Origin: Verrucomicrobiota bacterium
GTDB taxonomy: Bacteria; Verrucomicrobiota; Verrucomicrobiia; Limisphaerales; PALSA-1396
Direction: 5' to 3'
DNA: 64,000 nt
Assembly: GCA_016200005.1 (NCBI GenBank)
Contig: JACQFP010000026.1
Span: forward strand, 1 to 64,000
Shown: piece by piece, positions 1-64,000 of the stretch
Position numbering within the stretch: position 1 is the stretch's first letter
Layout: every line of letters begins with the position of its first letter
The notes under the pieces: model-generated
Databases searched by the model: none
What the model was told of the DNA's origin: nothing
Seen by the model: the letters and a program-made list of their open reading frames with translations, nothing else
Position numbers and translations under genes: made by a program

Positions 1-1328
1 ACACGCCGCGCCGTGCGCACGACCTGGCAAGGGATCAACAGGATCGCCTGGAGAAAGCGCCGGAACTCCATCCGCACCAGTTCCAGTCCCCGTTGGCGGT
101 TGGGCGTCAGCAGCCCATACCAACTCTTGAGATTCCAGGCCCGCGCCGCCATCACCATGGAAGCCCAGTTGCTCAACAGATCGTTGACGGGCATGCGCAT
201 CGCGTTGACGCCGTTCTTCAACTGCTCGATCACGTTCTCCTGATCACACCGGCCATTGGCCAGGCCCACGATCTTCTGGGCTTTGTCCTGCCGGCTGGTG
301 AGGTAGAAAAAATACCGAATCTCATCCAGCAGCGCCTGCTCTCCTGTCTGCACGCTGAGGTTCTTGCGCACGATCACCAGCCGATACTGCTTCCCGCACT
401 TGAGCGGCTGATAATCCATTTGGGCGATGTCCTCGCCCACCAGTTTCTGATTCCTGAACTCCTTCTCGATCACGATCTGTTCCCTGTAACGAAAGACTTT
501 CTGCCGTGGCTCGGTCAGGATTTCATATTTGGGCAAGCGTTCCAACCGCTGCCAGGCGCTCTGGGGCAGTTGTTCGGCCAGTTGCACCACCTTGGGATGA
601 GCGTCCATGCCCAGAATGAAATAGCAGCCCGCGGCATCCCACCGATCCAGATGGGCGGTGTGCGTAAAGTCCGTGTCGCCCCGGATCGTCACCGTACCGG
701 CGACCTGCCCGACCAGCTTCACCGCCCGATCAATCCATTCCACGCTGCCGCTGTGACTGGCCCAATTGCCGGGCCGGTTTTGCAGGTAGAGCACTTCCTT
801 GGTATTGGCCAGGCTCACGATCAGCGGCGCGTAACCCCAGATGCCTTTATACGACAGGCCGATGCCTTCCTTGCATTTACCCAGCGTTGCGGCAATCGTT
901 CCGTCCACGTCGAGGAAGGCTTCCTCCAAAAATCCTTTGGGCTGGACTTTCCACACGGCCAGCCGCGCGCGATTGAAACATTCCCGCAGTGCCAGAATAT
1001 CCGCTTCCTCAAAGCGCCGGGTGAAATCCCCGGCGGTGGTCGGATCGGGAATCCGTTGGGCGTCCAGGCCGTTGAGAAACTTTTCATCCTGCCGCCGCCG
1101 TTCAATGTCTTCCAGGCGCACGCCGCCGGCCAGGATGTTGTAGGCGATGTTCAACACGTGATCGCTCTCATGATAGGGCAGATGCACTTTGAGCAACTTC
1201 AGGTTTCGATTGATATCCTCGATCAAGCCCAGCCGCTGCACCAGCAGATGCATGGCCCCAATGCCACCGCAACTGACGGCGTTGACCCGGTCGGCCATCT
1301 CGTAGCGAAGGTTGCTGGCCGTGAGCAT
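1..1328 (-). CDS. IS1380-family transposase, 3' end beyond window
   Basis: DDE-type transposase for cut-and-paste movement of its IS. From ATG at 1328 the minus strand stays open to the window edge (over 440 codons). Family landmarks are VPYHESDH-like HLPYHESDHVLN near residues 49-60, RIPDPTTAGDF near 92-102, the first acidic site FLDVDGT (about D140/D142), the second RGDTDFT (about D218/D220), and the glutamate-bearing CDQENVIEQLKNG. Upstream in the same frame is a second coding stretch, GTG at 1421 giving VKRRYRKILGNRKHRIAR, separated from ATG 1328 by a TGA at 1367-1365. In relatives as I remember them, that N-terminal stretch is part of the protein, so the TGA may be a nonsense mutation (CGA to TGA). 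Whether the element is active is therefore doubtful. Confidence 0.85.
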   Translation of the reverse strand, partial: MLTASNLRYEMADRVNAVSCGGIGAMHLLVQRLGLIEDINRNLKLLKVHLPYHESDHVLNIAYNILAGGVRLEDIERRRQDEKFLNGLDAQRIPDPTTAGDFTRRFEEADILALRECFNRARLAVWKVQPKGFLEEAFLDVDGTIAATLGKCKEGIGLSYKGIWGYAPLIVSLANTKEVLYLQNRPGNWASHSGSVEWIDRAVKLVGQVAGTVTIRGDTDFTHTAHLDRWDAAGCYFILGMDAHPKVVQLAEQLPQSAWQRLERLPKYEILTEPRQKVFRYREQIVIEKEFRNQKLVGEDIAQMDYQPLKCGKQYRLVIVRKNLSVQTGEQALLDEIRYFFYLTSRQDKAQKIVGLANGRCDQENVIEQLKNGVNAMRMPVNDLLSNWASMVMAARAWNLKSWYGLLTPNRQRGLELVRMEFRRFLQAILLIPCQVVRTARR

Positions 1329-1536
1329 TGGCCGAGGTTGGTCCTTCCACTGCCTGGCCGCCAGTCAGCGGGCGATTCTATGCTTGCGATTGCCGAGAAT
1401 CTTGCGGTAGCGTCTCTTCACTCGAAATGACCTTTCGTGGGTGGTTGGTGTTCTTGAACAAACGCATTCCACCCAATGTTCACGGCCATTTCGAGCTTTT
1501 TTTTGCAGACGGCGAAAAATCACACTTGTTGAGGGG
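1..1536 (-). mobile_element. IS1380-family insertion sequence, truncated by the window edge
   Basis: The element is recognised by its transposase, read on the minus strand from about 1421 to the window start. Upstream of the gene lies about 110 bp of non-coding DNA. Its outer end is probably near 1536, where the minus strand reads CCCCTCAACAAGTGTGATTT, a plausible terminal inverted repeat. The other end lies outside the window, so neither the repeat pair nor a target duplication can be confirmed, and the right boundary is an estimate. Confidence 0.6.
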
Positions 1537-1825
1537 CTAGCCGTCCGTCGGAGAATCGCGCGCGTGCATGTCCGCCGAGGTGAGGAAAACGCTTCCCTGC
1601 AGGCGGAGCATCGCATCCTTGACCCTGGTTGCGGTGGGGCGTGGAATGAACTCCGCTTCAGCTTGATCGGGCAAGACAGTCATCGAACACCAAACAGCGA
1701 ACCCCCTGAAAGCGGACTAAAGTCGCGCTTCTTTGCGCCTGCCGCTTGCGCTTCCCGGAGCCACTGCATTGTGACAGTTAAATCAGGATTGTAACCGGCG
1801 CCGAACACGGTTAAACACTGTCGCC
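1537..1825. other. Intergenic DNA, no gene seen
   Basis: Sequence between the IS1380 end and the sugar-binding lipoprotein gene. The open frames here have no recognisable protein features. It presumably carries the promoter for the lipoprotein gene, but I cannot point to convincing -35/-10 boxes. Confidence 0.4.
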
Positions 1826-2872
1826 ATGCAGGCCAAGCGTCACAGGTTTCTCTTTTCCTCCATCATCCTTCTGTCCGCCTTCCTTGTCGGTTGCGGCGAG
1901 AAAGAATCTTCGGGGAAGCAATCCTCCTCAAGCAATGCGCCGCAAAAGGCTCACGGCAAAGTCGTCATCGCCCTGTTGCCGAAGTTGATCAACATCGATT
2001 ACTTCGACGCCTGCAAACGCGGCGCGACCAAGGTGGCGGACGAACTGGGGGTCACGCTGATCTACGATGGTCCGACCGAGCCGAGCGGTTCGGAGCAAAA
2101 TAAATTCATCGACACCTGGATTCGCCAGGGCGTGAACGCCATCTGCATCGCGCCGAACCAGCCGAAGACCATCCGCCGCTTCGTCGAAAAGGCCCAGGCG
2201 CAAGGCATCAAGGTGTTGACGTGGGACAGCGACGCCCCGGAAAGCGGGCGCGACTTGTTCGTCAATCAGGTGGACGAGAAGGTACTGGGCGAAAGGCTTG
2301 TGGACGATCTGGCACAGCAGATGGGTGAGGAAGGCGAGTGGGCCATCGCGATTGCCAGCCTCGATGCCGCCAATCTGAACACGTGGCGTCGCTACGCCGA
2401 AGCGCGCGCGAAGGAAAAATATCCAAAGCTGAAGCTCGTTGCCACCGAAGTCACAAAAGAGGACGAGAATTTTGCCCGACAAAAGATCGAGACACTCCTG
2501 AACGCCTATCCGAATCTGAAAGGGATCATTGCGTTCGATTCCAATTCCGTCCCCGGCGCGTCCGAGGCTGTGAAGCGTGCGGGCAAGATCGGCAAGGTCG
2601 CCATCACCGGCAATTCCACCCCCGGCAAGATGCGCCCTTACATCAAAGATGGCGTATTGCAGTCGTTCTATTTGTGGGACCCGCGCGAGCTGGGCGCCCT
2701 GACCGTGCGACTGGCCAAGGCGCTCGTTGACGGGCAGAAGCTGACCGACGGCATGGACGTTCCCGGTCATGGCAAGATCAGCTTGAGCAAACAGGACGCA
2801 AAGACGGTGATCATGGCTGACCCAATCCGGTTCACGAAGGAGAACATCGACAAGTATGATTTCGGGATTTGA
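1826..2872 (+). CDS. Sugar ABC transporter substrate-binding lipoprotein
   Basis: Periplasmic-binding protein of the LacI/RbsB-like class (Peripla_BP_4 type), 348 aa. It begins with a basic n-region, a hydrophobic stretch and a lipobox LVGC, so it is probably processed at Cys23 and lipid-anchored. The mature part shows the two-lobed sugar-binding pattern: an opening strand VVIALLPKLINIDYFDACKRG, a GVNAICIAPNQP segment and GIIAFDSNSVPGA in the second lobe. The next gene, 49 bp downstream on the same strand, is an L-rhamnose isomerase, so rhamnose or a related deoxy sugar is a reasonable guess for the ligand. No permease or ATPase gene is adjacent. Confidence 0.88.
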   Translation: MQAKRHRFLFSSIILLSAFLVGCGEKESSGKQSSSSNAPQKAHGKVVIALLPKLINIDYFDACKRGATKVADELGVTLIYDGPTEPSGSEQNKFIDTWIRQGVNAICIAPNQPKTIRRFVEKAQAQGIKVLTWDSDAPESGRDLFVNQVDEKVLGERLVDDLAQQMGEEGEWAIAIASLDAANLNTWRRYAEARAKEKYPKLKLVATEVTKEDENFARQKIETLLNAYPNLKGIIAFDSNSVPGASEAVKRAGKIGKVAITGNSTPGKMRPYIKDGVLQSFYLWDPRELGALTVRLAKALVDGQKLTDGMDVPGHGKISLSKQDAKTVIMADPIRFTKENIDKYDFGI

Positions 2873-2921
2873 GCCGCGCGGATGCGCGTAATCGAAATCA
2901 CGCAAAACCCACCCACGTCCT

Positions 2922-4196
2922 GTGCAACGAATTGACTCACAAACAGTCGCTCATTCCAACCGAGCGTTGGAAAAACATCATCGACAAGACTTCAATGCGC
3001 TTGGCGAAATGCTGGCCCGGCGCGGCATCGACATAAAAACAATCACTACCGAATCGGCTCGATTCAAAGTTGCCTTGCCTTCGTGGGGATTCTCTCAAGG
3101 TGGAACGCGATTCGGTCGCTTTCCGATCTCCGGCGAGCCACGCAACGTCGCCGAAAAAATGTTCGATGCCGCGGTCGTGAACGACCTCACCGGCGTCACA
3201 CCGCGCATTTCAATTCACGTGCCGTGGGACAAACCGATTAATGCGACAAGCCTCAAAAGCCTGGCAAAACAACTTCGTCTCGGCTTCGACGCAATCAATT
3301 CCAACACCTTTCAAGATCAGCCCGACCAAAAATATTCGTACAAATTCGGTTCGCTGTCACACACCGAGCGTACCGTGCGCCGTCAAGCTATCGAGCATCA
3401 TCTCGAATGCATCGAGATTGGCCGCGCGTTGGGATCGAAGGCATTGACCGTTTGGCTGGCTGATGGCGGCAGCTTTCCAGGACAACAACATCTCCGCCGC
3501 GCGCTAGATCGGGTCATCGATTCGCTCGGAGAGATTTACTCGGCGTTGCCGAGAGACTGGCGGCTGTTCACTGAACACAAGCCGTTTGAACCCGCCTTCT
3601 ATTCAACGGTTGTTCAGGATTGGGGCACGTCGCTGATGATCGCGCAAGCGCTCGGCCCGCAGGCGGCGTGTCTCGTGGACCTCGGCCATCATCTGCCGAA
3701 CTGCAATGTCGAACAGGTCGTGGCGCGGTTGATTGCGGCGAACCGTCTCGGAGGATTTCATTTCAACGATTCCAAGTTCGCCGATGATGACCTGTCCGCC
3801 GCATCGATCAAACCCTATCAACTCTTTCTGATCTTCAACGAACTGGTTGATGCCGCCCGTGATCCACAGGTGAAGAAACTGCGTCCGCGTTTTCAACCTG
3901 CCTACATGATCGACCAATCTCACAACCTCAAAGACCCGATCGAAGACCTCGTCCTTTCAGCGATCGAGATTCATCGCGCCTTTACCAAGGCGCTGCTGGT
4001 AGATCGCGTGGCGTTGGCAAGGTATCAAGAGGCGAATGATGTCGTGATGGCCGAGCGAACGCTCAAGGTCGCGTATGAGACGGATGTGTCACCGATTCTC
4101 GCCGAGGTTCGTCGCCGGTGCGGTGCGGCGATTGATCCGCTCAACGTTTATCGACGCTCCGGTTATCGCCGTCAGAAAGCGAGCGAACGCAGCTAA
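2922..4196 (+). CDS. rhaI: L-rhamnose isomerase, Pseudomonas stutzeri/rhizobial type
   Basis: Converts L-rhamnose to L-rhamnulose; members of this TIM-barrel family are also known for broad aldose/ketose isomerisation. The 424-aa protein follows the P. stutzeri enzyme closely along its length (VPSWG-like ALPSWG, GGTRF, NSNTF, SYKFGSLSH, LECIEIG, SKALTVW). Likely metal ligands are visible: Glu218 in TEHK, Asp253 in VDLGHH, His280 in GFHFND and Asp331 in MIDQSHN. The start is a GTG without a clear ribosome site. It lies just after a sugar-binding lipoprotein gene, suggesting joint rhamnose uptake and catabolism, although no rhamnulokinase or aldolase gene is present in the window. Confidence 0.9.
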   Translation: MQRIDSQTVAHSNRALEKHHRQDFNALGEMLARRGIDIKTITTESARFKVALPSWGFSQGGTRFGRFPISGEPRNVAEKMFDAAVVNDLTGVTPRISIHVPWDKPINATSLKSLAKQLRLGFDAINSNTFQDQPDQKYSYKFGSLSHTERTVRRQAIEHHLECIEIGRALGSKALTVWLADGGSFPGQQHLRRALDRVIDSLGEIYSALPRDWRLFTEHKPFEPAFYSTVVQDWGTSLMIAQALGPQAACLVDLGHHLPNCNVEQVVARLIAANRLGGFHFNDSKFADDDLSAASIKPYQLFLIFNELVDAARDPQVKKLRPRFQPAYMIDQSHNLKDPIEDLVLSAIEIHRAFTKALLVDRVALARYQEANDVVMAERTLKVAYETDVSPILAEVRRRCGAAIDPLNVYRRSGYRRQKASERS

Positions 4197-4222
4197 GAGC
4201 GAGTACGAAAAAGCTCAATGGC

Positions 4223-4299
4223 TGTAGCCGACGACGTGAGGAGGCGGAGTTCCTCGCGAGAAATTCAAAACGGTCCGCCTCCTCACGTCGGCGGCTACA
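4223..4299. repeat. Dispersed palindrome, class A, copy 1
   Basis: A long inverted repeat: the arm at 4223-4248 (TGTAGCCGACGACGTGAGG...) is matched in reverse complement by 4274-4299 with 25 of 26 positions pairing, around a 25-base loop. It lies between converging genes. Similar elements occur at 8188-8259 and 24057-24130, with a solo arm at 45224-45250. No terminator-like T run follows. Confidence 0.8.
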
Positions 4300-4361
4300 A
4301 TTCCCGTACATGTTCCAAGCATCAAATTCCCACTGGCCTGATTAGTGGTCGGCTGAGACCG

Positions 4362-6461
4362 TCATTCCCTCATCAACACCTTCGTCGCGGTCACGTGCTT
4401 CATCAGTTCCTTCTTGCGCAGGAAATAAGTCGGGTTCGCTTTGCTCTTGCTGTAGAGTTTTTCGGCCTGATCATCCCAATGCCCGCTCTCCTTGTGATCA
4501 CTGGCACCCAGCGGCACAATGGTGTATGACTCCGGCGGATCGGTCATGATGACAATCTGCGTCGAGGTCTGACCGCCACGACCCACCATTTCCTTGCCGA
4601 CCTTGACATATCCAGTCGCTTTGGTCGTGGACATGCCGGCTTCGGCGACCGATCCTCCGCTCGTCGGCCAGGCGCGATCTCCACCTTCGCGACCGACGCG
4701 GAAATATGTTCCATACGGAACGTGAAGTGAGTTGAAATTGCTCTTCAGCCATGCCGCCCCTTTGTTCAACCCCTCGATCAACTGTTCATCCGTCACGTCG
4801 GACGGCAGATTATACTTTACGGCCAATTCGCCGCCCAATCCCTTTTTGAACGCATAATACGCCAGCGCCCCTTCGGAATCCGCTTGGCTGCGGCGGTTCC
4901 ACTTCTCGATCAACCCATACACTTCCGTCGCGTCGGGTTTCTTGTCGGTCGCCTTCGCCCACGCTTCCTTCAAGCGCGCCTGCCACTGCTCCGCGTGATA
5001 CACTTGGGGATTGAAGGCGATGTCCAACGCCTTCTCCACCGTCACGTCGTGCGCCGCGTCGAGCAACTCGGTCATCATCTCGGCGCGTTGATGACGCGGC
5101 ATGTCGCGCGTGGCGTTGTAAATGTACGGAAACTTGGAAAAACTTTCTGGCGTCAAAGGACTGTCCTTCATCATTCCGAATGGCGTCACGTTGTTGTTGT
5201 GCATGTAGCCTTGCGGTGGATTCTTGATTTGCACCAAGTCTGAGAACGGATGAATCCCGCGCCATTCGTTGGCCGACGTGTTGCCGGGAATCGGCTTGCG
5301 CGGATCGGTGCCGGGCGCGCGAATCGGCACGCGGCCATTACGCACGTAATAAATATCGCCCTGCACCGTGGCGACCATCAGGTTCTGCGCCATCAACTGC
5401 AAGTGGCCGAGCGCCCGTTTCATTTTCTCCAGGTTGCGCGCCATCATCGTCTCGTAAGTCTGATCCGTCAGACCAATCTGGTCCATGTACGGAATCGCCA
5501 TCGCGTAAGCCTTGCCGTTCTTGTGCGCCACAATCGGCCCATGATGACTGTATTCAATTTCCACTTCCTTCCAATCCAACTTCTCCTTTGTCTTCACGCC
5601 GATTTTCTCCTTGCGCACCGTCATGTCGCGCCACTTGCCGTCGTAACGATACTGCCGCGGATTGTCCGGATTCAATTCCTCTTCAAAAATGTCCGATGTG
5701 TCGGGGCCACCCGTGGTCATCGCCAGCGAACAATAACGGCTATGGGCAATGCTCGGCAGCGGCGAACCGAGAACCGAAATGCCCGACGCGTTGTAATCGC
5801 CCGCGTAAATCCGCACCTGATAAAAACGAAATTCCCCATACCAGCTCAAATGGGGATCCAGCACGGCAATCGGTACCTTCATCGCGGTGCGACTCGGCGC
5901 GAGCAGAATTTCATTCGAGCCGCGATACCCCATGTCATCCGGTTGAATGCCCGCCCGCAACAGATCGCCACCCGCTTCGCCCAGCGGCCAGCCCCAGATG
6001 ATGTGACGCCCCAGCGCCACCACGTCCGTCGGATGAATCTCCTGCGCCCACGCTGGCACCTGTTCCGGATGCTCCTTCATGAAGCGCTTCACACCGTCGA
6101 TGTAAGCCTCGAGCACCGCTCGCATCTTCGGACTGATCTCGCTGTATTTCTCCCGGCTGATCGCATCGTGCCGCCACATCCGTTGAATCAAATCATCCCG
6201 GTAAAAACTCGGCCCGAAGACCTCCGACATAGTGCCGGTCGCGCGCCGATAATTCTTCAACAACTCCTCCAACCGGTCTTCCGCTTGAGCGTAACCGATG
6301 GCATACGCCGCCGTCGCCAGATCAGCGGCGAACACGTGCGGCACGCCGAATTCATCCCGGTAAATGGTGGCCTCATGCTTCGCTGTGGCCAGTGCTCGAT
6401 CCGGAGAGGTTATCGGCAGGACGAACGATAACGCGAGTGCGATCAGCAAGGTTTTTTTCAT
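4362..6461 (-). CDS. Penicillin acylase family protein (Ntn hydrolase)
   Basis: Secreted N-terminal-nucleophile amidohydrolase of the penicillin/acyl-homoserine-lactone acylase family, about 699 aa. I chose the start at MKKTLL (ATG 6461) because a signal peptide follows directly; an upstream in-frame ATG at 6503 would add 14 residues before it. The alpha-subunit region carries DEFGVPHV and [13 protein letters not shown]. The self-processing site is probably the Ser182-Asn183 of [12 protein letters not shown], followed by the family pattern VLDPHL. Later segments [10 protein letters not shown] and YRYDGKW also fit. The natural substrate (a beta-lactam, an N-acyl amino acid or an AHL) cannot be told from sequence. 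It stands alone, convergent with rhaI. Confidence 0.9.
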
Positions 6462-6899
6462 TTGAGATATTCTATTACCCTGCAGCGATTCGTCATCCAT
6501 CATGCATCATGCAATGATGTGGCGATACTGCGGTTCAAGCTTGTAACGTTTCAACGTGCCAACCAGTTACAGATTAGACGCTTCAACGAGCCGCCCGACG
6601 TTTTGCCAAAGCCATGGGCAAGCGCCCTCGCTGCGAACAGAAGCAAGCGACCAGTGTTGGTCAAAGAAGTCGGGTTCGGCCACAACCGGACATTGATCCG
6701 TTTTTGATCTGCCGTCTGGGAACCAATTGGCGGCCTGGACATCGTACGTCGGGTAGAGTCCACTCCGGCCTTCGACCGCTAACGGCATGAGGAAGGAGAG
6801 TTTTGCTCAGGAAACAGAATTGTGAAACGAAATCCGGAACCAAGCAACGATGGCCACCAACTTTGACACGTTCAACAAACACAAAAAGGAAAAGCGTAT
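6462..6899. other. Divergent intergenic region
   Basis: About 440 bp separates the divergently transcribed acylase and TIGR03118 genes, so it should hold promoters for both. The small open frames in it show no clear domain, and I see no strong palindromes. An AAGGA ribosome-binding site sits at its right end, 8 nt before the ATG at 6900. Confidence 0.5.
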
Positions 6900-8018
6900 A
6901 TGAAAGAGAAATTCAATTGCTCACGAAAGCTGATCTTCGCCGGGTTGTTGGCGCTCGCTGCCCTGCCAACAAAATCGCAGGCCGTCATCAGCACCAACCA
7001 GGGCTACGTCCAGGTGGACCTGGTTTCCGACTCCGATACCAATGCGGCTCAGCTCGACCCGCAATTGCTGAACCCGTGGGGGATTGTCGCGGGGCCGGGC
7101 GCGGTATGGATCAACGACAATCACTCCAGCCAAATCGCCACTTACGGCCCCTTGGGCAAGCCATTGAAATACAAGGTCCATGTTCCCGCGCCCGGCGGTG
7201 GAGATGGCGCGCCAACGGGACTGGTGTTTAATGACACCGCGCAGTTCGTGATCACGAATGGCATGCAGCAAAGTCCAGCCACCTTCCTCCTCGCCACGGA
7301 GGACGGCACCATTGCCGCCTGGAATAATTCCGTGACCGGCACCAACGCCATGATTGTCGTGGACAATTCTGGATCGGGGGCCGTTTACAAAGGCTTGGCC
7401 ATCGTGCGGGATGCCGACGGCGCACCCCAAGTTTACGCTGCGGATTTCCACAATGGCAAGGTCGATGTCTATGACGGCCAGTTCCATTTCGTGAAGTCCT
7501 TTACGGATCCGGACGTGCCGCTGCTGTTCGCGCCGTTCAATGTGCGCAACATTCGCGGCCGGGTGTTTGTGACCTTCGCCAAGCAACTCCTGCCGGACAA
7601 GGAAGATGACCAGGCAGGGTTGGGAAATGGGTTTGTGGATATTTTCGACACCGACGGCACCTTGCTCCGTCGCTTTGCCTCCCAAGGCACGCTCAATTCG
7701 CCTTGGGGCATGGCCATCGCCCCACGGAATTTCGGTCACTTTAGCCACGCCCTTCTCGTCGGCAATTTTGGCGATGGCCGGATCAATGCCTACGATCTGC
7801 TCACCGGCAAATTCCTCGGCCAGCTCAAGGATGCCAACGGCGATGTCATCGAAATTGAAGGGCTATGGGGACTGACCTTCGACCGCGACGAACAATTCGA
7901 ACGCGAGTCCAGTTACATCGCACAACGCCTCTACTTTACGGCCGGCACAAACGATGAAGCCGACGGACTCTTCGGATTCATCCGCCCGATCAGCCCATTC
8001 CTCCCAGCCGCACGCTGA
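6900..8018 (+). CDS. TIGR03118 family exported beta-propeller protein
   Basis: 372 aa with an N-terminal signal peptide (basic start, hydrophobic FAGLLALAALPTKSQA). The mature protein matches the TIGR03118 pattern I know: an opening LVSDSDTNAAQLDPQLLNPWGI, then blade-like segments VYAADFHNGKVDVYD, GFVDIFDTDG, LNSPWGMAIAP and LLVGNFGDGRINAYD, ending with LYFTAGTNDEADGLFG. These are NHL/SMP-like propeller repeats; the function of the family is not established. Many members end in a PEP-CTERM signal, but this one does not. The ATG has a good AAGGA site upstream. The gene stands alone and is followed by two hairpins. Confidence 0.85.
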   Translation: MKEKFNCSRKLIFAGLLALAALPTKSQAVISTNQGYVQVDLVSDSDTNAAQLDPQLLNPWGIVAGPGAVWINDNHSSQIATYGPLGKPLKYKVHVPAPGGGDGAPTGLVFNDTAQFVITNGMQQSPATFLLATEDGTIAAWNNSVTGTNAMIVVDNSGSGAVYKGLAIVRDADGAPQVYAADFHNGKVDVYDGQFHFVKSFTDPDVPLLFAPFNVRNIRGRVFVTFAKQLLPDKEDDQAGLGNGFVDIFDTDGTLLRRFASQGTLNSPWGMAIAPRNFGHFSHALLVGNFGDGRINAYDLLTGKFLGQLKDANGDVIEIEGLWGLTFDRDEQFERESSYIAQRLYFTAGTNDEADGLFGFIRPISPFLPAAR

Positions 8019-8070
8019 GCAGTTGCCCCTGCTCAACCACGGTGGAGCCGGCCCGGTGGCCGGTTCCACC
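8017..8070 (+). terminator. Paired hairpins after the TIGR03118 gene
   Basis: Directly after the stop there is a small stem (GAGCAG at 8017-8022 with CTGCTC at 8029-8034) and then a strong GC stem (8041-8053 with 8058-8070, 12 of 13 pairs). No T run follows, so it may act as a rho-assisted or bidirectional stop rather than a standard intrinsic terminator. Confidence 0.4.
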
Positions 8071-8187
8071 GCTTCGCATCAACGCCACACAAATTCGCTC
8101 TCCTCCACTGAGGAAAGCGTCAGGGTAAGAATTCCCACAAGAATTTCGCTCATTGAACCCGAACCCCGACTCCGAGTCGGAACTGGC

Positions 8188-8259
8188 CGTAGCAGCCGAC
8201 GTGAGTCGGCTCTGACTTTCATCAAATTCAGATGGAGCGGACTCACGTCCGCTGCTACG
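8188..8259. repeat. Dispersed palindrome, class A, copy 2
   Basis: Arms 8188-8211 and 8236-8259 pair at 22 of 24 positions. Each arm is itself a small hairpin (AGCCGAC-GTGA-GTCGGCT on the left, AGCGGACTCACGTCCGCT on the right), so the element can fold as one long stem or as two short ones, in the style of REP/BIME elements. Confidence 0.75.
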
Positions 8260-8287
8260 AGGTTCACGGCGAGGAGTCGAATCTCGC

Positions 8288-8408
8288 TCAGTTATCCAGC
8301 GGACTGCGCACCCCAAGAACCGGCCTCTGCATCACATGGGTGTAAATCTGCGTCGTCGTCACATCCTTGTGTCCGAGTAACGCCTGGGCGGTCCGGATGT
8401 GTGAATGG
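8288..8408 (-). pseudogene. C-terminal fragment of an integron-type tyrosine recombinase
   Basis: The last 40 or so codons of this minus-strand frame read [23 protein letters not shown] and end GVRSPLDN. This is the hallmark C-terminus of integron integrases (the LLGH segment, the catalytic tyrosine in IYTHV, and the GVRSPLD tail). Nothing recognisable of the rest of the enzyme is upstream. Instead the frame runs into the 3' end of the ceramidase-like gene. It is therefore a remnant missing most of the catalytic domain, and it cannot be active by itself. Confidence 0.75.
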
Positions 8409-8420
8409 TGGTTTTGTTGT

Positions 8421-9845
8421 TCAGGGGCTGGTTCCTTTGCCGATTGTTCCAGGTGGTTTGGCAAGCAGCAAGTGCAACCCGGCTTGCGCGGTCTCAATCA
8501 AACGCTCCAGCCCGCCGCTGGCGAAGGGCGTCTGCCACACGGTGTAGAGGTCATGACCGTAGCAATCGCCTGGCGGCAGATAACCGAGATGGCCGTTGCC
8601 GATGTTGAGCACGAGCAGCGGCGTCTCGGGAAAGGCCGCGCGCAGTTGGGTCTGTAAAACGGAGTAAGCCTCGAACGGCACCGCACAGAGCGCGGCATCG
8701 CCGAGCCGCCAGAGCCAGAACTGTTCCGTGGACACGTCGTTATCGCCGACGGAACTGCGCACCCGACGTTGTCGCAGCAGACGCTCGTATTGAAACCCCG
8801 TGGGCTGGCGGGCGAGCGCGGCATCAATCTCGGCCACCGACGGCAGGTCGCGCTTCAGAGCCAACGGCAGACGTGGCGCACTCGCGCGCAGCACCTCGCT
8901 GAGGTCGCCTTCAGCGGCACGCCACACCGCCAGCGGCGCGCCCGACTCCACTGTGGACTCGAAGTTCAGACGCGAACAGCCCGATTCCAACGGCGCAAGC
9001 GCGGAGAGCGCGGCGTGGCCAAGCTCCCGGCCATGACGGTCGGCCAGGTTCACATCGCCGCTGTATTGCTCTGCCGGCGCGAGTTCGCCGCTCGCGCCTT
9101 GCAGGAACAAACACGGCGCGCCACCCGACTGCGACTCCACCAACTCGCGCATCGCGCCGGGGTAATCCGGCGAGAGCAGCGGGTTATCCCACGCGAGCGT
9201 GGTGGGATGGCAGGCGTAGTTCACAAGCGTGCCGAGCGTGCGGCCATCCTCGCCGAACAACCGCGCGACGAGGAGCGTGTCATCGGCGGCGGACTCCGGA
9301 TTGAACCCGGTGAGAAAGCGTTCCGGGTTCGCCGGGTCAATCAAGTCGCGTTGCGTGGCCAGGGCGCAATGACCGTGATTGAACAGCGCCGTGGCGGGCT
9401 GGAGTTTTGCCAGCGCGTCGCGTCCGCCTTGGACGCAAGCTTCGGCCAGCCAGGCCAGGTAGGCGCGCGCGGCCTCGGGATTCGCCTCCGGCGGCGCGTC
9501 TGAATCCAGCGCCGGCCCGGCGTGGGTGTGCGAGAGATGAATGATGAGATTCGCATCCGGCAACGCGAGTTCTGTCAGCACGCGCTGGCGAGCCGTGTCG
9601 GCATCCTTGCGGCTGCGCCACCATCCGAGTTCGAGGCTGATGAGCACCAGTGGACTTCCCCCTCTGCTCAACAGCGCGAGGGCCAGGGCCGTGCCGGTGA
9701 GCCGGCGATGCACGCCCGTGGTGAACCACTGTTTCGCCGCGCCCCAATTGCGCGCGTACGCTCCGGCGGGCGGCGTGATGTCCCAGCGGCTCAGGCCGAC
9801 CCGGGCGCGGAAGCCGCGGAAGCGTTCGTGGTGGCGGGGGTTCAT
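8421..9845 (-). CDS. Neutral/alkaline ceramidase-like (PF04734-like) hydrolase
   Basis: 474 aa from ATG 9845 (MNPRHHERF); a longer frame to 9947 is open, but its start region is copied DNA seen elsewhere. Features of the neutral ceramidase N-terminal domain family are [19 protein letters not shown] at the start, [13 protein letters not shown] with its His-X-His metal site, [26 protein letters not shown], and [14 protein letters not shown] near the end. The family hydrolyses N-acyl amides such as ceramide, but many bacterial members are uncharacterised. No signal peptide is evident. The 5' end of this gene occurs twice more upstream (10647-10875 and 11600-11631), implying insertions between it and the SDR gene with which it was probably once contiguous. 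Confidence 0.75.
9617..9845 (-). repeat. Direct repeat, copy 1: 5' end of ceramidase-like gene
   Basis: The first 76 codons of the gene are repeated in the same orientation at 10647-10875. By eye about nine positions in ten are identical, so the copies are not recent exact duplicates. Confidence 0.85.
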
Positions 9846-9931
9846 GGGTTCACGGTTTGTTTGCTGGTTCTCGCAGCGGCGTCTCGCCGCCATTGAGCGG
9901 AGTGGCGCAACGGCTCTCAGCTTGCGGGGAA

Positions 9932-10342
9932 CTATCTTGATTTCCACGGGTTGACCGTGGCCACGCCGGAAAAATGTTTCTCATTCCGGGTAATCACCGT
10001 CAAGCCACTGCTCCGAGCGATGGCCGCGATCAAAGAATCATCGTAGGGCGGAAGTGCGTCACGGCATTCAGCCATGAGCCTGCCCCATTCCGCCGCTGCC
10101 GCCTCGTCAAAAACAAAAATCGCCTCCCGATAATCCTCCAGAATGAAATCGTAAGTCCGTTCCAACTTCGCCCGCGCCTTCGGGTTGGCTTTGAGTTCGA
10201 TGCCCCGGCGCATTTCCGCCAGCGTGAGTGTGGAAATACCAACCTGCCCGCGATGTTTCGCGAACCAGTCCTTGACTGGGTTGCCCGGACGAAAATAGTC
10301 GCTGACGGTGTTCGTGTCCGTGAGGTATTTCAGAACCGGCAT
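9932..10342 (-). CDS. vapC: PIN-domain toxin of a type II toxin-antitoxin pair (VapC-like)
   Basis: 136-aa PIN-domain ribonuclease, expected to cleave RNA (tRNA or rRNA in known VapC proteins). The acidic set is present: Asp9 in LTDTNTVSDY, Glu43 in LAEMRRG, Asp101/Asp102 in PPYDDSLIAA, plus Asn120 in TRNEKHF. The start codon lies inside the end of the antitoxin gene (13-bp overlap), the usual translational coupling. The pair sits between two copies of the ceramidase gene start, so it looks inserted. Confidence 0.9.
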   Translation of the reverse strand: MPVLKYLTDTNTVSDYFRPGNPVKDWFAKHRGQVGISTLTLAEMRRGIELKANPKARAKLERTYDFILEDYREAIFVFDEAAAAEWGRLMAECRDALPPYDDSLIAAIARSSGLTVITRNEKHFSGVATVNPWKSR

Positions 10343-10575
10343 GGCGGCACTTTCTTCTGGGGTAGCGGTTCAAACGCAAACCCTTCCTCCGCCAACGCCG
10401 CCAGATGGTCGGCCAAATCGCGCGTGGCGGCTTTCACTTCCCGGACCCGGCGTCGCGGCTGCGGTGCGGGTTCAATCCACCAGCCGTTGCTCTTTTTCTT
10501 GACCAGGTAACGCGCGCCATTGCGGACGCCACGCACGGTCAATCGGTTCTTGTCTGCGGTACAAATAGTCGTCAC
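10330..10575 (-). CDS. Antitoxin partner of the VapC-like toxin
   Basis: 81-aa protein starting at GTG 10575 (VTTICTADKNRLTVRG). The N-terminal part resembles an AbrB-like beta fold (NRLTVRGVRNGARYLVKKK), and the C-terminal part is a helical toxin-binding tail ending VPPCRF, a tail I associate with antitoxins in this phylum. The frame is open further upstream into the duplicated ceramidase fragment, which would give a 186-aa fusion, but the antitoxin fold begins at the GTG. The 3' end overlaps the toxin ATG. Confidence 0.75.
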   Translation of the reverse strand: MTTICTADKNRLTVRGVRNGARYLVKKKSNGWWIEPAPQPRRRVREVKAATRDLADHLAALAEEGFAFEPLPQKKVPPCRF

Positions 10576-10646
10576 TTGGGAAATTTCCCATGCCGCCAAG
10601 GCAATGCAAGGATGATTTTCCCGGTTGAAAAACGATGTGATTCCCC

Positions 10647-10875
10647 GCCACCAGCCGAGTTCGAACCTGATGACCAACAGCGGAATTCCCGCTCCGCTCA
10701 ACGGCGCGAGGGCCAGGGCCGTGCCCGTAAGCCGGCGATGCACGCCCGTGGCGAACCAATGTTTCGCCGCGCCCCAATTGCGCGCGTATGCTCCGGCGGG
10801 CGGCGTGATGTCCCACCGGCTCAGGCCGACCCGGGCGCGGAAGCCGCGGAAACGTTCGTGCAGGCGGGGGCTCAT
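10647..10875 (-). pseudogene. 5' fragment of the ceramidase-like gene (copy 2)
   Basis: Encodes [20 protein letters not shown] and onward, matching residues 1-76 of the gene at 8421-9845. It then runs into unrelated sequence after ELGWWR. It is broken and cannot make the enzyme, but its frame stays open into the antitoxin gene. It follows the DUF6985 gene stop by only about 20 bp. Confidence 0.8.
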
Positions 10876-10895
10876 GGTTCGCTCGAACAATCTTG

Positions 10896-10902
10896 GTTAG
10901 GC
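10896..10902 (-). other. Integron-like core site (GCCTAAC) at the DUF6985 stop codon
   Basis: On the minus strand the heptamer GCCTAAC includes the TAA stop of the DUF6985 gene. It fits the attC R'' consensus RYYYAAC, and in integron cassettes R'' often overlaps the stop codon. A small palindrome (GTTCGAGCGAAC) follows, but no matching R' site is found within about 150 bp. Confidence 0.35.
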
Positions 10903-11451
10903 TTTGTAAACAACATTTTCAAGACTGTCATCTGCATAGGCATCCGAGTTAGTGAGGTGGCCATCATATGGCCCGACCTTAACCACTTTTAGACCGTTCT
11001 TAAAGACGATCTGCATTCCGTGCTCCTCCTCCCAGTCGCAACCGCACTCAAGGGAAATGTAAATCCCTTTGTCTCCATTCCTCCGACGAGAAACCGTCGG
11101 CTCACTTCCGAACTGCACATGCGTCCATATATCACTCGGTGACTTGATCGGCTTGAACTCATCATCATAAGTTTTCCAATCCTTTTCATAATCCTTGTAA
11201 TATTGGAAAACATATCCTTCCGCCTCCTTCAGAGCAGTGGCATCGAGGGAAAGGAAGTTTGCAATGGCAGCTTCGAACTCAGCCTTCTTCTTGTCTGTGT
11301 TATATCCTGCTAAGCAAATCGCACACAACTTCCCACCAAGCACTGGTATCGGCACTGGCTTTCTGCGCCGGTGGGGAAAGAAATATACTTTGAGAATCAA
11401 CGCCCACCAGACAACAAGCGGAACAAGCAATATGAGTGCAGCTATTTTCAC
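10897..11451 (-). CDS. DUF6985-like protein with one N-terminal membrane helix
   Basis: About 184 aa. The start is uncertain: TTG 11475 opens the frame, but GTG 11451 lies 3 bp after the GTTAGGC core motif, as expected for a cassette gene, and I prefer it. One membrane segment (IAALILLVPLVVWWALIL) and a basic stretch HRRRK are followed by LCAICLAGYN, a helical region, and a C-terminal domain with CGCDWEEEHGMQIVF and VGPYDGH. The last part matches the DUF6985 pattern as I know it. That domain is of unknown function and often appears in small accessory or immunity-like proteins. No enzyme motif is seen. Confidence 0.6.
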   Translation of the reverse strand: MKIAALILLVPLVVWWALILKVYFFPHRRRKPVPIPVLGGKLCAICLAGYNTDKKKAEFEAAIANFLSLDATALKEAEGYVFQYYKDYEKDWKTYDDEFKPIKSPSDIWTHVQFGSEPTVSRRRNGDKGIYISLECGCDWEEEHGMQIVFKNGLKVVKVGPYDGHLTNSDAYADDSLENVVYKA

Positions 11452-11454
11452 AAA

Positions 11455-11461
11455 GCCTAAC
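11455..11461 (-). other. Integron-like core site (GTTAGGC) before the DUF6985 gene
   Basis: On the minus strand GTTAGGC fits the attC/attI R' consensus GTTRRRY and lies immediately before the gene. Just upstream is a near-perfect inverted repeat (CGGCCAAAC at 11514-11506 with GTTTGGCCG at 11476-11468), which could be the L''/L' stem of an attC-like site. A matching R'' (RYYYAAC) outside that stem is not clear. Confidence 0.35.
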
Positions 11462-11599
11462 CCAAATTCGGCCAAACGCGGGTTTGGTCTAGCGCGGCGT
11501 AGTTTGGCCGAGTGCGTTTCATAGCCGCGAAACTTGAACTGGTTCCGCCGCAGCGGTCAAGGAGAGGTTTGGTCCATTCATAAGTGTACGAATTTCATT

Positions 11600-11631
11600 T
11601 CGCGAAAGCGTTCGTGGTAGCGGTGATTCAT
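11600..11631 (-). pseudogene. Start fragment of the ceramidase-like gene (copy 3)
   Basis: Right after the SDR stop (TGA, four bases, then ATG at 11631) the minus strand reads MNHRYHERFRE, the same start as the ceramidase-like gene, and then diverges and stops. This is where the intact gene should have followed the SDR gene. Confidence 0.65.
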
Positions 11632-11635
11632 GGGT

Positions 11636-12397
11636 TCATGATTTGACTACCGGACTGCGCAAGAGCGACAGGCCGCCATCGAGCAGCAGCGTGGACCCGG
11701 TGAGATTCCGATGCGAGGGCGAACACAAATAGGCGATGGCAGCGGCGACTTCGTCCGCCTCGATCAACTCGCCGACCGGCACGACGGCGGTCGAACGGGC
11801 CGCGAGCGCCGGATCCTTCTTGAAAAACTGTCCGCTCAAGCCGGCGTTCACATAGCCGGGTGCGACTTCGTTCACAAGGATGCCTTGGGCGGCGAGTTCC
11901 AGCGCGAGGCACTGGGTCAACATCCGCAAGCCGGCCTTCGCCGCGCAGTAAGCGGCCAGTTCCATGTGCGGTGCATGGCCCGCCCAACTGCCGACGAAGA
12001 CGATGCGTCCCGGCATTTTCTTTTCGATCAAGCGTCGCGCGCCGGTGCGAGCAGTGAGCCACGCGCCGGTGAGGTTTACGGCCATCGTGCGATTCCAGTC
12101 GTCCACCGTGGCCGCCAGCGCGCTGCCCAGGCAAACGATCCCTGCGTTCACCACGATGAGGGAGGCCGGCTCGCCAAAGGCCGCCTCCACCGCGCCAAAC
12201 CAGGCTTGGACGGAAGCCTCGCTCGCCACGTCCACGTGATGAACATGAAAGCCGTCGGTATTGCGACCGGCGTCGCGTAGATCACCGAGTGCCACCCGAC
12301 AGCCGGTCAGCTTCAGCGCGCGAGCCGTGGCGAGGCCGATGTCGCCCAGGCCGCCGCTGATGACGGCCACAGGTTGAGTTGGAAATGTCGTAGTCAT
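11636..12397 (-). CDS. Short-chain dehydrogenase/reductase (SDR) family protein
   Basis: Classical cytosolic NAD(P)-dependent oxidoreductase, 253 aa. It has the Rossmann glycine motif SGGLGDIG (14-21), a nucleotide-choice acid GDL near 38-40, NAG at 84-86, catalytic Ser137, Tyr150 and Lys154 (YCAAK), and the closing GSTLLLDGG. The substrate cannot be assigned. The stop codon is four bases from a broken copy of the ceramidase-like gene start, so the two genes were probably once an operon before the inserted DNA separated them. Confidence 0.9.
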   Translation of the reverse strand: MTTTFPTQPVAVISGGLGDIGLATARALKLTGCRVALGDLRDAGRNTDGFHVHHVDVASEASVQAWFGAVEAAFGEPASLIVVNAGIVCLGSALAATVDDWNRTMAVNLTGAWLTARTGARRLIEKKMPGRIVFVGSWAGHAPHMELAAYCAAKAGLRMLTQCLALELAAQGILVNEVAPGYVNAGLSGQFFKKDPALAARSTAVVPVGELIEADEVAAAIAYLCSPSHRNLTGSTLLLDGGLSLLRSPVVKS

Positions 12398-12532
12398 GAG
12401 AGGTTCGTTTCAGAATCTGTAGCTGGTTATTTGAAAAGCGGCCGACCTGAAATGCTTATAGCATCGGGTTGTCGAGTGCGGGTCGTGCGCCCGGCGCACG
12501 CCGTATAAACTCACAACCTCAAGCGCCCGCTT

Positions 12533-12822
12533 ATGAAAACAAACCACCTCGAAAGTGTAGTCTGCCTGCGCCTGGATGCCCATGCCAAATTCTCGCTGCT
12601 CGCCTGGCTGGATGACCAAAAGTCATCGGCGCGCTCACTGGCGCTTCCCGAGCCAGAGACGCAACTGATCAAAGACCTCCGGTTGATTCCCGCCACGACC
12701 AAGCTTATGGACCTCGAAGAATGTGGTCCGGGCGCTGGTTGGCACACGTGGTCCGGCCGCGCGTCACACGCGCGGTGGTGTGCGACCCGTGCGCAATCTA
12801 TGGCGAAGGCCCAGTGGGGCTA
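12533..12822 (+). pseudogene. IS110-like transposase, frameshifted N-terminal remnant
   Basis: The frame from ATG 12533 gives MKTNHLESVVCLRLDAHAKF and LIPATTKLMDLEECG, which resembles the N-terminus of IS110/IS116-type (DEDD) transposases with the first acid in LDAHAK. After LEECGPGAG the reading continues in another frame as WLAHVVRPRVTRAVVCDP, again family-like, so there is a frameshift near 12735. The homology stops after VVCDP, where such proteins normally continue; the rest of the gene is missing. Confidence 0.6.
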
Positions 12823-13200
12823 ACGCGGTTCGGTGCGCCGCTGGGTCAACAAGGCCCGTAACGGCAGCGTATCCAGGAGGCCGGGAGAGACCCAAACCTT
12901 CGGCGTGGAGGCACAGCAGTGACCTTCCCCGTAGCTGGCTGGTTCCTCTGGCCCGACAACTCCCCGATGACCTTGGGCCAGGTCAGTAGGACTGTGTGGG
13001 TGAGGAACCCGAGTCCCCCAAGTGTGCCTGGGCGCGCATCGTAGCGCATGGTCGCGTGGATCCGCCGAGAGTGCTGCCGGCAACTTGAAACCCAAAGACC
13101 GCGGTGTGGACACACGCCCCACGAAGCTTCTGACGAGCGTCTGGCGAAGCCAGGAGCGAAAGTTTCTGGTCTTCGCTACTTGGAAAACTTTGTCTTGACC
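12785..13200 (+). other. Unassigned structured region, possibly a group II intron 5' fragment
   Basis: From the point where the IS110 homology breaks, the sequence is GC-rich, without a credible protein, and begins with a GTGCGCAATC-like start that resembles the 5' end of bacterial group II introns. It can form several stems (for example CCCAG near 12810 with CTGGG near 12840). I found no domain V and no reverse transcriptase. The 168-aa minus-strand frame across it has no recognisable domain. Confidence 0.25.
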
Positions 13201-13650
13201 TCGCTTTTCATGTGCGCCGACGTAACGGGGCGGACCGTTGTGGGTGGAAGCGAAGGAGAATTCGCACCCACATGAACCACAAGATCGCTGGGTGGGTTTC
13301 CAACGAATTTCGAACACGAGGTTCATGGTGTCGAAACTCCAACTTTCTGGTGGGTGGAGTTCTCCTCATGTCTGCGACTGCGTTTTGAACGATTTGCCCG
13401 TGGGTATTTGTCCGCAGTCGAGATCGCACGTTGACGGTCGGCCTTAAAAACCACAGACTGTCGGCAACATTTGAGTGAATTGAAACAGCATGACGGCATC
13501 TCCCACCACACAGAATGCCCCTCATCCCGTCCCTCTCTCCATCCAATTGGGAGAGGTTGGCCGACAGGCCGGAGCAGAGGTGGGTTTGCAACATCCATCT
13601 TGAGAACTGTTCCATGGTAATCCAACAATCAAAACAGGAGTTTACGTAAA
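13201..13650. other. Intergenic DNA with a degenerate class B palindrome
   Basis: No gene is seen. Around 13518-13584 lies a worn version of the CCCTCACCC/GGGTGAGGG palindrome class. A ribosome-binding site AGGAG sits at 13636-13640, about ten bases before the TTG start of the next gene. Confidence 0.5.
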
Positions 13651-14373
13651 TTGGGCGCACAATGGAAACAAGCCGGACGCGAAGCCAGCGCACAGAAAAA
13701 AGGACAGATGGTCGCCAAGCTGGTCCGCGAGATCATGGTCGCCGCCAAGCTCGGTGGGCCTGACCCCGCCCTCAACGCGCGCCTTGCAGCAGCCGTCGAA
13801 AAATCGAAGAAGGCTTCCGTTTACAAAGACACCATCGAACGCGCCATCAAGAAAGGCGCGGGGCTGACGGAAGACAAGATCGTTTTTGAGCTGGTCACGT
13901 ACGAAGGCTTCGCTCCGCACAAAGTGCCGGTCGTGGTCGAGTGCCTCACCGACAATCGCAACCGCACCGCGCCGGAGATTCGCAACATCTTCAAAGCTGG
14001 TTCGCTTGGCCAGCCCGGCAGTGTTGCTTTTTTCTTCAACCACGTCGGCGTAGTCGAAGCCACCCACACTGATCCCAATCGCGATGCCGAAGGCGATGCC
14101 ATTGAAGCCGGCGCGCAGGAACTTGAGCCGCTCGAAGCCGACGAAGTCCCCACCGGGCAGAAGGGCGCGCGGTTTTTGACGGAGATGAAAGACCTCGACA
14201 CCGTTTCCAAGGCACTGAGAGTGGCAGGCTGGAATATCATCGCCGCTGAAATCCGTTACCTCGCCAAGAGCTTTCCTGAACTCGATGCCGCCGCGCGCAA
14301 AGATGTCGTCGATTTTCTCAACGCCCTCGACGACCACGACGACGTGCATCGCGTATATGCGGCAATGCGGTGA
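13651..14373 (+). CDS. YebC/PmpR-YeeN family protein
   Basis: 240 aa, TTG start preceded by AGGAG. It has the family's N-terminal basic segment (MGAQWKQAGREASAQKKGQM, KLVREIMVAAKLGGPDP), central YEGFAPHKVPVVVECLTDNRNRT, and GSVAFFFNHVGVVE. The start is closer to the YeeN branch than to YebC proper, which begins AGHSKW. Family members were first described as DNA-binding regulators and more recently as ribosome-associated factors that relieve stalling on proline stretches. It is monocistronic here. Confidence 0.88.
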   Translation: MGAQWKQAGREASAQKKGQMVAKLVREIMVAAKLGGPDPALNARLAAAVEKSKKASVYKDTIERAIKKGAGLTEDKIVFELVTYEGFAPHKVPVVVECLTDNRNRTAPEIRNIFKAGSLGQPGSVAFFFNHVGVVEATHTDPNRDAEGDAIEAGAQELEPLEADEVPTGQKGARFLTEMKDLDTVSKALRVAGWNIIAAEIRYLAKSFPELDAAARKDVVDFLNALDDHDDVHRVYAAMR

Positions 14374-14473
14374 AGGTTTGACAAACGCGGACATCCGCCG
14401 GCACGCGGGTTTTCAAATTTCCGGACTGCCCCTCAACCCTGTCATTCTGCATCTGCCGAGGCAAAATGTCTGT

Positions 14474-14503
14474 TTGCAGGCGACCCGAAAATCATCATAT
14501 TAT
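14474..14503 (+). promoter_or_regulatory. Possible promoter of the second VapBC pair
   Basis: TTGCAG (14474-14479) and TATTAT (14498-14503) are spaced by 18 bp and lie 11 bp before the antitoxin ATG. This is a sigma-70-like guess that would give a very short or leaderless transcript. Confidence 0.3.
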
Positions 14504-14514
14504 CTGGCAAAAGT

Positions 14515-14730
14515 ATGCGAGTAACCATTGAAGTTGATGCGACGGAACTGAAGCAAATTCAACAAATCACCGGGCAAAAAAAGAAGTCGCCGGCCATCAC
14601 TCAGGCGTTGTCGGCGTTTATTCGTCAGCAACAAAAACGGCAGTTCATCGAGCGGGCGTTATCCGGCCAAACCGACTACCGGCTGACCAACGAGGAATTG
14701 GAAGCCCGCGACCTCTATGAAACTCACTGA
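14515..14730 (+). CDS. vapB: VapB-type antitoxin
   Basis: 71 aa. It starts with a ribbon-helix-helix-like or DUF2191-type DNA-binding segment (MRVTIEVDATELKQIQQITG, SPAITQALSAFIRQQQK) followed by a toxin-binding tail (LTNEELEARDLYETH). Its 3' end overlaps the toxin gene start, so the two are translationally coupled. Such antitoxins bind their toxin and repress their own promoter. Confidence 0.85.
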   Translation: MRVTIEVDATELKQIQQITGQKKKSPAITQALSAFIRQQQKRQFIERALSGQTDYRLTNEELEARDLYETH

Positions 14731-15112
14731 TACGTCCGGCTGGGTGGATTTTCTGCGCAAGAAGGGTGACCCGGCCGTGAAGCAGGCCGTTGCCCGGCTC
14801 ATTTATGCCGACCTGGCAGCCTACACTTGCCCGATCCGGTTTGAGTTGTTAAGCGGCGTGAAACCAGATGAGGAAGCTGATTTGGAGCAGGCATTCGCCT
14901 TTAGCCACCATGTTCCATTTGAGCGCGACGATTGGCGGGCGGCGGCGCGGTTGGAGCGTCAACTCCGGGCCAAAGGATTGACCATTCCGCGCAACGACCT
15001 CTTCGTTGCCACCGTGGCAATCCGTGCCGGGTTGGCGATAACTTGTCGGGACACCCACTTCGATTCGATGCGGAAAGTTGTGGGCGAGAAACTGAAGGCG
15101 GAGCAGTTGTGA
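14717..15112 (+). CDS. vapC: VapC-type PIN-domain toxin
   Basis: 131-aa PIN ribonuclease. Acidic residues fit the family: Asp5 in LTDTSGWVDF, Glu43 in RFELLSG, Asp94 in RNDLFVA and Asp112 in CRDTHFD. It is unlike the first PIN toxin in this window (9932-10342) in sequence and in partner, so they are independent acquisitions. The 14-bp overlap with the antitoxin gene is typical. Confidence 0.9.
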   Translation: MKLTDTSGWVDFLRKKGDPAVKQAVARLIYADLAAYTCPIRFELLSGVKPDEEADLEQAFAFSHHVPFERDDWRAAARLERQLRAKGLTIPRNDLFVATVAIRAGLAITCRDTHFDSMRKVVGEKLKAEQL

Positions 15113-15160
15113 TGCTCGCTGCGCTGTAACCAACCCAAGTTAGCAAGAGTTCTCACATTT

Positions 15161-16546
15161 ATGAAATCAAAATTCCTGTTTGTCAGCATAGTCCTTTTGT
15201 TCATTGTTCAAGTTGTCCTCGCGGCTAACAAAGCAGCGGACGGCAAAGCGTTCTGGCCGCAGTGGCGCGGGCCGCTGGCAACCGGCGTCGCGCCGCTCGC
15301 AGACCCGCCGTTGGAATGGAGCGAAAGCAAGAATGTGAAGTGGAAGGTCAAGATTCCTGGTTTTGGCGACTCCACCCCCATCGTTTGGGGCGAGCGCGTG
15401 TTCATACTTTCTGCTGTTCCAACGGGGAAAAAGGCTGAGGCCAAGAACGCCGAGGTCGCAACTCCATCGAGTGCGAATTCAGTTCCACGTGAAGGCGGCC
15501 AGGGACGCGGAGGAGGGCGGGGCGGATTCGGTTCGCAAACTCCAACCGAAGCGTATCAATTTGCCGTGCTCTGCCTCGACCGCAATACCGGCAAAACGCT
15601 TTGGCAAAAAGTCGCACGCGAAGAAGTTCCGCATGAAGGGCATCAGCAGAATAACACCTTTGCTTCCGCTTCACCCATCACGGATGGTCAGTTCGTCTTC
15701 GCATTCTTCGGTTCGCGTGGACTTTACTGCTACGACATGGACGGCAATCTGAAATGGCAAAAGGACTTCGGCCACATGCGCACGAAGATGACTTTCGGCG
15801 AAGGCGCTTCTCCCGCGCTTTACGGCGACATGGTCATCGTCAACTGGGACCACGAAGGAGATGATTTCATCACCGCGCTCGACAAACGCACCGGCAAGGA
15901 ACTCTGGCGCACTCCGCGCGACGAAGGAACTGGTTGGTCAACACCGTTGGTGGTCGAGCAGGGTGGCAAGCGGCAGGTCGTCGTCAATGCCACCGGAAAA
16001 GTGCGCAGTTACGACATGGCCACTGGCAAACTCCTTTGGGAATGCTCGGGCCAGACCGTCAACGCGATTCCGAGTCCTGTCGCCGATGCCGACACCGTTT
16101 ATGTGACCAGCGGTTTTCGCGGCAGCGCGCTATTCGCCTTCCGGCTCGACCGCACCGGCGATCTCGCCGGCACCGACGCCATTCGCTGGAGTCACAAAGG
16201 GAACACTCCCTACGTTCCGTCGCCGTTGCTGGTGGACGACTTGCTTTACTTCGTGGCGAACAACGACGGCAAACTCTCCTGCTTCGATGCAAAGACCGGC
16301 AAGGCTAATTTCGAAGGTGAACGATTGGAAGGCGCGTTTGGAATTTACGCCTCACCGGTGGCAGCGAAAGACCGCGTGTATGTGCTCGGCCGTGAAGGCA
16401 CCTGCCTGGTGCTCAAGAAAGGTCCAAAACTGGAAGTCCTCGCCACGAACAAACTCGACGACAAGACCGATGCGTCACTGGCGCTCGTCGGAAAAGAACT
16501 CTTCGTCCGTGGCCAGCAGAATCTCTATTGTATCGCAGCGCAATGA
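15161..16546 (+). CDS. Exported PQQ-like beta-propeller repeat protein
   Basis: 461 aa with a signal peptide (MKSKFLFVSIVLLFIVQVVLAA). The body is built of quinoprotein-type blades, each near a GKELWR/GKLLWE tryptophan-docking motif (CLDRNTGKTLWQ, ALDKRTGKELWR, YDMATGKLLWE, CFDAKTGKANFE). The opening FWPQWRGPLATGVAP is typical of the large PVC group of outer-membrane or periplasmic propellers. A low-complexity GGQGRGGGRGGFG stretch around residue 110 is an insertion in a loop. There are no PQQ-dehydrogenase active-site features, so a binding or structural role is more likely. Confidence 0.88.
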   Translation: MKSKFLFVSIVLLFIVQVVLAANKAADGKAFWPQWRGPLATGVAPLADPPLEWSESKNVKWKVKIPGFGDSTPIVWGERVFILSAVPTGKKAEAKNAEVATPSSANSVPREGGQGRGGGRGGFGSQTPTEAYQFAVLCLDRNTGKTLWQKVAREEVPHEGHQQNNTFASASPITDGQFVFAFFGSRGLYCYDMDGNLKWQKDFGHMRTKMTFGEGASPALYGDMVIVNWDHEGDDFITALDKRTGKELWRTPRDEGTGWSTPLVVEQGGKRQVVVNATGKVRSYDMATGKLLWECSGQTVNAIPSPVADADTVYVTSGFRGSALFAFRLDRTGDLAGTDAIRWSHKGNTPYVPSPLLVDDLLYFVANNDGKLSCFDAKTGKANFEGERLEGAFGIYASPVAAKDRVYVLGREGTCLVLKKGPKLEVLATNKLDDKTDASLALVGKELFVRGQQNLYCIAAQ

Positions 16547-16577
16547 AGTGGTTCATGATTCACTGCAGCCTAATGTT

Positions 16578-16856
16578 ATGAAACCAAACCAGTTTTCAGC
16601 AACGTATGCAGCCACCGATCTTATGCCCGGGAAGCGAGAGGTGAACTTTTGCGACAATCCATTGTGCGAAAGTCCGGCCGTCAGAACGGTCAACGTTTCT
16701 GTTGAACGGGCGGAAGATTCGACGCGGAATTATTGTGCTGCTTGCATCGAGGCTTATTTTGTTGGCGTCCAACATGGGCGAATCAAAACTATTGCGGAGT
16801 CGCGGGCAAAACAAAAAAGCCGCACACAAACCGGGAATTCCGCTCGAAACTCCTAG
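16578..16856 (+). CDS. Small cysteine-motif protein of unknown function
   Basis: 92 aa from ATG 16578 (MKPNQFSATY). Two cysteine pairs, FCDNPLCESPAV and YCAACIEAY, about 35 residues apart suggest a single zinc-binding knuckle. The tail is basic (SRAKQKSRTQ). It follows the PQQ-like gene by about 30 bp and precedes the dehydrogenase operon. I do not recognise a named family. Confidence 0.55.
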   Translation: MKPNQFSATYAATDLMPGKREVNFCDNPLCESPAVRTVNVSVERAEDSTRNYCAACIEAYFVGVQHGRIKTIAESRAKQKSRTQTGNSARNS

Positions 16857-16987
16857 CCCACGCTGATTCATCTTCACAATCCACGAACTACCTGCTGAGA
16901 CTATTTCGGATTGAATCAGTCGCATTTTTCTCCAAGCAACTCCTAGCGACCTCTAAAATTCTCTATTCAACGCCGCTGTTTTCGACA

Positions 16988-19648
16988 ATGCTTCCGGCCT
17001 TTATGAAATCATTTTGCCTGCTGACTTTTCTCTCGTTGTCCATTGCAACGTTGTTGCCAGATAGCGCCGCCGCTGCGCCACTTGAACTCAAGAAAGGCGA
17101 CCACATCTGCCTAATCGGCAACGCGCTCGCCGACCGGATGCAGCATGATGCCTGGCTGGAGACGCTCATTTACGCGAAGTTTCCGAAGCAGGATCTCGTC
17201 TTCCGCAATCTCGCCAGTTCCGGTGACGAAGTCACCACCTGGCATCGCTCCGAGAATTTCGGCTCGCGCGACGAGTGGCTGACGAAGACCAAGGCAGACG
17301 TGATCTTCGCCTTCTTCGGCTTCAACGAGTCTTTCAAAGGCGAGGCGGGTCTCGACAAATTCAAGCAGAACCTCGACAAATTCCTCAAGGACACGAAGGC
17401 AAAAGATTTTTCCGGCAAGGGCGCGCCGCGCATCGTCTTGTTCTCGCCCATCTCCAACGAAAAACTTTCCGACCCCAATCTCCCTGATCCATCGCCCAAC
17501 AACGGCAATTTGAAGCTTTACACCATCGCCATGGTCGAGGTGGCCAAGGCCAACGACGTTCCCTTCGTGGACCTCTTCTCCATTTCGCAGCGACTCTACG
17601 CCGAAGCGGCCAAGCGCGGTCAATCACTCACGTTCAACACCTTCCTCCTCACCGAAGCCGGTAATAAAGCGCTCGCCCCGGAAATCTTTCATGCTTTGTT
17701 CAACGAGAATCCGCCCGGTGGTAATCTCGAAAAACTCCGCGCCGCCGTTTTGGAGAAAGATGCCATGTGGCGCTCCCGTTATCGCACGGTGGACGGCTAC
17801 AACGTTTATGGCGGGCGTTCCAAACTGGAATTTCCCCGGGCCGGCAAAGACTCCGAGAAGATTACTAACTTCCAGATCATGCAGGAGGAAATGTCGCAGC
17901 GCGACGTGCTGACCGCGAACCGCGACCAGCGCATCTGGGCCGTGGCCAAAGGCGGCGACCTCAAGATCGATGATTCGAATCTGGCGCCCGTCGAAAAATT
18001 TGAATCGAACAAGCAGGACGTCAAACCCTATCTCAGCGGCGAAGAAGCCATCAAACACATGACCCTCGCCAAAGGTTGCAAGGTCAACCTCTTTGCGAGC
18101 GAAGAAAAATTTCCGGAACTGGTAAACCCGGTGCAGATGGCGTTCGACACGAAGGGCCGCCTCTGGGTCGCCGCCTGGCCCAGTTACCCCGAACGCACGC
18201 CGACCAGCACGGTTGGCGACAAATTGCTCGTCTTCGAGGACACCAACGGGGATGGCAAGGCCGACAAGGTGACGCATTTCCTCGATGATCTGAACTGCCC
18301 GACGGGATTTCAGTTTTACAAGGACGGCGTGCTCGTGATGCAAGCGCCGGACTTGTGGTTCGTCCGCGACACCAACGGCGACGGCAAGGCCGATTGGAAG
18401 GAGCGCGTGCTGATGGGCATGGACTCCGCCGATTCACATCACACCGCCAACTCCATGGTGCTCGATCCGGGTGGCGCGACGTATCTCAGCGACGGCGTCT
18501 TCCATCGCACGCAAGTCGAGACCGCCGACGGGCCGGTGCGCAACGAGGACGCGTGCATCTACCGTTTCGAGCCGCGCACCTACAAGTTTGAGCGCTACGT
18601 TCCCTACGGTTTCGCCAACGCGCACGGGCGTGTTTTCGATTACTGGGGCAATGACATCATCACCGATGCCACAGGCAACGAGAACTATTTCGGTCCGGCG
18701 TTCAGCGGCCACCTCGATTACCCGGCGAAGCATCCGCACATGCAGACGTTCTGGAAACAACCGTCGCGCCCATGCCCCGGCACCGGCATCATCTCCAGCC
18801 GGCATTTCCCGGAAGAGTTCCAGGGAAATTTCCTCAACTGCAACGTCATTGGTTTCCAGGGCATCTTCCGCGCGAAGGTCACCGAGCAAGGTTCAGGCCT
18901 GAAAGGCGAGACGATCGAAGATCTCGTGAAATCGGACGATCCCAACTTCCGGCCGACCGGCGTCAGTGTCGCCCCGGACGGCTCGCTCTATGTTCTCGAC
19001 TGGTCGCAACAACTCATCGGCCACATGCAGCACCACATCCGCGACCCGAACCGCGACCATCAGCACGGCCGCATCTATCGCATCACTTACGAAGGCCGCC
19101 CATTGCTCAAACCGTCGAAGATCGACGGTCAGCCCATCGAGAAATTGCTCGACCTGCTCAAAGAACCTGAGAATGACGTGCGCACGCGGGCGAAGATCGA
19201 ACTCGGCAAACACGACAGTGCCAAAGTCATTGCCGCGCTGAACAAATGGACCGCAAACCTTGATAAGAACGACAAGGCGTACGAACATCACATGACCGAA
19301 GCGCTCTGGGTGCACCAATGGATGAACATCATGGATGAAGACCTGCTCAAACGGATGCTCCGCTCGCCCGATTATCACGCCCGCGCCGCCGCCACGCGTG
19401 TCCTCTGCTACTGGCGCGACCGCGTCAAAGACCCGCTGGCGCTGCTCGAAGTCCAGGCAAAGGACGAAAGCCCGCGTGTCCGCCTCGAAGCCGTGCGCGC
19501 TTGCAGCTTCTTCAAGACTGCCAAGGCGGCGGAAGTGGCGCTGGCCGTGCTCGACAAGGAAGCTGATCCGAACAAACCGGATTACTACATCAAGTATTGC
19601 CTCGACGAAACGATGAAGGCCCTGGACAAGTATGTGAATGTCCGCTGA
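16988..19648 (+). CDS. PVC-type dehydrogenase: SGNH-like domain, propeller and HEAT repeats
   Basis: About 886 aa with a signal peptide (ATG 16988 or 17003). Order: an SGNH/GDSL-like region (GDHICLIGNALADRM, LASSGDEVTTW, FAFFGFNES, about 30-270), then the PVC membrane-bound-dehydrogenase propeller (FASEEKFPELVNPVQMAFDTKGRLWVA, FEDTNGDGKADK, NSMVLDPGG, FRPTGVSVAPDGSLYVLDW), then HEAT-like repeats (VRTRAKIELGKHD, RAAATRVLCYWRD, VRLEAVRACSFF). Relatives often also carry the TIGR02603 heme domain at the C-terminus. Here that domain is absent and appears in the gene two places downstream, so the activity is probably shared between two proteins of one operon. Confidence 0.87.
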   Translation: MLPAFMKSFCLLTFLSLSIATLLPDSAAAAPLELKKGDHICLIGNALADRMQHDAWLETLIYAKFPKQDLVFRNLASSGDEVTTWHRSENFGSRDEWLTKTKADVIFAFFGFNESFKGEAGLDKFKQNLDKFLKDTKAKDFSGKGAPRIVLFSPISNEKLSDPNLPDPSPNNGNLKLYTIAMVEVAKANDVPFVDLFSISQRLYAEAAKRGQSLTFNTFLLTEAGNKALAPEIFHALFNENPPGGNLEKLRAAVLEKDAMWRSRYRTVDGYNVYGGRSKLEFPRAGKDSEKITNFQIMQEEMSQRDVLTANRDQRIWAVAKGGDLKIDDSNLAPVEKFESNKQDVKPYLSGEEAIKHMTLAKGCKVNLFASEEKFPELVNPVQMAFDTKGRLWVAAWPSYPERTPTSTVGDKLLVFEDTNGDGKADKVTHFLDDLNCPTGFQFYKDGVLVMQAPDLWFVRDTNGDGKADWKERVLMGMDSADSHHTANSMVLDPGGATYLSDGVFHRTQVETADGPVRNEDACIYRFEPRTYKFERYVPYGFANAHGRVFDYWGNDIITDATGNENYFGPAFSGHLDYPAKHPHMQTFWKQPSRPCPGTGIISSRHFPEEFQGNFLNCNVIGFQGIFRAKVTEQGSGLKGETIEDLVKSDDPNFRPTGVSVAPDGSLYVLDWSQQLIGHMQHHIRDPNRDHQHGRIYRITYEGRPLLKPSKIDGQPIEKLLDLLKEPENDVRTRAKIELGKHDSAKVIAALNKWTANLDKNDKAYEHHMTEALWVHQWMNIMDEDLLKRMLRSPDYHARAAATRVLCYWRDRVKDPLALLEVQAKDESPRVRLEAVRACSFFKTAKAAEVALAVLDKEADPNKPDYYIKYCLDETMKALDKYVNVR

Positions 19649-19692
19649 ACTGAAATCGGCAGTAAACTCCAGTTAGTGGTCATTTTGCGCAC

Positions 19693-20106
19693 ATGACACA
19701 ACAACAATTCAACGTGCTTCTATGCGTCTATGCTCTTGTTGTAACCCTCGGCTTCGTTGTCGGAAAATTTGTTTTACTGCCCGATCACGTTGTAAGTGCT
19801 AAGCCCAACCGGATGGATATTCTTCGTGGGAAGTCCAAGTTTTATCTCGCAGTGTTTACTCTTGCAAACACATTGGTCATCGGATGTGGAGTTGTAGGAT
19901 TCATCGGGATGTTTTTTCTCTGGCAGTTCGCGCCTTGGCTTTTTGCCGGGAGCATTACAGGTAAGATTTTTCTGTTCCCTACTACATTCTGGAACGTCAG
20001 AAGTGGATTGGACCATATGGTCAACGAAATTGAGCTATTGCTTGACGGGATTATTCTGACTCTCGTGTTCTTCGGACCTGCTAGAAATCTCTTCTTCGGC
20101 ACATGA
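19693..20106 (+). CDS. Small integral membrane protein, function unknown
   Basis: 137 aa with about four hydrophobic helices (VLLCVYALVVTLGFVVGKFVLL, FTLANTLVIGCGVVGFIGMFFLW, a third around FLFPTTFW, and LLLDGIILTLVFFG). It lies in the dehydrogenase operon and overlaps the next gene by four bases (ATGA), so it is probably co-translated. No family recognised. It could anchor the neighbouring periplasmic proteins, which is only a guess from position. Confidence 0.65.
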   Translation: MTQQQFNVLLCVYALVVTLGFVVGKFVLLPDHVVSAKPNRMDILRGKSKFYLAVFTLANTLVIGCGVVGFIGMFFLWQFAPWLFAGSITGKIFLFPTTFWNVRSGLDHMVNEIELLLDGIILTLVFFGPARNLFFGT

Positions 20107-21974
20107 CTAGATTTCTCACGCTGTTGGTGGTGCTCACGTTGGCCCCATCGCCCTTCCACGCAGCCGAGGAGCCGCTCAAGAAAACATTCTTTTTGCCGAA
20201 AAGCCCGGCGGCGGCGGCCTACGTTCTCGGTCGCCTTTCGAACAAGGAACTCATCGAAGCGCCGCGCAGTGAATTTGTTTACGTTGCGCTGCTGCAACGC
20301 AAAGGATTTGAGCGCAAGTACCGCGTCGAAGCGCTGGAGGGCCTTGCGAAAATCCGCAACACGGACACGTTGACCGAGTTGATCCGCGCAATCGCGGAGT
20401 TGGACAAGAAAGGTGAGGAATCAGAGCCGGTGTTGCGCGACCTCACCGCGTTGTTACTTCAAAACAAACCCGCCGATCTCGCCGCCAAGCGAACTGATCT
20501 CGAAAAGCTGGCCACCGACGCGCAGTTGGCGTTGACCCGCCAGATCGGTTACGCCGCGCTGGTCACTGCGGACGGCTCCGCTGACAAAGCGTGGCAACAA
20601 GTAGAATCGAACCCAACGAAACTGTCGGATTTGCTTCTGTCCATCCCATTGATTCGCGACGCGAACCTTCGTGCCGCGCTTTATCCGAAAATCGAGCCGC
20701 TCCTTCACAGAGCCGATCCCGCTGAAGTCCGCCGTGCGGCGATCACCGCCGTCGCCGCCGTGCCCGGTCACGACGCGGAAACCTTCAACACACTGGCCGC
20801 GTTGGTGAAGTCTGGAACAGAACGCGCCACCGTTGTCGCGAGCCTTCAGCGACTGCCGCGCAAGTCGTGGCGCGCAGACCAAGCCGAACCATTGATCGAA
20901 AGCCTAGTGGCGTATTTGCAAAGCGTGCCGGTTGATAAGCGCACGGAGCCGGAGATGGTCAGCGCGTTTCAGTTCGCCACGGATTTGACATCGATGTTGC
21001 CGCCGGAAAAAGCGACAACCTTCGCCAAGACACTTCGCGCGCTGGGCGTGAGCGTCTTTGTCATCCGCACGATCCCCGAACAGATGCTTTACGACAAATC
21101 GCTCATCGTCGTCGAAGCCGGCAAGCCGGTGGCGATTGTTTTGATCAACGATGACGCCATGCCGCACAACCTCGTGGTCACAATGCCTGGCGCGGTTGAG
21201 GAGATTGGCACCGCCGCGGAAAAAATGTCTCCCGAACCCGACACGCAAGGTCACCTCTACATCCCACCATCCTCAAAAATTCTTCACGCCACGAAACTCG
21301 TCGATCCAGGCCAACAGACCAAACTGAGCTTCACCGCGCCGACGGAGCCGGGCGACTACCAGTATGTCTGCACGTTCCCCGGCCATTGGCGGCGCATGGT
21401 TGGCACGCTCGCCGTGGTCAAGGATGTGGAAGCATATCTGGCCAGCCACGCAACTGCCCAACCGAAGTTGACCGAATGGAAGCTCGACGACCTCGCGCCC
21501 GACCTCGCCAAAGCAAGCGCCGATCGAAACCTTGCGCGTGGCAAAGACCTTTTCACCAAGCTCGCCTGCGCGTCGTGCCACAAACTCGGCGCGGACGGAG
21601 TTAATTTCGGCCCTGATCTGACCGATGTGCTCAAACGGTATAACAACAATCGCGCCGAAGTGTTGCGGCAGATACTCGAACCATCGCTCGTCATCAGCAA
21701 CCGCTACCGCAACGTCCAGTTCGAACTCAAGAATGGTGACGAGATGCTGGGCATGGTTGTGAAAGAAGATGCCGACACTCTAACCGTACAGACAGGGCCA
21801 TCTGATGCGTTGATTCAAACCCTAAAAAAGTCCGACGTGAAATCGCAGCAACCACAAGGTTCTTCGCCCATGCCGCTCGGATTGCTGAACCTGCTCTCGA
21901 AGGAGGAAATTTTTGACCTGCTCGCCTACTTGGAGTCCGGCGGCAATCTTCGACCGCACAAACACGAGCCTTAA
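20103..21974 (+). CDS. HEAT-repeat, azurin-like and c-type cytochrome (TIGR02603) protein
   Basis: 623 aa with a signal peptide. Residues about 30-300 are HEAT-like helices. About 330-450 is a type I copper (azurin/plastocyanin) domain: His in DDAMPHNLVV, and the Cys-His-Met set in YVCTFPGHWRRM. About 480-620 is the PVC heme-binding domain TIGR02603, with CASCHK as the heme site and the FGPDL, ILEPS, NGDEMLGMVV and LLAYLESGG landmarks. The protein should carry copper and heme c in the periplasm and pass electrons from the upstream dehydrogenase. Its start overlaps the membrane-protein gene. Confidence 0.9.
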   Translation: MTRFLTLLVVLTLAPSPFHAAEEPLKKTFFLPKSPAAAAYVLGRLSNKELIEAPRSEFVYVALLQRKGFERKYRVEALEGLAKIRNTDTLTELIRAIAELDKKGEESEPVLRDLTALLLQNKPADLAAKRTDLEKLATDAQLALTRQIGYAALVTADGSADKAWQQVESNPTKLSDLLLSIPLIRDANLRAALYPKIEPLLHRADPAEVRRAAITAVAAVPGHDAETFNTLAALVKSGTERATVVASLQRLPRKSWRADQAEPLIESLVAYLQSVPVDKRTEPEMVSAFQFATDLTSMLPPEKATTFAKTLRALGVSVFVIRTIPEQMLYDKSLIVVEAGKPVAIVLINDDAMPHNLVVTMPGAVEEIGTAAEKMSPEPDTQGHLYIPPSSKILHATKLVDPGQQTKLSFTAPTEPGDYQYVCTFPGHWRRMVGTLAVVKDVEAYLASHATAQPKLTEWKLDDLAPDLAKASADRNLARGKDLFTKLACASCHKLGADGVNFGPDLTDVLKRYNNNRAEVLRQILEPSLVISNRYRNVQFELKNGDEMLGMVVKEDADTLTVQTGPSDALIQTLKKSDVKSQQPQGSSPMPLGLLNLLSKEEIFDLLAYLESGGNLRPHKHEP

Positions 21975-22011
21975 CCTAACCGAAACAGGTGAAGTCGGGG
22001 AGCGCGCCCGC

Positions 22012-22140
22012 CACGGGCGCAGCCGACGACGCCCTCGTCGTCGGCAGGAGTGCATTAGCCGGTGAACCAAATGATGTGTGCGCCCTGAGAAGGGTTCGGC
22101 GCGATGGCGCGCCGAACCGCAGCCGGGGCGGCTGCGCTCC
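22012..22140. repeat. Cluster of three strong GC hairpins
   Basis: Three consecutive perfect inverted repeats: GCCGACGACG/CGTCGTCGGC (about 22021-22044), GGTTCGGCGCG/CGCGCCGAACC (22093-22118) and GCAGCC/GGCTGC (22119-22135). They fill the gap between the cytochrome gene and the lytic transglycosylase gene. None has a T run. Possible roles are an mRNA-processing or transcription-stop region, or decayed REP-like elements. Confidence 0.6.
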
Positions 22141-22265
22141 CCACACGTTTCAACCGCATCGTTCGATACGTGGGTGTCGCGGTTCGGTGGCGGAGGTCAC
22201 GATCTCACCGTGGCTCATCAATTTCCTTGGCTGCAATTCTGAGCAGGGCTCTTAATATCCTCGCC

Positions 22266-23201
22266 GTGAGAATCCGCCTGGCCATTGTTTTGATGCTGCT
22301 GGTCGTGAGCGCCGCGTCGCCGCAGGCGCCGCTGCTTCAACTCGATGACCTCGATCCGTCCGTCCAGCAATGGCTGCGCGAGAACCTCGATGACCGCGTG
22401 CTGCAGGCGTTGACAGAAACGGACCAGGAACGCGCCCGAAAATTGTTCGATGACCTGCTGCGGGATTTGCAGAGCGAGGATATTTACGACCTTGGACCGT
22501 TGAAAGAAACCGCGACGGTTCTGCTCCCGTTGCTGCTGCAATTCGACGAGACACGTCCCTATGCTGAATGGCTGCAAACCCGGCTCGACTATCTCGAAAC
22601 CTCGGCCGAACTGCGGCGCAGAATGCAACCGCCTCCGCCAAAGCCCGGCGTGCCCAAGCCACCACTGCCGCGCCCATCATTGCAACTCCAGCGCTCGGTC
22701 TGGGACAAGCAGTTGGAGAAACGTCCCTTGCCGCCGCACGCGCAAACTTATGTGCCGCGACTCAAACCGATTTTCGTCGCTGGAGGCGCGCCGTCACAAC
22801 TGGTGTGGCTGGCGGAGGTCGAGTCATCTTTCAATCCGGGTGCAAAAAGTCCAGCGGGCGCCGCGGGGATGTTCCAACTGACACGACCCACGGCAAAGCG
22901 ACTTGGTCTTTCGACCTGGTTGCCGGATGAGCGGCTCAACGCGGAAAAAAGCGCGCGGGCCGCGGCCAAATACTTGCGCTACCTGCACGGTCGTTATGGT
23001 GACTGGCGACTCGCCCTCGCGGCTTACAACGCCGGTGAGAGTCGCGTCGATGTGCTGCTGAAGAAATACAAGACGCGCAGCTTCGACGCCATAGCCAGTC
23101 ACCTTCCGGCAGAAACGCAGATGTATGTGCCCAAGTGCGAAGCGACGTTGAAAAAGCGCGAAGGGCTGACTTTCACTGAACTAAAGTTGCCGAAGGTGTG
23201 A
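22266..23201 (+). CDS. Lytic transglycosylase (SLT domain)
   Basis: 311 aa. A GTG at 22266 is chosen because a signal peptide (VRIRLAIVLMLLVVSAASPQA) follows; the frame is open further upstream, but that part is the hairpin region. A helical N-terminal part and a proline-rich linker (about residues 120-140) precede the SLT domain. Catalytic Glu is in AEVESSFNPGAKSPAGAAGMFQ, followed by TAKRLGL, ARAAAKYLRYLHGRYGDWRLALAAYNAGE. It cleaves peptidoglycan glycan strands to anhydro-muropeptides in the periplasm. Family 1, MltD/Slt-like. Confidence 0.88.
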   Translation: MRIRLAIVLMLLVVSAASPQAPLLQLDDLDPSVQQWLRENLDDRVLQALTETDQERARKLFDDLLRDLQSEDIYDLGPLKETATVLLPLLLQFDETRPYAEWLQTRLDYLETSAELRRRMQPPPPKPGVPKPPLPRPSLQLQRSVWDKQLEKRPLPPHAQTYVPRLKPIFVAGGAPSQLVWLAEVESSFNPGAKSPAGAAGMFQLTRPTAKRLGLSTWLPDERLNAEKSARAAAKYLRYLHGRYGDWRLALAAYNAGESRVDVLLKKYKTRSFDAIASHLPAETQMYVPKCEATLKKREGLTFTELKLPKV

Positions 23202-23224
23202 GCGCGCAGTGGCGGCGATTACCT

Positions 23225-23857
23225 TCAGTCCAGCCGCTTCACGCGGATGTTTTTGTAGCGGACGACACTCTTCGGATCATGCGCCTGAAGCGCGAAGGTG
23301 CCTTCGTCGAGCTTGCGCGTGTAATCCGGGCGCGGTTGGGCACCGGGCGGCTCATTGTATTCGAGGACGATTTGTCCGTCAACTTTCACGGTCACTTTGT
23401 TGCCTTTGACGGTGATCTCCTGCGTCCACCATTTGTTGTCTTTCGCGGGAGTGGAGGCGACATTCACAACATCGTAGAGGCTACCGGTCTTTTTCCAATC
23501 ACCGTGGCTGACGTTCACTTGCGATTCGAAGCCGTACTTCGGCCAGCTCCGGTCCTGATAGCGCGTATGAAAATAAATGCCGCCATTGGAATTTGGCTCC
23601 GTCATCACGTCCACGCGCAGGATGAAATTTTTGAACGGCTTGGGATCGCCTACGTAATACAGATGGTCGGTCTTGCCGTGGGCGACGAACGCGCCGTCCT
23701 CGATCTTCCAGGTGTCAGGGCTGTCGATGGAGGCCTTCCAACCGTTGAAGGTTTTACCGTCGCAGATGGTCACGAAGCCCTCCTCGGATTCTGCGGCGTT
23801 GAGGCGGGCAATGGCGATGCAGGCAAGAGTAAATATCGTCAAAAATTTGAATTTCAT
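23225..23857 (-). CDS. DUF1080 (3-keto-disaccharide hydrolase family) protein
   Basis: 210 aa, signal peptide MKFKFLTIFTLACIAIARLNA from ATG 23857. The concanavalin-like DUF1080 pattern is complete: SLFDGKTFNGW-like ICDGKTFNGWK, WKIEDGAFVAHG, NFILRVDVMTEPNSNGGIYFHTR, GFESQVN, ITVKGNKVTVKVDG, and LQAHDPKSVVRYKNIRVKRL at the end. The domain is abundant in PVC bacteria; some members hydrolyse 3-keto-glucosides. The upstream in-frame extension to 24052 is translated palindrome and is not part of the gene. Confidence 0.9.
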   Translation of the reverse strand: MKFKFLTIFTLACIAIARLNAAESEEGFVTICDGKTFNGWKASIDSPDTWKIEDGAFVAHGKTDHLYYVGDPKPFKNFILRVDVMTEPNSNGGIYFHTRYQDRSWPKYGFESQVNVSHGDWKKTGSLYDVVNVASTPAKDNKWWTQEITVKGNKVTVKVDGQIVLEYNEPPGAQPRPDYTRKLDEGTFALQAHDPKSVVRYKNIRVKRLD

Positions 23858-23945
23858 GGCGGACACTTTAGACGAAGGTGACTTGGAGGACAATCGGAAT
23901 TTTAACTTGATTGCCGAAACAAATTTCCGGATAGAAGTATGAAAA

Positions 23946-24008
23946 GCCCTCACCCGGCCTTCGGCCACCCTCTCCCCATCGGATGGGGAGAGGGACGGGG
24001 TGAGGGGC
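23946..24008. repeat. Class B palindrome (CCCTCACCC type)
   Basis: GCCCTCACCCGGCC followed by a hairpin CCCTCTCCCCATC/GATGGGGAGAGGG and a closing GGGGTGAGGGGC. It is a compact copy of the class also seen near 13518, 25432, 35783 and 62366. Confidence 0.75.
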
Positions 24009-24056
24009 CATCCGGAAATCAATTTTGGCAAACAGTATGACAGCCCTGCCAAGAAC

Positions 24057-24130
24057 TAGCCGCCGAGGTAACGAGGCGGACGAAAGGTTGCAATTGCTTG
24101 GGGAAGTCCGCCTCATTACTTCGGCGGCTA
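24057..24130. repeat. Dispersed palindrome, class A, copy 3
   Basis: Arms TAGCCGCCGAGGTAACGAGG.. (24057-24081) and 24106-24130 pair at 23 of 25 positions. It lies just downstream of the MsrB-MsrA gene end, directly beside a class B palindrome. Confidence 0.8.
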
Positions 24131-24160
24131 CGAGCGAAGCGGGTCTTTTCCAACGGTCTG

Positions 24161-25285
24161 TCAATCTCGCAGGACGTGGCAGGTGTAACCACCAGGGTTT
24201 TTCACAAGATACTTCTGATGGTAATCTTCTGCCGGATAGAATTCCGAGGCCTTGGTGATTTCCGTCACGACCGGTCGCTTGAACTTGCCTGATTTGTCCA
24301 CCTGCGCCTTCACGCGCTCCGCGGTCTGCTTCTGCTCGTCGCTCGTGTAGAAAATGGCTGACCGATACTGCGTGCCGATGTCGTTGTGTTGCTGGTTGAG
24401 CGTCGTGGGATCGTGCATGCGGAAAAAGTAACCGAGCAATTGTTCGTAACTCAGTTTGGCCGGATCAAACACCACCTGAATTGCTTCCGCGTGACCGGTT
24501 CGCCCGGTGCAAACTTGCTGATAGGTCGGATTTCTTGTTGTCCCGCCGCTGTAACCCACGGTCGTTTCGATCACACCGGGAAGCTTGCGGATGATTTCCT
24601 CCATGCCCCAGAAGCAACCGCCCGCCAGAATCGCCGTCTCCTGTTTCGTGGTCGCGGAAGATTTGTCCGAAGAATTCGAGCCTGCGGATGCCTTGATCAA
24701 ACCCGCTTTCACGAACGGTTCAAGATACGCCGCATAGCCTTCCGCTTCCATCTTCTCAACCGGCACGAAGCGCAGCGACGCCGAGTTGATGCAGTAACGC
24801 AAACCACCCTTGTCGCTCGGTCCGTCGTCAAACAAGTGGCCCAGATGCGAATCCGCTTCTTTCGACCGCACCTCCGTCCGCACCATGCCGTGCGACACAT
24901 CCTTCTTCTCGACGATTTCCGCCTTGGCTACCGGACGTGTGAAGCTCGGCCAGCCGCTGCCGGAATCAAACTTGTCCAGTGAACTGAAAAGCGGCTCGCC
25001 CGACACCACATCCACGTAAAGGCCAGGCTTGTGATTGTTCCAATACGCATTGCGGAAGGGCGGCTCTGTGCCGCACTGTTGCGTGACGGCAAATTGTTCG
25101 GGGGACAATTTTGCTTTCAACTGCTGCGGATCTGGTTTCTTGAAATCCTTCATATTGCCTTGCTGGTTCGTTGATGCGCCAATTTGTTGCCCGGTGCCCT
25201 TGCTGCTGATGACCGCGACAAATCCTCCCGCCAACAGAATGGCGGCAGCAAATCCTGTAATTTTGACTGAATGCATGTTTTTCAT
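24161..25285 (-). CDS. msrBA: Bifunctional methionine sulfoxide reductase MsrB-MsrA, exported
   Basis: 374 aa from ATG 25285; an N-terminal hydrophobic segment ([18 protein letters not shown]) suggests export or membrane anchoring, so it repairs oxidised methionine outside the cytoplasm. The MsrB domain comes first ([29 protein letters not shown], catalytic Cys in [11 protein letters not shown]) and lacks the zinc CxxC pairs. The MsrA domain follows (GGCFWGMEE with the catalytic Cys, [27 protein letters not shown], ending EDYHQKYL). The MsrB-then-MsrA order is one of the known fusion types. The longer frame to 25342 adds residues without signal character. Confidence 0.92.
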
Positions 25286-25614
25286 ATTCCAAAATCTGCA
25301 CGCCAGGAATATTCCTGGCGCACCATAATATAAGACGCGCACGCCGACGAGACCTTACAGCAGAGAGTGGATCCGTTCAACCCCAACGGGGCGACGCAAA
25401 GCGGAGCTGACTTGCTTCTTCATTCGGGAATTCCCACCCCGCCTTCGACCACCCTTTCTCCACTCGATGGGCCGAGAGCCGGCGGGGCGGGGTGCGTGAC
25501 TCGCTTTATCGACCCTCTCAAGCAATGGATATAACGCGCTGCTGTCGGCGGCTGCTTTCACGGGCCCAGACTTTTGACTTTTTCATTTCCTTTCTTTCCG
25601 TAATGCTGAGGCGC
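25286..25614. other. Intergenic region with class B palindrome
   Basis: Separates divergent genes msrBA and the first CNNM-type gene, so it should carry both promoters. At about 25432-25496 is a worn class B palindrome (CCCACCCCGCC...GGCGGGGCGGGG). Small frames here have no protein features. Confidence 0.5.
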
Positions 25615-26847
25615 ATGGAGTTGACGCCGTGGATGGCCGTGGCTGGGCTGGTCGTGCTTGCCGGTGCGAGTTTCTTCTTCGCGCTGGCTGAGACGGCGCT
25701 CTTTTCCCTTGGCAAATGGCAGGCGCGCCAACTGGCCGAGCGCGAATCGCTGGCGGGCGGCCGGGTCTTGCGTCTGCTGGCCGAGCCGCAGGATTTGCTG
25801 GCGACCATGGTGCTGGGCAACACGTTCGCCAACGCCGCGCTCCTGGCCATCGCGCTTTGGATGGCCTTGAACGGTCACTGGCCTTTGAGTGTCACGTTGG
25901 CGGCGGTCTTGCTTTTGATTCTGTTGGGCTGCGAGGTTTTGCCCAAGACGCTGGCCGTGCGTCAGGCGGAATACTGGTCGCTGCGGGTCGCGCGTCCGCT
26001 GTTGTTCCTCCAGGTGTTGAGCCGGCCGTTGCGTCAGATCGCGCAGCGTTTGAACATGGCCATGCTCCAGGCCGTGGTGCCGGAGTCCATCAAACCACAT
26101 GGGGCGTTGTCCGACGCGGAGTATCAGGAGTTGCTCGAACTGGCGTATCAACAAGGCACGCTGGCCCAGTCCGAGAAGGAAATCATTCTGCAGATCATCA
26201 GTCTGGACCAACGCACGGTGAAGGAAGTGATGAAGCCGCGCTCGCAGATGGCTTGCCTGTCGGATGAACTGTCGATCGAGGAAATGATAACCGCCGCCCG
26301 CCGCTTCAAGCATCGCCGCCTGCCCCTCTACGACGAAACGCCCGACACCATCGTCGGCGTCCTGAACACGCGCGCCTTGTTGCTCGATCCGCAGATTGAT
26401 CTGGCGGATGCGATTGAATTCCCGTCCTTCGTTCCCGAGACGATGAACTTGTTGCAGTTGCTCAAGAGTCTGCAACGGCAGCAGCGTGGGCTGGCGATCG
26501 TGCTGGACGAATTTGGCGGCACCGCAGGGTTGGTGACGATGGAGGACATTCTGGAAAAAATGGTCGGCCAGATCCGCGGTGAAGGCGAGGCCGAAGGGTT
26601 TGTGATGGAAAAACTCCAGCCGGGCCGCTGGCGGGTCAACGGCACCATGCGGCTGGACGATTTCCGCCGCGAATATCCGGAACTCGGCGAGGTGTCGGAG
26701 GTGGAGACGCTCGGCGGCGTGCTGATGGATCAATTGGGCGTGGTGCCGGCAGCCGGAGAAGCCATCACGTTTCGCGGGTTGCGGTTGACGGCGCGGGTGG
26801 TGGACGAACGCCGTGTCCGCGAATTGCTGGTGGAGGTGGTGAAATGA
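25615..26847 (+). CDS. CNNM/CorC (HlyC)-family membrane protein 1
   Basis: 410 aa. N-terminal DUF21 domain with hydrophobic helices (MAVAGLVVLAGASFFFALAETALFSLG, ATMVLGNTFANAALLAIALWMAL, LLLILLGCEVLPKTLAVR), then a CBS pair (VKEVMKPRSQMACL, LPLYDETPDTIVGVL, LAIVLDEFGGTAGLVTMEDILEKMVG), then a CorC_HlyC C-terminal domain (WRVNGTMRLDDF, ETLGGVLMDQLGVVP). Family members act in Mg2+ homeostasis, some as Na+/Mg2+ exchangers. First of three paralogues in a row; about 70 bp separate it from the next. Confidence 0.9.
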   Translation: MELTPWMAVAGLVVLAGASFFFALAETALFSLGKWQARQLAERESLAGGRVLRLLAEPQDLLATMVLGNTFANAALLAIALWMALNGHWPLSVTLAAVLLLILLGCEVLPKTLAVRQAEYWSLRVARPLLFLQVLSRPLRQIAQRLNMAMLQAVVPESIKPHGALSDAEYQELLELAYQQGTLAQSEKEIILQIISLDQRTVKEVMKPRSQMACLSDELSIEEMITAARRFKHRRLPLYDETPDTIVGVLNTRALLLDPQIDLADAIEFPSFVPETMNLLQLLKSLQRQQRGLAIVLDEFGGTAGLVTMEDILEKMVGQIRGEGEAEGFVMEKLQPGRWRVNGTMRLDDFRREYPELGEVSEVETLGGVLMDQLGVVPAAGEAITFRGLRLTARVVDERRVRELLVEVVK

Positions 26848-26920
26848 GGCCGGTCGTCCATTCAAGAGCCACGGTCCTCATTGCTCCGCCGGACGGATGT
26901 GGGATTCTGCAAAGATAGCC

Positions 26921-27910
26921 ATGGAAAACAGGTTTCTTATTGTATCGACCATCGTCGCGTGCCTGGCCTCGTCGTTCTTCTTTTCCGGGATGGAGGCGGG
27001 GGTGTTTGCGCTAAGCCGGGTGCGCATTCGGCAGCAAATGCGGGCGGGCAAACGATCCGCCCGATTGCTGCACGGCTGTCTGGAGAACCCGGAGAATTTT
27101 CTGTGGACCATTCTGGTCGGCAACACCCTGGCGAATTTCATCGCACTGGGCTTGATCGTGGCGGAGTTGCACCAGCGATTGAGCCTTCGTCCGGCGTGGT
27201 TCGTGTTCGTGTTTCTGGTGGTCGTGTTTTTCCTCTACGCCTTTGGTGATCTGTTGCCCAAGATGTTGTTCCGGCTTTTCCCGAATCGTCTTTGCCTGCT
27301 GCTGGCCCGGCCATTTCGATTCATCCATGTGGGCTTGTCGCCGTTGGTCGCGTTGCTGGAACGCAGCTCGCGCTGGCTGTTGCGCTGGACCGGCGGGAAA
27401 GTGTTCACCGGCCACCTGTTCGGCAACCGTGATGAATTGCGGCTGGTGATGCAGGAATCCGCACAGGGTCTCACGTCGGAGGAACGGGCGATGATCAATC
27501 GCGTGCTCGACCTGCAGAACCTGTCCGTGCGCCAGATTGCGATCCCACTGTCGCAGGCTGCCGTCGTCACGCCGCAAACGCCGATGAGCGAGGTGCTCGC
27601 GCTCTGCCGGGAACGCCAGCTCACGCGGTTGCCGGTCTGGGAACAAAAAGACGGGCAACGGCGGATGGTCGGCCTCGTGAGCTTGAAGGAACTGCTGTAC
27701 CAGTCCGACTTCAACACGACCCGGCCCGTCGCCGACTTTGTGAAGCCTGCGCTCTACCTGGACGAGGATTTGCGGCTGGAAGTGGCCTTGCGGCGGATGC
27801 AACGCAGCGGACAGCGGCTCGCCATTGTGCTGGGTCGTAACAAGCGCGAACTGGGCATCGTGAGCGTACAGGACATTCTCAAGGTCATCTTCGGAGAGGT
27901 GACACTCTGA
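26921..27910 (+). CDS. CNNM/CorC-family membrane protein 2, lacking the C-terminal domain
   Basis: 329 aa from ATG 26921 (MENRFLIVS); a GTG at 26897 is possible. DUF21 domain with SSFFFSGMEAGVFALSR, TILVGNTLANFIALGL and VVFFLYAFGDLLPKMLF, followed by a CBS pair (VRQIAIPLSQAAVV, LTRLPVWEQ, LAIVLGRNKRELGIVSVQDILK). It ends right after the second CBS motif, without the CorC_HlyC domain of its neighbours. The stop is one base from the next ATG, so the genes are co-translated. Confidence 0.88.
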   Translation: MENRFLIVSTIVACLASSFFFSGMEAGVFALSRVRIRQQMRAGKRSARLLHGCLENPENFLWTILVGNTLANFIALGLIVAELHQRLSLRPAWFVFVFLVVVFFLYAFGDLLPKMLFRLFPNRLCLLLARPFRFIHVGLSPLVALLERSSRWLLRWTGGKVFTGHLFGNRDELRLVMQESAQGLTSEERAMINRVLDLQNLSVRQIAIPLSQAAVVTPQTPMSEVLALCRERQLTRLPVWEQKDGQRRMVGLVSLKELLYQSDFNTTRPVADFVKPALYLDEDLRLEVALRRMQRSGQRLAIVLGRNKRELGIVSVQDILKVIFGEVTL

Positions 27911-27911
27911 C

Positions 27912-29225
27912 ATGGACTCGAACGCTCTCTTGTTGATCGCGTTGAAAATCCTGGCCGTAGCGGTGCTCGTCCTGCTCAATGGCTTTTTTGTCGCGGCTGA
28001 GTTTGCGCTGGTAAAAATCCGCGACACGCAACTCACGCCGCTCGTCAACCGCGGCCATCTGCGCGCGAAGGTGGCGCGACTTATTCTCCAAAAACTGGAC
28101 GCGTTTTTGAGCGCCGCGCAATTGGGCATCACGCTGGCGAGCCTGGGTCTGGGCTGGGTGGGCGAGCCGGTGTTCACCGCGTTGCTCGCTCCGGTGTTGG
28201 GCTGGCTGAACGTGGCCCCGGACTGGCAACATTGGATTTCCTTCGTCGTTGGATTCTCCACGCTCACGTTCCTGCACATCGTGGCCGGCGAACAAGCCCC
28301 CAAATGGCTGGCCATCCAGAAACCTTTGCCGACCACCGTCTGGATCGCTTATCCGATGCTTTGGTTTTACAAGGCGTCCTATCCCTTTGTCGTGGCGCTC
28401 AACCGCTCAGCGCAAGGGCTGCTGCGGCAGGTCGGGTTGGAACCGGGCGTCGAGACCGAAGCGCTGCATTCCGAAGAAGAGTTGCGCTTGTTGCTCTCCG
28501 CCTCCCAGATGCGGGCGGGCGGTTCGGCGCTCGGACGGGAGATTGTGCTCAACGCACTGGATTTGCGACGGCGCATCGCCCGCGAAGTGATGCGCCCGCG
28601 CAATGAAATTGTCAGTCTGGACACGGACGCCAGCATCGCGGAATGCCTCGACGTGGCGGAGAAAACCCGCTACTCGCGTTTCCCGTTGTGCGAAGGCGGG
28701 GACCTCGACAAAACCCTCGGCGTGATTCATATCAAGGATTTGTATGCCATGCGTTTGAAGGCCCGGCAGGCGGCGGAGCTGACCGCCGTGGCGCGCAAAT
28801 TGATCTATGTGCCGGAGACCGCGCGACTGGAAAAACTGCTCCAGCTCTTTCTCGAACGGAAACTGCACTTCGCCATCGTCGTGGATGAATACGGCGGCAC
28901 GGTGGGCATGGTGACTTTGGAAAATATTTTGGAGGAACTGGTGGGCCAGATTCAAGACGAGTTCGATCAGGAGAAGCCGTTGCTGGTCAAGACAGGCGAC
29001 CTGACGTGGGAAGTGGACGGGGCCTTACCGTTGCATGAATTGGGCGAGCTGGTGGGCGAAGCCTTGCGCGAGGAAGGCATCAACACCACCAGCGGCTGGG
29101 TGACGCAGCGGCTTGGCGGCTTTCCGAAAGCAGGGGATGTGTTTTCCGTGGGCGCGCATGAGTTACGCGTCGAGCAAATGGACGGCATGCGCGTGGCGCG
29201 ACTGAAACTCACACGGCGGACGTGA
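27912..29225 (+). CDS. CNNM/CorC-family membrane protein 3
   Basis: 437 aa. Complete architecture: DUF21 (LVLLNGFFVAAEFALVKIRDTQL, LGLGWVGEPVFTALLAP, FSTLTFLHIVAGEQAPKWLAIQ), CBS pair (REVMRPRNEIVSLD, TLGVIHIKDLYAM, FAIVVDEYGGTVGMVTLENILEELVGQIQDEFD) and CorC_HlyC domain (WEVDGALPLHEL, TTSGWVTQRLGGFPKAGD). It is closest to the common YfjD/TlyC type. Its pairing with the truncated second paralogue may mean a heteromeric complex; this is inferred only from gene order. Confidence 0.92.
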   Translation: MDSNALLLIALKILAVAVLVLLNGFFVAAEFALVKIRDTQLTPLVNRGHLRAKVARLILQKLDAFLSAAQLGITLASLGLGWVGEPVFTALLAPVLGWLNVAPDWQHWISFVVGFSTLTFLHIVAGEQAPKWLAIQKPLPTTVWIAYPMLWFYKASYPFVVALNRSAQGLLRQVGLEPGVETEALHSEEELRLLLSASQMRAGGSALGREIVLNALDLRRRIAREVMRPRNEIVSLDTDASIAECLDVAEKTRYSRFPLCEGGDLDKTLGVIHIKDLYAMRLKARQAAELTAVARKLIYVPETARLEKLLQLFLERKLHFAIVVDEYGGTVGMVTLENILEELVGQIQDEFDQEKPLLVKTGDLTWEVDGALPLHELGELVGEALREEGINTTSGWVTQRLGGFPKAGDVFSVGAHELRVEQMDGMRVARLKLTRRT

Positions 29226-29337
29226 AAAGCCAGGTTCCGCGGAATCGCCTCGGCCGCCGGCGAACCACCGACGCGATTCGACAAACCCGCCACCGCGGGC
29301 ACTGGCTTGGATTGCATTGCGGGTGACGAAGCGCCGA

Positions 29338-29404
29338 GTTGGAGTCCAAGCTTCAGCTTGTTCCGAGGTTGAAAGGTTCGACTGGCTGAAGCCTGAACTC
29401 CAAC
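29338..29404. repeat. Inverted repeat, third class (GTTGGAGTCCAAGCTTCAGC)
   Basis: Arms 29338-29357 and 29385-29404 pair at 18 of 20 positions around a 27-base loop. It lies between the converging CNNM and aminotransferase genes. No other full copy was noticed in the window. Confidence 0.7.
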
Positions 29405-29426
29405 AACTGATTCCGCTGGCGCGTGT

Positions 29427-30272
29427 TCATTCCGTCTCGGCACGAACAAGACGGTGGTACTCCTCGCGAAACTTTTCCACCAACGGCGACCGGCTCAACC
29501 TGTGGTTGTCGAGCGTCGTCGCCTGGACAATGCCCCATGAACTAAGCGACAGAAAAACGCTCTGCACTTGCTGAAGCCCTTTTGGAAAGATGGTGGTTTC
29601 CTGCGTTTCAATCTTCAACTTCCGGCAAATCTCCAAAACCACGGCGCGTGTTACGCCGGGCAGAATTCCACTGACCAGCGGCGGCGTGCAAACCGTATCG
29701 TTCTCGATCCAAAAAAGATTGCTGCTGGCGGCTTCGATGACTTCACCATTCGTGTTCAGCAGCAACGCTTCATCGGCACCGGCGACATCGGCTTCGGCAC
29801 GGGCGAGAATTTGTGGCAGCTTGTTGCAGGTCTTGAATTGCGCGAGTGGCTCGTTCGCCGGCAGTCGAACTGATGAGGTAATCAAGCGCCATTGCGGTGG
29901 ATTCTTCGGATCAATGTCAGGCGCAGAATGCAACGACATGACGACGGTGGGACGATCCGCGCCTTTGGGCGAATACCCGCGCGGCCCGACACCACGAGAA
30001 AGTGTGAGGCGCAAAAGAGATTCCGGCATTTGGTTTCGCTCGATGAGTTGCGCGGCAAAATCGCGCAGCGCATCGGGAGAAAGCGGCGGGCGCAGTTTCA
30101 GAAACTCCGCGCCGCGTTGCAGCCGCTCCAGATGTTGCGCCCAACGAAATGGTTTGCCATTGCAAACACGGATGGTTTCAAACAAACCGTCGCCGTAGAG
30201 AAAGCTGCGATCAAACACGGAGACGACGGCTTGTGCTTCGGGAACGAAATTGCCATTCAGAAAGACGAGCAT
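29427..30272 (-). CDS. pabC: Class IV PLP aminotransferase, probably aminodeoxychorismate lyase
   Basis: 281 aa. The fold-type IV pattern is present: VSVFDRSFLYGDGLFETIRV (15-36), the PLP lysine in FKTCNKLPQILARAEA (Lys147), ADEALLLNTNGEVIEAASSNLFW, and VSGILPGVTRAVVLEICR. Branched-chain aminotransferases, D-amino acid transaminases and 4-amino-4-deoxychorismate lyase share it. Length and the GDGLFET start favour the lyase, and a pabB gene lies 5.6 kb away on the same strand. The specific assignment is not secure. Confidence 0.75.
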   Translation of the reverse strand: MLVFLNGNFVPEAQAVVSVFDRSFLYGDGLFETIRVCNGKPFRWAQHLERLQRGAEFLKLRPPLSPDALRDFAAQLIERNQMPESLLRLTLSRGVGPRGYSPKGADRPTVVMSLHSAPDIDPKNPPQWRLITSSVRLPANEPLAQFKTCNKLPQILARAEADVAGADEALLLNTNGEVIEAASSNLFWIENDTVCTPPLVSGILPGVTRAVVLEICRKLKIETQETTIFPKGLQQVQSVFLSLSSWGIVQATTLDNHRLSRSPLVEKFREEYHRLVRAETE

Positions 30273-30382
30273 CGGGATTTATTACGGTATTCAGGTCGAG
30301 ACACGGAGAAAAAATTGAAACGAAATCAGGTTTCGGTTCCTTCCAGCTCGGCGTTCCTTTGGCCAAGTTGGATAGAATCCCC

Positions 30383-31888
30383 TTACGCCAGGAGTTTCGT
30401 CACCACTTCGCCCGCCACATCCGTCAGCCGGAAATCCCGGCCGGAAAACCGGTAGGTCAGTTTGGTGTGCTCGATGCCGAACAGGTGAAGAATGGTCGCG
30501 TGAAGATCGTTGATGTGAATCGGATCTTTGACGACGTTCCAGCCGATATCGTCCGTCTCGCCGATGATCTGCCCGCCTTTGACACCGCCGCCCGCCATCC
30601 AAATCGTGAACGCGAAGGGATGATGATCGCGGCCGGTGTTGGCCTCACGTCCGGCGCGGTTTTCGCCCAAGGGCGTCCGGCCAAACTCCGAACCCCACAC
30701 GACCAACGTGGAATCGAGCAGCCCGCGTTGCTTGAGGTCTTTGAGCAATGCGGCGATCGGCTGATCAGCCATCTGGCAGTTGTGCGTCAACTCCGCGTTC
30801 AAGTTGCTGTGGTGATCCCATGATGCATGGAAGATGTTGACGAAACGGACACCGCGCTCGACTAATCGCCGCGCGAGCAGGCAGTTCGTCGCGAACGCCT
30901 TGAACTGGCCCGGCCCGCCGCCGCGGTCCGCCTTGATCTTCGGTTCTTCGCGATTGATGCCGTAAGCGTCGATCGTGGCCGCCGACTCGCCGGTTAAGTC
31001 CATCAATTCTGGCGCGGCCGTCTGCATGCGGAACGCCAGTTCGTAAGCGGCGATGCGGCTGGCGATTTCCGGGTCGCCAACTTGTTTGTGGCGCAGCCTG
31101 TTCAAATCATTCACCGTGTCCAAACCGTAATGCTGCATCTCGGGCGTGATGCCGGGCGGGTTGCTGAGGTTCAACACGGGATCGCCTTGATTGCGGAACA
31201 GCACTCCAGCGTGCGTGGATGGCAGAAAGCCACTCGACCACAACGACGCGCCGCCGCTGGTGCCGCGTCCGGCCGTGAGCACCACGTAGCCCGGCAGATT
31301 TTGCGATTCGCTGCCCAGGCCGTAAGTCATCCACGCGCCCATCGTCGGCCGCCCGAACACTGGCGAGCCGCACTGCATCATGAGCTGCCCGGGATGATGA
31401 TTGAACTGATCCGTGTGCATTGAGCGAATCCACGCGACGTCATCGACACACGTCGCGAGATGCGGCAGCAGATCGGAAATATCCATGCCGCACTGGCCGT
31501 ATTTCTGAAACTTGCGCGGGCTGCCCATCAACCGCGCGCCTTCCTTTTGAATGAACGCGAACCGGACTTTCTCCAGCATTGAATCGGGCAGTTTCTGTCC
31601 GCTCAATTCGTTCAGCTTCGGTTTGGGATCGAACAAATCCATCTGGCTCGGCGCGCCTTCCATGTAGAAGAAAATGCAATTCTTTGCCTTGGGCGCGAAG
31701 TGCGGCGCTTTGACGGACAGCGGTGTGGTCGGCGCACCATTCTTCTGCGATTCCGCGGCGAGCAACCCTTCCCGCGCAAGCAGCGAAGCAAAAGCCAGTG
31801 TGCCAATGCCACTGGCACTCGTCGCCAGAAAAGCGCGGCGGGTCATCTTGACGATCTCGCGCGGGTCAAAGTCATTCTTCATGCTCAA
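30383..31888 (-). CDS. DUF1501 domain-containing protein
   Basis: 501 aa of the sulfatase/alkaline-phosphatase-like DUF1501 family. A twin-arginine signal (MTRRAFLATSASGIGTLAFASLLA) starts near residue 15. Landmarks are CIFFYMEGAPSQMDLFDPKP, WIRSMHTDQFNHHPGQLMMQ, GRPTMGAWMTYGLGS, FGVRFVNIFH-like GVRFVNIFHASWDHHSN, VVWGSEFGRTP, GRDHHPFAFTIWMAGGGVKGG. In PVC bacteria it is almost always paired with a PSD1 protein, and here the two overlap by four bases. The family's biochemical role is not settled. Confidence 0.93.
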   Translation of the reverse strand: MSMKNDFDPREIVKMTRRAFLATSASGIGTLAFASLLAREGLLAAESQKNGAPTTPLSVKAPHFAPKAKNCIFFYMEGAPSQMDLFDPKPKLNELSGQKLPDSMLEKVRFAFIQKEGARLMGSPRKFQKYGQCGMDISDLLPHLATCVDDVAWIRSMHTDQFNHHPGQLMMQCGSPVFGRPTMGAWMTYGLGSESQNLPGYVVLTAGRGTSGGASLWSSGFLPSTHAGVLFRNQGDPVLNLSNPPGITPEMQHYGLDTVNDLNRLRHKQVGDPEIASRIAAYELAFRMQTAAPELMDLTGESAATIDAYGINREEPKIKADRGGGPGQFKAFATNCLLARRLVERGVRFVNIFHASWDHHSNLNAELTHNCQMADQPIAALLKDLKQRGLLDSTLVVWGSEFGRTPLGENRAGREANTGRDHHPFAFTIWMAGGGVKGGQIIGETDDIGWNVVKDPIHINDLHATILHLFGIEHTKLTYRFSGRDFRLTDVAGEVVTKLLA

Positions 31889-34716
31889 TTCCTCGTAACG
31901 AATTCGTCCAGGTTCATAATAACACGACCCAACGCCACGAGTGTCGCTTTTTCCGCGTCGCCCTGCGAGGCATCTCCGTTTGCGCCGAGGATTTTCGCGG
32001 CGCTTTCCGGGCGTGATTGCACCAGCCGCAGTTGATCATCGTAAAGCTTCATCAGGCGATTCATTTCCGCCTTGGTCGGTGCGCGTGACAAGCAAAGTTC
32101 GAAGGCGCGTTTGATGCGCCCATCCGTCCCTACCGACCCTTCAGCCACGCGTTTGCCCAGCGCCTGCGCACACTCGAAGAAGACCGGATCGTTCAACAGT
32201 GTGAGCGCTTGCAAGGGAGTGTTGGAACGTTCGCGGCGTGTGCAGGTCACGTTGGAGTCGGGCGCGTCGAAGGTCATCAGCATCGGGTACGGCACGGTGC
32301 GTTGGAAAAAAATATACATGCCGCGACGATATTTCTCCGCACCGTCGCTTTCCTTCCATCTGATCGAATTGGCGTAGCCGAGCGCGGCGATGTCTGCCGG
32401 CAATGGCGGCCGGATGCTCGGCCCGCCGATGGCGGGATTCAGCAGACCACTCGCGGCGAGATAAACGTCCCGGACGTTTTCAGCTTCGAGCCGCAAACGA
32501 CTCTGCCGGGCCAGCAGGATGTTGTTCGGGTCACGATCCAACAAGTCGGGTCGGTGGTTTGAAGACTGACGATATGTCGCCGATGTTACGATCAGTTTGA
32601 TCATCTCTTTCTGGCTCCAGCCGCAACCTGGTTGAGGGTTGAGAGTTGAAGGTTGAGAGTTCAAAGGGGACATGAACGTGACGGCCAACCAGTCGAGCAA
32701 TTCAGGATGCGACGGTTTCTCGCCGCGCGTGCCGAAATCGTTCAGCGTGGCGACGAGGCCGCGCCCGAACAGGTGATTCCAGATGCGGTTGACGGTCACG
32801 CGCGCGGTCAACGGATTGGCCGGGTCCATGATCCAGCGCGCCAGGTCGAGGCGGTCGGGTTTTTCACCGCGCGGTTTGAGCGGTGGCAAGATTGCGAGCG
32901 TGGCGGGCTGGACTTGATCGCCGGGGCGGAGGAAATCACCGCGAAGGTGGATGGCCGTTTTGCGCGGTTTGTCGTTCTCAGCAAGTGTCTGCGCTTTGGT
33001 GTCCGGAAACTTTGGTTCTTTCCTGGTATGCTCCAAAACCGGTTTGTTCAGCTCTCTCGCTTCGGGATCAACTTCCTCGCGAAAATAGCGCGTCAATTCC
33101 GCCTTCTGTTTTTCGGTGCGCTGGTCGGCGGGCGTCTCCCAAATCGCGATGATCTCATCCGATATCAAACTGGCTTTGAGCGGACGCGGCGATGAAGTAG
33201 CGGAGAGACGAAAGTCACCGATGGTGTGTTCCGAACCGTATTGCTGGTCAAGCGTGAAGCTGAGTTTGGCGCCAGGAGTCAAGTTGAGCGTCTCTTTGGT
33301 TTCGAACACGGCGACGTGCGGTTGGTTGGTTTGCGGAATGATGGCCCAGCCGGTTTGCGGGTCGCCGTCGATCGCCGCGGCCACCGACCAGTTCTTCTGT
33401 GAGAAATCGGCGGAAGGGTTTTGCAGCGGAATGGGCTGCGCGGCGCTTTCATTGCCCGGCTCACTGACTTTGACGGAAAACTCCGAAAGAATAAAGTTAC
33501 CGTCCTTCGCCCGGCCCGGACCTGTGGCGGGGTCTTTATCATCCAAGGTTTCAAGTCGGAAGCCGGTGATATCCTTCAGGTCGGTTTTGACTTCCACGGT
33601 GTAAGTATCGGTTGCGGGATTCTTGAACGCCGTCAAAATAGATTTATTGGTTTGCGTCTTCAACGTCGCGCCGTTGGCCGAAACAGCGAGCTTCGGTTCA
33701 AGCCTCGTCCAGCGCACCGCGGTCAGTTTGCCGGCATTTTCCCACTCCGCTTGTTTGGCGGGCAATTCGTTTTTGACGTAGGTGTTGAGCGGCTTCACCA
33801 GCTTGGCGTGTTCTTCATCCCAGACTTTTTTGTCGGCTCCATATTTCGTCAATTCTTCCGGCTGCGGCGCGGGAAGGTCCTTTTCGTCGGCGTTGTTGAA
33901 GAAGGCGAAGAGCTGATAATACTCGCGCTGGGAAATCGGATCGTATTTGTGCGAGTGACACTCGGCGCAACCCACGGTCAGTCCCAGCCAGGTTGAGCCG
34001 GTCGTGTTGACGCGGTCCACCACGGCCTTGTTGCGGAACTCCTCCTGATCGACGCCGCCCTCTTTATTCGTAAGCGTGTTGCGATGAAAGCCGGTGGCCT
34101 TTTTCTGTTCCTCGGTCGCATCGGGAAACAAATCGCCCGCGAGTTGTTCGAGTGTGAATTGATCGAACGGCAGGTCGCGATTCACGGCGTCGATGACCCA
34201 GTTGCGATAGAGCCAGGCGTAAGGTCGCGGTGAATCTTTTTCGTAACCGTCGCTGTCGGCGTAGCGGGCGAGGTCAAGCCAGTGCCGCCCCCAGCGTTCC
34301 CCAAAGTGCGGCGAGGCGAGCAGCCGACCCACCAATCGTTCGTAAGCATCCGTTCGCTTGTCGTTCACAAACGCGGCCACCTCCTGCGGCGTTGGCGGCA
34401 GCCCGAGCAGATCGAAACTGAGCCGGCGAATCAGCGTGATACGATCCGCTTCGGGTGACGGTTTCAGTCTTTCCTTCTCCAACCGCGCCAGAACGAAAGC
34501 GTCGATGGGGTTGCGCACCCACTTGGAATTCTTGACTTGCGGGATCGCGGGCCGTTGAGGAGGCCGGAATGACCAATGGTCCATTTCCTTCTTGTGCACT
34601 GCCTCGCGGTCTGACGTTTGCGTCGCCGCGAGTCCACCCGCCAGCCCGCTCCAAACGCAGACCAACAACGTGACCCCGCGCAAGGCATCGGGCAGAATGT
34701 AGCGACTGGCGGCCAT
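31885..34716 (-). CDS. PSD1 / DUF1549-DUF1553 domain protein
   Basis: 943 aa, exported. DUF1549 is in the N-terminal third ([57 protein letters not shown]), with a heme-like motif [16 protein letters not shown]1553 is at the C-terminus ([66 protein letters not shown]). The usual N-terminal PSC1 cytochrome domain (with CxxCH) is missing. Within DUF1553, five tandem 7-bp units (32630-32664) encode an extra [11 protein letters not shown] segment between VTFM and GWSQ. First gene of the pair with DUF1501. Confidence 0.92.
32630..32664. repeat. 7-bp tandem repeat inside the PSD1 gene
   Basis: Five units in series: GGTTGAG, GGTTGAG, AGTTGAA, GGTTGAG, AGTTCAA. The array adds residues to the protein, and a change of one unit would shift the frame. 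Confidence 0.85.
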
Positions 34717-34838
34717 TTTTCGGAAATGAATTCAGGGTCAAAATAGTATCCACCCGGCTTCCGGGCAAACCTAAAAACTGCAAAGTTTGAAACCGGCGCA
34801 GTCTTGCGAATTCCGCGCGCAGCCGTAGAATCAGACGC

Positions 34839-35954
34839 ATGATTGAACGAGTTCTCTTCGGCGTGATTGCGGCAGTACTTTCATTGGCGGTTTCCAGTCT
34901 TCCGGCTGCTGAAAAATCCCCGTCCGACCAATTGCTCGAAAAGGCCAAGACCGCTTACACAAACAACAAGCGGCAAGAGGCCATGGCACTGGCGACACAA
35001 GCTATCGAAGTGGAACCGAAGAATCCACGGAGTTACTTTGTGCGCGCCCGGTTCCACGAGGAAAGCCATGAGCCGGCCAAGGCTATCGCTGATTACGATG
35101 AGGCGATCAAACTCGATCCGCGCCTGGCGGACGCGTATCAGCACCGCGGCGGTGAACATTTCAAGCTGGCGCACATCAAGGAATCGCTGGCGGACTTCGA
35201 CAAGTTCATCGAGCTGGTGCCGTCGCAGGCGCCGTATCACTGGCAACGAGGGATAGCGCTCTACTACGCGGGACGATTTGAAGAGGGGCGCAAACAATTC
35301 GAGTCGCATCAAACAGTGAATCCCAACGACGTGGAGAATGCGGTCTGGCATTTCCTGTGCGTGGCGCGCGCGGACGGTGTGGAAAAGGCCCGCGCCGCGC
35401 TGATTCCGATCAAGGGTGATGCGCGCGTGCCGATGATGGAAGTCCACGCGCTCTTCGCCGGCAAAACCAAACCGGAGGATGTTTTGAAAGCCGCCGGAGC
35501 GGGTGGGCCACCGACGTTGCGACTCAACCACCAGTTATTCTACGCGCACTTGTATCTCGGTTTGTATTTTGAAGCACTTGGCGACGACAAGCAGGCCCGC
35601 GAACACATCGCCAAAGCGGCCGGAGAATTCCAGACGGGGGACTACATGGGCGACGTGGCGCGCGTGCATCTGCAATTGCGCTGGCCGAAGGACAAATCTG
35701 CTGCGAACGGGAGCAAGTCGCCTTTATGTGAAGTTACGCTGAAGGCGTGGCTACAAAATGGATTTCGGTTTTCAGCCTGCCAACCCACCCCCAACCCCTC
35801 CCAGGAGGGGAGCAACTTTGTGGCGCGTCTGAAACCATTTCCCCTCCTGGGAGGGGTCAGGGGTGGGTTTCGGCAAGTGGAAATCCATTTGTGCAACCAT
35901 GCTAATCACGTGATGTTGCCGTCGCAAAATATTCGCGCTGTGTTTGAAGATTGA
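34839..35954 (+). CDS. Exported TPR protein with a repeat-derived C-terminal tail
   Basis: 371 aa, signal peptide VLFGVIAAVLSLAVSSLPAA. TPR-like helical pairs cover about 25-290 (LLEKAKTAYTNNKRQEAMALATQAIEVEPKN, AIADYDEAIKLDPRLADAYQHRG, SLADFDKFIELVPSQAPYHWQRGIALYYAGRFEEG), ending about HLQLRWPKDKSA. The last 75 residues are different: they are largely a translation of a class B palindrome (PTPNPSQEG ... LLGGVRGG). The frame then runs 53 bp into the convergent pabB gene. The original stop was probably lost when the palindrome entered. Such proteins serve as binding scaffolds. Confidence 0.8.
   Translation: MIERVLFGVIAAVLSLAVSSLPAAEKSPSDQLLEKAKTAYTNNKRQEAMALATQAIEVEPKNPRSYFVRARFHEESHEPAKAIADYDEAIKLDPRLADAYQHRGGEHFKLAHIKESLADFDKFIELVPSQAPYHWQRGIALYYAGRFEEGRKQFESHQTVNPNDVENAVWHFLCVARADGVEKARAALIPIKGDARVPMMEVHALFAGKTKPEDVLKAAGAGGPPTLRLNHQLFYAHLYLGLYFEALGDDKQAREHIAKAAGEFQTGDYMGDVARVHLQLRWPKDKSAANGSKSPLCEVTLKAWLQNGFRFSACQPTPNPSQEGSNFVARLKPFPLLGGVRGGFRQVEIHLCNHANHVMLPSQNIRAVFED
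35783..35868. repeat. Class B palindrome inside the TPR reading frame
   Basis: Arms 35783-35810 and 35841-35868 pair at 26 of 28 positions; each arm also contains its own small palindrome CCCCTCCCAGGAGGGG. Between the arms lie 30 bases. Confidence 0.85.
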
Positions 35955-37380
35955 GCGCCGCGAGAAAGCCGCTGGCCTTGGCGATGGTTTCGTCGTACTC
36001 GGCGGCTGCGTCTGAGTCAGCCACAATGCCGGCGCCGACGTTGAAAAAGATCTGTTGTTCCCGCCGGACGGCTGAGCGGATAATGATGCTCAACTGACTT
36101 TCGCGATTGAATCCGAGATAGCCGAGCGCGCCGGTGTACGGACCACGCGTGACCGGTTCGAGTTCGTCGATGATCTCCATTGCGCGGAATTTCGGCGCGC
36201 CGGTGATGCTGCCGCCGGGAAAACAGGCGGCGAACGCGGCGAAGTGCGTCACGTCGGAGCGCAACCGGCCTTCGACGGTGGAGACGAGATGTTGCACTTG
36301 CGGATAGCGCTCCAATCGGACGAGTTCGGGGACTTGCACGCTGCCGAATTCACAGACTTTACCCAGATCATTTCGCAACAGATCGGTGATCATCACCAGC
36401 TCGGCCATTTCCTTGGGGCTGGTCTGGAGTTCGTAGGTGAGTTGTGCATCGCGGGTCGGATCGGCGGAACGCGGGCGCGTGCCCTTGATGGGGCGCGTTT
36501 GAATGTGCGGCCCGCTCAATCGCAGAAAAAGTTCGGGCGAGGACGAGGCAATTTGAAATTCGCCGCAATCCAGATACGCGGCGAACGGCGCCGGTGAGAC
36601 GGCGGAAAGTCGGAGAAAGAATTCCCAACCGGATAAATCACAATCAGCGGCGAGACGTTGAGAAAGGTTCACCTGATAAATGTCGCCGGCGCGGATGTAC
36701 CGTTGCGCGCGTTCGACGGCAGTGATGAATTCGGCGCGCGTGAGATTGGAGGTGATGGGTGATGGGTGATGGGTGATGCGTGATGCGTGATGCGCGGACA
36801 GATTTGCTTTTGATTCCAGTCGGCTTTGCCACTGCGCAAGTTGCTCTTGAGCGCGTCGTTCACTGCGCGAACCGTCCACAGCAAGACCGGTGGAAACGAT
36901 CCACGTCTTGCCGAGTCGATGATCAAAAACCACGAGGCTGTCGTAGAAACCGACGTGGCAGTCGGGCAACTCAAGATCGTTGATGGCGTGGCGAGGGAGC
37001 TTCGGTTCCACAAAATTCTTCAGGTCGTAGCCCCAGTAGCCGAAGCAGCCGCCCAAAGGAAATGGCAGATCGACTTCATCGAGCAGTTCGTAGCGGGCCA
37101 TCAAACCGTCCAGGATGCACCAGGGATTGCCGAATTGAATGTCGCGAGTTTCGCCGGACACCAGTTCACAACGCGAGCCAAGCGAACGAAACGTCAGAAA
37201 TGGTCGCGCGGCAACGAAAGAATACCGCGTCTGTGGCGAATCGAACAACGTACTGCGCAAAAGCACGACCCCCGGCTCGCCCTGCAATTGTTCGACCAAC
37301 AACTCCGGCGTGTGGGCGGTTGAAATTTCCTGGATCAGGGGGCGCACTTGACTTTGAACGTTGGATTGTTCGGGGTTCAC
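35902..37380 (-). CDS. pabB: Aminodeoxychorismate synthase component I
   Basis: 492 aa. Makes 4-amino-4-deoxychorismate from chorismate and ammonia on the way to folate. Its chorismate-binding domain shows AGDIYQVNLSQRL, RPIKGTRPRSADP, MITDLLRNDLG, PGGSITGAPKFRAMEII, RGPYTGALGY and VGAGIVADSDAAAEYDET. The PIKGT lysine marks PabB/TrpE enzymes in this family. In the linker before this domain a 42-bp array of six 7-bp units encodes ITHHPSPITS-like residues. The ATG overlaps the upstream M16 peptidase stop by four bases. No pabA is adjacent. Confidence 0.9.
   Translation of the reverse strand: MNPEQSNVQSQVRPLIQEISTAHTPELLVEQLQGEPGVVLLRSTLFDSPQTRYSFVAARPFLTFRSLGSRCELVSGETRDIQFGNPWCILDGLMARYELLDEVDLPFPLGGCFGYWGYDLKNFVEPKLPRHAINDLELPDCHVGFYDSLVVFDHRLGKTWIVSTGLAVDGSRSERRAQEQLAQWQSRLESKANLSAHHASRITHHPSPITSNLTRAEFITAVERAQRYIRAGDIYQVNLSQRLAADCDLSGWEFFLRLSAVSPAPFAAYLDCGEFQIASSSPELFLRLSGPHIQTRPIKGTRPRSADPTRDAQLTYELQTSPKEMAELVMITDLLRNDLGKVCEFGSVQVPELVRLERYPQVQHLVSTVEGRLRSDVTHFAAFAACFPGGSITGAPKFRAMEIIDELEPVTRGPYTGALGYLGFNRESQLSIIIRSAVRREQQIFFNVGAGIVADSDAAAEYDETIAKASGFLAALNLQTQREYFATATSRD
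36751..36792. repeat. 7-bp tandem repeat inside pabB
   Basis: Six units: four GGTGATG followed by two CGTGATG. It lies in the linker between the N-terminal and chorismate-binding domains, in frame as present. Confidence 0.9.
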
Positions 37381-38639
37381 AATTTCAGATATTTTGACAG
37401 ATTCTTCCCCATTTTCAATGGACTCACCAGCGCTAGATTCAACCGTTCTGGCCGGAAGAAGTCTCGAGCGACCGAGCGGATTTGAGTCGCGGTCACTTCA
37501 CCGAGACGTTGTTTGATTTCCGCCGGCTGAATGATTTTGCCGTAGCCGAGCAGTTGTTCGCCCAGCCACATCATCTGGTTCTCGGTGCTTTCCAGACTGA
37601 GATCGAGCTGGCCGATCACGTAATCACGGGCGCGACGGAGTTCAGCGGCGGTTGGAATTGCTTTAGCGAGGCGGCGAAGTTCGCGCGTGATGAGTTTCAG
37701 TGTTTGGGGGAGTTTGTCGGTGTCAAGGCCGGCGGAAAGGACGAGGTCGCCGGTGTCATCAAAAAAGGCGAGCGAACTGTAAATGCTGTAAGCCAGGCCG
37801 CGTTCTTCGCGGATTTCCTGGAAGAGCCGCGAACTCGTGTTCTCGCCAAGGATCGTGTTGAGCAGGCGGAGGGCAAAGCGGCGTTCGTCGTGGCGCGAAC
37901 AAGTTCGGATGCCGAGCGCAAGCTGGGTTTGTTCCGTCTTTTTGGTGAACAACCGGAGGCGCGGCTTCACCTGAGTACTTTCGGCGGGTGGGAAATGCGG
38001 GCGTTTGCCGGGAGTGAAGCGCGCGGCAAGACGTGTGATCGCATTAGCGACTTGTCGGTGCTGCAAGTTTCCGGCGGCGATCACCAGCGTGCTTCCGGTG
38101 ACATAGTTGCGTCGCAGGTAGTCAAGGAAATGGCCGCGCTGCATCGCATCGAGCGTTTTTTCCGTGCCGGTGAGCGGGCGGCCCAACGGTTGATCCGGCC
38201 AGAGGGTTTCATTCAACAGTTCCTGGACGTGATGTTGCGGTTGGTCGAGATACATCGCCAGTTCTTCCTTGATGACGCCGCGTTCCTTCTCGATTTCAGC
38301 GGGATCAAACTTCGAGTTGAGGAACATGTCCGTGAGCACGTCGAGCAGTTCGTCGAAACGATCGTGGCGCGCCTTGGAATAAAAACAGGTGCTGTCCTCG
38401 CCAGTGAAGGCATTGAGGTAACCGCCGATGCCTTCAACCGCCTGCGCAATTTCCCGGGCGGAACGTTTGTGGGTGCCTTTGAACAGCATGTGCTCGATGA
38501 AATGGGAGACGCCATTCAACTCCGCCGGCTCGTAACGTCCGCCGACGCCGACCCAAAGTCCCAGACTCACGCTGGCCATGTGCGGCATTTCCGCCGTGGC
38601 GAGGGTGAGTCCGTTTTTGAGATGGGTGAGGTGATACAC
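37377..38639 (-). CDS. M16 family zinc metallopeptidase
   Basis: 420 aa, processing-peptidase type. The inverted zinc motif HFIEH (46-50) sits in GVSHFIEHMLFKGTHKRSA, with the second glutamate region EIEKERGVIKEELAMYLD further on. The C-terminal half has RGLAYSIYSS and the SLESTENQMMWLGEQLLGYG segment of the family. No signal peptide is visible. It is first in a two-gene unit with pabB, with a four-base overlap; a functional link between them is not evident. It is comparable to Bacillus YmxG/PqqL-like peptidases. Confidence 0.92.
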   Translation of the reverse strand: MYHLTHLKNGLTLATAEMPHMASVSLGLWVGVGGRYEPAELNGVSHFIEHMLFKGTHKRSAREIAQAVEGIGGYLNAFTGEDSTCFYSKARHDRFDELLDVLTDMFLNSKFDPAEIEKERGVIKEELAMYLDQPQHHVQELLNETLWPDQPLGRPLTGTEKTLDAMQRGHFLDYLRRNYVTGSTLVIAAGNLQHRQVANAITRLAARFTPGKRPHFPPAESTQVKPRLRLFTKKTEQTQLALGIRTCSRHDERRFALRLLNTILGENTSSRLFQEIREERGLAYSIYSSLAFFDDTGDLVLSAGLDTDKLPQTLKLITRELRRLAKAIPTAAELRRARDYVIGQLDLSLESTENQMMWLGEQLLGYGKIIQPAEIKQRLGEVTATQIRSVARDFFRPERLNLALVSPLKMGKNLSKYLKL

Positions 38640-38870
38640 GGATTGGCTGAGAGTGGAGAGTTGAGAGTTGCGGGTCGTTCAATCAGGCGTAGGGCGTGGG
38701 AAACATGAGACAGGGAAGTTGCCGGGGATCTGTCTCATTAACGCCAGAGTCATGATCGTTCATGCCGCGAGGATAACAGAGCGGCCAGTTGACACAAGCA
38801 GCAGGGTGGGCTGAATGATCAGAAAGCTGTCAGCGGGCGCGACGAGAAGGAAAAACGAGAAGGAAAAAGT
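38640..38870. other. Intergenic region between nrdJ end and M16 start
   Basis: Apart from the 7-bp units and an inverted repeat ATGAGACAG/CTGTCTCAT (about 38705-38740), no structure or gene is seen. Confidence 0.4.
38647..38667. repeat. Short 7-bp repeat array upstream of the M16 gene
   Basis: Three units CTGAGAG, TGGAGAG, TTGAGAG, 8 bp upstream of the peptidase start codon, in the position of its ribosome-binding region. Confidence 0.6.
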
Positions 38871-38900
38871 ACAGGCCGGAGAGAAAACTCCCCGGCCTGT
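38862..38900 (-). terminator. Intrinsic terminator of nrdJ
   Basis: On the minus strand, 17 bp after the nrdJ stop, ACAGGCCGGGGAG and CTCTCCGGCCTGT form a 12-of-13-bp stem (38871-38900) with a TTTT loop, followed by ACTTTTTCC. Confidence 0.8.
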
Positions 38901-38916
38901 CTTGTGCATTGTCCGC

Positions 38917-41900
38917 TTACGAGCAGCCCAGGCTTTCGCCGCAGTTGAGGCACTTGTAACAAGCGCCGTTGCGCACGGCGACGTGACCGCAGTTCGGACA
39001 CGTGGGCGCGTCCTGTTGGAAATGGGCGACAGTATCGCTCAGACTGGTGATGGTCCTGACCCGCACGGTGGTGCCGTGCCGCTCGTGCCCGTTGCCCCCC
39101 GACGCGGATTTCAACTCCAGGACGTCCGTGTCTTCCGACAATGGCAATTCGGGCACGGGGCGGTTGATTTTTTTCTTCAGTTCGTCCTGCAAGCCGGGGA
39201 TGGCCAGCTCCGGCTGGTTGCGCGTCGCGTTGCTCGCTTCGCGATAGCCGGGAATGAATTGCACCGCCATCCAGCGGAAAACGTAATCAATGATCGACGA
39301 GGCATTGCGGATATCCGGGTTCTTGGTGAAGCCGGAAGGCTCGAAACGTTGATGCGCGAATTTCCTGACCAACGCCTCCAACGGCACCCCGTATTGCAAC
39401 GCGAGACTCGTCAACGTGCCAATGCTGTCCATCAACCCGCCGATGGTGGAACCTTCCTTGGCCATGGTGATGAACAGTTCTCCCGGCTGGCCGTCGCCAA
39501 ACAACCCGACGGTGAGATAGCCTTCGTGCCCGGCGATGTCGAACTTGTGGGTCAGGGCGGTGCGGGTATCCGTCAGACGACGCCGCAGGGGTTGTCCAGC
39601 CAGCGCCCGCAACTTGGAAACTTCGGCTTCAAGTTCGGCGATTCGCTTTTCCAGCGGGGCCGTGAGGTTCGCGGCTTCGATCTTGCCGCCGCCTTCGTTG
39701 GTTCTTTTTGTATTGAGCGGTTGCGAACGTTTCGAGCCATCGCGATAAATGGCGACACATTTGAGGCCCATTTTCCAAGCCTGAAGGTAGGCATCGGCGA
39801 TGTCGGCCACGGTGCATTCGTTCGGCAGGTTCACGGTTTTTGAAATCGCGCCGCTGATGAACGGCTGGGTGGCCGCCATCATTTCCAAATGGGCCATGTA
39901 GGGAATGCTGCGTTTGCCCCGATAGGCCTTGAAGGCGCAATCGAACACTTCGAGATGTTCGGGCTTGAGTCCGCTCCGAACCATCTGGCCGTTGTCCTCG
40001 ACATCCTCAATGGTGTCAAACGCCTCGATGTGCGCGATGATGTTTTTGATTTCGTCCTCGCTGTAACCAAGGCGGTGCAGCGCCTCGGGCACGGTGCGGT
40101 TGACGATCTTCAACATGCCGCCGCCGGCGAGCAATTTGTATTTCACGAGCGCGATGTCGGGTTCGACGCCGGTCGTGTCGCAGTCCATCAAGAACGCGAT
40201 GGTGCCCGTGGGCGCCAGCACGGTGACCTGCGCGTTGCGATAGCCAACCTGCCGGCCGCGTTCGAGGGCGCGATTCCAGCAAGCGCGCGCTTCGTCCTTG
40301 AGATAATTGAATTCCTGGCTCGGTTGAATGTCCTCCACGGCATCGCGGTGCAGTTGAATGACACCCAGCGTGGATTCGACATTGTCCTTGGCCAGCGGCT
40401 TCGGGACATGCGCGCAACGGGCGTCGTCGTAGCCCTTAAAGGCTCCCATGGCGCTGGCGATTTCGGCGGACTGTTCGTAGGCGTGACCGGTCATCACGGC
40501 GGTGATGGCGCCGGCCAGTGCGCGAGCCTCGTCCGAGTCGTAAGCGAAGCCGTAGCTCATGATGAGCGAGCCCAGGTTGGCGTAGCCGAGGCCCAAGGTG
40601 CGGAAGATGTGGGAATTCTCCGCAATCTCCTTGGTCGGATAGCTGGCATTATCGACGATGATTTCCTGCGCCGTGATGAAGATGCGCACGGCGGCCTTGA
40701 ATCGTTCGATGTCGAACACGCCGTCCTCGCGTTTGAACTTCATCAGGTTGAGCGACGCCAGATTGCAGGCGGTGTTGTTCAGGAAAACATATTCCGAGCA
40801 GGGATTCGTGGAGTGAATCGGTTCGGTGCCTTTGCAGGTGTGCCATTTTTGAATCGAGCCGTCGTATTGCATGCCGGGGTCGCCGCAAATCCAGGTGCCC
40901 TCGGCAATTTTGTTGAGCAAGGTGCGCGCATCCTTTTTCGCCAGCGGTTTGCCGGTCGTGATGGCCCGCGTCCACCATTCCTTGCCATCGATTGCCGCCT
41001 GCATAAATTCGTCGCTGGCGCGCACGGAGAGGTTTTCGTTTTGATACATGACGCTGCCGTAGGCGTCGCCGTTGTAAGAACCGTCGTAACCTTGCTCGAT
41101 CAGGGCCCACGCTTTCTTTTCCTCCTTCTGCTTGGCGTCGATGAATTCCTCGATGTCGCCGTGCCAGTCGCGGAGGGTGTTCATTTTGGCGGCGCGACGG
41201 GTCTTGCCGCCGGATTTCACGACGTTGGCGACTTGATCGTAAACCTTGAGAAAGGACAGCGGGCCGCTGGGCCGCCCGCCACCGCTCAACTTCTCCTTGC
41301 TGGAACGCAATGGCGTAAGGTCGGTGCCGGTGCCGGAGCCGTATTTGAAGAGCATGGCCTCGCTGTACGCCAGGCGCATGATGTCCTCCATGTTGTCCTG
41401 GACGGACTGGATGAAACAGGCGCTGCCTTGCGGGTATTCATACTGGGTGTTGGCCCGCTCCGCCTCATTGCTCTGCCGGTTGTAAAACCAGTTGCCGCGG
41501 GAGGAGTGTTTGCCAATGCCGTACTGATGGTAAAGGCCGACGTTGAACCAGACCGGGGAGTTGAAGGCGCCGTATTGATTGACACAGAGCCAGGTCAGTT
41601 CATCAAAAAATACCTCCCCGTCCGCCTTGCTGAAATACCCGTCCTTCACGCCCCAGTCGGCAATGGTCCGGCAGATGCGATGCACCAACTGGCGCACGGA
41701 GGTTTCGCGCTCGGGCGTGTTTTGCTCGCCGTAAAAATATTTTGACACGACGACTTTCGTGGCGAGCATCGACCATGACTTTGGTACCTCCACATTCTCC
41801 TGCTTGAAAATCACCTTGCCGGCGTCATCGGTGATCTCGGCCGTGCGCCGATCCCACTCGAGCTGGTCGAACGGCTTGATTTCCGGGTCGCTGAAGATGC

Positions 41901-42027
41901 GCTGGACGCGCACGTATTCTTTTGATGAAGGCGCCCGCTGCGGAGTGGAGCGGGGCGTGGTAACCCGCGAGATGCGACGGCGGGTTTGAACTGCAGGCGA
42001 CACTAACTGTTCAGGTGCGTCGATCAT
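38917..42027 (-). CDS. nrdJ: Vitamin B12-dependent ribonucleotide reductase (class II)
   Basis: 1036 aa from ATG 42027, chosen for its AAGGA site and because the N-terminal region of the longer frame (to 42351) is not protein-like. Reduces ribonucleotides with adenosylcobalamin, independent of oxygen. Landmarks are NSPVWFNVGLY, CFIQSVQDNM, KYGSGTGTDLTPLRS, GKTRRAAKMN, NPCSEYVFLNNTACNLASLNLMKF with active-site Cys, APTGTIAFLMDCDTTGVEPDIALVKYK, and LPNECTVADIADAYLQAWKMGLKC. The C-terminus has a zinc-ribbon-like tail CPNCGHVAVRNGACYKCLNCG. It has its own terminator and a long upstream region with possible NrdR boxes. Confidence 0.95.
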   Translation of the reverse strand: MIDAPEQLVSPAVQTRRRISRVTTPRSTPQRAPSSKEYVRVQRIFSDPEIKPFDQLEWDRRTAEITDDAGKVIFKQENVEVPKSWSMLATKVVVSKYFYGEQNTPERETSVRQLVHRICRTIADWGVKDGYFSKADGEVFFDELTWLCVNQYGAFNSPVWFNVGLYHQYGIGKHSSRGNWFYNRQSNEAERANTQYEYPQGSACFIQSVQDNMEDIMRLAYSEAMLFKYGSGTGTDLTPLRSSKEKLSGGGRPSGPLSFLKVYDQVANVVKSGGKTRRAAKMNTLRDWHGDIEEFIDAKQKEEKKAWALIEQGYDGSYNGDAYGSVMYQNENLSVRASDEFMQAAIDGKEWWTRAITTGKPLAKKDARTLLNKIAEGTWICGDPGMQYDGSIQKWHTCKGTEPIHSTNPCSEYVFLNNTACNLASLNLMKFKREDGVFDIERFKAAVRIFITAQEIIVDNASYPTKEIAENSHIFRTLGLGYANLGSLIMSYGFAYDSDEARALAGAITAVMTGHAYEQSAEIASAMGAFKGYDDARCAHVPKPLAKDNVESTLGVIQLHRDAVEDIQPSQEFNYLKDEARACWNRALERGRQVGYRNAQVTVLAPTGTIAFLMDCDTTGVEPDIALVKYKLLAGGGMLKIVNRTVPEALHRLGYSEDEIKNIIAHIEAFDTIEDVEDNGQMVRSGLKPEHLEVFDCAFKAYRGKRSIPYMAHLEMMAATQPFISGAISKTVNLPNECTVADIADAYLQAWKMGLKCVAIYRDGSKRSQPLNTKRTNEGGGKIEAANLTAPLEKRIAELEAEVSKLRALAGQPLRRRLTDTRTALTHKFDIAGHEGYLTVGLFGDGQPGELFITMAKEGSTIGGLMDSIGTLTSLALQYGVPLEALVRKFAHQRFEPSGFTKNPDIRNASSIIDYVFRWMAVQFIPGYREASNATRNQPELAIPGLQDELKKKINRPVPELPLSEDTDVLELKSASGGNGHERHGTTVRVRTITSLSDTVAHFQQDAPTCPNCGHVAVRNGACYKCLNCGESLGCS

Positions 42028-42165
42028 GGCTTGTTCCTTTTGGACTGGGTTAAATTTTGCTGCTGACACTCGTCTTCCGACCATCTCGCTCGGACAATCA
42101 GCCGGATTTTTAGAAAATACTCCCCATTGTCGGAATATCAGCGAATCTTCCCGGTTCGCCAGATA

Positions 42166-42212
42166 CCCCATTACTAGGGGAACTGCGACAGGGTATCCAC
42201 TACCTATTGGGG
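42166..42212 (-). promoter_or_regulatory. Possible tandem NrdR boxes upstream of nrdJ
   Basis: Two partly palindromic sites, CCCCATTACTAGGGG (42166-42180) and CCACTACCTATTGGGG (42197-42212), have centres about 31-32 bp apart, three helical turns, the spacing known for paired NrdR operators. They lie 140-185 bp before the nrdJ start. The match to the published consensus is partial, and no nrdR gene is in the window. Confidence 0.4.
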
Positions 42213-42347
42213 GCACAAGAAAAATTTTAAAATATTTTACTCCAACGTTATTCCCCGCGCTTGAGCGACACAAACAGCTTGCGGAAAAGGCTTTTGACCA
42301 CTTGTTCCCAACGGTGAATAACATTGTGGACGAAACCAAACCGACCA

Positions 42348-43847
42348 TCACCGCGAAATTCGGGCGTGAGTTTTTTTAAACTTGCGGACCGGTTCGACGG
42401 TTTTTGGTCGGGCTTTCGGAATCAACCTGATCGGGCAGCCTTCAAAACCGAAGGCCCGTCGTAATTCGCCGGCGAGATGTTTTTGGTAGGAGTCGGAAAA
42501 TAATTCATCGCGGTTGACGAACAACAGAAACGTGGGCGGCGACTGCTGGACTTGCGTGGCGTAATAAAATTTCAGCCGGTGTCCCGCGGCGCTGACCGGT
42601 TGTCGTCGCTCAACCGCGTCTTGCAACATCCGGTTCAACAACGCCGTCGGAATTTTCTGCTGCAACTGCGCCGCCACATAACGCACCGCTTCCAAAAAAC
42701 GGTCGAGATGAAAACCGGTCTTCGCGGAAGTAAAAATGACCGGGGCATAATCCAGAAAAAAAAGTCGCTCCTGAACCCATTGCCCGAATTCTCCCAACGT
42801 TGTGAGTTGCTTGGGGCCACCATCACGATTGCGAACCTTGGCGTTGCGTCGGGCAATCTCCGCTTCGCGCGCCTCGCGCACCTGGGTGTCCACCAGGTCC
42901 CATTTGTTGATCACCACGATGCAGGCCTTGTGCTCTTCAGTTATCTTGGCGGCCACTTTCTTGTCCTGCTCCAGAATGCCGGCCTCCGCGTCCAGCACCA
43001 AAATCGCCATGTCGCAGCGGGCGATGGATTCCTCCGCGCGCTTGACGCTGAAGAATTCAATCGAATCGCCGATGCTCCGGGTTTTTCTCATGCCGGCAGT
43101 ATCGATCAACACGTACGACTGCCGGATGCCTTCCGTCTCCACTTCAAACGGCACATCGACCGCATCCCGCGTGGTGCCGGGGATTGGACTGACGATGACC
43201 CGCTCGGATTTAATCAGCGCATTGATGATGGACGATTTGCCGACGTTGGGACGGCCGACGATCGCAAGCTTCAAAGCGGGTCGAGAGTTGAGAGTTGAGA
43301 GTTGAGAGTCCGGCGGCGGTGCGGCTTCGGAATGCGCGTCGAGTGGAAGCAAAGCGACGGCTGCACTCATCAATGCCTCAATCCCTTCGCCATGAATCGC
43401 GCTGACGGGAAAAACCTTTTCGAAACCGAGTTCTGCGAACTCCAGGGCGTTTGTTTCCGCGCGGAAGGTGTCCACTTTGTTCACTGCCACGAGGACCGGT
43501 TTTCCGCTTTCCCGCAATCGTCCAGCTACTTCCCGGTCCAACGGCACAACGCCCTCCTGCACATTGACGACCAGAATGATGACGTTGGCGGCATCGATGG
43601 CCAGACCAACCTGTTCGAGCGCGGCCTTGAGGATGACATCGCCGGCTTTTTCGCGACGCAGCAGACCGATGCCGCCGGTGTCCACCAACGTGAAGGGCCG
43701 CCCGCCCCATTCCGCTTCGGCGCTCACGCGGTCGCGGGTCACCCCCGGTTCGTCGTGGACGATGGCAATGCGCTTGCCGGCGATGCGATTAAACAACGCC
43801 GACTTGCCGACGTTCGGGCGACCCACAATGGCAATTAGAGCTGACAT
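42348..43847 (-). CDS. der: Ribosome biogenesis GTPase Der
   Basis: 499 aa, double-Era GTPase that acts in 50S subunit assembly. The first G domain starts at once (IAIVGRPNVGKSALF, DEPGVTRDR, VDTGG, NKVD), the second near residue 190 (LAIVGRPNVGKSSIIN, PGTTRDAV, DTAGM, NKWD), and the KH-like domain follows (TALLNRMLQDAVERRQPV, RLKFYYATQVQQSPPTFLLFVNRDELF). The linker between the G domains carries an array of 7-bp units (43283-43310) encoding SQLSTLNSRP-like residues. An apparently essential gene, so the frame must be intact. Confidence 0.95.
   Translation of the reverse strand: MSALIAIVGRPNVGKSALFNRIAGKRIAIVHDEPGVTRDRVSAEAEWGGRPFTLVDTGGIGLLRREKAGDVILKAALEQVGLAIDAANVIILVVNVQEGVVPLDREVAGRLRESGKPVLVAVNKVDTFRAETNALEFAELGFEKVFPVSAIHGEGIEALMSAAVALLPLDAHSEAAPPPDSQLSTLNSRPALKLAIVGRPNVGKSSIINALIKSERVIVSPIPGTTRDAVDVPFEVETEGIRQSYVLIDTAGMRKTRSIGDSIEFFSVKRAEESIARCDMAILVLDAEAGILEQDKKVAAKITEEHKACIVVINKWDLVDTQVREAREAEIARRNAKVRNRDGGPKQLTTLGEFGQWVQERLFFLDYAPVIFTSAKTGFHLDRFLEAVRYVAAQLQQKIPTALLNRMLQDAVERRQPVSAAGHRLKFYYATQVQQSPPTFLLFVNRDELFSDSYQKHLAGELRRAFGFEGCPIRLIPKARPKTVEPVRKFKKTHARISR
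43283..43310. repeat. 7-bp tandem repeat inside der
   Basis: Four units: GAGAGTT three times, then GAGAGTC. It lies in the linker between the two GTPase domains. Confidence 0.88.
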
Positions 43848-43911
43848 GATTTCGAAACAAAATGCTGAAGTCCCTCAAGGCGCGAAGACCTCAACGCGCG
43901 CAACGAAAGAA

Positions 43912-45171
43912 TTATCGCCCACAAAACCGCTCGAACGCGCCGCCGAACAGGTCCTTCACATCCCGTTCGATTTCTGTCCGCGCCGGTTGCCAGCCGGTTT
44001 TCGCGAGGTCGGAGTATTTCTCGACCAACACTTGCGCGATGATCCGCCGGCTGTGTTGCCATTTGTAAACGATCTGGTCGAGCACTCGCGCATCGGAATG
44101 TTGCGGTGTGAAACTCAAGCCGATCAACTCCAGTCGCATCCGCGTCATCTCCTCGATGATGCTCGGCACGTTGGTGAACCACCAGCAGCCGAAAATGTGC
44201 AGGTTGCGAAACTTGCGCGCCAGCACGCAAAGCTCATGTTGACTTTCCCGCGCCAGCGCCGTGACCAGGAATTTGTTCTCCGGGTATTGCGCGCAGAGAT
44301 TTTGCACTGTGGTCAGATTGCTGAGGCCCACTCCGTCACCCGCCAACTTCAATTGTGGATTCACAGCGCGTTTCACTCCCGGCATCAGCGCCAGAGGCAA
44401 TCCAAACTCGCGGCAATGCGGGAGGACGGCTTCTTCAATCAGCTTGGAACTGATGTTGCGGGAAGGAAATTCAAAATCCGGCGGAATGGAAACCATCAGG
44501 TAACGCGCGTTCATCCGCTTCGTCCAATCCTCCAGAAAACGGCGCACTTCGCTGAAGAAGGTTTTGACCGGCTGGCTCGCCGTCACCTTGTAACCCCAGC
44601 GCGCGAGTTTGGGCGCAGTCTCCGGCCACCACAACAGCAACGGGTCGATTCGCAGCGCGGCGGTGAAGCGTTCATCTCGGCGAAATCCCTTTTCCCACAC
44701 CGGCCGTTCAAGATCATCGAATGGCGAGTTGCTCATGCAGATGGACTTCACGCCGCCCAATTCCATGCAGCGCGTGATGTGGTTCTCCACGTTCTGGCCG
44801 GCAAACCACTGCCGCAGCGCTGGCAGGTCGCGCTTCTTCACGTCCAAGCCCAGCGCATTCAACGTGGTCAACACGCCGCGACACGCCTCCGAGACGGGTG
44901 AGTGTTGGATAAACAGCGCGTCCCAGATCAACTGCGCCTGTTCAGTCTTGGACAGCGCCCAGAATTTTTCGTACGGGAGATCGAAGTTACGAAACGCCTC
45001 TGCCACGAGATAATGGTAAACCAGCAAATCGTCGATGCCCCAGAGCAGCAGGTCGCCGAAAGCCGGATCGTAAAGGTGAGTGTGAATGTCCGACACCGGC
45101 GTGGACATCACCAGGTCTTCAATCTGTTTGGCGAACGGGACGCGGCTGGCTTCGGCAAGAATGGCTTTCAT
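43912..45171 (-). CDS. Glucuronate isomerase (UxaC)-like amidohydrolase
   Basis: 419 aa from ATG 45171 (a GTG precedes it directly). Metal-site motif SDIHTHLYDP near the N-terminus, followed by LLLWGIDDLLVYHYLVAEAFR, a pattern shared with uronate isomerases. Later segments are LPLALMPGVKRAVNP, KFLVTALARESQHELCVLARKFRNLHIFGCWWFTN and SFTPQHSDARVLDQIVYKW. It is probably a distant uronate isomerase or an amidohydrolase of that group acting on a sugar acid. The gene stands between der and a class A repeat arm. Confidence 0.8.
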   Translation of the reverse strand: MKAILAEASRVPFAKQIEDLVMSTPVSDIHTHLYDPAFGDLLLWGIDDLLVYHYLVAEAFRNFDLPYEKFWALSKTEQAQLIWDALFIQHSPVSEACRGVLTTLNALGLDVKKRDLPALRQWFAGQNVENHITRCMELGGVKSICMSNSPFDDLERPVWEKGFRRDERFTAALRIDPLLLWWPETAPKLARWGYKVTASQPVKTFFSEVRRFLEDWTKRMNARYLMVSIPPDFEFPSRNISSKLIEEAVLPHCREFGLPLALMPGVKRAVNPQLKLAGDGVGLSNLTTVQNLCAQYPENKFLVTALARESQHELCVLARKFRNLHIFGCWWFTNVPSIIEEMTRMRLELIGLSFTPQHSDARVLDQIVYKWQHSRRIIAQVLVEKYSDLAKTGWQPARTEIERDVKDLFGGAFERFCGR

Positions 45172-45223
45172 CACGGCCGGAGAGTAAGAATAATTTTAGC
45201 CTGCGGCGACAAGAATTTCCACT

Positions 45224-45250
45224 CGTAGCCGCCGAGGTAAGGAGGCGGAC
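45224..45250. repeat. Dispersed palindrome, class A, solo arm
   Basis: CGTAGCCGCCGAGGTAAGGA.. matches one arm of the class A elements, but no second arm is found nearby. It lies between two tandem minus-strand genes. Confidence 0.65.
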
Positions 45251-45260
45251 TGGGAATCTT

Positions 45261-46076
45261 TCATCGGTTTTTGCTCTGGTCAATCTGCTTCTTTAGCGCG
45301 TCTGTCACAATTAACTTGCGCGACAGCCGCCGCGCCCGTCGCACCCAGTAGCGGTCGCGCTTGCGCTGAAACGCCGGCGCGTGCACGTCGTCCTCCAAAA
45401 CGTCCTTCAACTGGGCGCGCGCCAGATCCGGTTGATCTTTGGAGGCATAAAGTTCGGCCAATTGCACCTGGGCGCGCGGATACGAATGGTTCTCGGTAAC
45501 CTGCTGCCAGATGGAAAGCGCCGCCTCGGTTTCGTTCAACGCCATCAACGTCTCCGCCAACGCCATCATCGAGTATCCGTATTCGTGTTTGGGATTCTCG
45601 GCGCAAACGCGTTCGAGCAACGGACGCGCCTCCGTTGGACGTTTCAGCCGGAGCAGACATTGGCCCAGGTGGGAGCGCGTGTCGATGTCCTGCGGGTCGC
45701 GTTCCAGCGCGGCGCGGTAACAGGTTTCGGCCTGGCCCAGCTTGCCCTGTTGAAAATAAATGTCGCCGAGCTGCGAATGATGATGCGCCTTGTCGAGATG
45801 ATGAATCTGCGCCTGGAGTTGCTTGATTCGTTTGCGCTCGTGAGCGCCGGGCAGTTCAAATCCGCGCGTGGCCGACGGCGCAGCGCGATAGACCCAGAAA
45901 TAATACAGCACGGCCGCCAATCCGAATCCGATGAAAATGAACAAGGCCCAAAGCCATTCCTCACGTCGGATCGCATCAATGAACATCCAGAGTTGAAAGG
46001 CAAAAACCGGCACGAGCCAGGGATTGCCTTTCAAGTAATCCCAGTTGGTCACGTCTTGGAGGAGCGAGGCAACCAT
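45261..46076 (-). CDS. TPR protein with N-terminal membrane helices
   Basis: 271 aa. Two helices near the N-terminus (PWLVPVFAFQLWMFIDAI and LWALFIFIGFGLAAVLYYFWVY) in a PLDc_N-like arrangement, then a cytoplasmic TPR region (HSQLGDIYFQQGKLGQAETCYRAALERDPQDIDTRSHLG, AETLMALNETEAALSIWQQV). The C-terminus is strongly basic. It probably works as a membrane-bound scaffold. It is divergent from the glycosyltransferase gene. Confidence 0.8.
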   Translation of the reverse strand: MVASLLQDVTNWDYLKGNPWLVPVFAFQLWMFIDAIRREEWLWALFIFIGFGLAAVLYYFWVYRAAPSATRGFELPGAHERKRIKQLQAQIHHLDKAHHHSQLGDIYFQQGKLGQAETCYRAALERDPQDIDTRSHLGQCLLRLKRPTEARPLLERVCAENPKHEYGYSMMALAETLMALNETEAALSIWQQVTENHSYPRAQVQLAELYASKDQPDLARAQLKDVLEDDVHAPAFQRKRDRYWVRRARRLSRKLIVTDALKKQIDQSKNR

Positions 46077-46227
46077 TGTTCAAAGGCTAGGGTGGGTAGC
46101 GCCGGGTTGCAACCAAACTTTCCCGACGAATGACGGTGTTGCCCGGGAAGTCAAAGCAGGACTCGATCAAAATCTTCAGCTTGTTTTCGCCTCGCAACTG
46201 GCCTATCTGTCTGCGGGCATTGCCGAT

Positions 46228-46959
46228 ATGAACAAGACCCTCGTCATCGTGCCGACCTATAATGAGCGGGAAAATCTTCCCGCCCTCGCAGCGCGCGTGC
46301 TTGCCCTGCCCGTTTCCGTTGACCTGCTCGTGGTCGATGACAATTCGCCGGACGGCACCGGCAAGGTCGCCGATGAACTGGCGACGAAGCATCCGTCCAT
46401 TCACGTCTTGCATCGCGCCGAGAAGAACGGACTGGGCCGGGCGTATTGCGCCGGCTTCGCCTGGGCGCTGGAACACGGTTACGACTTCATCCTGGAGATG
46501 GACGGTGATTTTTCCCACAACCCGGATGACATCCCGATGTTACTTGAAGCCGCCAAAGATGCGGACCTCGTGCTCGGCTCTCGCTATTGCAACGGCATCC
46601 GCGTCATCAACTGGCCGTTGAGCCGGCTGATGTTGAGCAAGAGCGCCGCCAAATATGTGAAGATCATCACCGGCATGCCGTTCACCGATCCCACCAGCGG
46701 CTTCAAATGTTTTCGCCGTCACTCCCTGCAAACCATCGACCTGAACGCCGTGCGATCCAACGGTTACAGTTTCCAGATCGAGATGACGCACAAAATCTGG
46801 CGACACGGCATGAAGATTGTCGAGGTGCCCATCATCTTCACAGAACGGTTTCAAGGCAGTTCCAAAATGTCGGGGCACATTGTCCGCGAAGCGCTGTTCA
46901 TGGTCTGGCGACTCTGGTTTCAGAACGGGCTGCGGCGTCAGCCCAAGGCGCGAAAGTGA
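46228..46959 (+). CDS. Polyprenol-monophosphate mannosyltransferase-like GT2 enzyme
   Basis: 243 aa from ATG 46228 (MNKTLVIVPTYNERENL); the frame extends upstream to 46045, but that part overlaps the divergent gene's start. GT-A fold of the DPM1 type: VVDDNSPDGTGKVADELA, LGRAYCAGFAWALEHGYDFILEMDGDFSHNP with the DXD acids, GSRYCNG, TDPTSGFKCFRR, YSFQIEMTHK and VEVPIIFTERFQGSSKMS. It transfers a sugar (often mannose) from GDP/UDP-sugar to polyprenyl phosphate. It has no membrane helix of its own. Confidence 0.9.
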   Translation: MNKTLVIVPTYNERENLPALAARVLALPVSVDLLVVDDNSPDGTGKVADELATKHPSIHVLHRAEKNGLGRAYCAGFAWALEHGYDFILEMDGDFSHNPDDIPMLLEAAKDADLVLGSRYCNGIRVINWPLSRLMLSKSAAKYVKIITGMPFTDPTSGFKCFRRHSLQTIDLNAVRSNGYSFQIEMTHKIWRHGMKIVEVPIIFTERFQGSSKMSGHIVREALFMVWRLWFQNGLRRQPKARK

Positions 46960-47061
46960 TCCGGTCAATTGCCTGAAGACAAAGCATCGCGTGATTGGGG
47001 CTGACTGGAAGCCAATCGGTTCAACTTGCCAGCCGCGTTTCCGCCCGTCATTGTTTGCAAC

Positions 47062-47622
47062 ATGATTACCATGATCGTCGGAACGAATCGACCGGGCAGC
47101 AACACCCGGCGCGTGGCCAACCTCATCGAGGAAATCTACACCGCCTTGCAAACACCTTTGGCTGTCATCGACCTAGCCAGATTGCCGCCGGAAATCTTCG
47201 CGCCATCTTCCTACGCCAAAAAGCCCAAGGCGTTTCAACCGTTCGCCGATGCCATTTTGGACGCCGACGGTCTCCACGTCGTCACGCCGGAATACAACGG
47301 GAGCGTCCCGGGCATTCTGAAATACTTCATCGACATGTTGAAGTTCCCGGAAAGTTTCGAGAAACGTCCCGTGTGCTTCGTCGGCCTCGCGGCGGGGATG
47401 TGGGGCGCGCTGCGGCCGGTCGAACAGTTGCAGGCCATCTTCGGTTACCGCAATGCCCATGTTTACCCGGGACGCGTTTTTCTGCCACAGATCAACGATC
47501 TGCTGGACGACGGTGGGCGATTGAAGAGCCAGGAAATCCTGGAGCGACTGAAGGCGCAAGCCGAGGGATTCATCGAGTTCGTAGAATGCCTGCGACACAA
47601 GAAATTGAGGGGAACAAAGTAA
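47062..47622 (+). CDS. NADPH-dependent FMN reductase family protein
   Basis: 186 aa from ATG 47062 (MITMIVGTNRPGSNTRR). Flavodoxin-like fold: the phosphate-binding loop GTNRPGSNTR, LHVVTPEYNGSVPGILKYFID and VGLAAGMWGALRPVEQLQ are the family motifs. It reduces flavin, quinones or azo compounds with NAD(P)H. It leads a three-gene run with an isomerase (6 bp away) and a Gfo/Idh/MocA oxidoreductase. Confidence 0.88.
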   Translation: MITMIVGTNRPGSNTRRVANLIEEIYTALQTPLAVIDLARLPPEIFAPSSYAKKPKAFQPFADAILDADGLHVVTPEYNGSVPGILKYFIDMLKFPESFEKRPVCFVGLAAGMWGALRPVEQLQAIFGYRNAHVYPGRVFLPQINDLLDDGGRLKSQEILERLKAQAEGFIEFVECLRHKKLRGTK

Positions 47623-47628
47623 GCCAAG

Positions 47629-48465
47629 ATGAAGCGCAGAGACTTAATTAGCCGCCTGGCAGTGTGCAGTTGGTCGTTGAAGCCCGCCACGCCACAACAA
47701 CTCATCGATCAGCTCAGCGCCATCGGCCTTGCGCGCGTGCAGCTAGCGCTCGACCCGCTTCGCGAGCAGCCGCAGGTCTGGAGCAACGCTGCAGAACTTT
47801 TTGCCAGAAACGGAATCACCATCGTCTCCGGCATGATCGCTACCGTGGGGGAAGATTATTCGACCCCAGAAACCATCCGCCTCACGGGCGGCGTCGTCCC
47901 CGACCAGCACTGGGATCAGAACTGGGAGCATATTCAAGCTGATGCGGTTCTCGCCGCGGCACTGGGCATCAAACTCGTCACCTTTCACGCCGGTTTTCTG
48001 CCGCATGATGAACGCGACCCTGCCCTTCCAAAATTGCTCGACCGCATTGCGCGCATCGCCGATCTGTTCGCCGGCAAAGGATTGACGCTGGGGTTCGAGA
48101 CCGGACAGGAAACGGCCGAGACGCTGAAGATTTTTCTCCAGAAACTCAATCGCCCAAACGTCGGCGTAAACTTCGATCCGGCCAACATGATTCTTTACGA
48201 CAAGGGTGATCCCATCGAGGCGTTGCGGGTGCTCGGCCCGTGGATCAGGCAATGTCACATCAAGGACGCCACTAGAACCAAGGTGCCCGGAACGTGGGGC
48301 GCGGAAGTGGTCGTCGGTACCGGTGAAGTGGATTGGCCCTCGTTCTTTGCCACGCTTCAGGAAGTAGGCTTTGAAGGCGATCTGTGCATCGAACGCGAGG
48401 CGGGCGTTCAACGGGTGGCGGACATTCATGCGGCCCGGGAACTGGCGGAAAAAGTTTTGAACTGA
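47629..48465 (+). CDS. Sugar phosphate isomerase/epimerase family (TIM barrel) protein
   Basis: 278 aa of the xylose-isomerase-like (AP endonuclease 2) group. Metal-ligand segments can be seen: LGFETGQE, GVNFDPANMILYDKG, RQCHIKDA and LCIEREAG. It also has VTFHAGFLP. It could act on a keto sugar or inositol-type substrate. It shares the operon with the downstream Gfo/Idh/MocA dehydrogenase, a common pair in sugar or inositol breakdown. Confidence 0.88.
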   Translation: MKRRDLISRLAVCSWSLKPATPQQLIDQLSAIGLARVQLALDPLREQPQVWSNAAELFARNGITIVSGMIATVGEDYSTPETIRLTGGVVPDQHWDQNWEHIQADAVLAAALGIKLVTFHAGFLPHDERDPALPKLLDRIARIADLFAGKGLTLGFETGQETAETLKIFLQKLNRPNVGVNFDPANMILYDKGDPIEALRVLGPWIRQCHIKDATRTKVPGTWGAEVVVGTGEVDWPSFFATLQEVGFEGDLCIEREAGVQRVADIHAARELAEKVLN

Positions 48466-48499
48466 ACCGGACGCATATTCGCAGGGCCAACTCAATTTT

Positions 48500-49546
48500 A
48501 TGAACAACCCCAATTCTCAAAACGCGGGCCGGCAGGTGAACGTTGCCGTCGTGGGCCTTGGCTTCATGGGCGTCACGCATATCAAATCGTATCAGCAGAT
48601 TCCCGGCGCGCGGATCGTCGCCGTGTGCGACGCGGTGCGTTTGCCGGTGGACGGCGTGCTGACCGGCGTCAGCGGAAACATCCACGGCGCAGACGCCGTC
48701 AACCTCGGCAAGGATATCAAGACCTACAAGGCCATCGAAGATTTGCTCGCGGACGGACACTTCGAGTTGGTGGATTTGTGCGTGCCCACGCCGTTGCACG
48801 GGGCACAAGCCATTGCCGCTTTGCAGGCGGGCAAGCATGTCCTGTGTGAGAAGCCGCTCGCGCGCACCTCGGCCCTCGCTCGGAAAATCGTGAAGGCGGC
48901 AAAATCAGCCAAGGGATTTTTCATGCCGGCCATGTGCATGAGATTCTGGCCGGGTTGGTCTTGGCTCAAGGAGCTGGCCGCGCAGAACACTTACGGAAAA
49001 ATTCTGACCGCCCGCTTCCGTCGCGTCTCAGCGCCGCCGGGTTGGAGTCGCGACAGTTATTTCAAGGGCGGCGATTCGGGCGGGGCATTGCTCGACCTCC
49101 ACATTCACGACACGGACTTTGTGCAATTCCTTTTTGGCCGGCCGAGCAGCGTGTTCTCCACGGGCCAGAGTCGGTTCAGCGGCGCGATTGATCACGTCGT
49201 CACGCAATACAAGGTGGCCGGTGGCGCGACGATTTACGCGGAGGGAAGCTGGCTGATGACGAGCGGCTTCAACATGGCCTACACGGTCATGTTCGAGCGC
49301 GCGACGATGGACTTCGACAGCGCGCGCGGCGCCGAGGCGTTGCAATTGATGGAAGAAGGCAAGCCGGTGCGCACGATCAAACCGGAAGGCGTGGATGGTT
49401 ACGTGGAAGAACTCCGCCATCTCATCGCCGCCATCCGATCCGGCCAACCGCCAACGGTGGTGACGGCGCAGGACGGCTTGAGCGCGGTGGAGATTTGCGA
49501 GGCGGAGGAGCGTTCCATCAAAACGGGGCAGATCGTTGCCCTGTAG
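48500..49546 (+). CDS. Gfo/Idh/MocA family oxidoreductase
   Basis: 348 aa. N-terminal Rossmann domain with VAVVGLGFMGVTHIKSY and the EKPLART loop (CEKPLA, catalytic Lys), DLCVPTPLHGAQAIAAL, and a C-terminal substrate domain with GGALLDLHIHDTDFVQFLFGRP, the conserved D-x-H-x-x-D motif. NAD(P)-dependent oxidation of a sugar or inositol is expected. It follows the isomerase by 34 bp. Confidence 0.9.
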   Translation: MNNPNSQNAGRQVNVAVVGLGFMGVTHIKSYQQIPGARIVAVCDAVRLPVDGVLTGVSGNIHGADAVNLGKDIKTYKAIEDLLADGHFELVDLCVPTPLHGAQAIAALQAGKHVLCEKPLARTSALARKIVKAAKSAKGFFMPAMCMRFWPGWSWLKELAAQNTYGKILTARFRRVSAPPGWSRDSYFKGGDSGGALLDLHIHDTDFVQFLFGRPSSVFSTGQSRFSGAIDHVVTQYKVAGGATIYAEGSWLMTSGFNMAYTVMFERATMDFDSARGAEALQLMEEGKPVRTIKPEGVDGYVEELRHLIAAIRSGQPPTVVTAQDGLSAVEICEAEERSIKTGQIVAL

Positions 49547-49650
49547 GAAAACTGGGGATAATTTGGGCAAAAAATGTACTTGCACTGTGGTGGATTGACG
49601 GTCTATGCAGATGGCAAGCACCATTAACCCTCAAACAAAAACTACCCGCT

Positions 49651-51396
49651 ATGAAACATTACATCGGTTTCCCAGTCATGGTCGGCCTCTTGGCCATCTG
49701 TTCCAGCGCCCACGCCAAATTCATTCCAGGGGATGTGGCTTCGGTCGGGCTGACGAACATCGTGCCGGATGTCGCCCTTTGGTACAATTCGGCCAACTAT
49801 TTTACGAATGGCCCGGTTAATCTGGCGGCTCAGGTTGCAAGCCTTGGCACTTGGGAACCTTACCTCGGTTTGTTGAGTGACAGCACTTTCCTGATTTCAG
49901 CCAACACTTTCGTGGACGATGGTACTGCATCGAATATGCGGACGGCGTTGGCGTTCCAACCGGCGGCCGGCGGCCCCCCGAAACTGAGTACTATGTTCTA
50001 TGACGATAGCGGTTTCCCATACACTAACAAGCATCACGAATTCCCGCCGCCGCAAAGTGGCGCCCTTAGTCGCGTGGCAGGCGATAAACGTTACGGCGCC
50101 AAGAACTTCATAGGCGGCGGTTCGGTTGCGCTTTACAACTACCCGACGTTCTTTAACTCGGATGGGCGCTTTGATGTCAATAGTCCGTTTTACAGCACGC
50201 TGGCTGCTTCAAGTGGCGGTGGGCGTGAGGCTTGCGTTCAGATCCATTCGCTAAACCCGAGCACTCTCGCGCAGACCCCGCTGTCCAAAGCCTTCGACTC
50301 CGCCTTTGGCCGTTGCTGTACCAACGCGAGTTATCCTGCAACAACTGAAAAATGGCTCACTCGTTATGGTGGACACCTGCAAGGATTGTCCGACGGAAAC
50401 TTTGTGTCCGTGGTGGAAGATCACTCGCTTTTGTTTAACCCAAGCGGCAACGCTTCCTTGGCGACGATTTTCCGTCCCGACGGCTCTGTTGTGAAAGAGT
50501 CCTTCAAGGTGGCCGATGCGGACCAGTGGGCCAACGTGGCTGCTTTTAAAGGAGGTTTCTCTGTCCGACCTTCTGGCGGTGTTTTCTACTTCTATGACAA
50601 CGCGGGCAATTTAATCGCTACCAACATTCAGAACGCCAGCAGTGGGCTGGTGTATGATACAGGCCGTGGCGACGGCACCCGGACTGCCTCGGACATCCGC
50701 AGCCAGTACGTTTACCTGGCCGGTGTCGCGGGCGGGACTAACGTGATGTTGTCTGTCTGGAAAGCGCAAACGGGGGCGTGGATCACCAACGCGGTCGTGA
50801 GCGAGACAGACCCCAGCGTCCACGCCTTGGATCGGGTTGATATTGCTGTGGATGCCTTAGACCGGATATGCGTGGTTTACAAGCTCAAGCCGGTTGCGGC
50901 TGACTTCCCGTTTTTTCAGGTAGCGGCTCGGGTCCTGAAGTTTGATGGCACAAACGTCACTTATCTCACTGCCTCCTTTTTTCCGTTCATCAACCACGAC
51001 GAGGTCGGCATAAACGGTTTTGAGACCGTCGAGCCGAGCGTGGCGATGACGACACGGGAAATCTGCATCTCCGCCAAGGGGACGATTAACAGCACAAACA
51101 ATCCAACCGGTGGGGCGGACACATGGCCGCAAACGGACCTCTACACGGTCATCAGCCATCCGGCGCCGGTGTCGACCCCAAGGCCAAATATCACAATCAC
51201 GGATTCCGGCGGCAACGCAACCATCTCTTGGAACGCTGACGATGGCCTGTTCACGTTGCAAAAGACATCTACGTTGTCTCCCGCCGCTTGGTCTGACGTA
51301 AGTCCGCAGCCAGCCATTGTACCTGCGGCTGGCAACCTGAACACCATGACCGTCGCGATTGGAAGTGGAAACTTGTTCTTCCGCTTGGCGCGGTAA
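49651..51396 (+). CDS. Large exported protein, function unknown
   Basis: 581 aa from ATG 49651 with a clear signal peptide (GFPVMVGLLAICSSAHA). The middle has beta-rich segments that may form a propeller (GNFVSVVEDHSLLFNP, VYLAGVAGGTNVMLSVWK). The C-terminal 55 residues match a recurring Verrucomicrobial end domain (ATISWNADDGLFTLQKTSTL..W.DV ... NLFFRLAR). Function unknown. The longer frame upstream to 49495 overlaps the oxidoreductase gene. Confidence 0.8.
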   Translation: MKHYIGFPVMVGLLAICSSAHAKFIPGDVASVGLTNIVPDVALWYNSANYFTNGPVNLAAQVASLGTWEPYLGLLSDSTFLISANTFVDDGTASNMRTALAFQPAAGGPPKLSTMFYDDSGFPYTNKHHEFPPPQSGALSRVAGDKRYGAKNFIGGGSVALYNYPTFFNSDGRFDVNSPFYSTLAASSGGGREACVQIHSLNPSTLAQTPLSKAFDSAFGRCCTNASYPATTEKWLTRYGGHLQGLSDGNFVSVVEDHSLLFNPSGNASLATIFRPDGSVVKESFKVADADQWANVAAFKGGFSVRPSGGVFYFYDNAGNLIATNIQNASSGLVYDTGRGDGTRTASDIRSQYVYLAGVAGGTNVMLSVWKAQTGAWITNAVVSETDPSVHALDRVDIAVDALDRICVVYKLKPVAADFPFFQVAARVLKFDGTNVTYLTASFFPFINHDEVGINGFETVEPSVAMTTREICISAKGTINSTNNPTGGADTWPQTDLYTVISHPAPVSTPRPNITITDSGGNATISWNADDGLFTLQKTSTLSPAAWSDVSPQPAIVPAAGNLNTMTVAIGSGNLFFRLAR

Positions 51397-51524
51397 ACTG
51401 CTGCGAAAGCAGACAACCGGGAATCAATCTGTTACTCGCAGCCTCGCGAAGTCTTCTTGTGCAACGTAACGATGCGGATCAATCATTGCGCATAAAACTA
51501 AGGCGTCACACTATCAATCCATAG

Positions 51525-51645
51525 CCTTGACAGTCGCCGCAAAACGTCAGAATGACACTGATAGAAAACAGCTTCATTTTTATGGATGTTACAGATACTG
51601 GTTCTAACTATTCTTCAACTCGCCGTGTGCGGGGCAAGTGTGGTT
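51525..51645 (+). repeat. Direct repeat, copy 1: leader and 5' end of prepilin-like gene
   Basis: About 120 bp (from GACAGTCGC through AAAACGTCAGAATGACACTG to the first 20 codons) recurs almost unchanged at 52720-52835. Confidence 0.88.
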
Positions 51646-52412
51646 TCACGCTGATTGAGCTACTCGTGGTCATTGCCATCATCGCGATTCTGGCGGGTCT
51701 GTTGTTGCCGGTCTTGAGCAAAGCCAAGGTGAAAGCCCAGGCGATCCAGTGCATGTCCAACCAGAAGCAACTGACCTTGGCTTGGATGATGTACGCCGAC
51801 GACAACCAGGATCGGGTCCCACCCAACACCAGCGGCAGCGGCAGCCGGGGTGGCTGGGTGGATGGGTGGCTGGATTTCTCCGGCAGCACCGACAACACAA
51901 ACACTGTCTTCCTCGTGAACGCCAAGATCGGGCCTTACACTCGCAACATCGGCATTTATAAATGCCCTGCTGACGTTTATGATGTCAAAATACGTGGGGT
52001 CAGAATGCCGCGCGTCCGCAGCGTTTCGATGAACTCTTTTATTGGGGTTGCCCCCGGTGAGGGCTATGGTGCGAGGCAGACTCCCCCCTGTTACGAATAC
52101 CACAAGCTTTCCGATATCAAGCGGCCTCCCCCGAGCAGTTTGTGGGTGTTTGTGGATGAACATCCCGACAGCATCAATGACGGCTGGCTGACCGACAGCT
52201 GGCCAGGCGGGGGTGGCTGGGGAGATTTGGCGGCGAGTTATCACGCCGGCGCTTGTGGCATCGGTTTTGCCGACGGCCACGGTGAGGTCCATAAGTGGAG
52301 GGACAAGGCCACATTGGAACCTGTGACCAAACAAACAAGGCCACGTCAAGGCGGGAGTGCCCCGAACGACACCCTCTGGTTTATGGAACGATCCACCGCG
52401 CCCGTTCAGTGA
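51582..52412 (+). CDS. Prepilin-type N-terminal domain protein 1
   Basis: 276 aa from ATG 51582. A 20-residue basic leader ends before the cleavage site G-F in [24 protein letters not shown]; the rest is a pseudopilin-like domain ([37 protein letters not shown]), a [10 protein letters not shown] segment, a YKCPADV motif, and a C-terminal [19 protein letters not shown]. This is the stand-alone H-X9-DG type common in PVC bacteria. It is expected to be processed by prepilin peptidase. Confidence 0.9.
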
Positions 52413-52773
52413 ATGAGTCCCTTGGGGAACTGAAGGAACAAGCCTCACGGTCGAGGCGCGGGAGAGATTAGCGTAGCGAACGAGCCTATAGCCAGAAACC
52501 AACGAGCATTAGTCATAAACCGAAATTAGCCCGATCATGAAATTTGTCAGTCAACCCAATTACCCGGCTATCACGCGGTCGCTGCTCAATGACCTGGCGC
52601 GCCTCCTATCCTATCACAAGACAACGACGCAGCCGGTGATGACTAGCAGGCTGTCAGGCGGCAATGTCGTTATTGAGTGGACCGGATTCGGTTGGTTGCA
52701 GTCTGCGCCTGAATAGGATGACAGTCGCGGCAAAACGTCAGAATGACACTGATAGAAAACAGCTTCATTTTTT
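52413..52773 (+). other. Intergenic region with a C-terminal domain remnant
   Basis: Between the two paralogous prepilin-like genes. Around 52630-52716 the plus strand reads RLSGGNVVIEWTGFGWLQSAPE and stop, the C-terminal segment of Verrucomicrobial exported proteins (W.G.G.LQSA pattern). No start or body of a gene is present in front of it. Confidence 0.55.
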
Positions 52774-52838
52774 ATGAATGTTACAGATACTGGTTCTAAC
52801 TACTCTTCAACTCGCCGCGTGCGGGGCAAGTGTGCTTT
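52720..52838 (+). repeat. Direct repeat, copy 2: leader and 5' end of prepilin-like gene
   Basis: Near-identical to 51525-51645, including the non-coding leader before the ATG. Confidence 0.88.
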
Positions 52839-53610
52839 CACCTTGATCGAACTGCTGGTGGTGATCGCCATCATCGCGATTCTGGCGGGCCTGTTGTTGC
52901 CCACTTTGGCCAAAGCGAAGCAGAAAGGCCAGGGCATCCTTTGCATGAACAACCTCAAGCAACTGGACCTTGCCTTGATCATGTACGCGGACGATTTTCA
53001 AAACCGCTTTCCACCCAACAACCAGGGCGGCACCGGCGGTTGGGTCGATGGCACCATGAACTTCGACCCGGATCATACGGACAACACAAACATCAACTAC
53101 TTGCTCAACGCCAAGATTGGTCCCTACACCCGCAACATCGGCATCTATAAATGCCCGGCGGACAAATATGACTGCTCGATACGCCGGGTGCGCTACGCGC
53201 GGGTGCGCAGCGTTTCGATGAATGCGTTCATCGAGGGCGGCGCCTATAGCGGCTACAACGCCAACATCGGGGCCGTCTGGTTCCCGTCCTACTTCAAGTA
53301 CGACAAGATGACCGACATCATCAAACCGCCGCCAGCTCAACTCTGGGTTTTTGCCGATGAACATCCGGACAGCATCAATGACGGCTGGATGATCAATGAT
53401 CCGAGCAGCCCCAACTCCGGTTGGACGGATCTGGCCGCCAGTTTCCACAGCCGGGCCGGGGGCTTCAGTTTCGCCGACGCACATGCTGAAATTAAACACT
53501 GGCAGGATCCGGGTACCATCGAGCCAGTCAAAAAAATATCGCGTAATGGCTTTGGCGTGGCGGTCAGAGATAGGGCCTGGATAAACGAGCGATCCACTGC
53601 GCTTCGGTGA
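52774..53610 (+). CDS. Prepilin-type N-terminal domain protein 2
   Basis: 278 aa. Leader [20 protein letters not shown] and [24 protein letters not shown] are nearly the same as in the gene at 51582, with Ala replacing Gly before the cleavage site Phe, a tolerated change in some pseudopilins. The body is a paralogue ([70 protein letters not shown]). It is likely a recent tandem copy. Confidence 0.9.
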
Positions 53611-53713
53611 TTTCACAGTCTTTTCGTAACTGGTGCCGCGCTGCATCGTTACCAATCAATGTGAATTCCAGGGACTCCCGTTGCGTCCATTAAACCAAAC
53701 AGATAAGGAAAAT

Positions 53714-54250
53714 ATGAAAATAAATTCGATGCGGCCATTACCACTGATGGCATTGGCGTTTTCATTCGCCCTGGCAACCGGCGTTGCCGCAACCACACCC
53801 AAGGTCGGCGACAAGGCGCCGCTGATTGACGGCAAAGATCAGGACGGCAAAACGTTCAGGCTGGCTGACGTCGTCGGCAAGAAGATCGTGTTGCTCTATT
53901 TTTATCCGAAAGACGACACGCCGGGCTGCACCAAGGAAGCGTGCGGCTTGCGCGACCGCATGAGCGATTTGAAGAAGGACAACGTCGAAGTCATCGGCGT
54001 CAGCATGGACGACGAGGAGAGCCACAAGAAATTCATCGCCAAACACAATCTCAACTTCCCGTTGCTGGCCGACGCGGATGGAAAGATCACCGAAACGTTC
54101 GGCGCGCAGATGGTCAACCGCAAACTCTCCCGCCGCGTGAGTTTCCTCATCGGCTTGGACGGCAAGATCGCCCACGTCACGGATAATCCCTCCGCCGACG
54201 TGCACCTCAGCGAGATGAAGGAAGCCATCGCCAAGCTCGCCAGGAAATAG
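53714..54250 (+). CDS. Exported peroxiredoxin (Bcp/AhpC-TSA type)
   Basis: 178 aa from ATG 53714 with AAGGA upstream; signal peptide LPLMALAFSFALATGVAA. Thioredoxin fold with VGDKAPLIDGKDQDGKTF, LYFYPKDDTPGCTKEACGLRD (peroxidatic Cys in TPGCTKEAC, second Cys five residues on) and RVSFLIGLDGKIAHV. Reduces peroxides in the periplasm. It is followed by a strong terminator. Confidence 0.92.
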   Translation: MKINSMRPLPLMALAFSFALATGVAATTPKVGDKAPLIDGKDQDGKTFRLADVVGKKIVLLYFYPKDDTPGCTKEACGLRDRMSDLKKDNVEVIGVSMDDEESHKKFIAKHNLNFPLLADADGKITETFGAQMVNRKLSRRVSFLIGLDGKIAHVTDNPSADVHLSEMKEAIAKLARK

Positions 54251-54273
54251 TCTGGTCGCCCAATTTCGTTTCC

Positions 54274-54303
54274 AAAGCCGGCGGAATCTCCGCCGGCTTT
54301 TTT
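54274..54303 (+). terminator. Intrinsic terminator after the peroxiredoxin gene
   Basis: AAAGCCGGCGGA/TCCGCCGGCTTT forms a 12-bp perfect stem with a 3-base loop, followed by a T run (TTTTTT across 54298-54303). Confidence 0.9.
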
Positions 54304-54381
54304 GTGAAGCAGCCGACCGCTTGCGGAGCAACGTTCCATGCGTAAGTTAGGGCCAGGGTCATTGGAAGCAAAAGGTGTTGC

Positions 54382-55950
54382 ATGAAAAAAATAACTTACG
54401 CATCGCTCGGTTCGTTGGGAGAAGAATTTCACCAGGCGTTTGACTCCGCATTGGCCCAGGTCCGGCTTAAATTGGGCCTGCCTTATCCGCTGTTCATCGA
54501 CGGCAAACCCAGAAAGGCGAAGGGGGGAACGTTTCCGGATACGTCTCCCGCTGACACGCGAATCGTCCTCGGCCAGTTTCAATCCGGCGATCGCGCTGAC
54601 ACGCAACAGGCCATCGCTGCGGCCAAGACCGCGTTTCCCACGTGGCGCGATCTTGGCTGGCAGGGGCGAATCGCGGTGTTGCGCAAAGCCGCTGAGTTGA
54701 TGACGCAGCGCCAGTTCGAGTTCGCCGCTGTGCTCACGCTGGAAGTCGGCAAGAACCGTTTTGAAGCCATTGCTGAAGTTTCTGAAGCGATTGATTTGAT
54801 TCTCTACTATTGCCGGCAAATGGAGGAACACCACGGCTACGAAATGCCGATGGGCGGCGGCGGCGCGGAACAAACCAAGAGCGTGTTGCGGCCTTACGGC
54901 GCCTGGGCCGTCGTGTCGCCATTCAACTTTCCGCTGGCCCTGGCAACCGGCATGGCGGCAGGCGCGCTCATCGCCGGCAACACCGTGGTCTTCAAACCAG
55001 CCAGCGACACGCCGTGGTCGGGCATTTGCCTTTATGAAGTGCTGTGCGACGCGGGTCTGCCGGACGGCGCTTTCAACTTCATCACCGGCGCTGGCAATAC
55101 TGTTGGCGAGGAACTTGTTGCCAATTCGCATGTTGACGGTTTTATCTTCACCGGCTCGCAGGCGGTTGGGTTGAACATCGCTCGCCGGTTCGCGCAAAAA
55201 ATTCCCAAGCCCTGCATCACCGAAATGGGCGGCAAGAATCCCGCCATTATCATGCCATCCGCCAACCTGGACGATGCCACCGAAGGGGTCATGGGCTCCG
55301 CATTCGGGATGAGCGGCCAAAAATGCTCAGCCTGCTCGCGCCTTTACTTGCACAAGGACGTTTACAAACCTTTCCTTGAATTGCTGGTCGAGAAAACCAA
55401 AAAGCAAAAAGTCGGCGACCCGGTGGAAGCAGACGCTTTTCTCGGCCCGCTGATCAACCCCGCCGCCGTCAGGAAATACGAACGCGCCGTCCGCCTGGGC
55501 AAAGCGGAGGGCCGAATCGTTTACGGTGGACAGACGTTGAGAGAGGACAGTTTTGCGCACGGACATTTCGTTGAGCCAGTCATCGTGGACAAACTGCCGA
55601 AGAAATCGCGCCTGTTTCAGGAGGAGTTCTTTGCGCCGGTGCTCGCTGTCTTTGAAGTGAAGTCGCTGGACGAAGCCATCAAGCTGGCCAACGCCAGCGA
55701 ATACGGCCTGACCGCCGGCATATTCACGAACGAGGAGAACGAACAAAAAAAGTTTTTTGATGAAATTGAAGCCGGCGTGACGTATTGCAATCGCCGCGGC
55801 GGCGCGACCACCGGCGCGTGGCCCGGCGTCCAATCATTCGGCGGCTGGAAAGGTTCCGGTTCAAGCGGCAAGAGTGCGCTCGGCCCGTATTATGTCACCC
55901 AGTTCATGCGCGAGCAAAGCCAGACGGTCTATTCCTCAGTTCGTCATTGA
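54382..55950 (+). CDS. L-glutamate gamma-semialdehyde (P5C) dehydrogenase
   Basis: 522 aa of the PruA/RocA/PutA-C-terminal group. Oxidises glutamate semialdehyde to glutamate with NAD+ in proline breakdown. ALDH landmarks: [43 protein letters not shown], catalytic Glu in [10 protein letters not shown], catalytic Cys in [26 protein letters not shown], and the final [28 protein letters not shown]. No proline dehydrogenase gene is near. The start codon has no strong ribosome site. Confidence 0.88.
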
Positions 55951-55978
55951 CTTAGCCGCACCATCGGGAGATAGATTT

Positions 55979-56692
55979 ATGAAAGTGAAAGCCTGCCCGA
56001 ATCCCCCACGAAAACGCCCGCCGGAAAACGGTGGTGTCGGGTTCACGTTGATCGAACTGCTCGTGGTCATCGCGATTATCGCGATCTTGGCCGGACTGCT
56101 TTTGCCGACGCTGGGGCGCGCCAAAGAGGGAGGCCGTCGCTCCCATTGCATCAGCAACATGCGGCAGATCGGTTTGGGCATTCAGATGTATCGCGACGAG
56201 AATGCGGATCGCCCGCCCCTTTATCTCGTCAATCCGCACCAGTACACCTATGGCAAACCGGGCGGCAACACCGAGTATCTGGAGAAGAAAGGCGCTTTGG
56301 GAAACACCAATGTTTTCGTCTGTTTGTCCGATCGCACCAAGGGTAACATCCCGATCGATCTAGGTTGGGAATACTTCGGTGCGCCAGACGGCAATCCGAA
56401 AGCGACGAACGCATTCACCACGAGTTACGCGTATCACATGGGAGTACGTTTTCAAACCGAGCCAGAGTTGAAGCTATGGCTCTCCGATCAGATCACGCGC
56501 TGGAAGTCGCGGTTCATCGTCGCCGCGTGTCCGTGGCATCGGCACTTGTTCAGCGGCTGGACTGGCAACGTGCCTAATCTTTCCAAAGCAACCAACATCA
56601 AAGACCTTGCCCTGCGGTACGACGGCGCCGTGGATAGCTTCAAATGGCCGAGCTACAACTGGGACGAAGAGCCTTATATCACGACGAAGTGA
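55979..56692 (+). CDS. Prepilin-type N-terminal domain protein 3
   Basis: 237 aa from ATG 55979. Basic proline-rich leader ([13 protein letters not shown]), then [31 protein letters not shown], the prepilin site. The body has [30 protein letters not shown] and [11 protein letters not shown], and a late [20 protein letters not shown]. It belongs to a different subgroup from the pair at 51.5-53.6 kb. It follows the P5C dehydrogenase gene by 28 bp and precedes an acid-phosphatase-like gene. Confidence 0.88.
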
Positions 56693-56778
56693 CGGTGGAT
56701 TGTGGGTAGTTGCCCAAGCTTCCTGCGCGAACGTCTCTGTTGACTTCGCATCCATTTCCCGGAGTAATGGATTGAAAT

Positions 56779-58104
56779 ATGAAACGCTTCTCTCTCGCCA
56801 CAACGACCAAACACACCTTCGCTCCCCTTCTCGCTCCTTTTTTAATCTGTCTGGCCTTGTTGTGGTCGGCTTGCTCCGTTCAGGCGGCGCCGCGGCACGT
56901 GTATCTCACCTGGCAAAACGACACCAGCACGACCATCACGGTCAACTACCAGACGATGGAAGAAGCCGACGTAAGTGAGGTTCATTGCGACACCCGATCG
57001 CGGAACGGGAAAATCGAAGCCTACAAATTCCACGCGACCGGTACGCGCCACAAGATCGAAGGTCTCCAAGATGGCCGCACGATTCATTGGGTCGAACTCA
57101 CCCAGCTCAAACCCGGCACGACCTATTATTTCGTCGCGGGCGATGCCAAAAACGGCTTCACCGCCGAGCGCAAGTTTCAAACCATTCCCGATGGCACTCA
57201 GAAACTCCGGTTCGTGGATGGCGGCGACATGGGCACCGGGCCGGCACTGCAACCGCTGCTGCGCCAGGCGGCGCTTCAGGAGCCGAACTTTGCGGTGGTC
57301 GGCGGCGACATCGCCTACGCCGGAGATTTGCTGGCCAGTTTTGGTCTGTGGGACCGCTGGCTGGACGGCTGGGAACAATGCATGGTGACCCCAAAAGGTT
57401 TCACCATCCCGATGGTTCTCGCGATCGGGAATCACGAGGTGCGCGGCGGATACGGGCATTCACCCACCAATGCAGTTTTTTATTTTCGTTACTTCGCCCA
57501 GGTTCACGACCGCAGTTATTACTCGCGCAAGTTTGGTAAGAATTTTGTCATCTACCTGCTGGATTCGGGACACATCACACCGCAGGGTGGCGCGCAAGCG
57601 GCCTGGCTCGACGCGCAACTGGAAGCGGACAGGGACATTCCCTACCGTTTCGCTGTCTATCACGTGCCGCTGTATCCCGCCTATCGGCCATTTGAAATCG
57701 GCGGCTCAGCCGTCTGCCGGAGCAACTGGCTGCCCATCTTCGACAAGCACCACCTCACGACGGGCTTTGAGCACCACGATCACGTCTTCAAGCGCACGAA
57801 GTTGCTGCGCAACAATCGCGTTGACGAACACGGAACACTTTACCTTGGCGACGGCTGTTGGGGACAAGGCGCGCGGAAAGTGAGCAACGTGCTTCGGCCG
57901 TACGAGGCCAAAGCCGCCAGCATCCAGCATTTCTGGCTGGTGGACGTGTCGCGCAGCCGCGTGGAATATCGCGCGATCAACAAGGAAGGAAAAGTATTCG
58001 ACGTATATCCTCCTGACGCCAAAGGCGCAAAGGACGCGGATAAGGTTTATGAGTCGTTGAAACAACCCGCGACACCAACTTCAGGAACTTCCACGAACAA
58101 GTGA
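56779..58104 (+). CDS. Purple acid phosphatase-like metallophosphoesterase, exported
   Basis: 441 aa with a signal peptide (FLICLALLWSACSVQAA). N-terminal fibronectin-III-like domain (HVYLTWQNDTSTTITVNY, LKPGTTYYFVAGD), then the calcineurin-like core: FVDGGDMGTG, VVGGDIAYAGDLLASFGLWDRW, AIGNHEVRGG, FAVYHVPLYPAY and TGFEHHDHVFKRT. All five metallophosphoesterase motifs are visible. Probably hydrolyses phosphate esters in the periplasm. It is separated from the previous gene by 86 bp. Confidence 0.9.
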   Translation: MKRFSLATTTKHTFAPLLAPFLICLALLWSACSVQAAPRHVYLTWQNDTSTTITVNYQTMEEADVSEVHCDTRSRNGKIEAYKFHATGTRHKIEGLQDGRTIHWVELTQLKPGTTYYFVAGDAKNGFTAERKFQTIPDGTQKLRFVDGGDMGTGPALQPLLRQAALQEPNFAVVGGDIAYAGDLLASFGLWDRWLDGWEQCMVTPKGFTIPMVLAIGNHEVRGGYGHSPTNAVFYFRYFAQVHDRSYYSRKFGKNFVIYLLDSGHITPQGGAQAAWLDAQLEADRDIPYRFAVYHVPLYPAYRPFEIGGSAVCRSNWLPIFDKHHLTTGFEHHDHVFKRTKLLRNNRVDEHGTLYLGDGCWGQGARKVSNVLRPYEAKAASIQHFWLVDVSRSRVEYRAINKEGKVFDVYPPDAKGAKDADKVYESLKQPATPTSGTSTNK

Positions 58105-58350
58105 GGGACGAGGCAGCCATGGCGATTGCCAAAAAGTCATTTCCGAAAAAGTGGGGCGATCGGAACTCAAGTCCACGCCCTCCCTACGCTTCGCAACTGC
58201 CGATAGCTGCTAAAAACTCGCGAAGCGTCTGGAGTGCGCCCGATTTATCGGCGCTTTTCATTTGCCGCTTGGGCCGCCTGCTGTAGGAGGATTCAGGCTT
58301 CGGGTTTCGGATTCCTTTCGGATCTCGGATTTCGGGCTTCGGATTTTGGG
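58105..58350. other. Intergenic region between converging genes
   Basis: Apart from the 7-bp units near its right end, the sequence shows no gene or hairpin with a T run. Confidence 0.4.
58298..58346. repeat. 7-bp tandem repeat (TTCGG type), seven degenerate units
   Basis: CTTCGGG, TTTCGGA, TTCCTTT, CGGATCT, CGGATTT, CGGGCTT, CGGATTT. It abuts the 3' end of the phosphoesterase gene, whose stop codon starts 5 bp away. Confidence 0.7.
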
Positions 58351-60951
58351 TTAATCCTCATCCTTCGGATGCACGAAGACAAACGCCGCCCGCACCGGCG
58401 CAGGCATTGGACTCTCCGCGCCCTTCACCGAACGCCAGATCACTTCGTTGAGCAACAAATCATCTGCCGCGTCTTCCTTGGTGAAGTCCATCTTGCGCGA
58501 CTTTTCGCTGCCCCAAGCCAGTTTGGTGTTGCGCTCAGTCAAGTCCACATTCGCGGGCAACGCAGCGTAAGACCGCAGGTCAGGTTTCGGTTGAAAGGAA
58601 TTGAACATCGGTGTCGCCGCGGCGTCGAATTGCGTCATCGGTTTCAATCCTAGAATCAATTCCATCGTCCGCAACATGCTGCTCGTCGAATACATCGTCG
58701 AATCCACTGCGTTACGTTTGGTGTACGGGCTGATGACGAACGCGATGGTGCGATGGGCATCCACGTGGTCCGGACCGTTCTGCGCGTCGTCTTCCACCAC
58801 GAAGATGGCGGTCTGCGGCCAGAACTTCGATCGGCTCACCGCCTCGACGAACCGGCCAAACGCCAGATCGTTTTCAGCAACATACGCCGTCGGCGTTGGC
58901 TTCCCGGGAGACGTGCCGGCGGTGTGGTCGTTGGGCAGCCGCACGATTTGCAGACGCGGCATGTCGCCTTCCTGCTCGAACCGTTTCAACTCGGCGATGA
59001 ACCGGTCCGCGCGTTTGAGATCGGAATAATCCATGTCGAAACTAAAAAACCACGGATCAAAATGGTCGCGCAACGAAGCGACCTTGGTGGTCCCCGGTTC
59101 GGCGGGCGTCCTGGCGTTATTGATGAACTCACCGTAGCTGCGGTAGCTCACGCCCGCCTCGCGCGCGCGATCCCACAAATATCCGCTGGCCGGCAGCGCG
59201 ACCGGAAAGACGCCCTCGGCCGGGTAAGGATATTTTTTATGTCCGTTGTGCCCGTAACTCAGCGGCCAGAATTTTTCCACAAAGTCGGTGGCGTACGCCC
59301 CCATCGACCATTCGTGACCGTCGGCGCTGACCTCGCCTTCGACATAAAAATTGTCCAGCAACACAAACTCGCGCGCGATCTTGTGATGATTGGGCGTCAC
59401 CTTTTCGGGGAACAGGCAGAGTTTTGCGTCGCCGTTGCCCTGTGGCATATCGCCTAAAACCTGGTCGTAAGTCCTATTCTCTTTGATGACGTAAATGCAA
59501 TACTTGATGGGGCTGGCATCGCCCACTTTGAACGGGATGGGATTGCTCTCCGGCCGCGTCGCGCCAACCGACGCGTCGCGCTGAAGCGGACTGCAACGGT
59601 ACGCCGTCGCGGTGTACGCCTTCAGTTGTGCGGCAAACTTTTCCCGCGCCGGCAAATCGATCACGCTCAAAGTCCCTTTCATCAAACCGCCGATATGCTC
59701 AACGATGGTGCCGGGCGCGTATTTCTTGTCCGGTCGCGGGCCATTGGGATTGGCCTTGGAGATCAGTCCCTTCCCGTTGGCCACGAGAAGGTATTTGCCG
59801 TCGCGCGTCACGCGCACCGAGGTCGGATACCAGCCGACGGGAATGAAACCCATCGAGCGGCTCTTGCCCCGAAACGAAACATCGAACACCGCGACGTTGT
59901 TATTGCAGGCATTTGCCACAAACAGCGTCTTCTCATCCGGCGACAGCGCGAGACTGTTCGGCGTCGAACCACTCAATCCCAGCGGATGCAGCGCGGCCCA
60001 GATTGTCTCGATGGCTCGTTCCTTGTCGGTGTCGAAAACGGTGACCGTGTTGCGATTGGCATTGGCGACGTAAAGATACTTTCCCGATTTAGTCAGCAAC
60101 ATTTCGTTGGGATGCTCCTCGGTCGGCCAGCGCGCCACGACGCGATTCGATTTCAGGTCAATCACCGCCACCGTCGCCTGTGCCCACAAGCTGACATAAA
60201 GCCGTTGCCGCCGTTCATCCAAACGACACGCATAGGGGAAAGGAGCGTCGGGACTGGTGGGATCAAATTGCGCCTCGGCGCGCTTCGTGATGGCGGCCGT
60301 GTCGAAATCGACCGTCTTGCCGGGACTTTGGATTTTGGAACTCAGACTAGTTTCCGATTGGCCAAAGAAAATCTCCAGCACATTCGTGCGCGCGAGCAAA
60401 TCGACCTTCGCCACACGTTGTCCCCAGACATTGGCCACATAAAGATTCTGGGCGTCAGCGGACACCGCCATGCCACCAGGAATTCCCCGCTCCTTCACGT
60501 CGCGCAAAGGGATCACCCGATCCGCTTCCAGTTGACCATCATTGAAATTGAAGACGCGAATGACTTCATTGCCCGCGCCGCTGCAATAAAGCCGGTTGCC
60601 GCCGAAGGAAAACTCCAGCCCGTAAAACGCCTCGGCGATTCTTGTCCGCGACACAATCTTCGCCGCCGGAATGTCCACCACCACGATTTCGTTCGGGCCA
60701 AAACCGCAATGCAACACGGCGGCAAACCGGCTGTCTGGATGAACGGCGATGTTGACGGGAAAATCGCCCAGATCGATTTGCGTGCCGACGGGTCGCAACG
60801 ACCACAGATTGGGCAACAACACCGAGCCATCCGGCTGCCGTCCGGGCCAGATGGATTGCGGCGTGCGGATAGCGGATGGCGGATTTTCAGCGGCGGCGGA
60901 GGTGATCGCAGCGAAGGCGACGAGGAACGATCCAATCAAGCGGTGATTCAT
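58351..60951 (-). CDS. Bifunctional YncE-like propeller / alkaline-phosphatase-type phosphoesterase
   Basis: 866 aa with a signal peptide (LIGSFLVAFAAITSAAA). Residues about 40-430 are YVTN/YncE-like blades (FPVNIAVHPDSRFAAVLHCG, VIDLKSNRVVARWPTEEHPNEMLLTKSGKYLYVANANRNTVTVFD, SLALSPDEKTLFVANACNN). From about 480 is an alkaline-phosphatase-superfamily phosphoesterase domain (YCIYVIKENRTYDQVLGDMPQGN, NHHKIAREFVLLDNFYVEGEVSADGHEWSMGAYATDF, FVVEDDAQNGPDHVDAHR). The combination is a known family in PVC bacteria. Exported; probably acts on phosphate esters at the cell surface. Confidence 0.92.
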   Translation of the reverse strand: MNHRLIGSFLVAFAAITSAAAENPPSAIRTPQSIWPGRQPDGSVLLPNLWSLRPVGTQIDLGDFPVNIAVHPDSRFAAVLHCGFGPNEIVVVDIPAAKIVSRTRIAEAFYGLEFSFGGNRLYCSGAGNEVIRVFNFNDGQLEADRVIPLRDVKERGIPGGMAVSADAQNLYVANVWGQRVAKVDLLARTNVLEIFFGQSETSLSSKIQSPGKTVDFDTAAITKRAEAQFDPTSPDAPFPYACRLDERRQRLYVSLWAQATVAVIDLKSNRVVARWPTEEHPNEMLLTKSGKYLYVANANRNTVTVFDTDKERAIETIWAALHPLGLSGSTPNSLALSPDEKTLFVANACNNNVAVFDVSFRGKSRSMGFIPVGWYPTSVRVTRDGKYLLVANGKGLISKANPNGPRPDKKYAPGTIVEHIGGLMKGTLSVIDLPAREKFAAQLKAYTATAYRCSPLQRDASVGATRPESNPIPFKVGDASPIKYCIYVIKENRTYDQVLGDMPQGNGDAKLCLFPEKVTPNHHKIAREFVLLDNFYVEGEVSADGHEWSMGAYATDFVEKFWPLSYGHNGHKKYPYPAEGVFPVALPASGYLWDRAREAGVSYRSYGEFINNARTPAEPGTTKVASLRDHFDPWFFSFDMDYSDLKRADRFIAELKRFEQEGDMPRLQIVRLPNDHTAGTSPGKPTPTAYVAENDLAFGRFVEAVSRSKFWPQTAIFVVEDDAQNGPDHVDAHRTIAFVISPYTKRNAVDSTMYSTSSMLRTMELILGLKPMTQFDAAATPMFNSFQPKPDLRSYAALPANVDLTERNTKLAWGSEKSRKMDFTKEDAADDLLLNEVIWRSVKGAESPMPAPVRAAFVFVHPKDED

Positions 60952-61076
60952 AAAGTGTTGACCCGGTTATGCCATCAATGAACAGCGAGGTAAAGCCGCA
61001 TCACCGTGCACCGCGGCTGGTTTCGATTTTGCCGTCGAGCTTGCGCCGGGTCTTCATTCCGCTATAACCACCGCGC

Positions 61077-61703
61077 ATGTTCAAGGCATTGATCGATTGG
61101 TATCTGGGCGCGCTGGGCACCGGCGGCTATCCGCTCATCGCGCTGTTGATGGCCATCGAAAGCTCCATCGTCCCGCTCCCCAGCGAGCTTGTCATCCCGC
61201 CCGCCGCGCATCTGGCCCACGAGGGAAAGATTCAATTGAGCCTGACGGGCATTGTGATCGCCGGGGCCGTTGGCTCGTGGCTCGGCGCGACGGTGATGTA
61301 TTGGGTGTCGCGACTGGCGGGGCGTCCACTCGTGCTGCGCTACGGAAAATATTTTTTCATTTCGCCGGAAAAAGTGCACGGCGCCGAACGTTGGGCGCAA
61401 CGGTTTGGCTCATGGGGGATATTGGTGGCGCGCTTTCTGCCGGTGGTGCGCCACCTCATCGGCATTCCCGCGGGCATCGTGAAGATGGATTTCAAGCTTT
61501 ACTCCCTCTACACGCTGATCGGCTCGGCGTTTTGGAGCGCGATTCTTTGCTGGATCGGGATCAAGGCCGGTCAGGACGAGAAACTGATGGCGGGCGAGGT
61601 GCATCGCATCGGCCTGTGGGGCGGTGCCGCGCTGTTGGTTTTGGGTGTCCTCTATTACTTCCTCGTTCACCGCTACATGAAGGACGAGTCGAAACAGCCG
61701 TAA
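61077..61703 (+). CDS. DedA family membrane protein
   Basis: 208 aa. SNARE-associated/DedA (PF09335) pattern: YPLIALLMAIESSIVPLPSELVIPPAAHLA, LGATVMYWVSRLAGRPLVLRYGKYFF, FGSWGILVARFLPVVRHLIGIPAGIVKMDFKLYSLYTLIGSAFWSAILCWIGIKAG. Several membrane helices. Family members act as flippases for undecaprenyl phosphate or phospholipid head groups. The E in ESSIVPLPSE and the R of ARFLP are the known functional residues. Confidence 0.93.
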   Translation: MFKALIDWYLGALGTGGYPLIALLMAIESSIVPLPSELVIPPAAHLAHEGKIQLSLTGIVIAGAVGSWLGATVMYWVSRLAGRPLVLRYGKYFFISPEKVHGAERWAQRFGSWGILVARFLPVVRHLIGIPAGIVKMDFKLYSLYTLIGSAFWSAILCWIGIKAGQDEKLMAGEVHRIGLWGGAALLVLGVLYYFLVHRYMKDESKQP

Positions 61704-61835
61704 GGCCGTCGGGATTCGCCCGCAAAGCCTTGTAACCAATATCCCGGATCGGCGTCTGGTGAGGTGAATGTGAACCATTCAGCCGGACGGCAAATCGCCC
61801 GGCGAACGATCAACAACAAACGAAGCACCGATAAA

Positions 61836-62228
61836 ATGAAAATAAAGAAATCAAGTTTGATGGCCATGATTGCGCTGGGAAGCGCAGTCGCTTTCAGCCC
61901 GCTGGCAAAAGCTGAAACCTCCGACGCCAAGCCCACACGGGTCGCGGCCAGGAAAGCTGGCGCACACGACCGTTTGCAACACATCGCCGACGTCCTCCAG
62001 TTGACGGACGACCAAAAAGCCAAGGTCAAGCCGATCTTCCAGGACGAAGCGCAAAAGATGAAGGCCTTGCGCCAGGACACCAATCTCACCAAGCAGGACA
62101 GAATGGCCAAGCTCAAGACGATCCACGAAGACGCGAACGCCAAAATCAAACCCATCCTGACGGCTGAACAGTTGGAGAAGTGGAACAAGATGCGCGAAGA
62201 AGCGCCGCGGAAACATCGCAAGCAATAA
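61836..62228 (+). CDS. Small exported Spy/CpxP-like protein
   Basis: 130 aa from ATG 61836 with a signal peptide (LMAMIALGSAVAFSPLAKA). The mature part is helical and basic, with the DQKAKVKPIFQDEAQKMKALRQD and a late LTAEQLEKWNKMREE, the LTxxQ-type pattern of Spy-like periplasmic chaperones and metal-resistance proteins. Function inferred only from this pattern. It ends with a terminator. Confidence 0.75.
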   Translation: MKIKKSSLMAMIALGSAVAFSPLAKAETSDAKPTRVAARKAGAHDRLQHIADVLQLTDDQKAKVKPIFQDEAQKMKALRQDTNLTKQDRMAKLKTIHEDANAKIKPILTAEQLEKWNKMREEAPRKHRKQ

Positions 62229-62252
62229 CCGCGGCGATCGACCTTTCAATTG

Positions 62253-62285
62253 ATCAGGGACGGCGCGTGTCGTCCCTGATTTTTT
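62253..62285 (+). terminator. Intrinsic terminator after the Spy-like gene
   Basis: ATCAGGGACG/CGTCCCTGAT is a perfect 10-bp stem with an 8-base loop, followed by TTTTT at 62281-62285. Confidence 0.9.
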
Positions 62286-62638
62286 CCAGTAAATGGGATC
62301 AACCAGCAGCCGTTCCTGCCAGCCACCGACAACTTCCGGGTAATTCAGATTGGTGACAAACGCTCGCCCTCACCCCGGCCCTCTCCCCCAGGAGAGGGTG
62401 AAACTTCGCCTAGGTTTGGTCCAGCTTGACGGCTTGCTGCATTCGCTGCACCGCATGTTCCAAACGCGACCCAGCAGAAACTCCCTCTCATGGGGGAGAG
62501 GGGCCGGGGTGAGGGCGGAAGTAAACTCTGACTTAAATCGCTAAACTACAGCAACTCTACGAGAGGAAAACGGTCAGGTGAAGGAGCACGACCAAACTTT
62601 ATCATGCGGATTGTGCGGAGTATCCTGAGCGGATTGAA
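62286..62638. other. Intergenic region with a class B palindrome
   Basis: No gene is seen. The main structure is the inverted repeat at 62366-62516. The region lies between converging genes. Confidence 0.5.
62366..62516. repeat. Class B palindrome, widely spaced arms
   Basis: GCCCTCACCCCGGCCCTCTC.. (62366-62398) pairs with its near-complement ending GGCCGGGGTGAGGGC (62483-62516). The arms are 33-34 bases with two or so differences and are separated by 84 bases. Confidence 0.85.
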
Positions 62639-63643
62639 TTAAGGATTAGCGACGGCCACCACGACTCTGCCTCTCACTTTTCCCTGAAGGATGAGTTCGA
62701 TCTTCGCGTCGAGTTGTTCCAACGAACATTCGGAAGCGATGGAGGCCAGTTTGTTTGATTTCCATTCACCGGAAAGTCTTTTCCAGATTTCATTTCGAAT
62801 GGCTGGCGGACATTGCGACGTCTCGATTCCCAACAGGTTCACTCCCCGCAGAATGAATGGATAGACTGTCGTGTGCAGTTCAGGCGAGGCGACCAACCCG
62901 CAACACGCCACGCTACCGCCATAACGGGTGGACTTGAGCGCTGTCGCCAGAATGTTCCCGCCGACTGTGTCGATCACCCCGGCCCATTGCTCTTTCAACA
63001 GCGGCTTTCCGGTCGCGTCGTTGGCTTCATCGCGAGTGATGACGCCGGTCGCTCCCAACTCGAGCAGGAATTCCTTTGCTTCTGCTTTGCCCGTGGCGGC
63101 AATCACCTGGTAACCGGCTTTCGCCAGAATCGCCACGGCGTTGCTGCCAACGCCGCCCGTGGCGCCACCGACCAGCACGGGGCCGTGCTCCGGAGACAAA
63201 CCATGCTCTTCGAGTTTGAGCAACGAAAGTGCGGCGGTGAATCCGCCCGTGCCGTAGATCATGCTTTCCTTCAAGGTGAGTTCCCTGGGCCGCTTCACCG
63301 GCCACGAAGCCGGGACGCGGACATATTCGGCGAAGCCACCCGCCGTGTTCATGCCCATATCAAATCCCGTGACGATTACTTCGTCGCCTGGCTTGAAGAG
63401 TTCGGATTGACTCGCGGCGACGACACCCGCCGCATCGATGCCTGGTGTCTGCGGGTATTTTTTGGTAACGCCGCGATTGCCGATGGCCGACAGCGCATCT
63501 TTGTAATTCAGCGCGGAGTAGGTGACTTTGATAAGAACTTCACCGGGCGGCAGGTCGTAAATGTGGCGCGTGACGATTTCCCGGACAAATTTCTTGTCGC
63601 CCGCTTCCCGGACGACCATTGCTTTGAAGGTTTGATTTTGCAT
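62639..63643 (-). CDS. YhdH/YhfP-family quinone oxidoreductase (acryloyl-CoA reductase type)
   Basis: 334 aa from ATG 63643 (MQNQTFKAMVV); the frame extends 12 codons upstream without support. Medium-chain reductase without catalytic zinc: SALNYKDALSAIGNRGVTKKYPQTPGIDAAGVV, GFDMGMNTAGGFAEYVRVPA, IYGTGGFTAALSLLKLE, VLVGGATGGVGSNAVAILAKAGYQV (NADP site), YGGSVACCGLVASPELHTTVYPFILRGVNLLGI. YhdH of E. coli reduces acryloyl-CoA with NADPH. Confidence 0.93.
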   Translation of the reverse strand: MQNQTFKAMVVREAGDKKFVREIVTRHIYDLPPGEVLIKVTYSALNYKDALSAIGNRGVTKKYPQTPGIDAAGVVAASQSELFKPGDEVIVTGFDMGMNTAGGFAEYVRVPASWPVKRPRELTLKESMIYGTGGFTAALSLLKLEEHGLSPEHGPVLVGGATGGVGSNAVAILAKAGYQVIAATGKAEAKEFLLELGATGVITRDEANDATGKPLLKEQWAGVIDTVGGNILATALKSTRYGGSVACCGLVASPELHTTVYPFILRGVNLLGIETSQCPPAIRNEIWKRLSGEWKSNKLASIASECSLEQLDAKIELILQGKVRGRVVVAVANP

Positions 63644-63742
63644 GATTCCTTTGTTGAGGCGCACACTATTGAAAAACACCGCACGATGACAAGCTCCGGT
63701 CGCGAATCATGAGCAACCGAACTGGGCTGGCGCTTGGTGGCG

Positions 63743-64000
63743 TCAGTGTTTCGCCGACGCGCGAACCAGCAACACGGGAATGGAAGACTTGTGGCGGACT
63801 TCATTAATGGTGCTGCCAAGAATTAAATCGCCGAGCAGACGATGGCCGTGAGTCGTCATGGCGATGAGGTCGCAATTCTCCTGCTCCGCCGTTTTGAGGA
63901 TTTCTTTGGGTGGATCGCCGAGCGCGAGGTGCGTCGTCACTTCCAGTCCGTCATCGCGCAGCCGCGTAGCCGTGGCTTCCAGATAGTCACGGTCGTTCTT
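63743..64000 (-). CDS. Universal stress protein (UspA family), N-terminus beyond window
   Basis: The last 85 codons are visible and the frame is open at the window edge. The nucleotide-binding tail is clear: CDLIAMTTHGHRLLGDLILGSTINEVRHKSSIPVLLVR, with the G-x2-G-x9-G-S/T pattern in the THGH...GSTIN segment, which indicates an ATP-binding member. Role in stress survival is inferred from the family. Confidence 0.9.
   Translation of the reverse strand, partial: KNDRDYLEATATRLRDDGLEVTTHLALGDPPKEILKTAEQENCDLIAMTTHGHRLLGDLILGSTINEVRHKSSIPVLLVRASAKH

Follow-up and report, generated by a model that had tools for sequence, protein, structure and literature searches.

The locus considered here, on the minus strand of a 64,000-nt stretch of a Verrucomicrobiota genome (the window), raises the question of whether a DUF6985 gene that begins and ends at motifs resembling integron core sites was once an integron cassette, or whether its boundaries have some other origin. 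The relevant features are collected in Table 1. The initial annotation placed GTTAGGC before the GTG start and GCCTAAC over the TAA stop, and both motifs are found exactly there (at 11461-11455, 3 nt ahead of the GTG at 11451, and at 10902-10896, respectively), the minus-strand order being ...AATTTGG GTTAGGC TTT GTG (start) ... GCC TAA (stop) C CAAGATTGTTCGAGCGAACC ATGAGC.... They agree with the R' consensus GTTRRRY near a gene start and the R'' consensus RYYYAAC at a gene's 3' end, and the 3-nt leader compares with leaders of 3-25 nt from R' to start in ten cassettes of relatives. The encoded protein consists of a hydrophobic N-terminus and the DUF6985 domain (an alternative TTG start at 11475 gives 192 aa), and the segment forms a low-GC island (46.8% vs 57.7%), nearly the lowest-GC segment. 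We consider it very probable that 10896-11461 is a DUF6985 integron cassette whose attC site is broken, whose local integrase has been lost, and which now lies stranded in the chromosome.

Table 1. Features of the DUF6985 locus and related sites in the same genome (window positions unless a contig is named)
Feature	Position	Strand	Remarks
Very probable body of an integron gene cassette, from R' to R''	10896..11461	-	GC 46.8%; single copy in genome
DUF6985 gene	10897..11451	-	184 aa from GTG; PF22481, E 9e-41
R' core GTTAGGC, cassette 5' end	11455..11461	-	
R'' core GCCTAAC, cassette 3' end	10896..10902	-	overlaps TAA stop
R''-spacer-L'' half of attC	10877..10902	-	GCCTAACCAAGATTGTTCGAGCGAAC; L'-R' half missing
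End inverted repeat, arm one (22 nt)	10889..10910	.	86%; inner 13 bp perfect
End inverted repeat, arm two (22 nt)	11447..11468	.	
Possible relic of preceding attC: 9-bp stem	11462..11522	-	arms 11502-11510 / 11469-11477
C-terminal remnant of integron integrase	8288..8404	-	about 37 aa; TIGR02249 52.9 bits
Complete ceramidase-like gene	from about 9845 down		start copy 9616-9847
Ceramidase-start copy	10646-10877		232 nt, 91%
Ceramidase-start copy	near 11601-11631 (or 11601-11640)		about 31 nt for the shorter span
Orphan attC, own genome	C35:169-261		
Orphan attC, own genome	C53:17225-17320		
Orphan attC, own genome	C4:476-571		
attC pair, own genome	C6 111538-111635 and 112387-112473		second weak

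The two ends of the segment (GGTTAGGCTTTGT and ACAAAGCCTAACC) are complementary to each other, the R boxes belonging to a longer pair that runs for 9 nt beyond GTT/AAC (AGGCTTTGT). Since such complementarity is a known property of cassettes, R'/R'' pairing extending to 9-11 nt in most of them (PMC2727003), we rejected the idea that it is a new one and use it here as a test. In a set of 50 cassettes from integrons of this order, each lying between two attC sites, the ends of one and the same cassette pair past the R boxes with a mean run of 5.24, against 1.96 for shuffled ends (0/5000) and 3.84 when ends are shuffled within a locus (0/5000); for cassettes all sharing AGGC, the extension is 2.88 nt against 0.92 by permutation (0/10000). 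The window segment's run of 9 is a length attained by the top 10% among real cassettes and by 0.4% of mismatched pairs, and the class 1 cassette aadA2 likewise has a run of 9.

What remains of a recombination site at these ends is a half. The sequence 3' of the DUF6985 stop resembles the R''-L'' arms of relatives' attC sites, the closest being GCCTAACAAAATCGGTCGAGCGAAC (L086:2909-3013), and the match is moderately significant (P about 0.02 given R''). Neither covariance model, R1 (built from 15 aligned attC sites, with a structure showing strong covariation) nor R2, finds a complete attC on either flank or anywhere in the window, which agrees with the earlier remark that complete sites are not visible. 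As the stem-loop-forming series R''-L''-L'-R' is represented only by its R''-L'' half, we classify the locus as a cassette relic and not as an intact cassette. The 5' flank bears no resemblance to an L'-R' half (P 0.31), and the two flanks joined as halves of one attC cofold no better than chance (21%). The 9-bp stem reported upstream does exist, and its spacings, 5 and 7 nt, are like those of attC sites, but models R1 and R2 do not recognize its region as attC; the best local model match in the window misreads the stem as R boxes and was set aside. An Rfam search of the region returned nothing relevant.

Where the R''-L'' half ends, a ceramidase-like gene's start follows directly, as one of three copies around the locus; a vapC-like toxin gene and its probable antitoxin lie between the first and second copies, and the cassette between the second and third. 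About 31-37 nt of this start recur, about 80% alike, on either side of the cassette. Behind each of the truncated copies lies a foreign gene (the vapC-like toxin region in one case, the DUF6985 cassette in the other), as if insertions had brought a duplication of their target. We also observe that one truncated copy is fused in frame to the probable antitoxin, forming a 186-aa ORF (10330-10890, minus strand) that adjoins the vapC-like PIN toxin at 9932-10342. A duplication together with a deletion at attC would explain the ceramidase copies around the cassette. The empty site could not be recovered from a congener (G001) by DNA search.

Integrons have left other traces in this lineage. The integron-type integrase C-terminus claimed nearby is indeed one, scoring 52.9 bits with the integron-integrase model against 33.0 with XerD; it ends in GVRSPLD, as do full integrases of relatives, and is the third such IntI remnant in the genome. 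Contigs C68 and C56 both begin inside an integron-integrase gene carrying the same in-frame TAA (L075 and L076, respectively, 1-270), and we read these starts as an intI pseudogene, with the assembly breaking at repeated intI. No full intI was found in the genome, though the assembly breaks exactly at intI, and the host lineage seems to have lost its integrase; in the window, the 37-aa fragment is all that stands for an intI with attI beside cassettes. Of 58 relatives, 19 have integron-integrase genes that score above the curated cut-off, genuine attC arrays adjoining several of these genes, and R1 matches attC sites in 42 of the 55 genomes of the order. The cores of the relatives' sites mostly read GCCTAAC and GTTAGGC, the very sequences present in the window. 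The genome itself holds orphan attC sites, and its pair on C6 encloses a 237-aa gene, that is, a two-site cassette. Immediately past GTT, the orphan sites on C35 (L149 169-261) and C6 (L133 1501-1598) both continue into GATATGGCTTAAATCTGTCAAGCGCACAGTT, which may come from an insertion sequence that targets attC or from a neighbor common to the two.

Other repeats in the window may be recorded here. The MITE- or REP-like sequence at 8121-8275 is one copy of a dispersed palindromic repeat (CGTAGCAGCCGACGTGAGTCGGCTC...GAGCGGACTCACGTCCGCTGCTACG) found about 40 times in the genome and a few times in the congener. The stretch 12419-13300 is a possible mobile-element remnant, with 12419-12472 being 93% alike in the congener and 13139-13234 being 89% alike on C35; it has no Rfam, Pfam or plasmid match.

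The DUF6985 family is sparse in the phylum (7 of 388 genomes, the window's own counted). It had been suggested that the gene be sought beside attC arrays in other genomes, and in genome G298 (contig C28) a DUF6985 gene lies exactly between attC sites at 1787-1660 and 1171-1043. The array comprises five sites, plus a weak sixth that the end of the contig truncates, and the gene's own cassette ends, GTTCGGC and GCCGAAC, match each other. Homologues are therefore not always found outside integrons, and the family does serve as cassette cargo, the G298 protein being only a distant relative of that in the window. In G252 and G183, DUF6985 adjoins attC arrays; at L191 (G252, 3297-7060) and L171 the gene beside the array has on its flanks two identical IS30-like transposase genes (330 aa) in opposite orientation. 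The nearest homologues are from Psychrobacter (56%) and Alkanindiges (about 50%), and no attC was found near these or near the homologues in G006 and G050; nor did the eleven remaining DUF6985 loci checked have convincing cassette ends. Phages and viral contigs yielded no DUF6985, and plasmids four distant matches. No sequence relative has a solved structure, and the AlphaFold model (pLDDT 66, low confidence) gave no convincing PDB fold match. The conserved stretch CDWEEEHG and the hydrophobic N-terminus of the window copy suggest a membrane-anchored accessory protein, and nothing more specific.

Could the ends be coincidental, those of an ordinary horizontally acquired gene that happens to carry two 7-bp motifs? 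The initial annotation allowed for this, and rightly in that degenerate 7-bp motifs are common, but the 13-nt perfect pairing goes beyond chance. Simulated windows of the same composition contain on average 0.03 R'/R'' pairs per strand whose inner run reaches 9 or more (2/60 runs, before requiring that both motifs bound one gene), yet here such a pair occupies both gene ends. The window does have one further long pair, with a run of 8 (40747/42614), within conserved genes. Because the run of 9 falls exactly on the gene ends and on a low-GC island, which also has an L''-like half site in place, and since most other DUF6985 loci are without such ends, we regard chance as very unlikely. A non-autonomous transposon or MITE-like unit, with the 22-nt repeats as its ends and a transposase encoded elsewhere, would account for a single gene lying between terminal inverted repeats that are perfect over 13 bp; this too is highly improbable, given that the unit is single copy with no related autonomous element, its end motif, absent from the rest of the 6.5 Mb genome, is exactly the attC core of relatives, no transposase lies nearby, and no clear short target duplication is visible by eye beside the repeats.

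More improbable still, indeed scarcely credible, is a cassette that remains mobile within a working integron, the 9-bp stem serving as a non-canonical attC upstream: the stem's spacings match attC geometry, but the outer bases of R'' do not fit, attC models miss the stem, the attC on the 3' side lacks a half, and the integrase sequences recovered from this genome are all fragments. Against a stranded cassette, in turn, stand the lack of a complete attC on either flank, a 5' flank unlike L'-R', the no more than moderate significance of the 3' half site, and the closest homologues without attC nearby, the cassette-borne G298 protein being distant. The earlier suggestion of a decayed or trapped cassette nevertheless gains support from the cassette ends, the half site, the GC island and the integron-rich clade, as well as from the genome's orphan attC sites and integrase remnants and the DUF6985 cassette elsewhere.

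The cassette would once have been a circle whose attC (R''-L''-L'-R') could be recombined by an IntI integrase, and would have entered this chromosome, most likely by horizontal acquisition. Its attC would have been cut after L'', where it now joins the ceramidase-start copy, and the local integrase lost except for C-terminal remnants, presumably in that order. Without a complete attC the cassette is probably no longer excisable, and it would persist in the chromosome as a gene whose DUF6985 product is probably membrane-anchored, its expression and role being presumptive. Integron cargo can in this way turn into an ordinary chromosomal gene once its recombination site breaks, here in an order rich in integrons, and DUF6985 now takes its place among such cargo. 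Complementarity specific to a cassette's own ends, together with R boxes at the gene ends, provides a signature for stranded cassettes. Were it recognizable after both attC and integrase are lost, bacterial chromosomes might hold a hidden layer of such cassettes identifiable by their self-complementary ends alone, with breaks after R''-L'' at repeated host-gene starts as a recurring route of fixation, an extension that we think rather unlikely.

Among known systems, the locus resembles integron gene cassettes with attC in having one gene between GTTRRRY and RYYYAAC, a very short leader, self-complementary ends, an R''-L'' half site and low GC, and differs from them in its incomplete attC, the lack of attI or integrase, and its position outside an array. 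With CALINs and single attC sites without integrase it has in common that it lies outside any integron and that its genome contains orphan attC sites; unlike them (a CALIN has two or more clustered attC sites and no intI), it has no complete attC, and attC-based finders would probably miss it. As in fused cassettes, where a cassette that has lost part of its attC becomes tied to its downstream neighbor (PMC4670013), attC is partly lost here, but the neighbor to which this cassette is joined is a chromosomal gene fragment and not another cassette.
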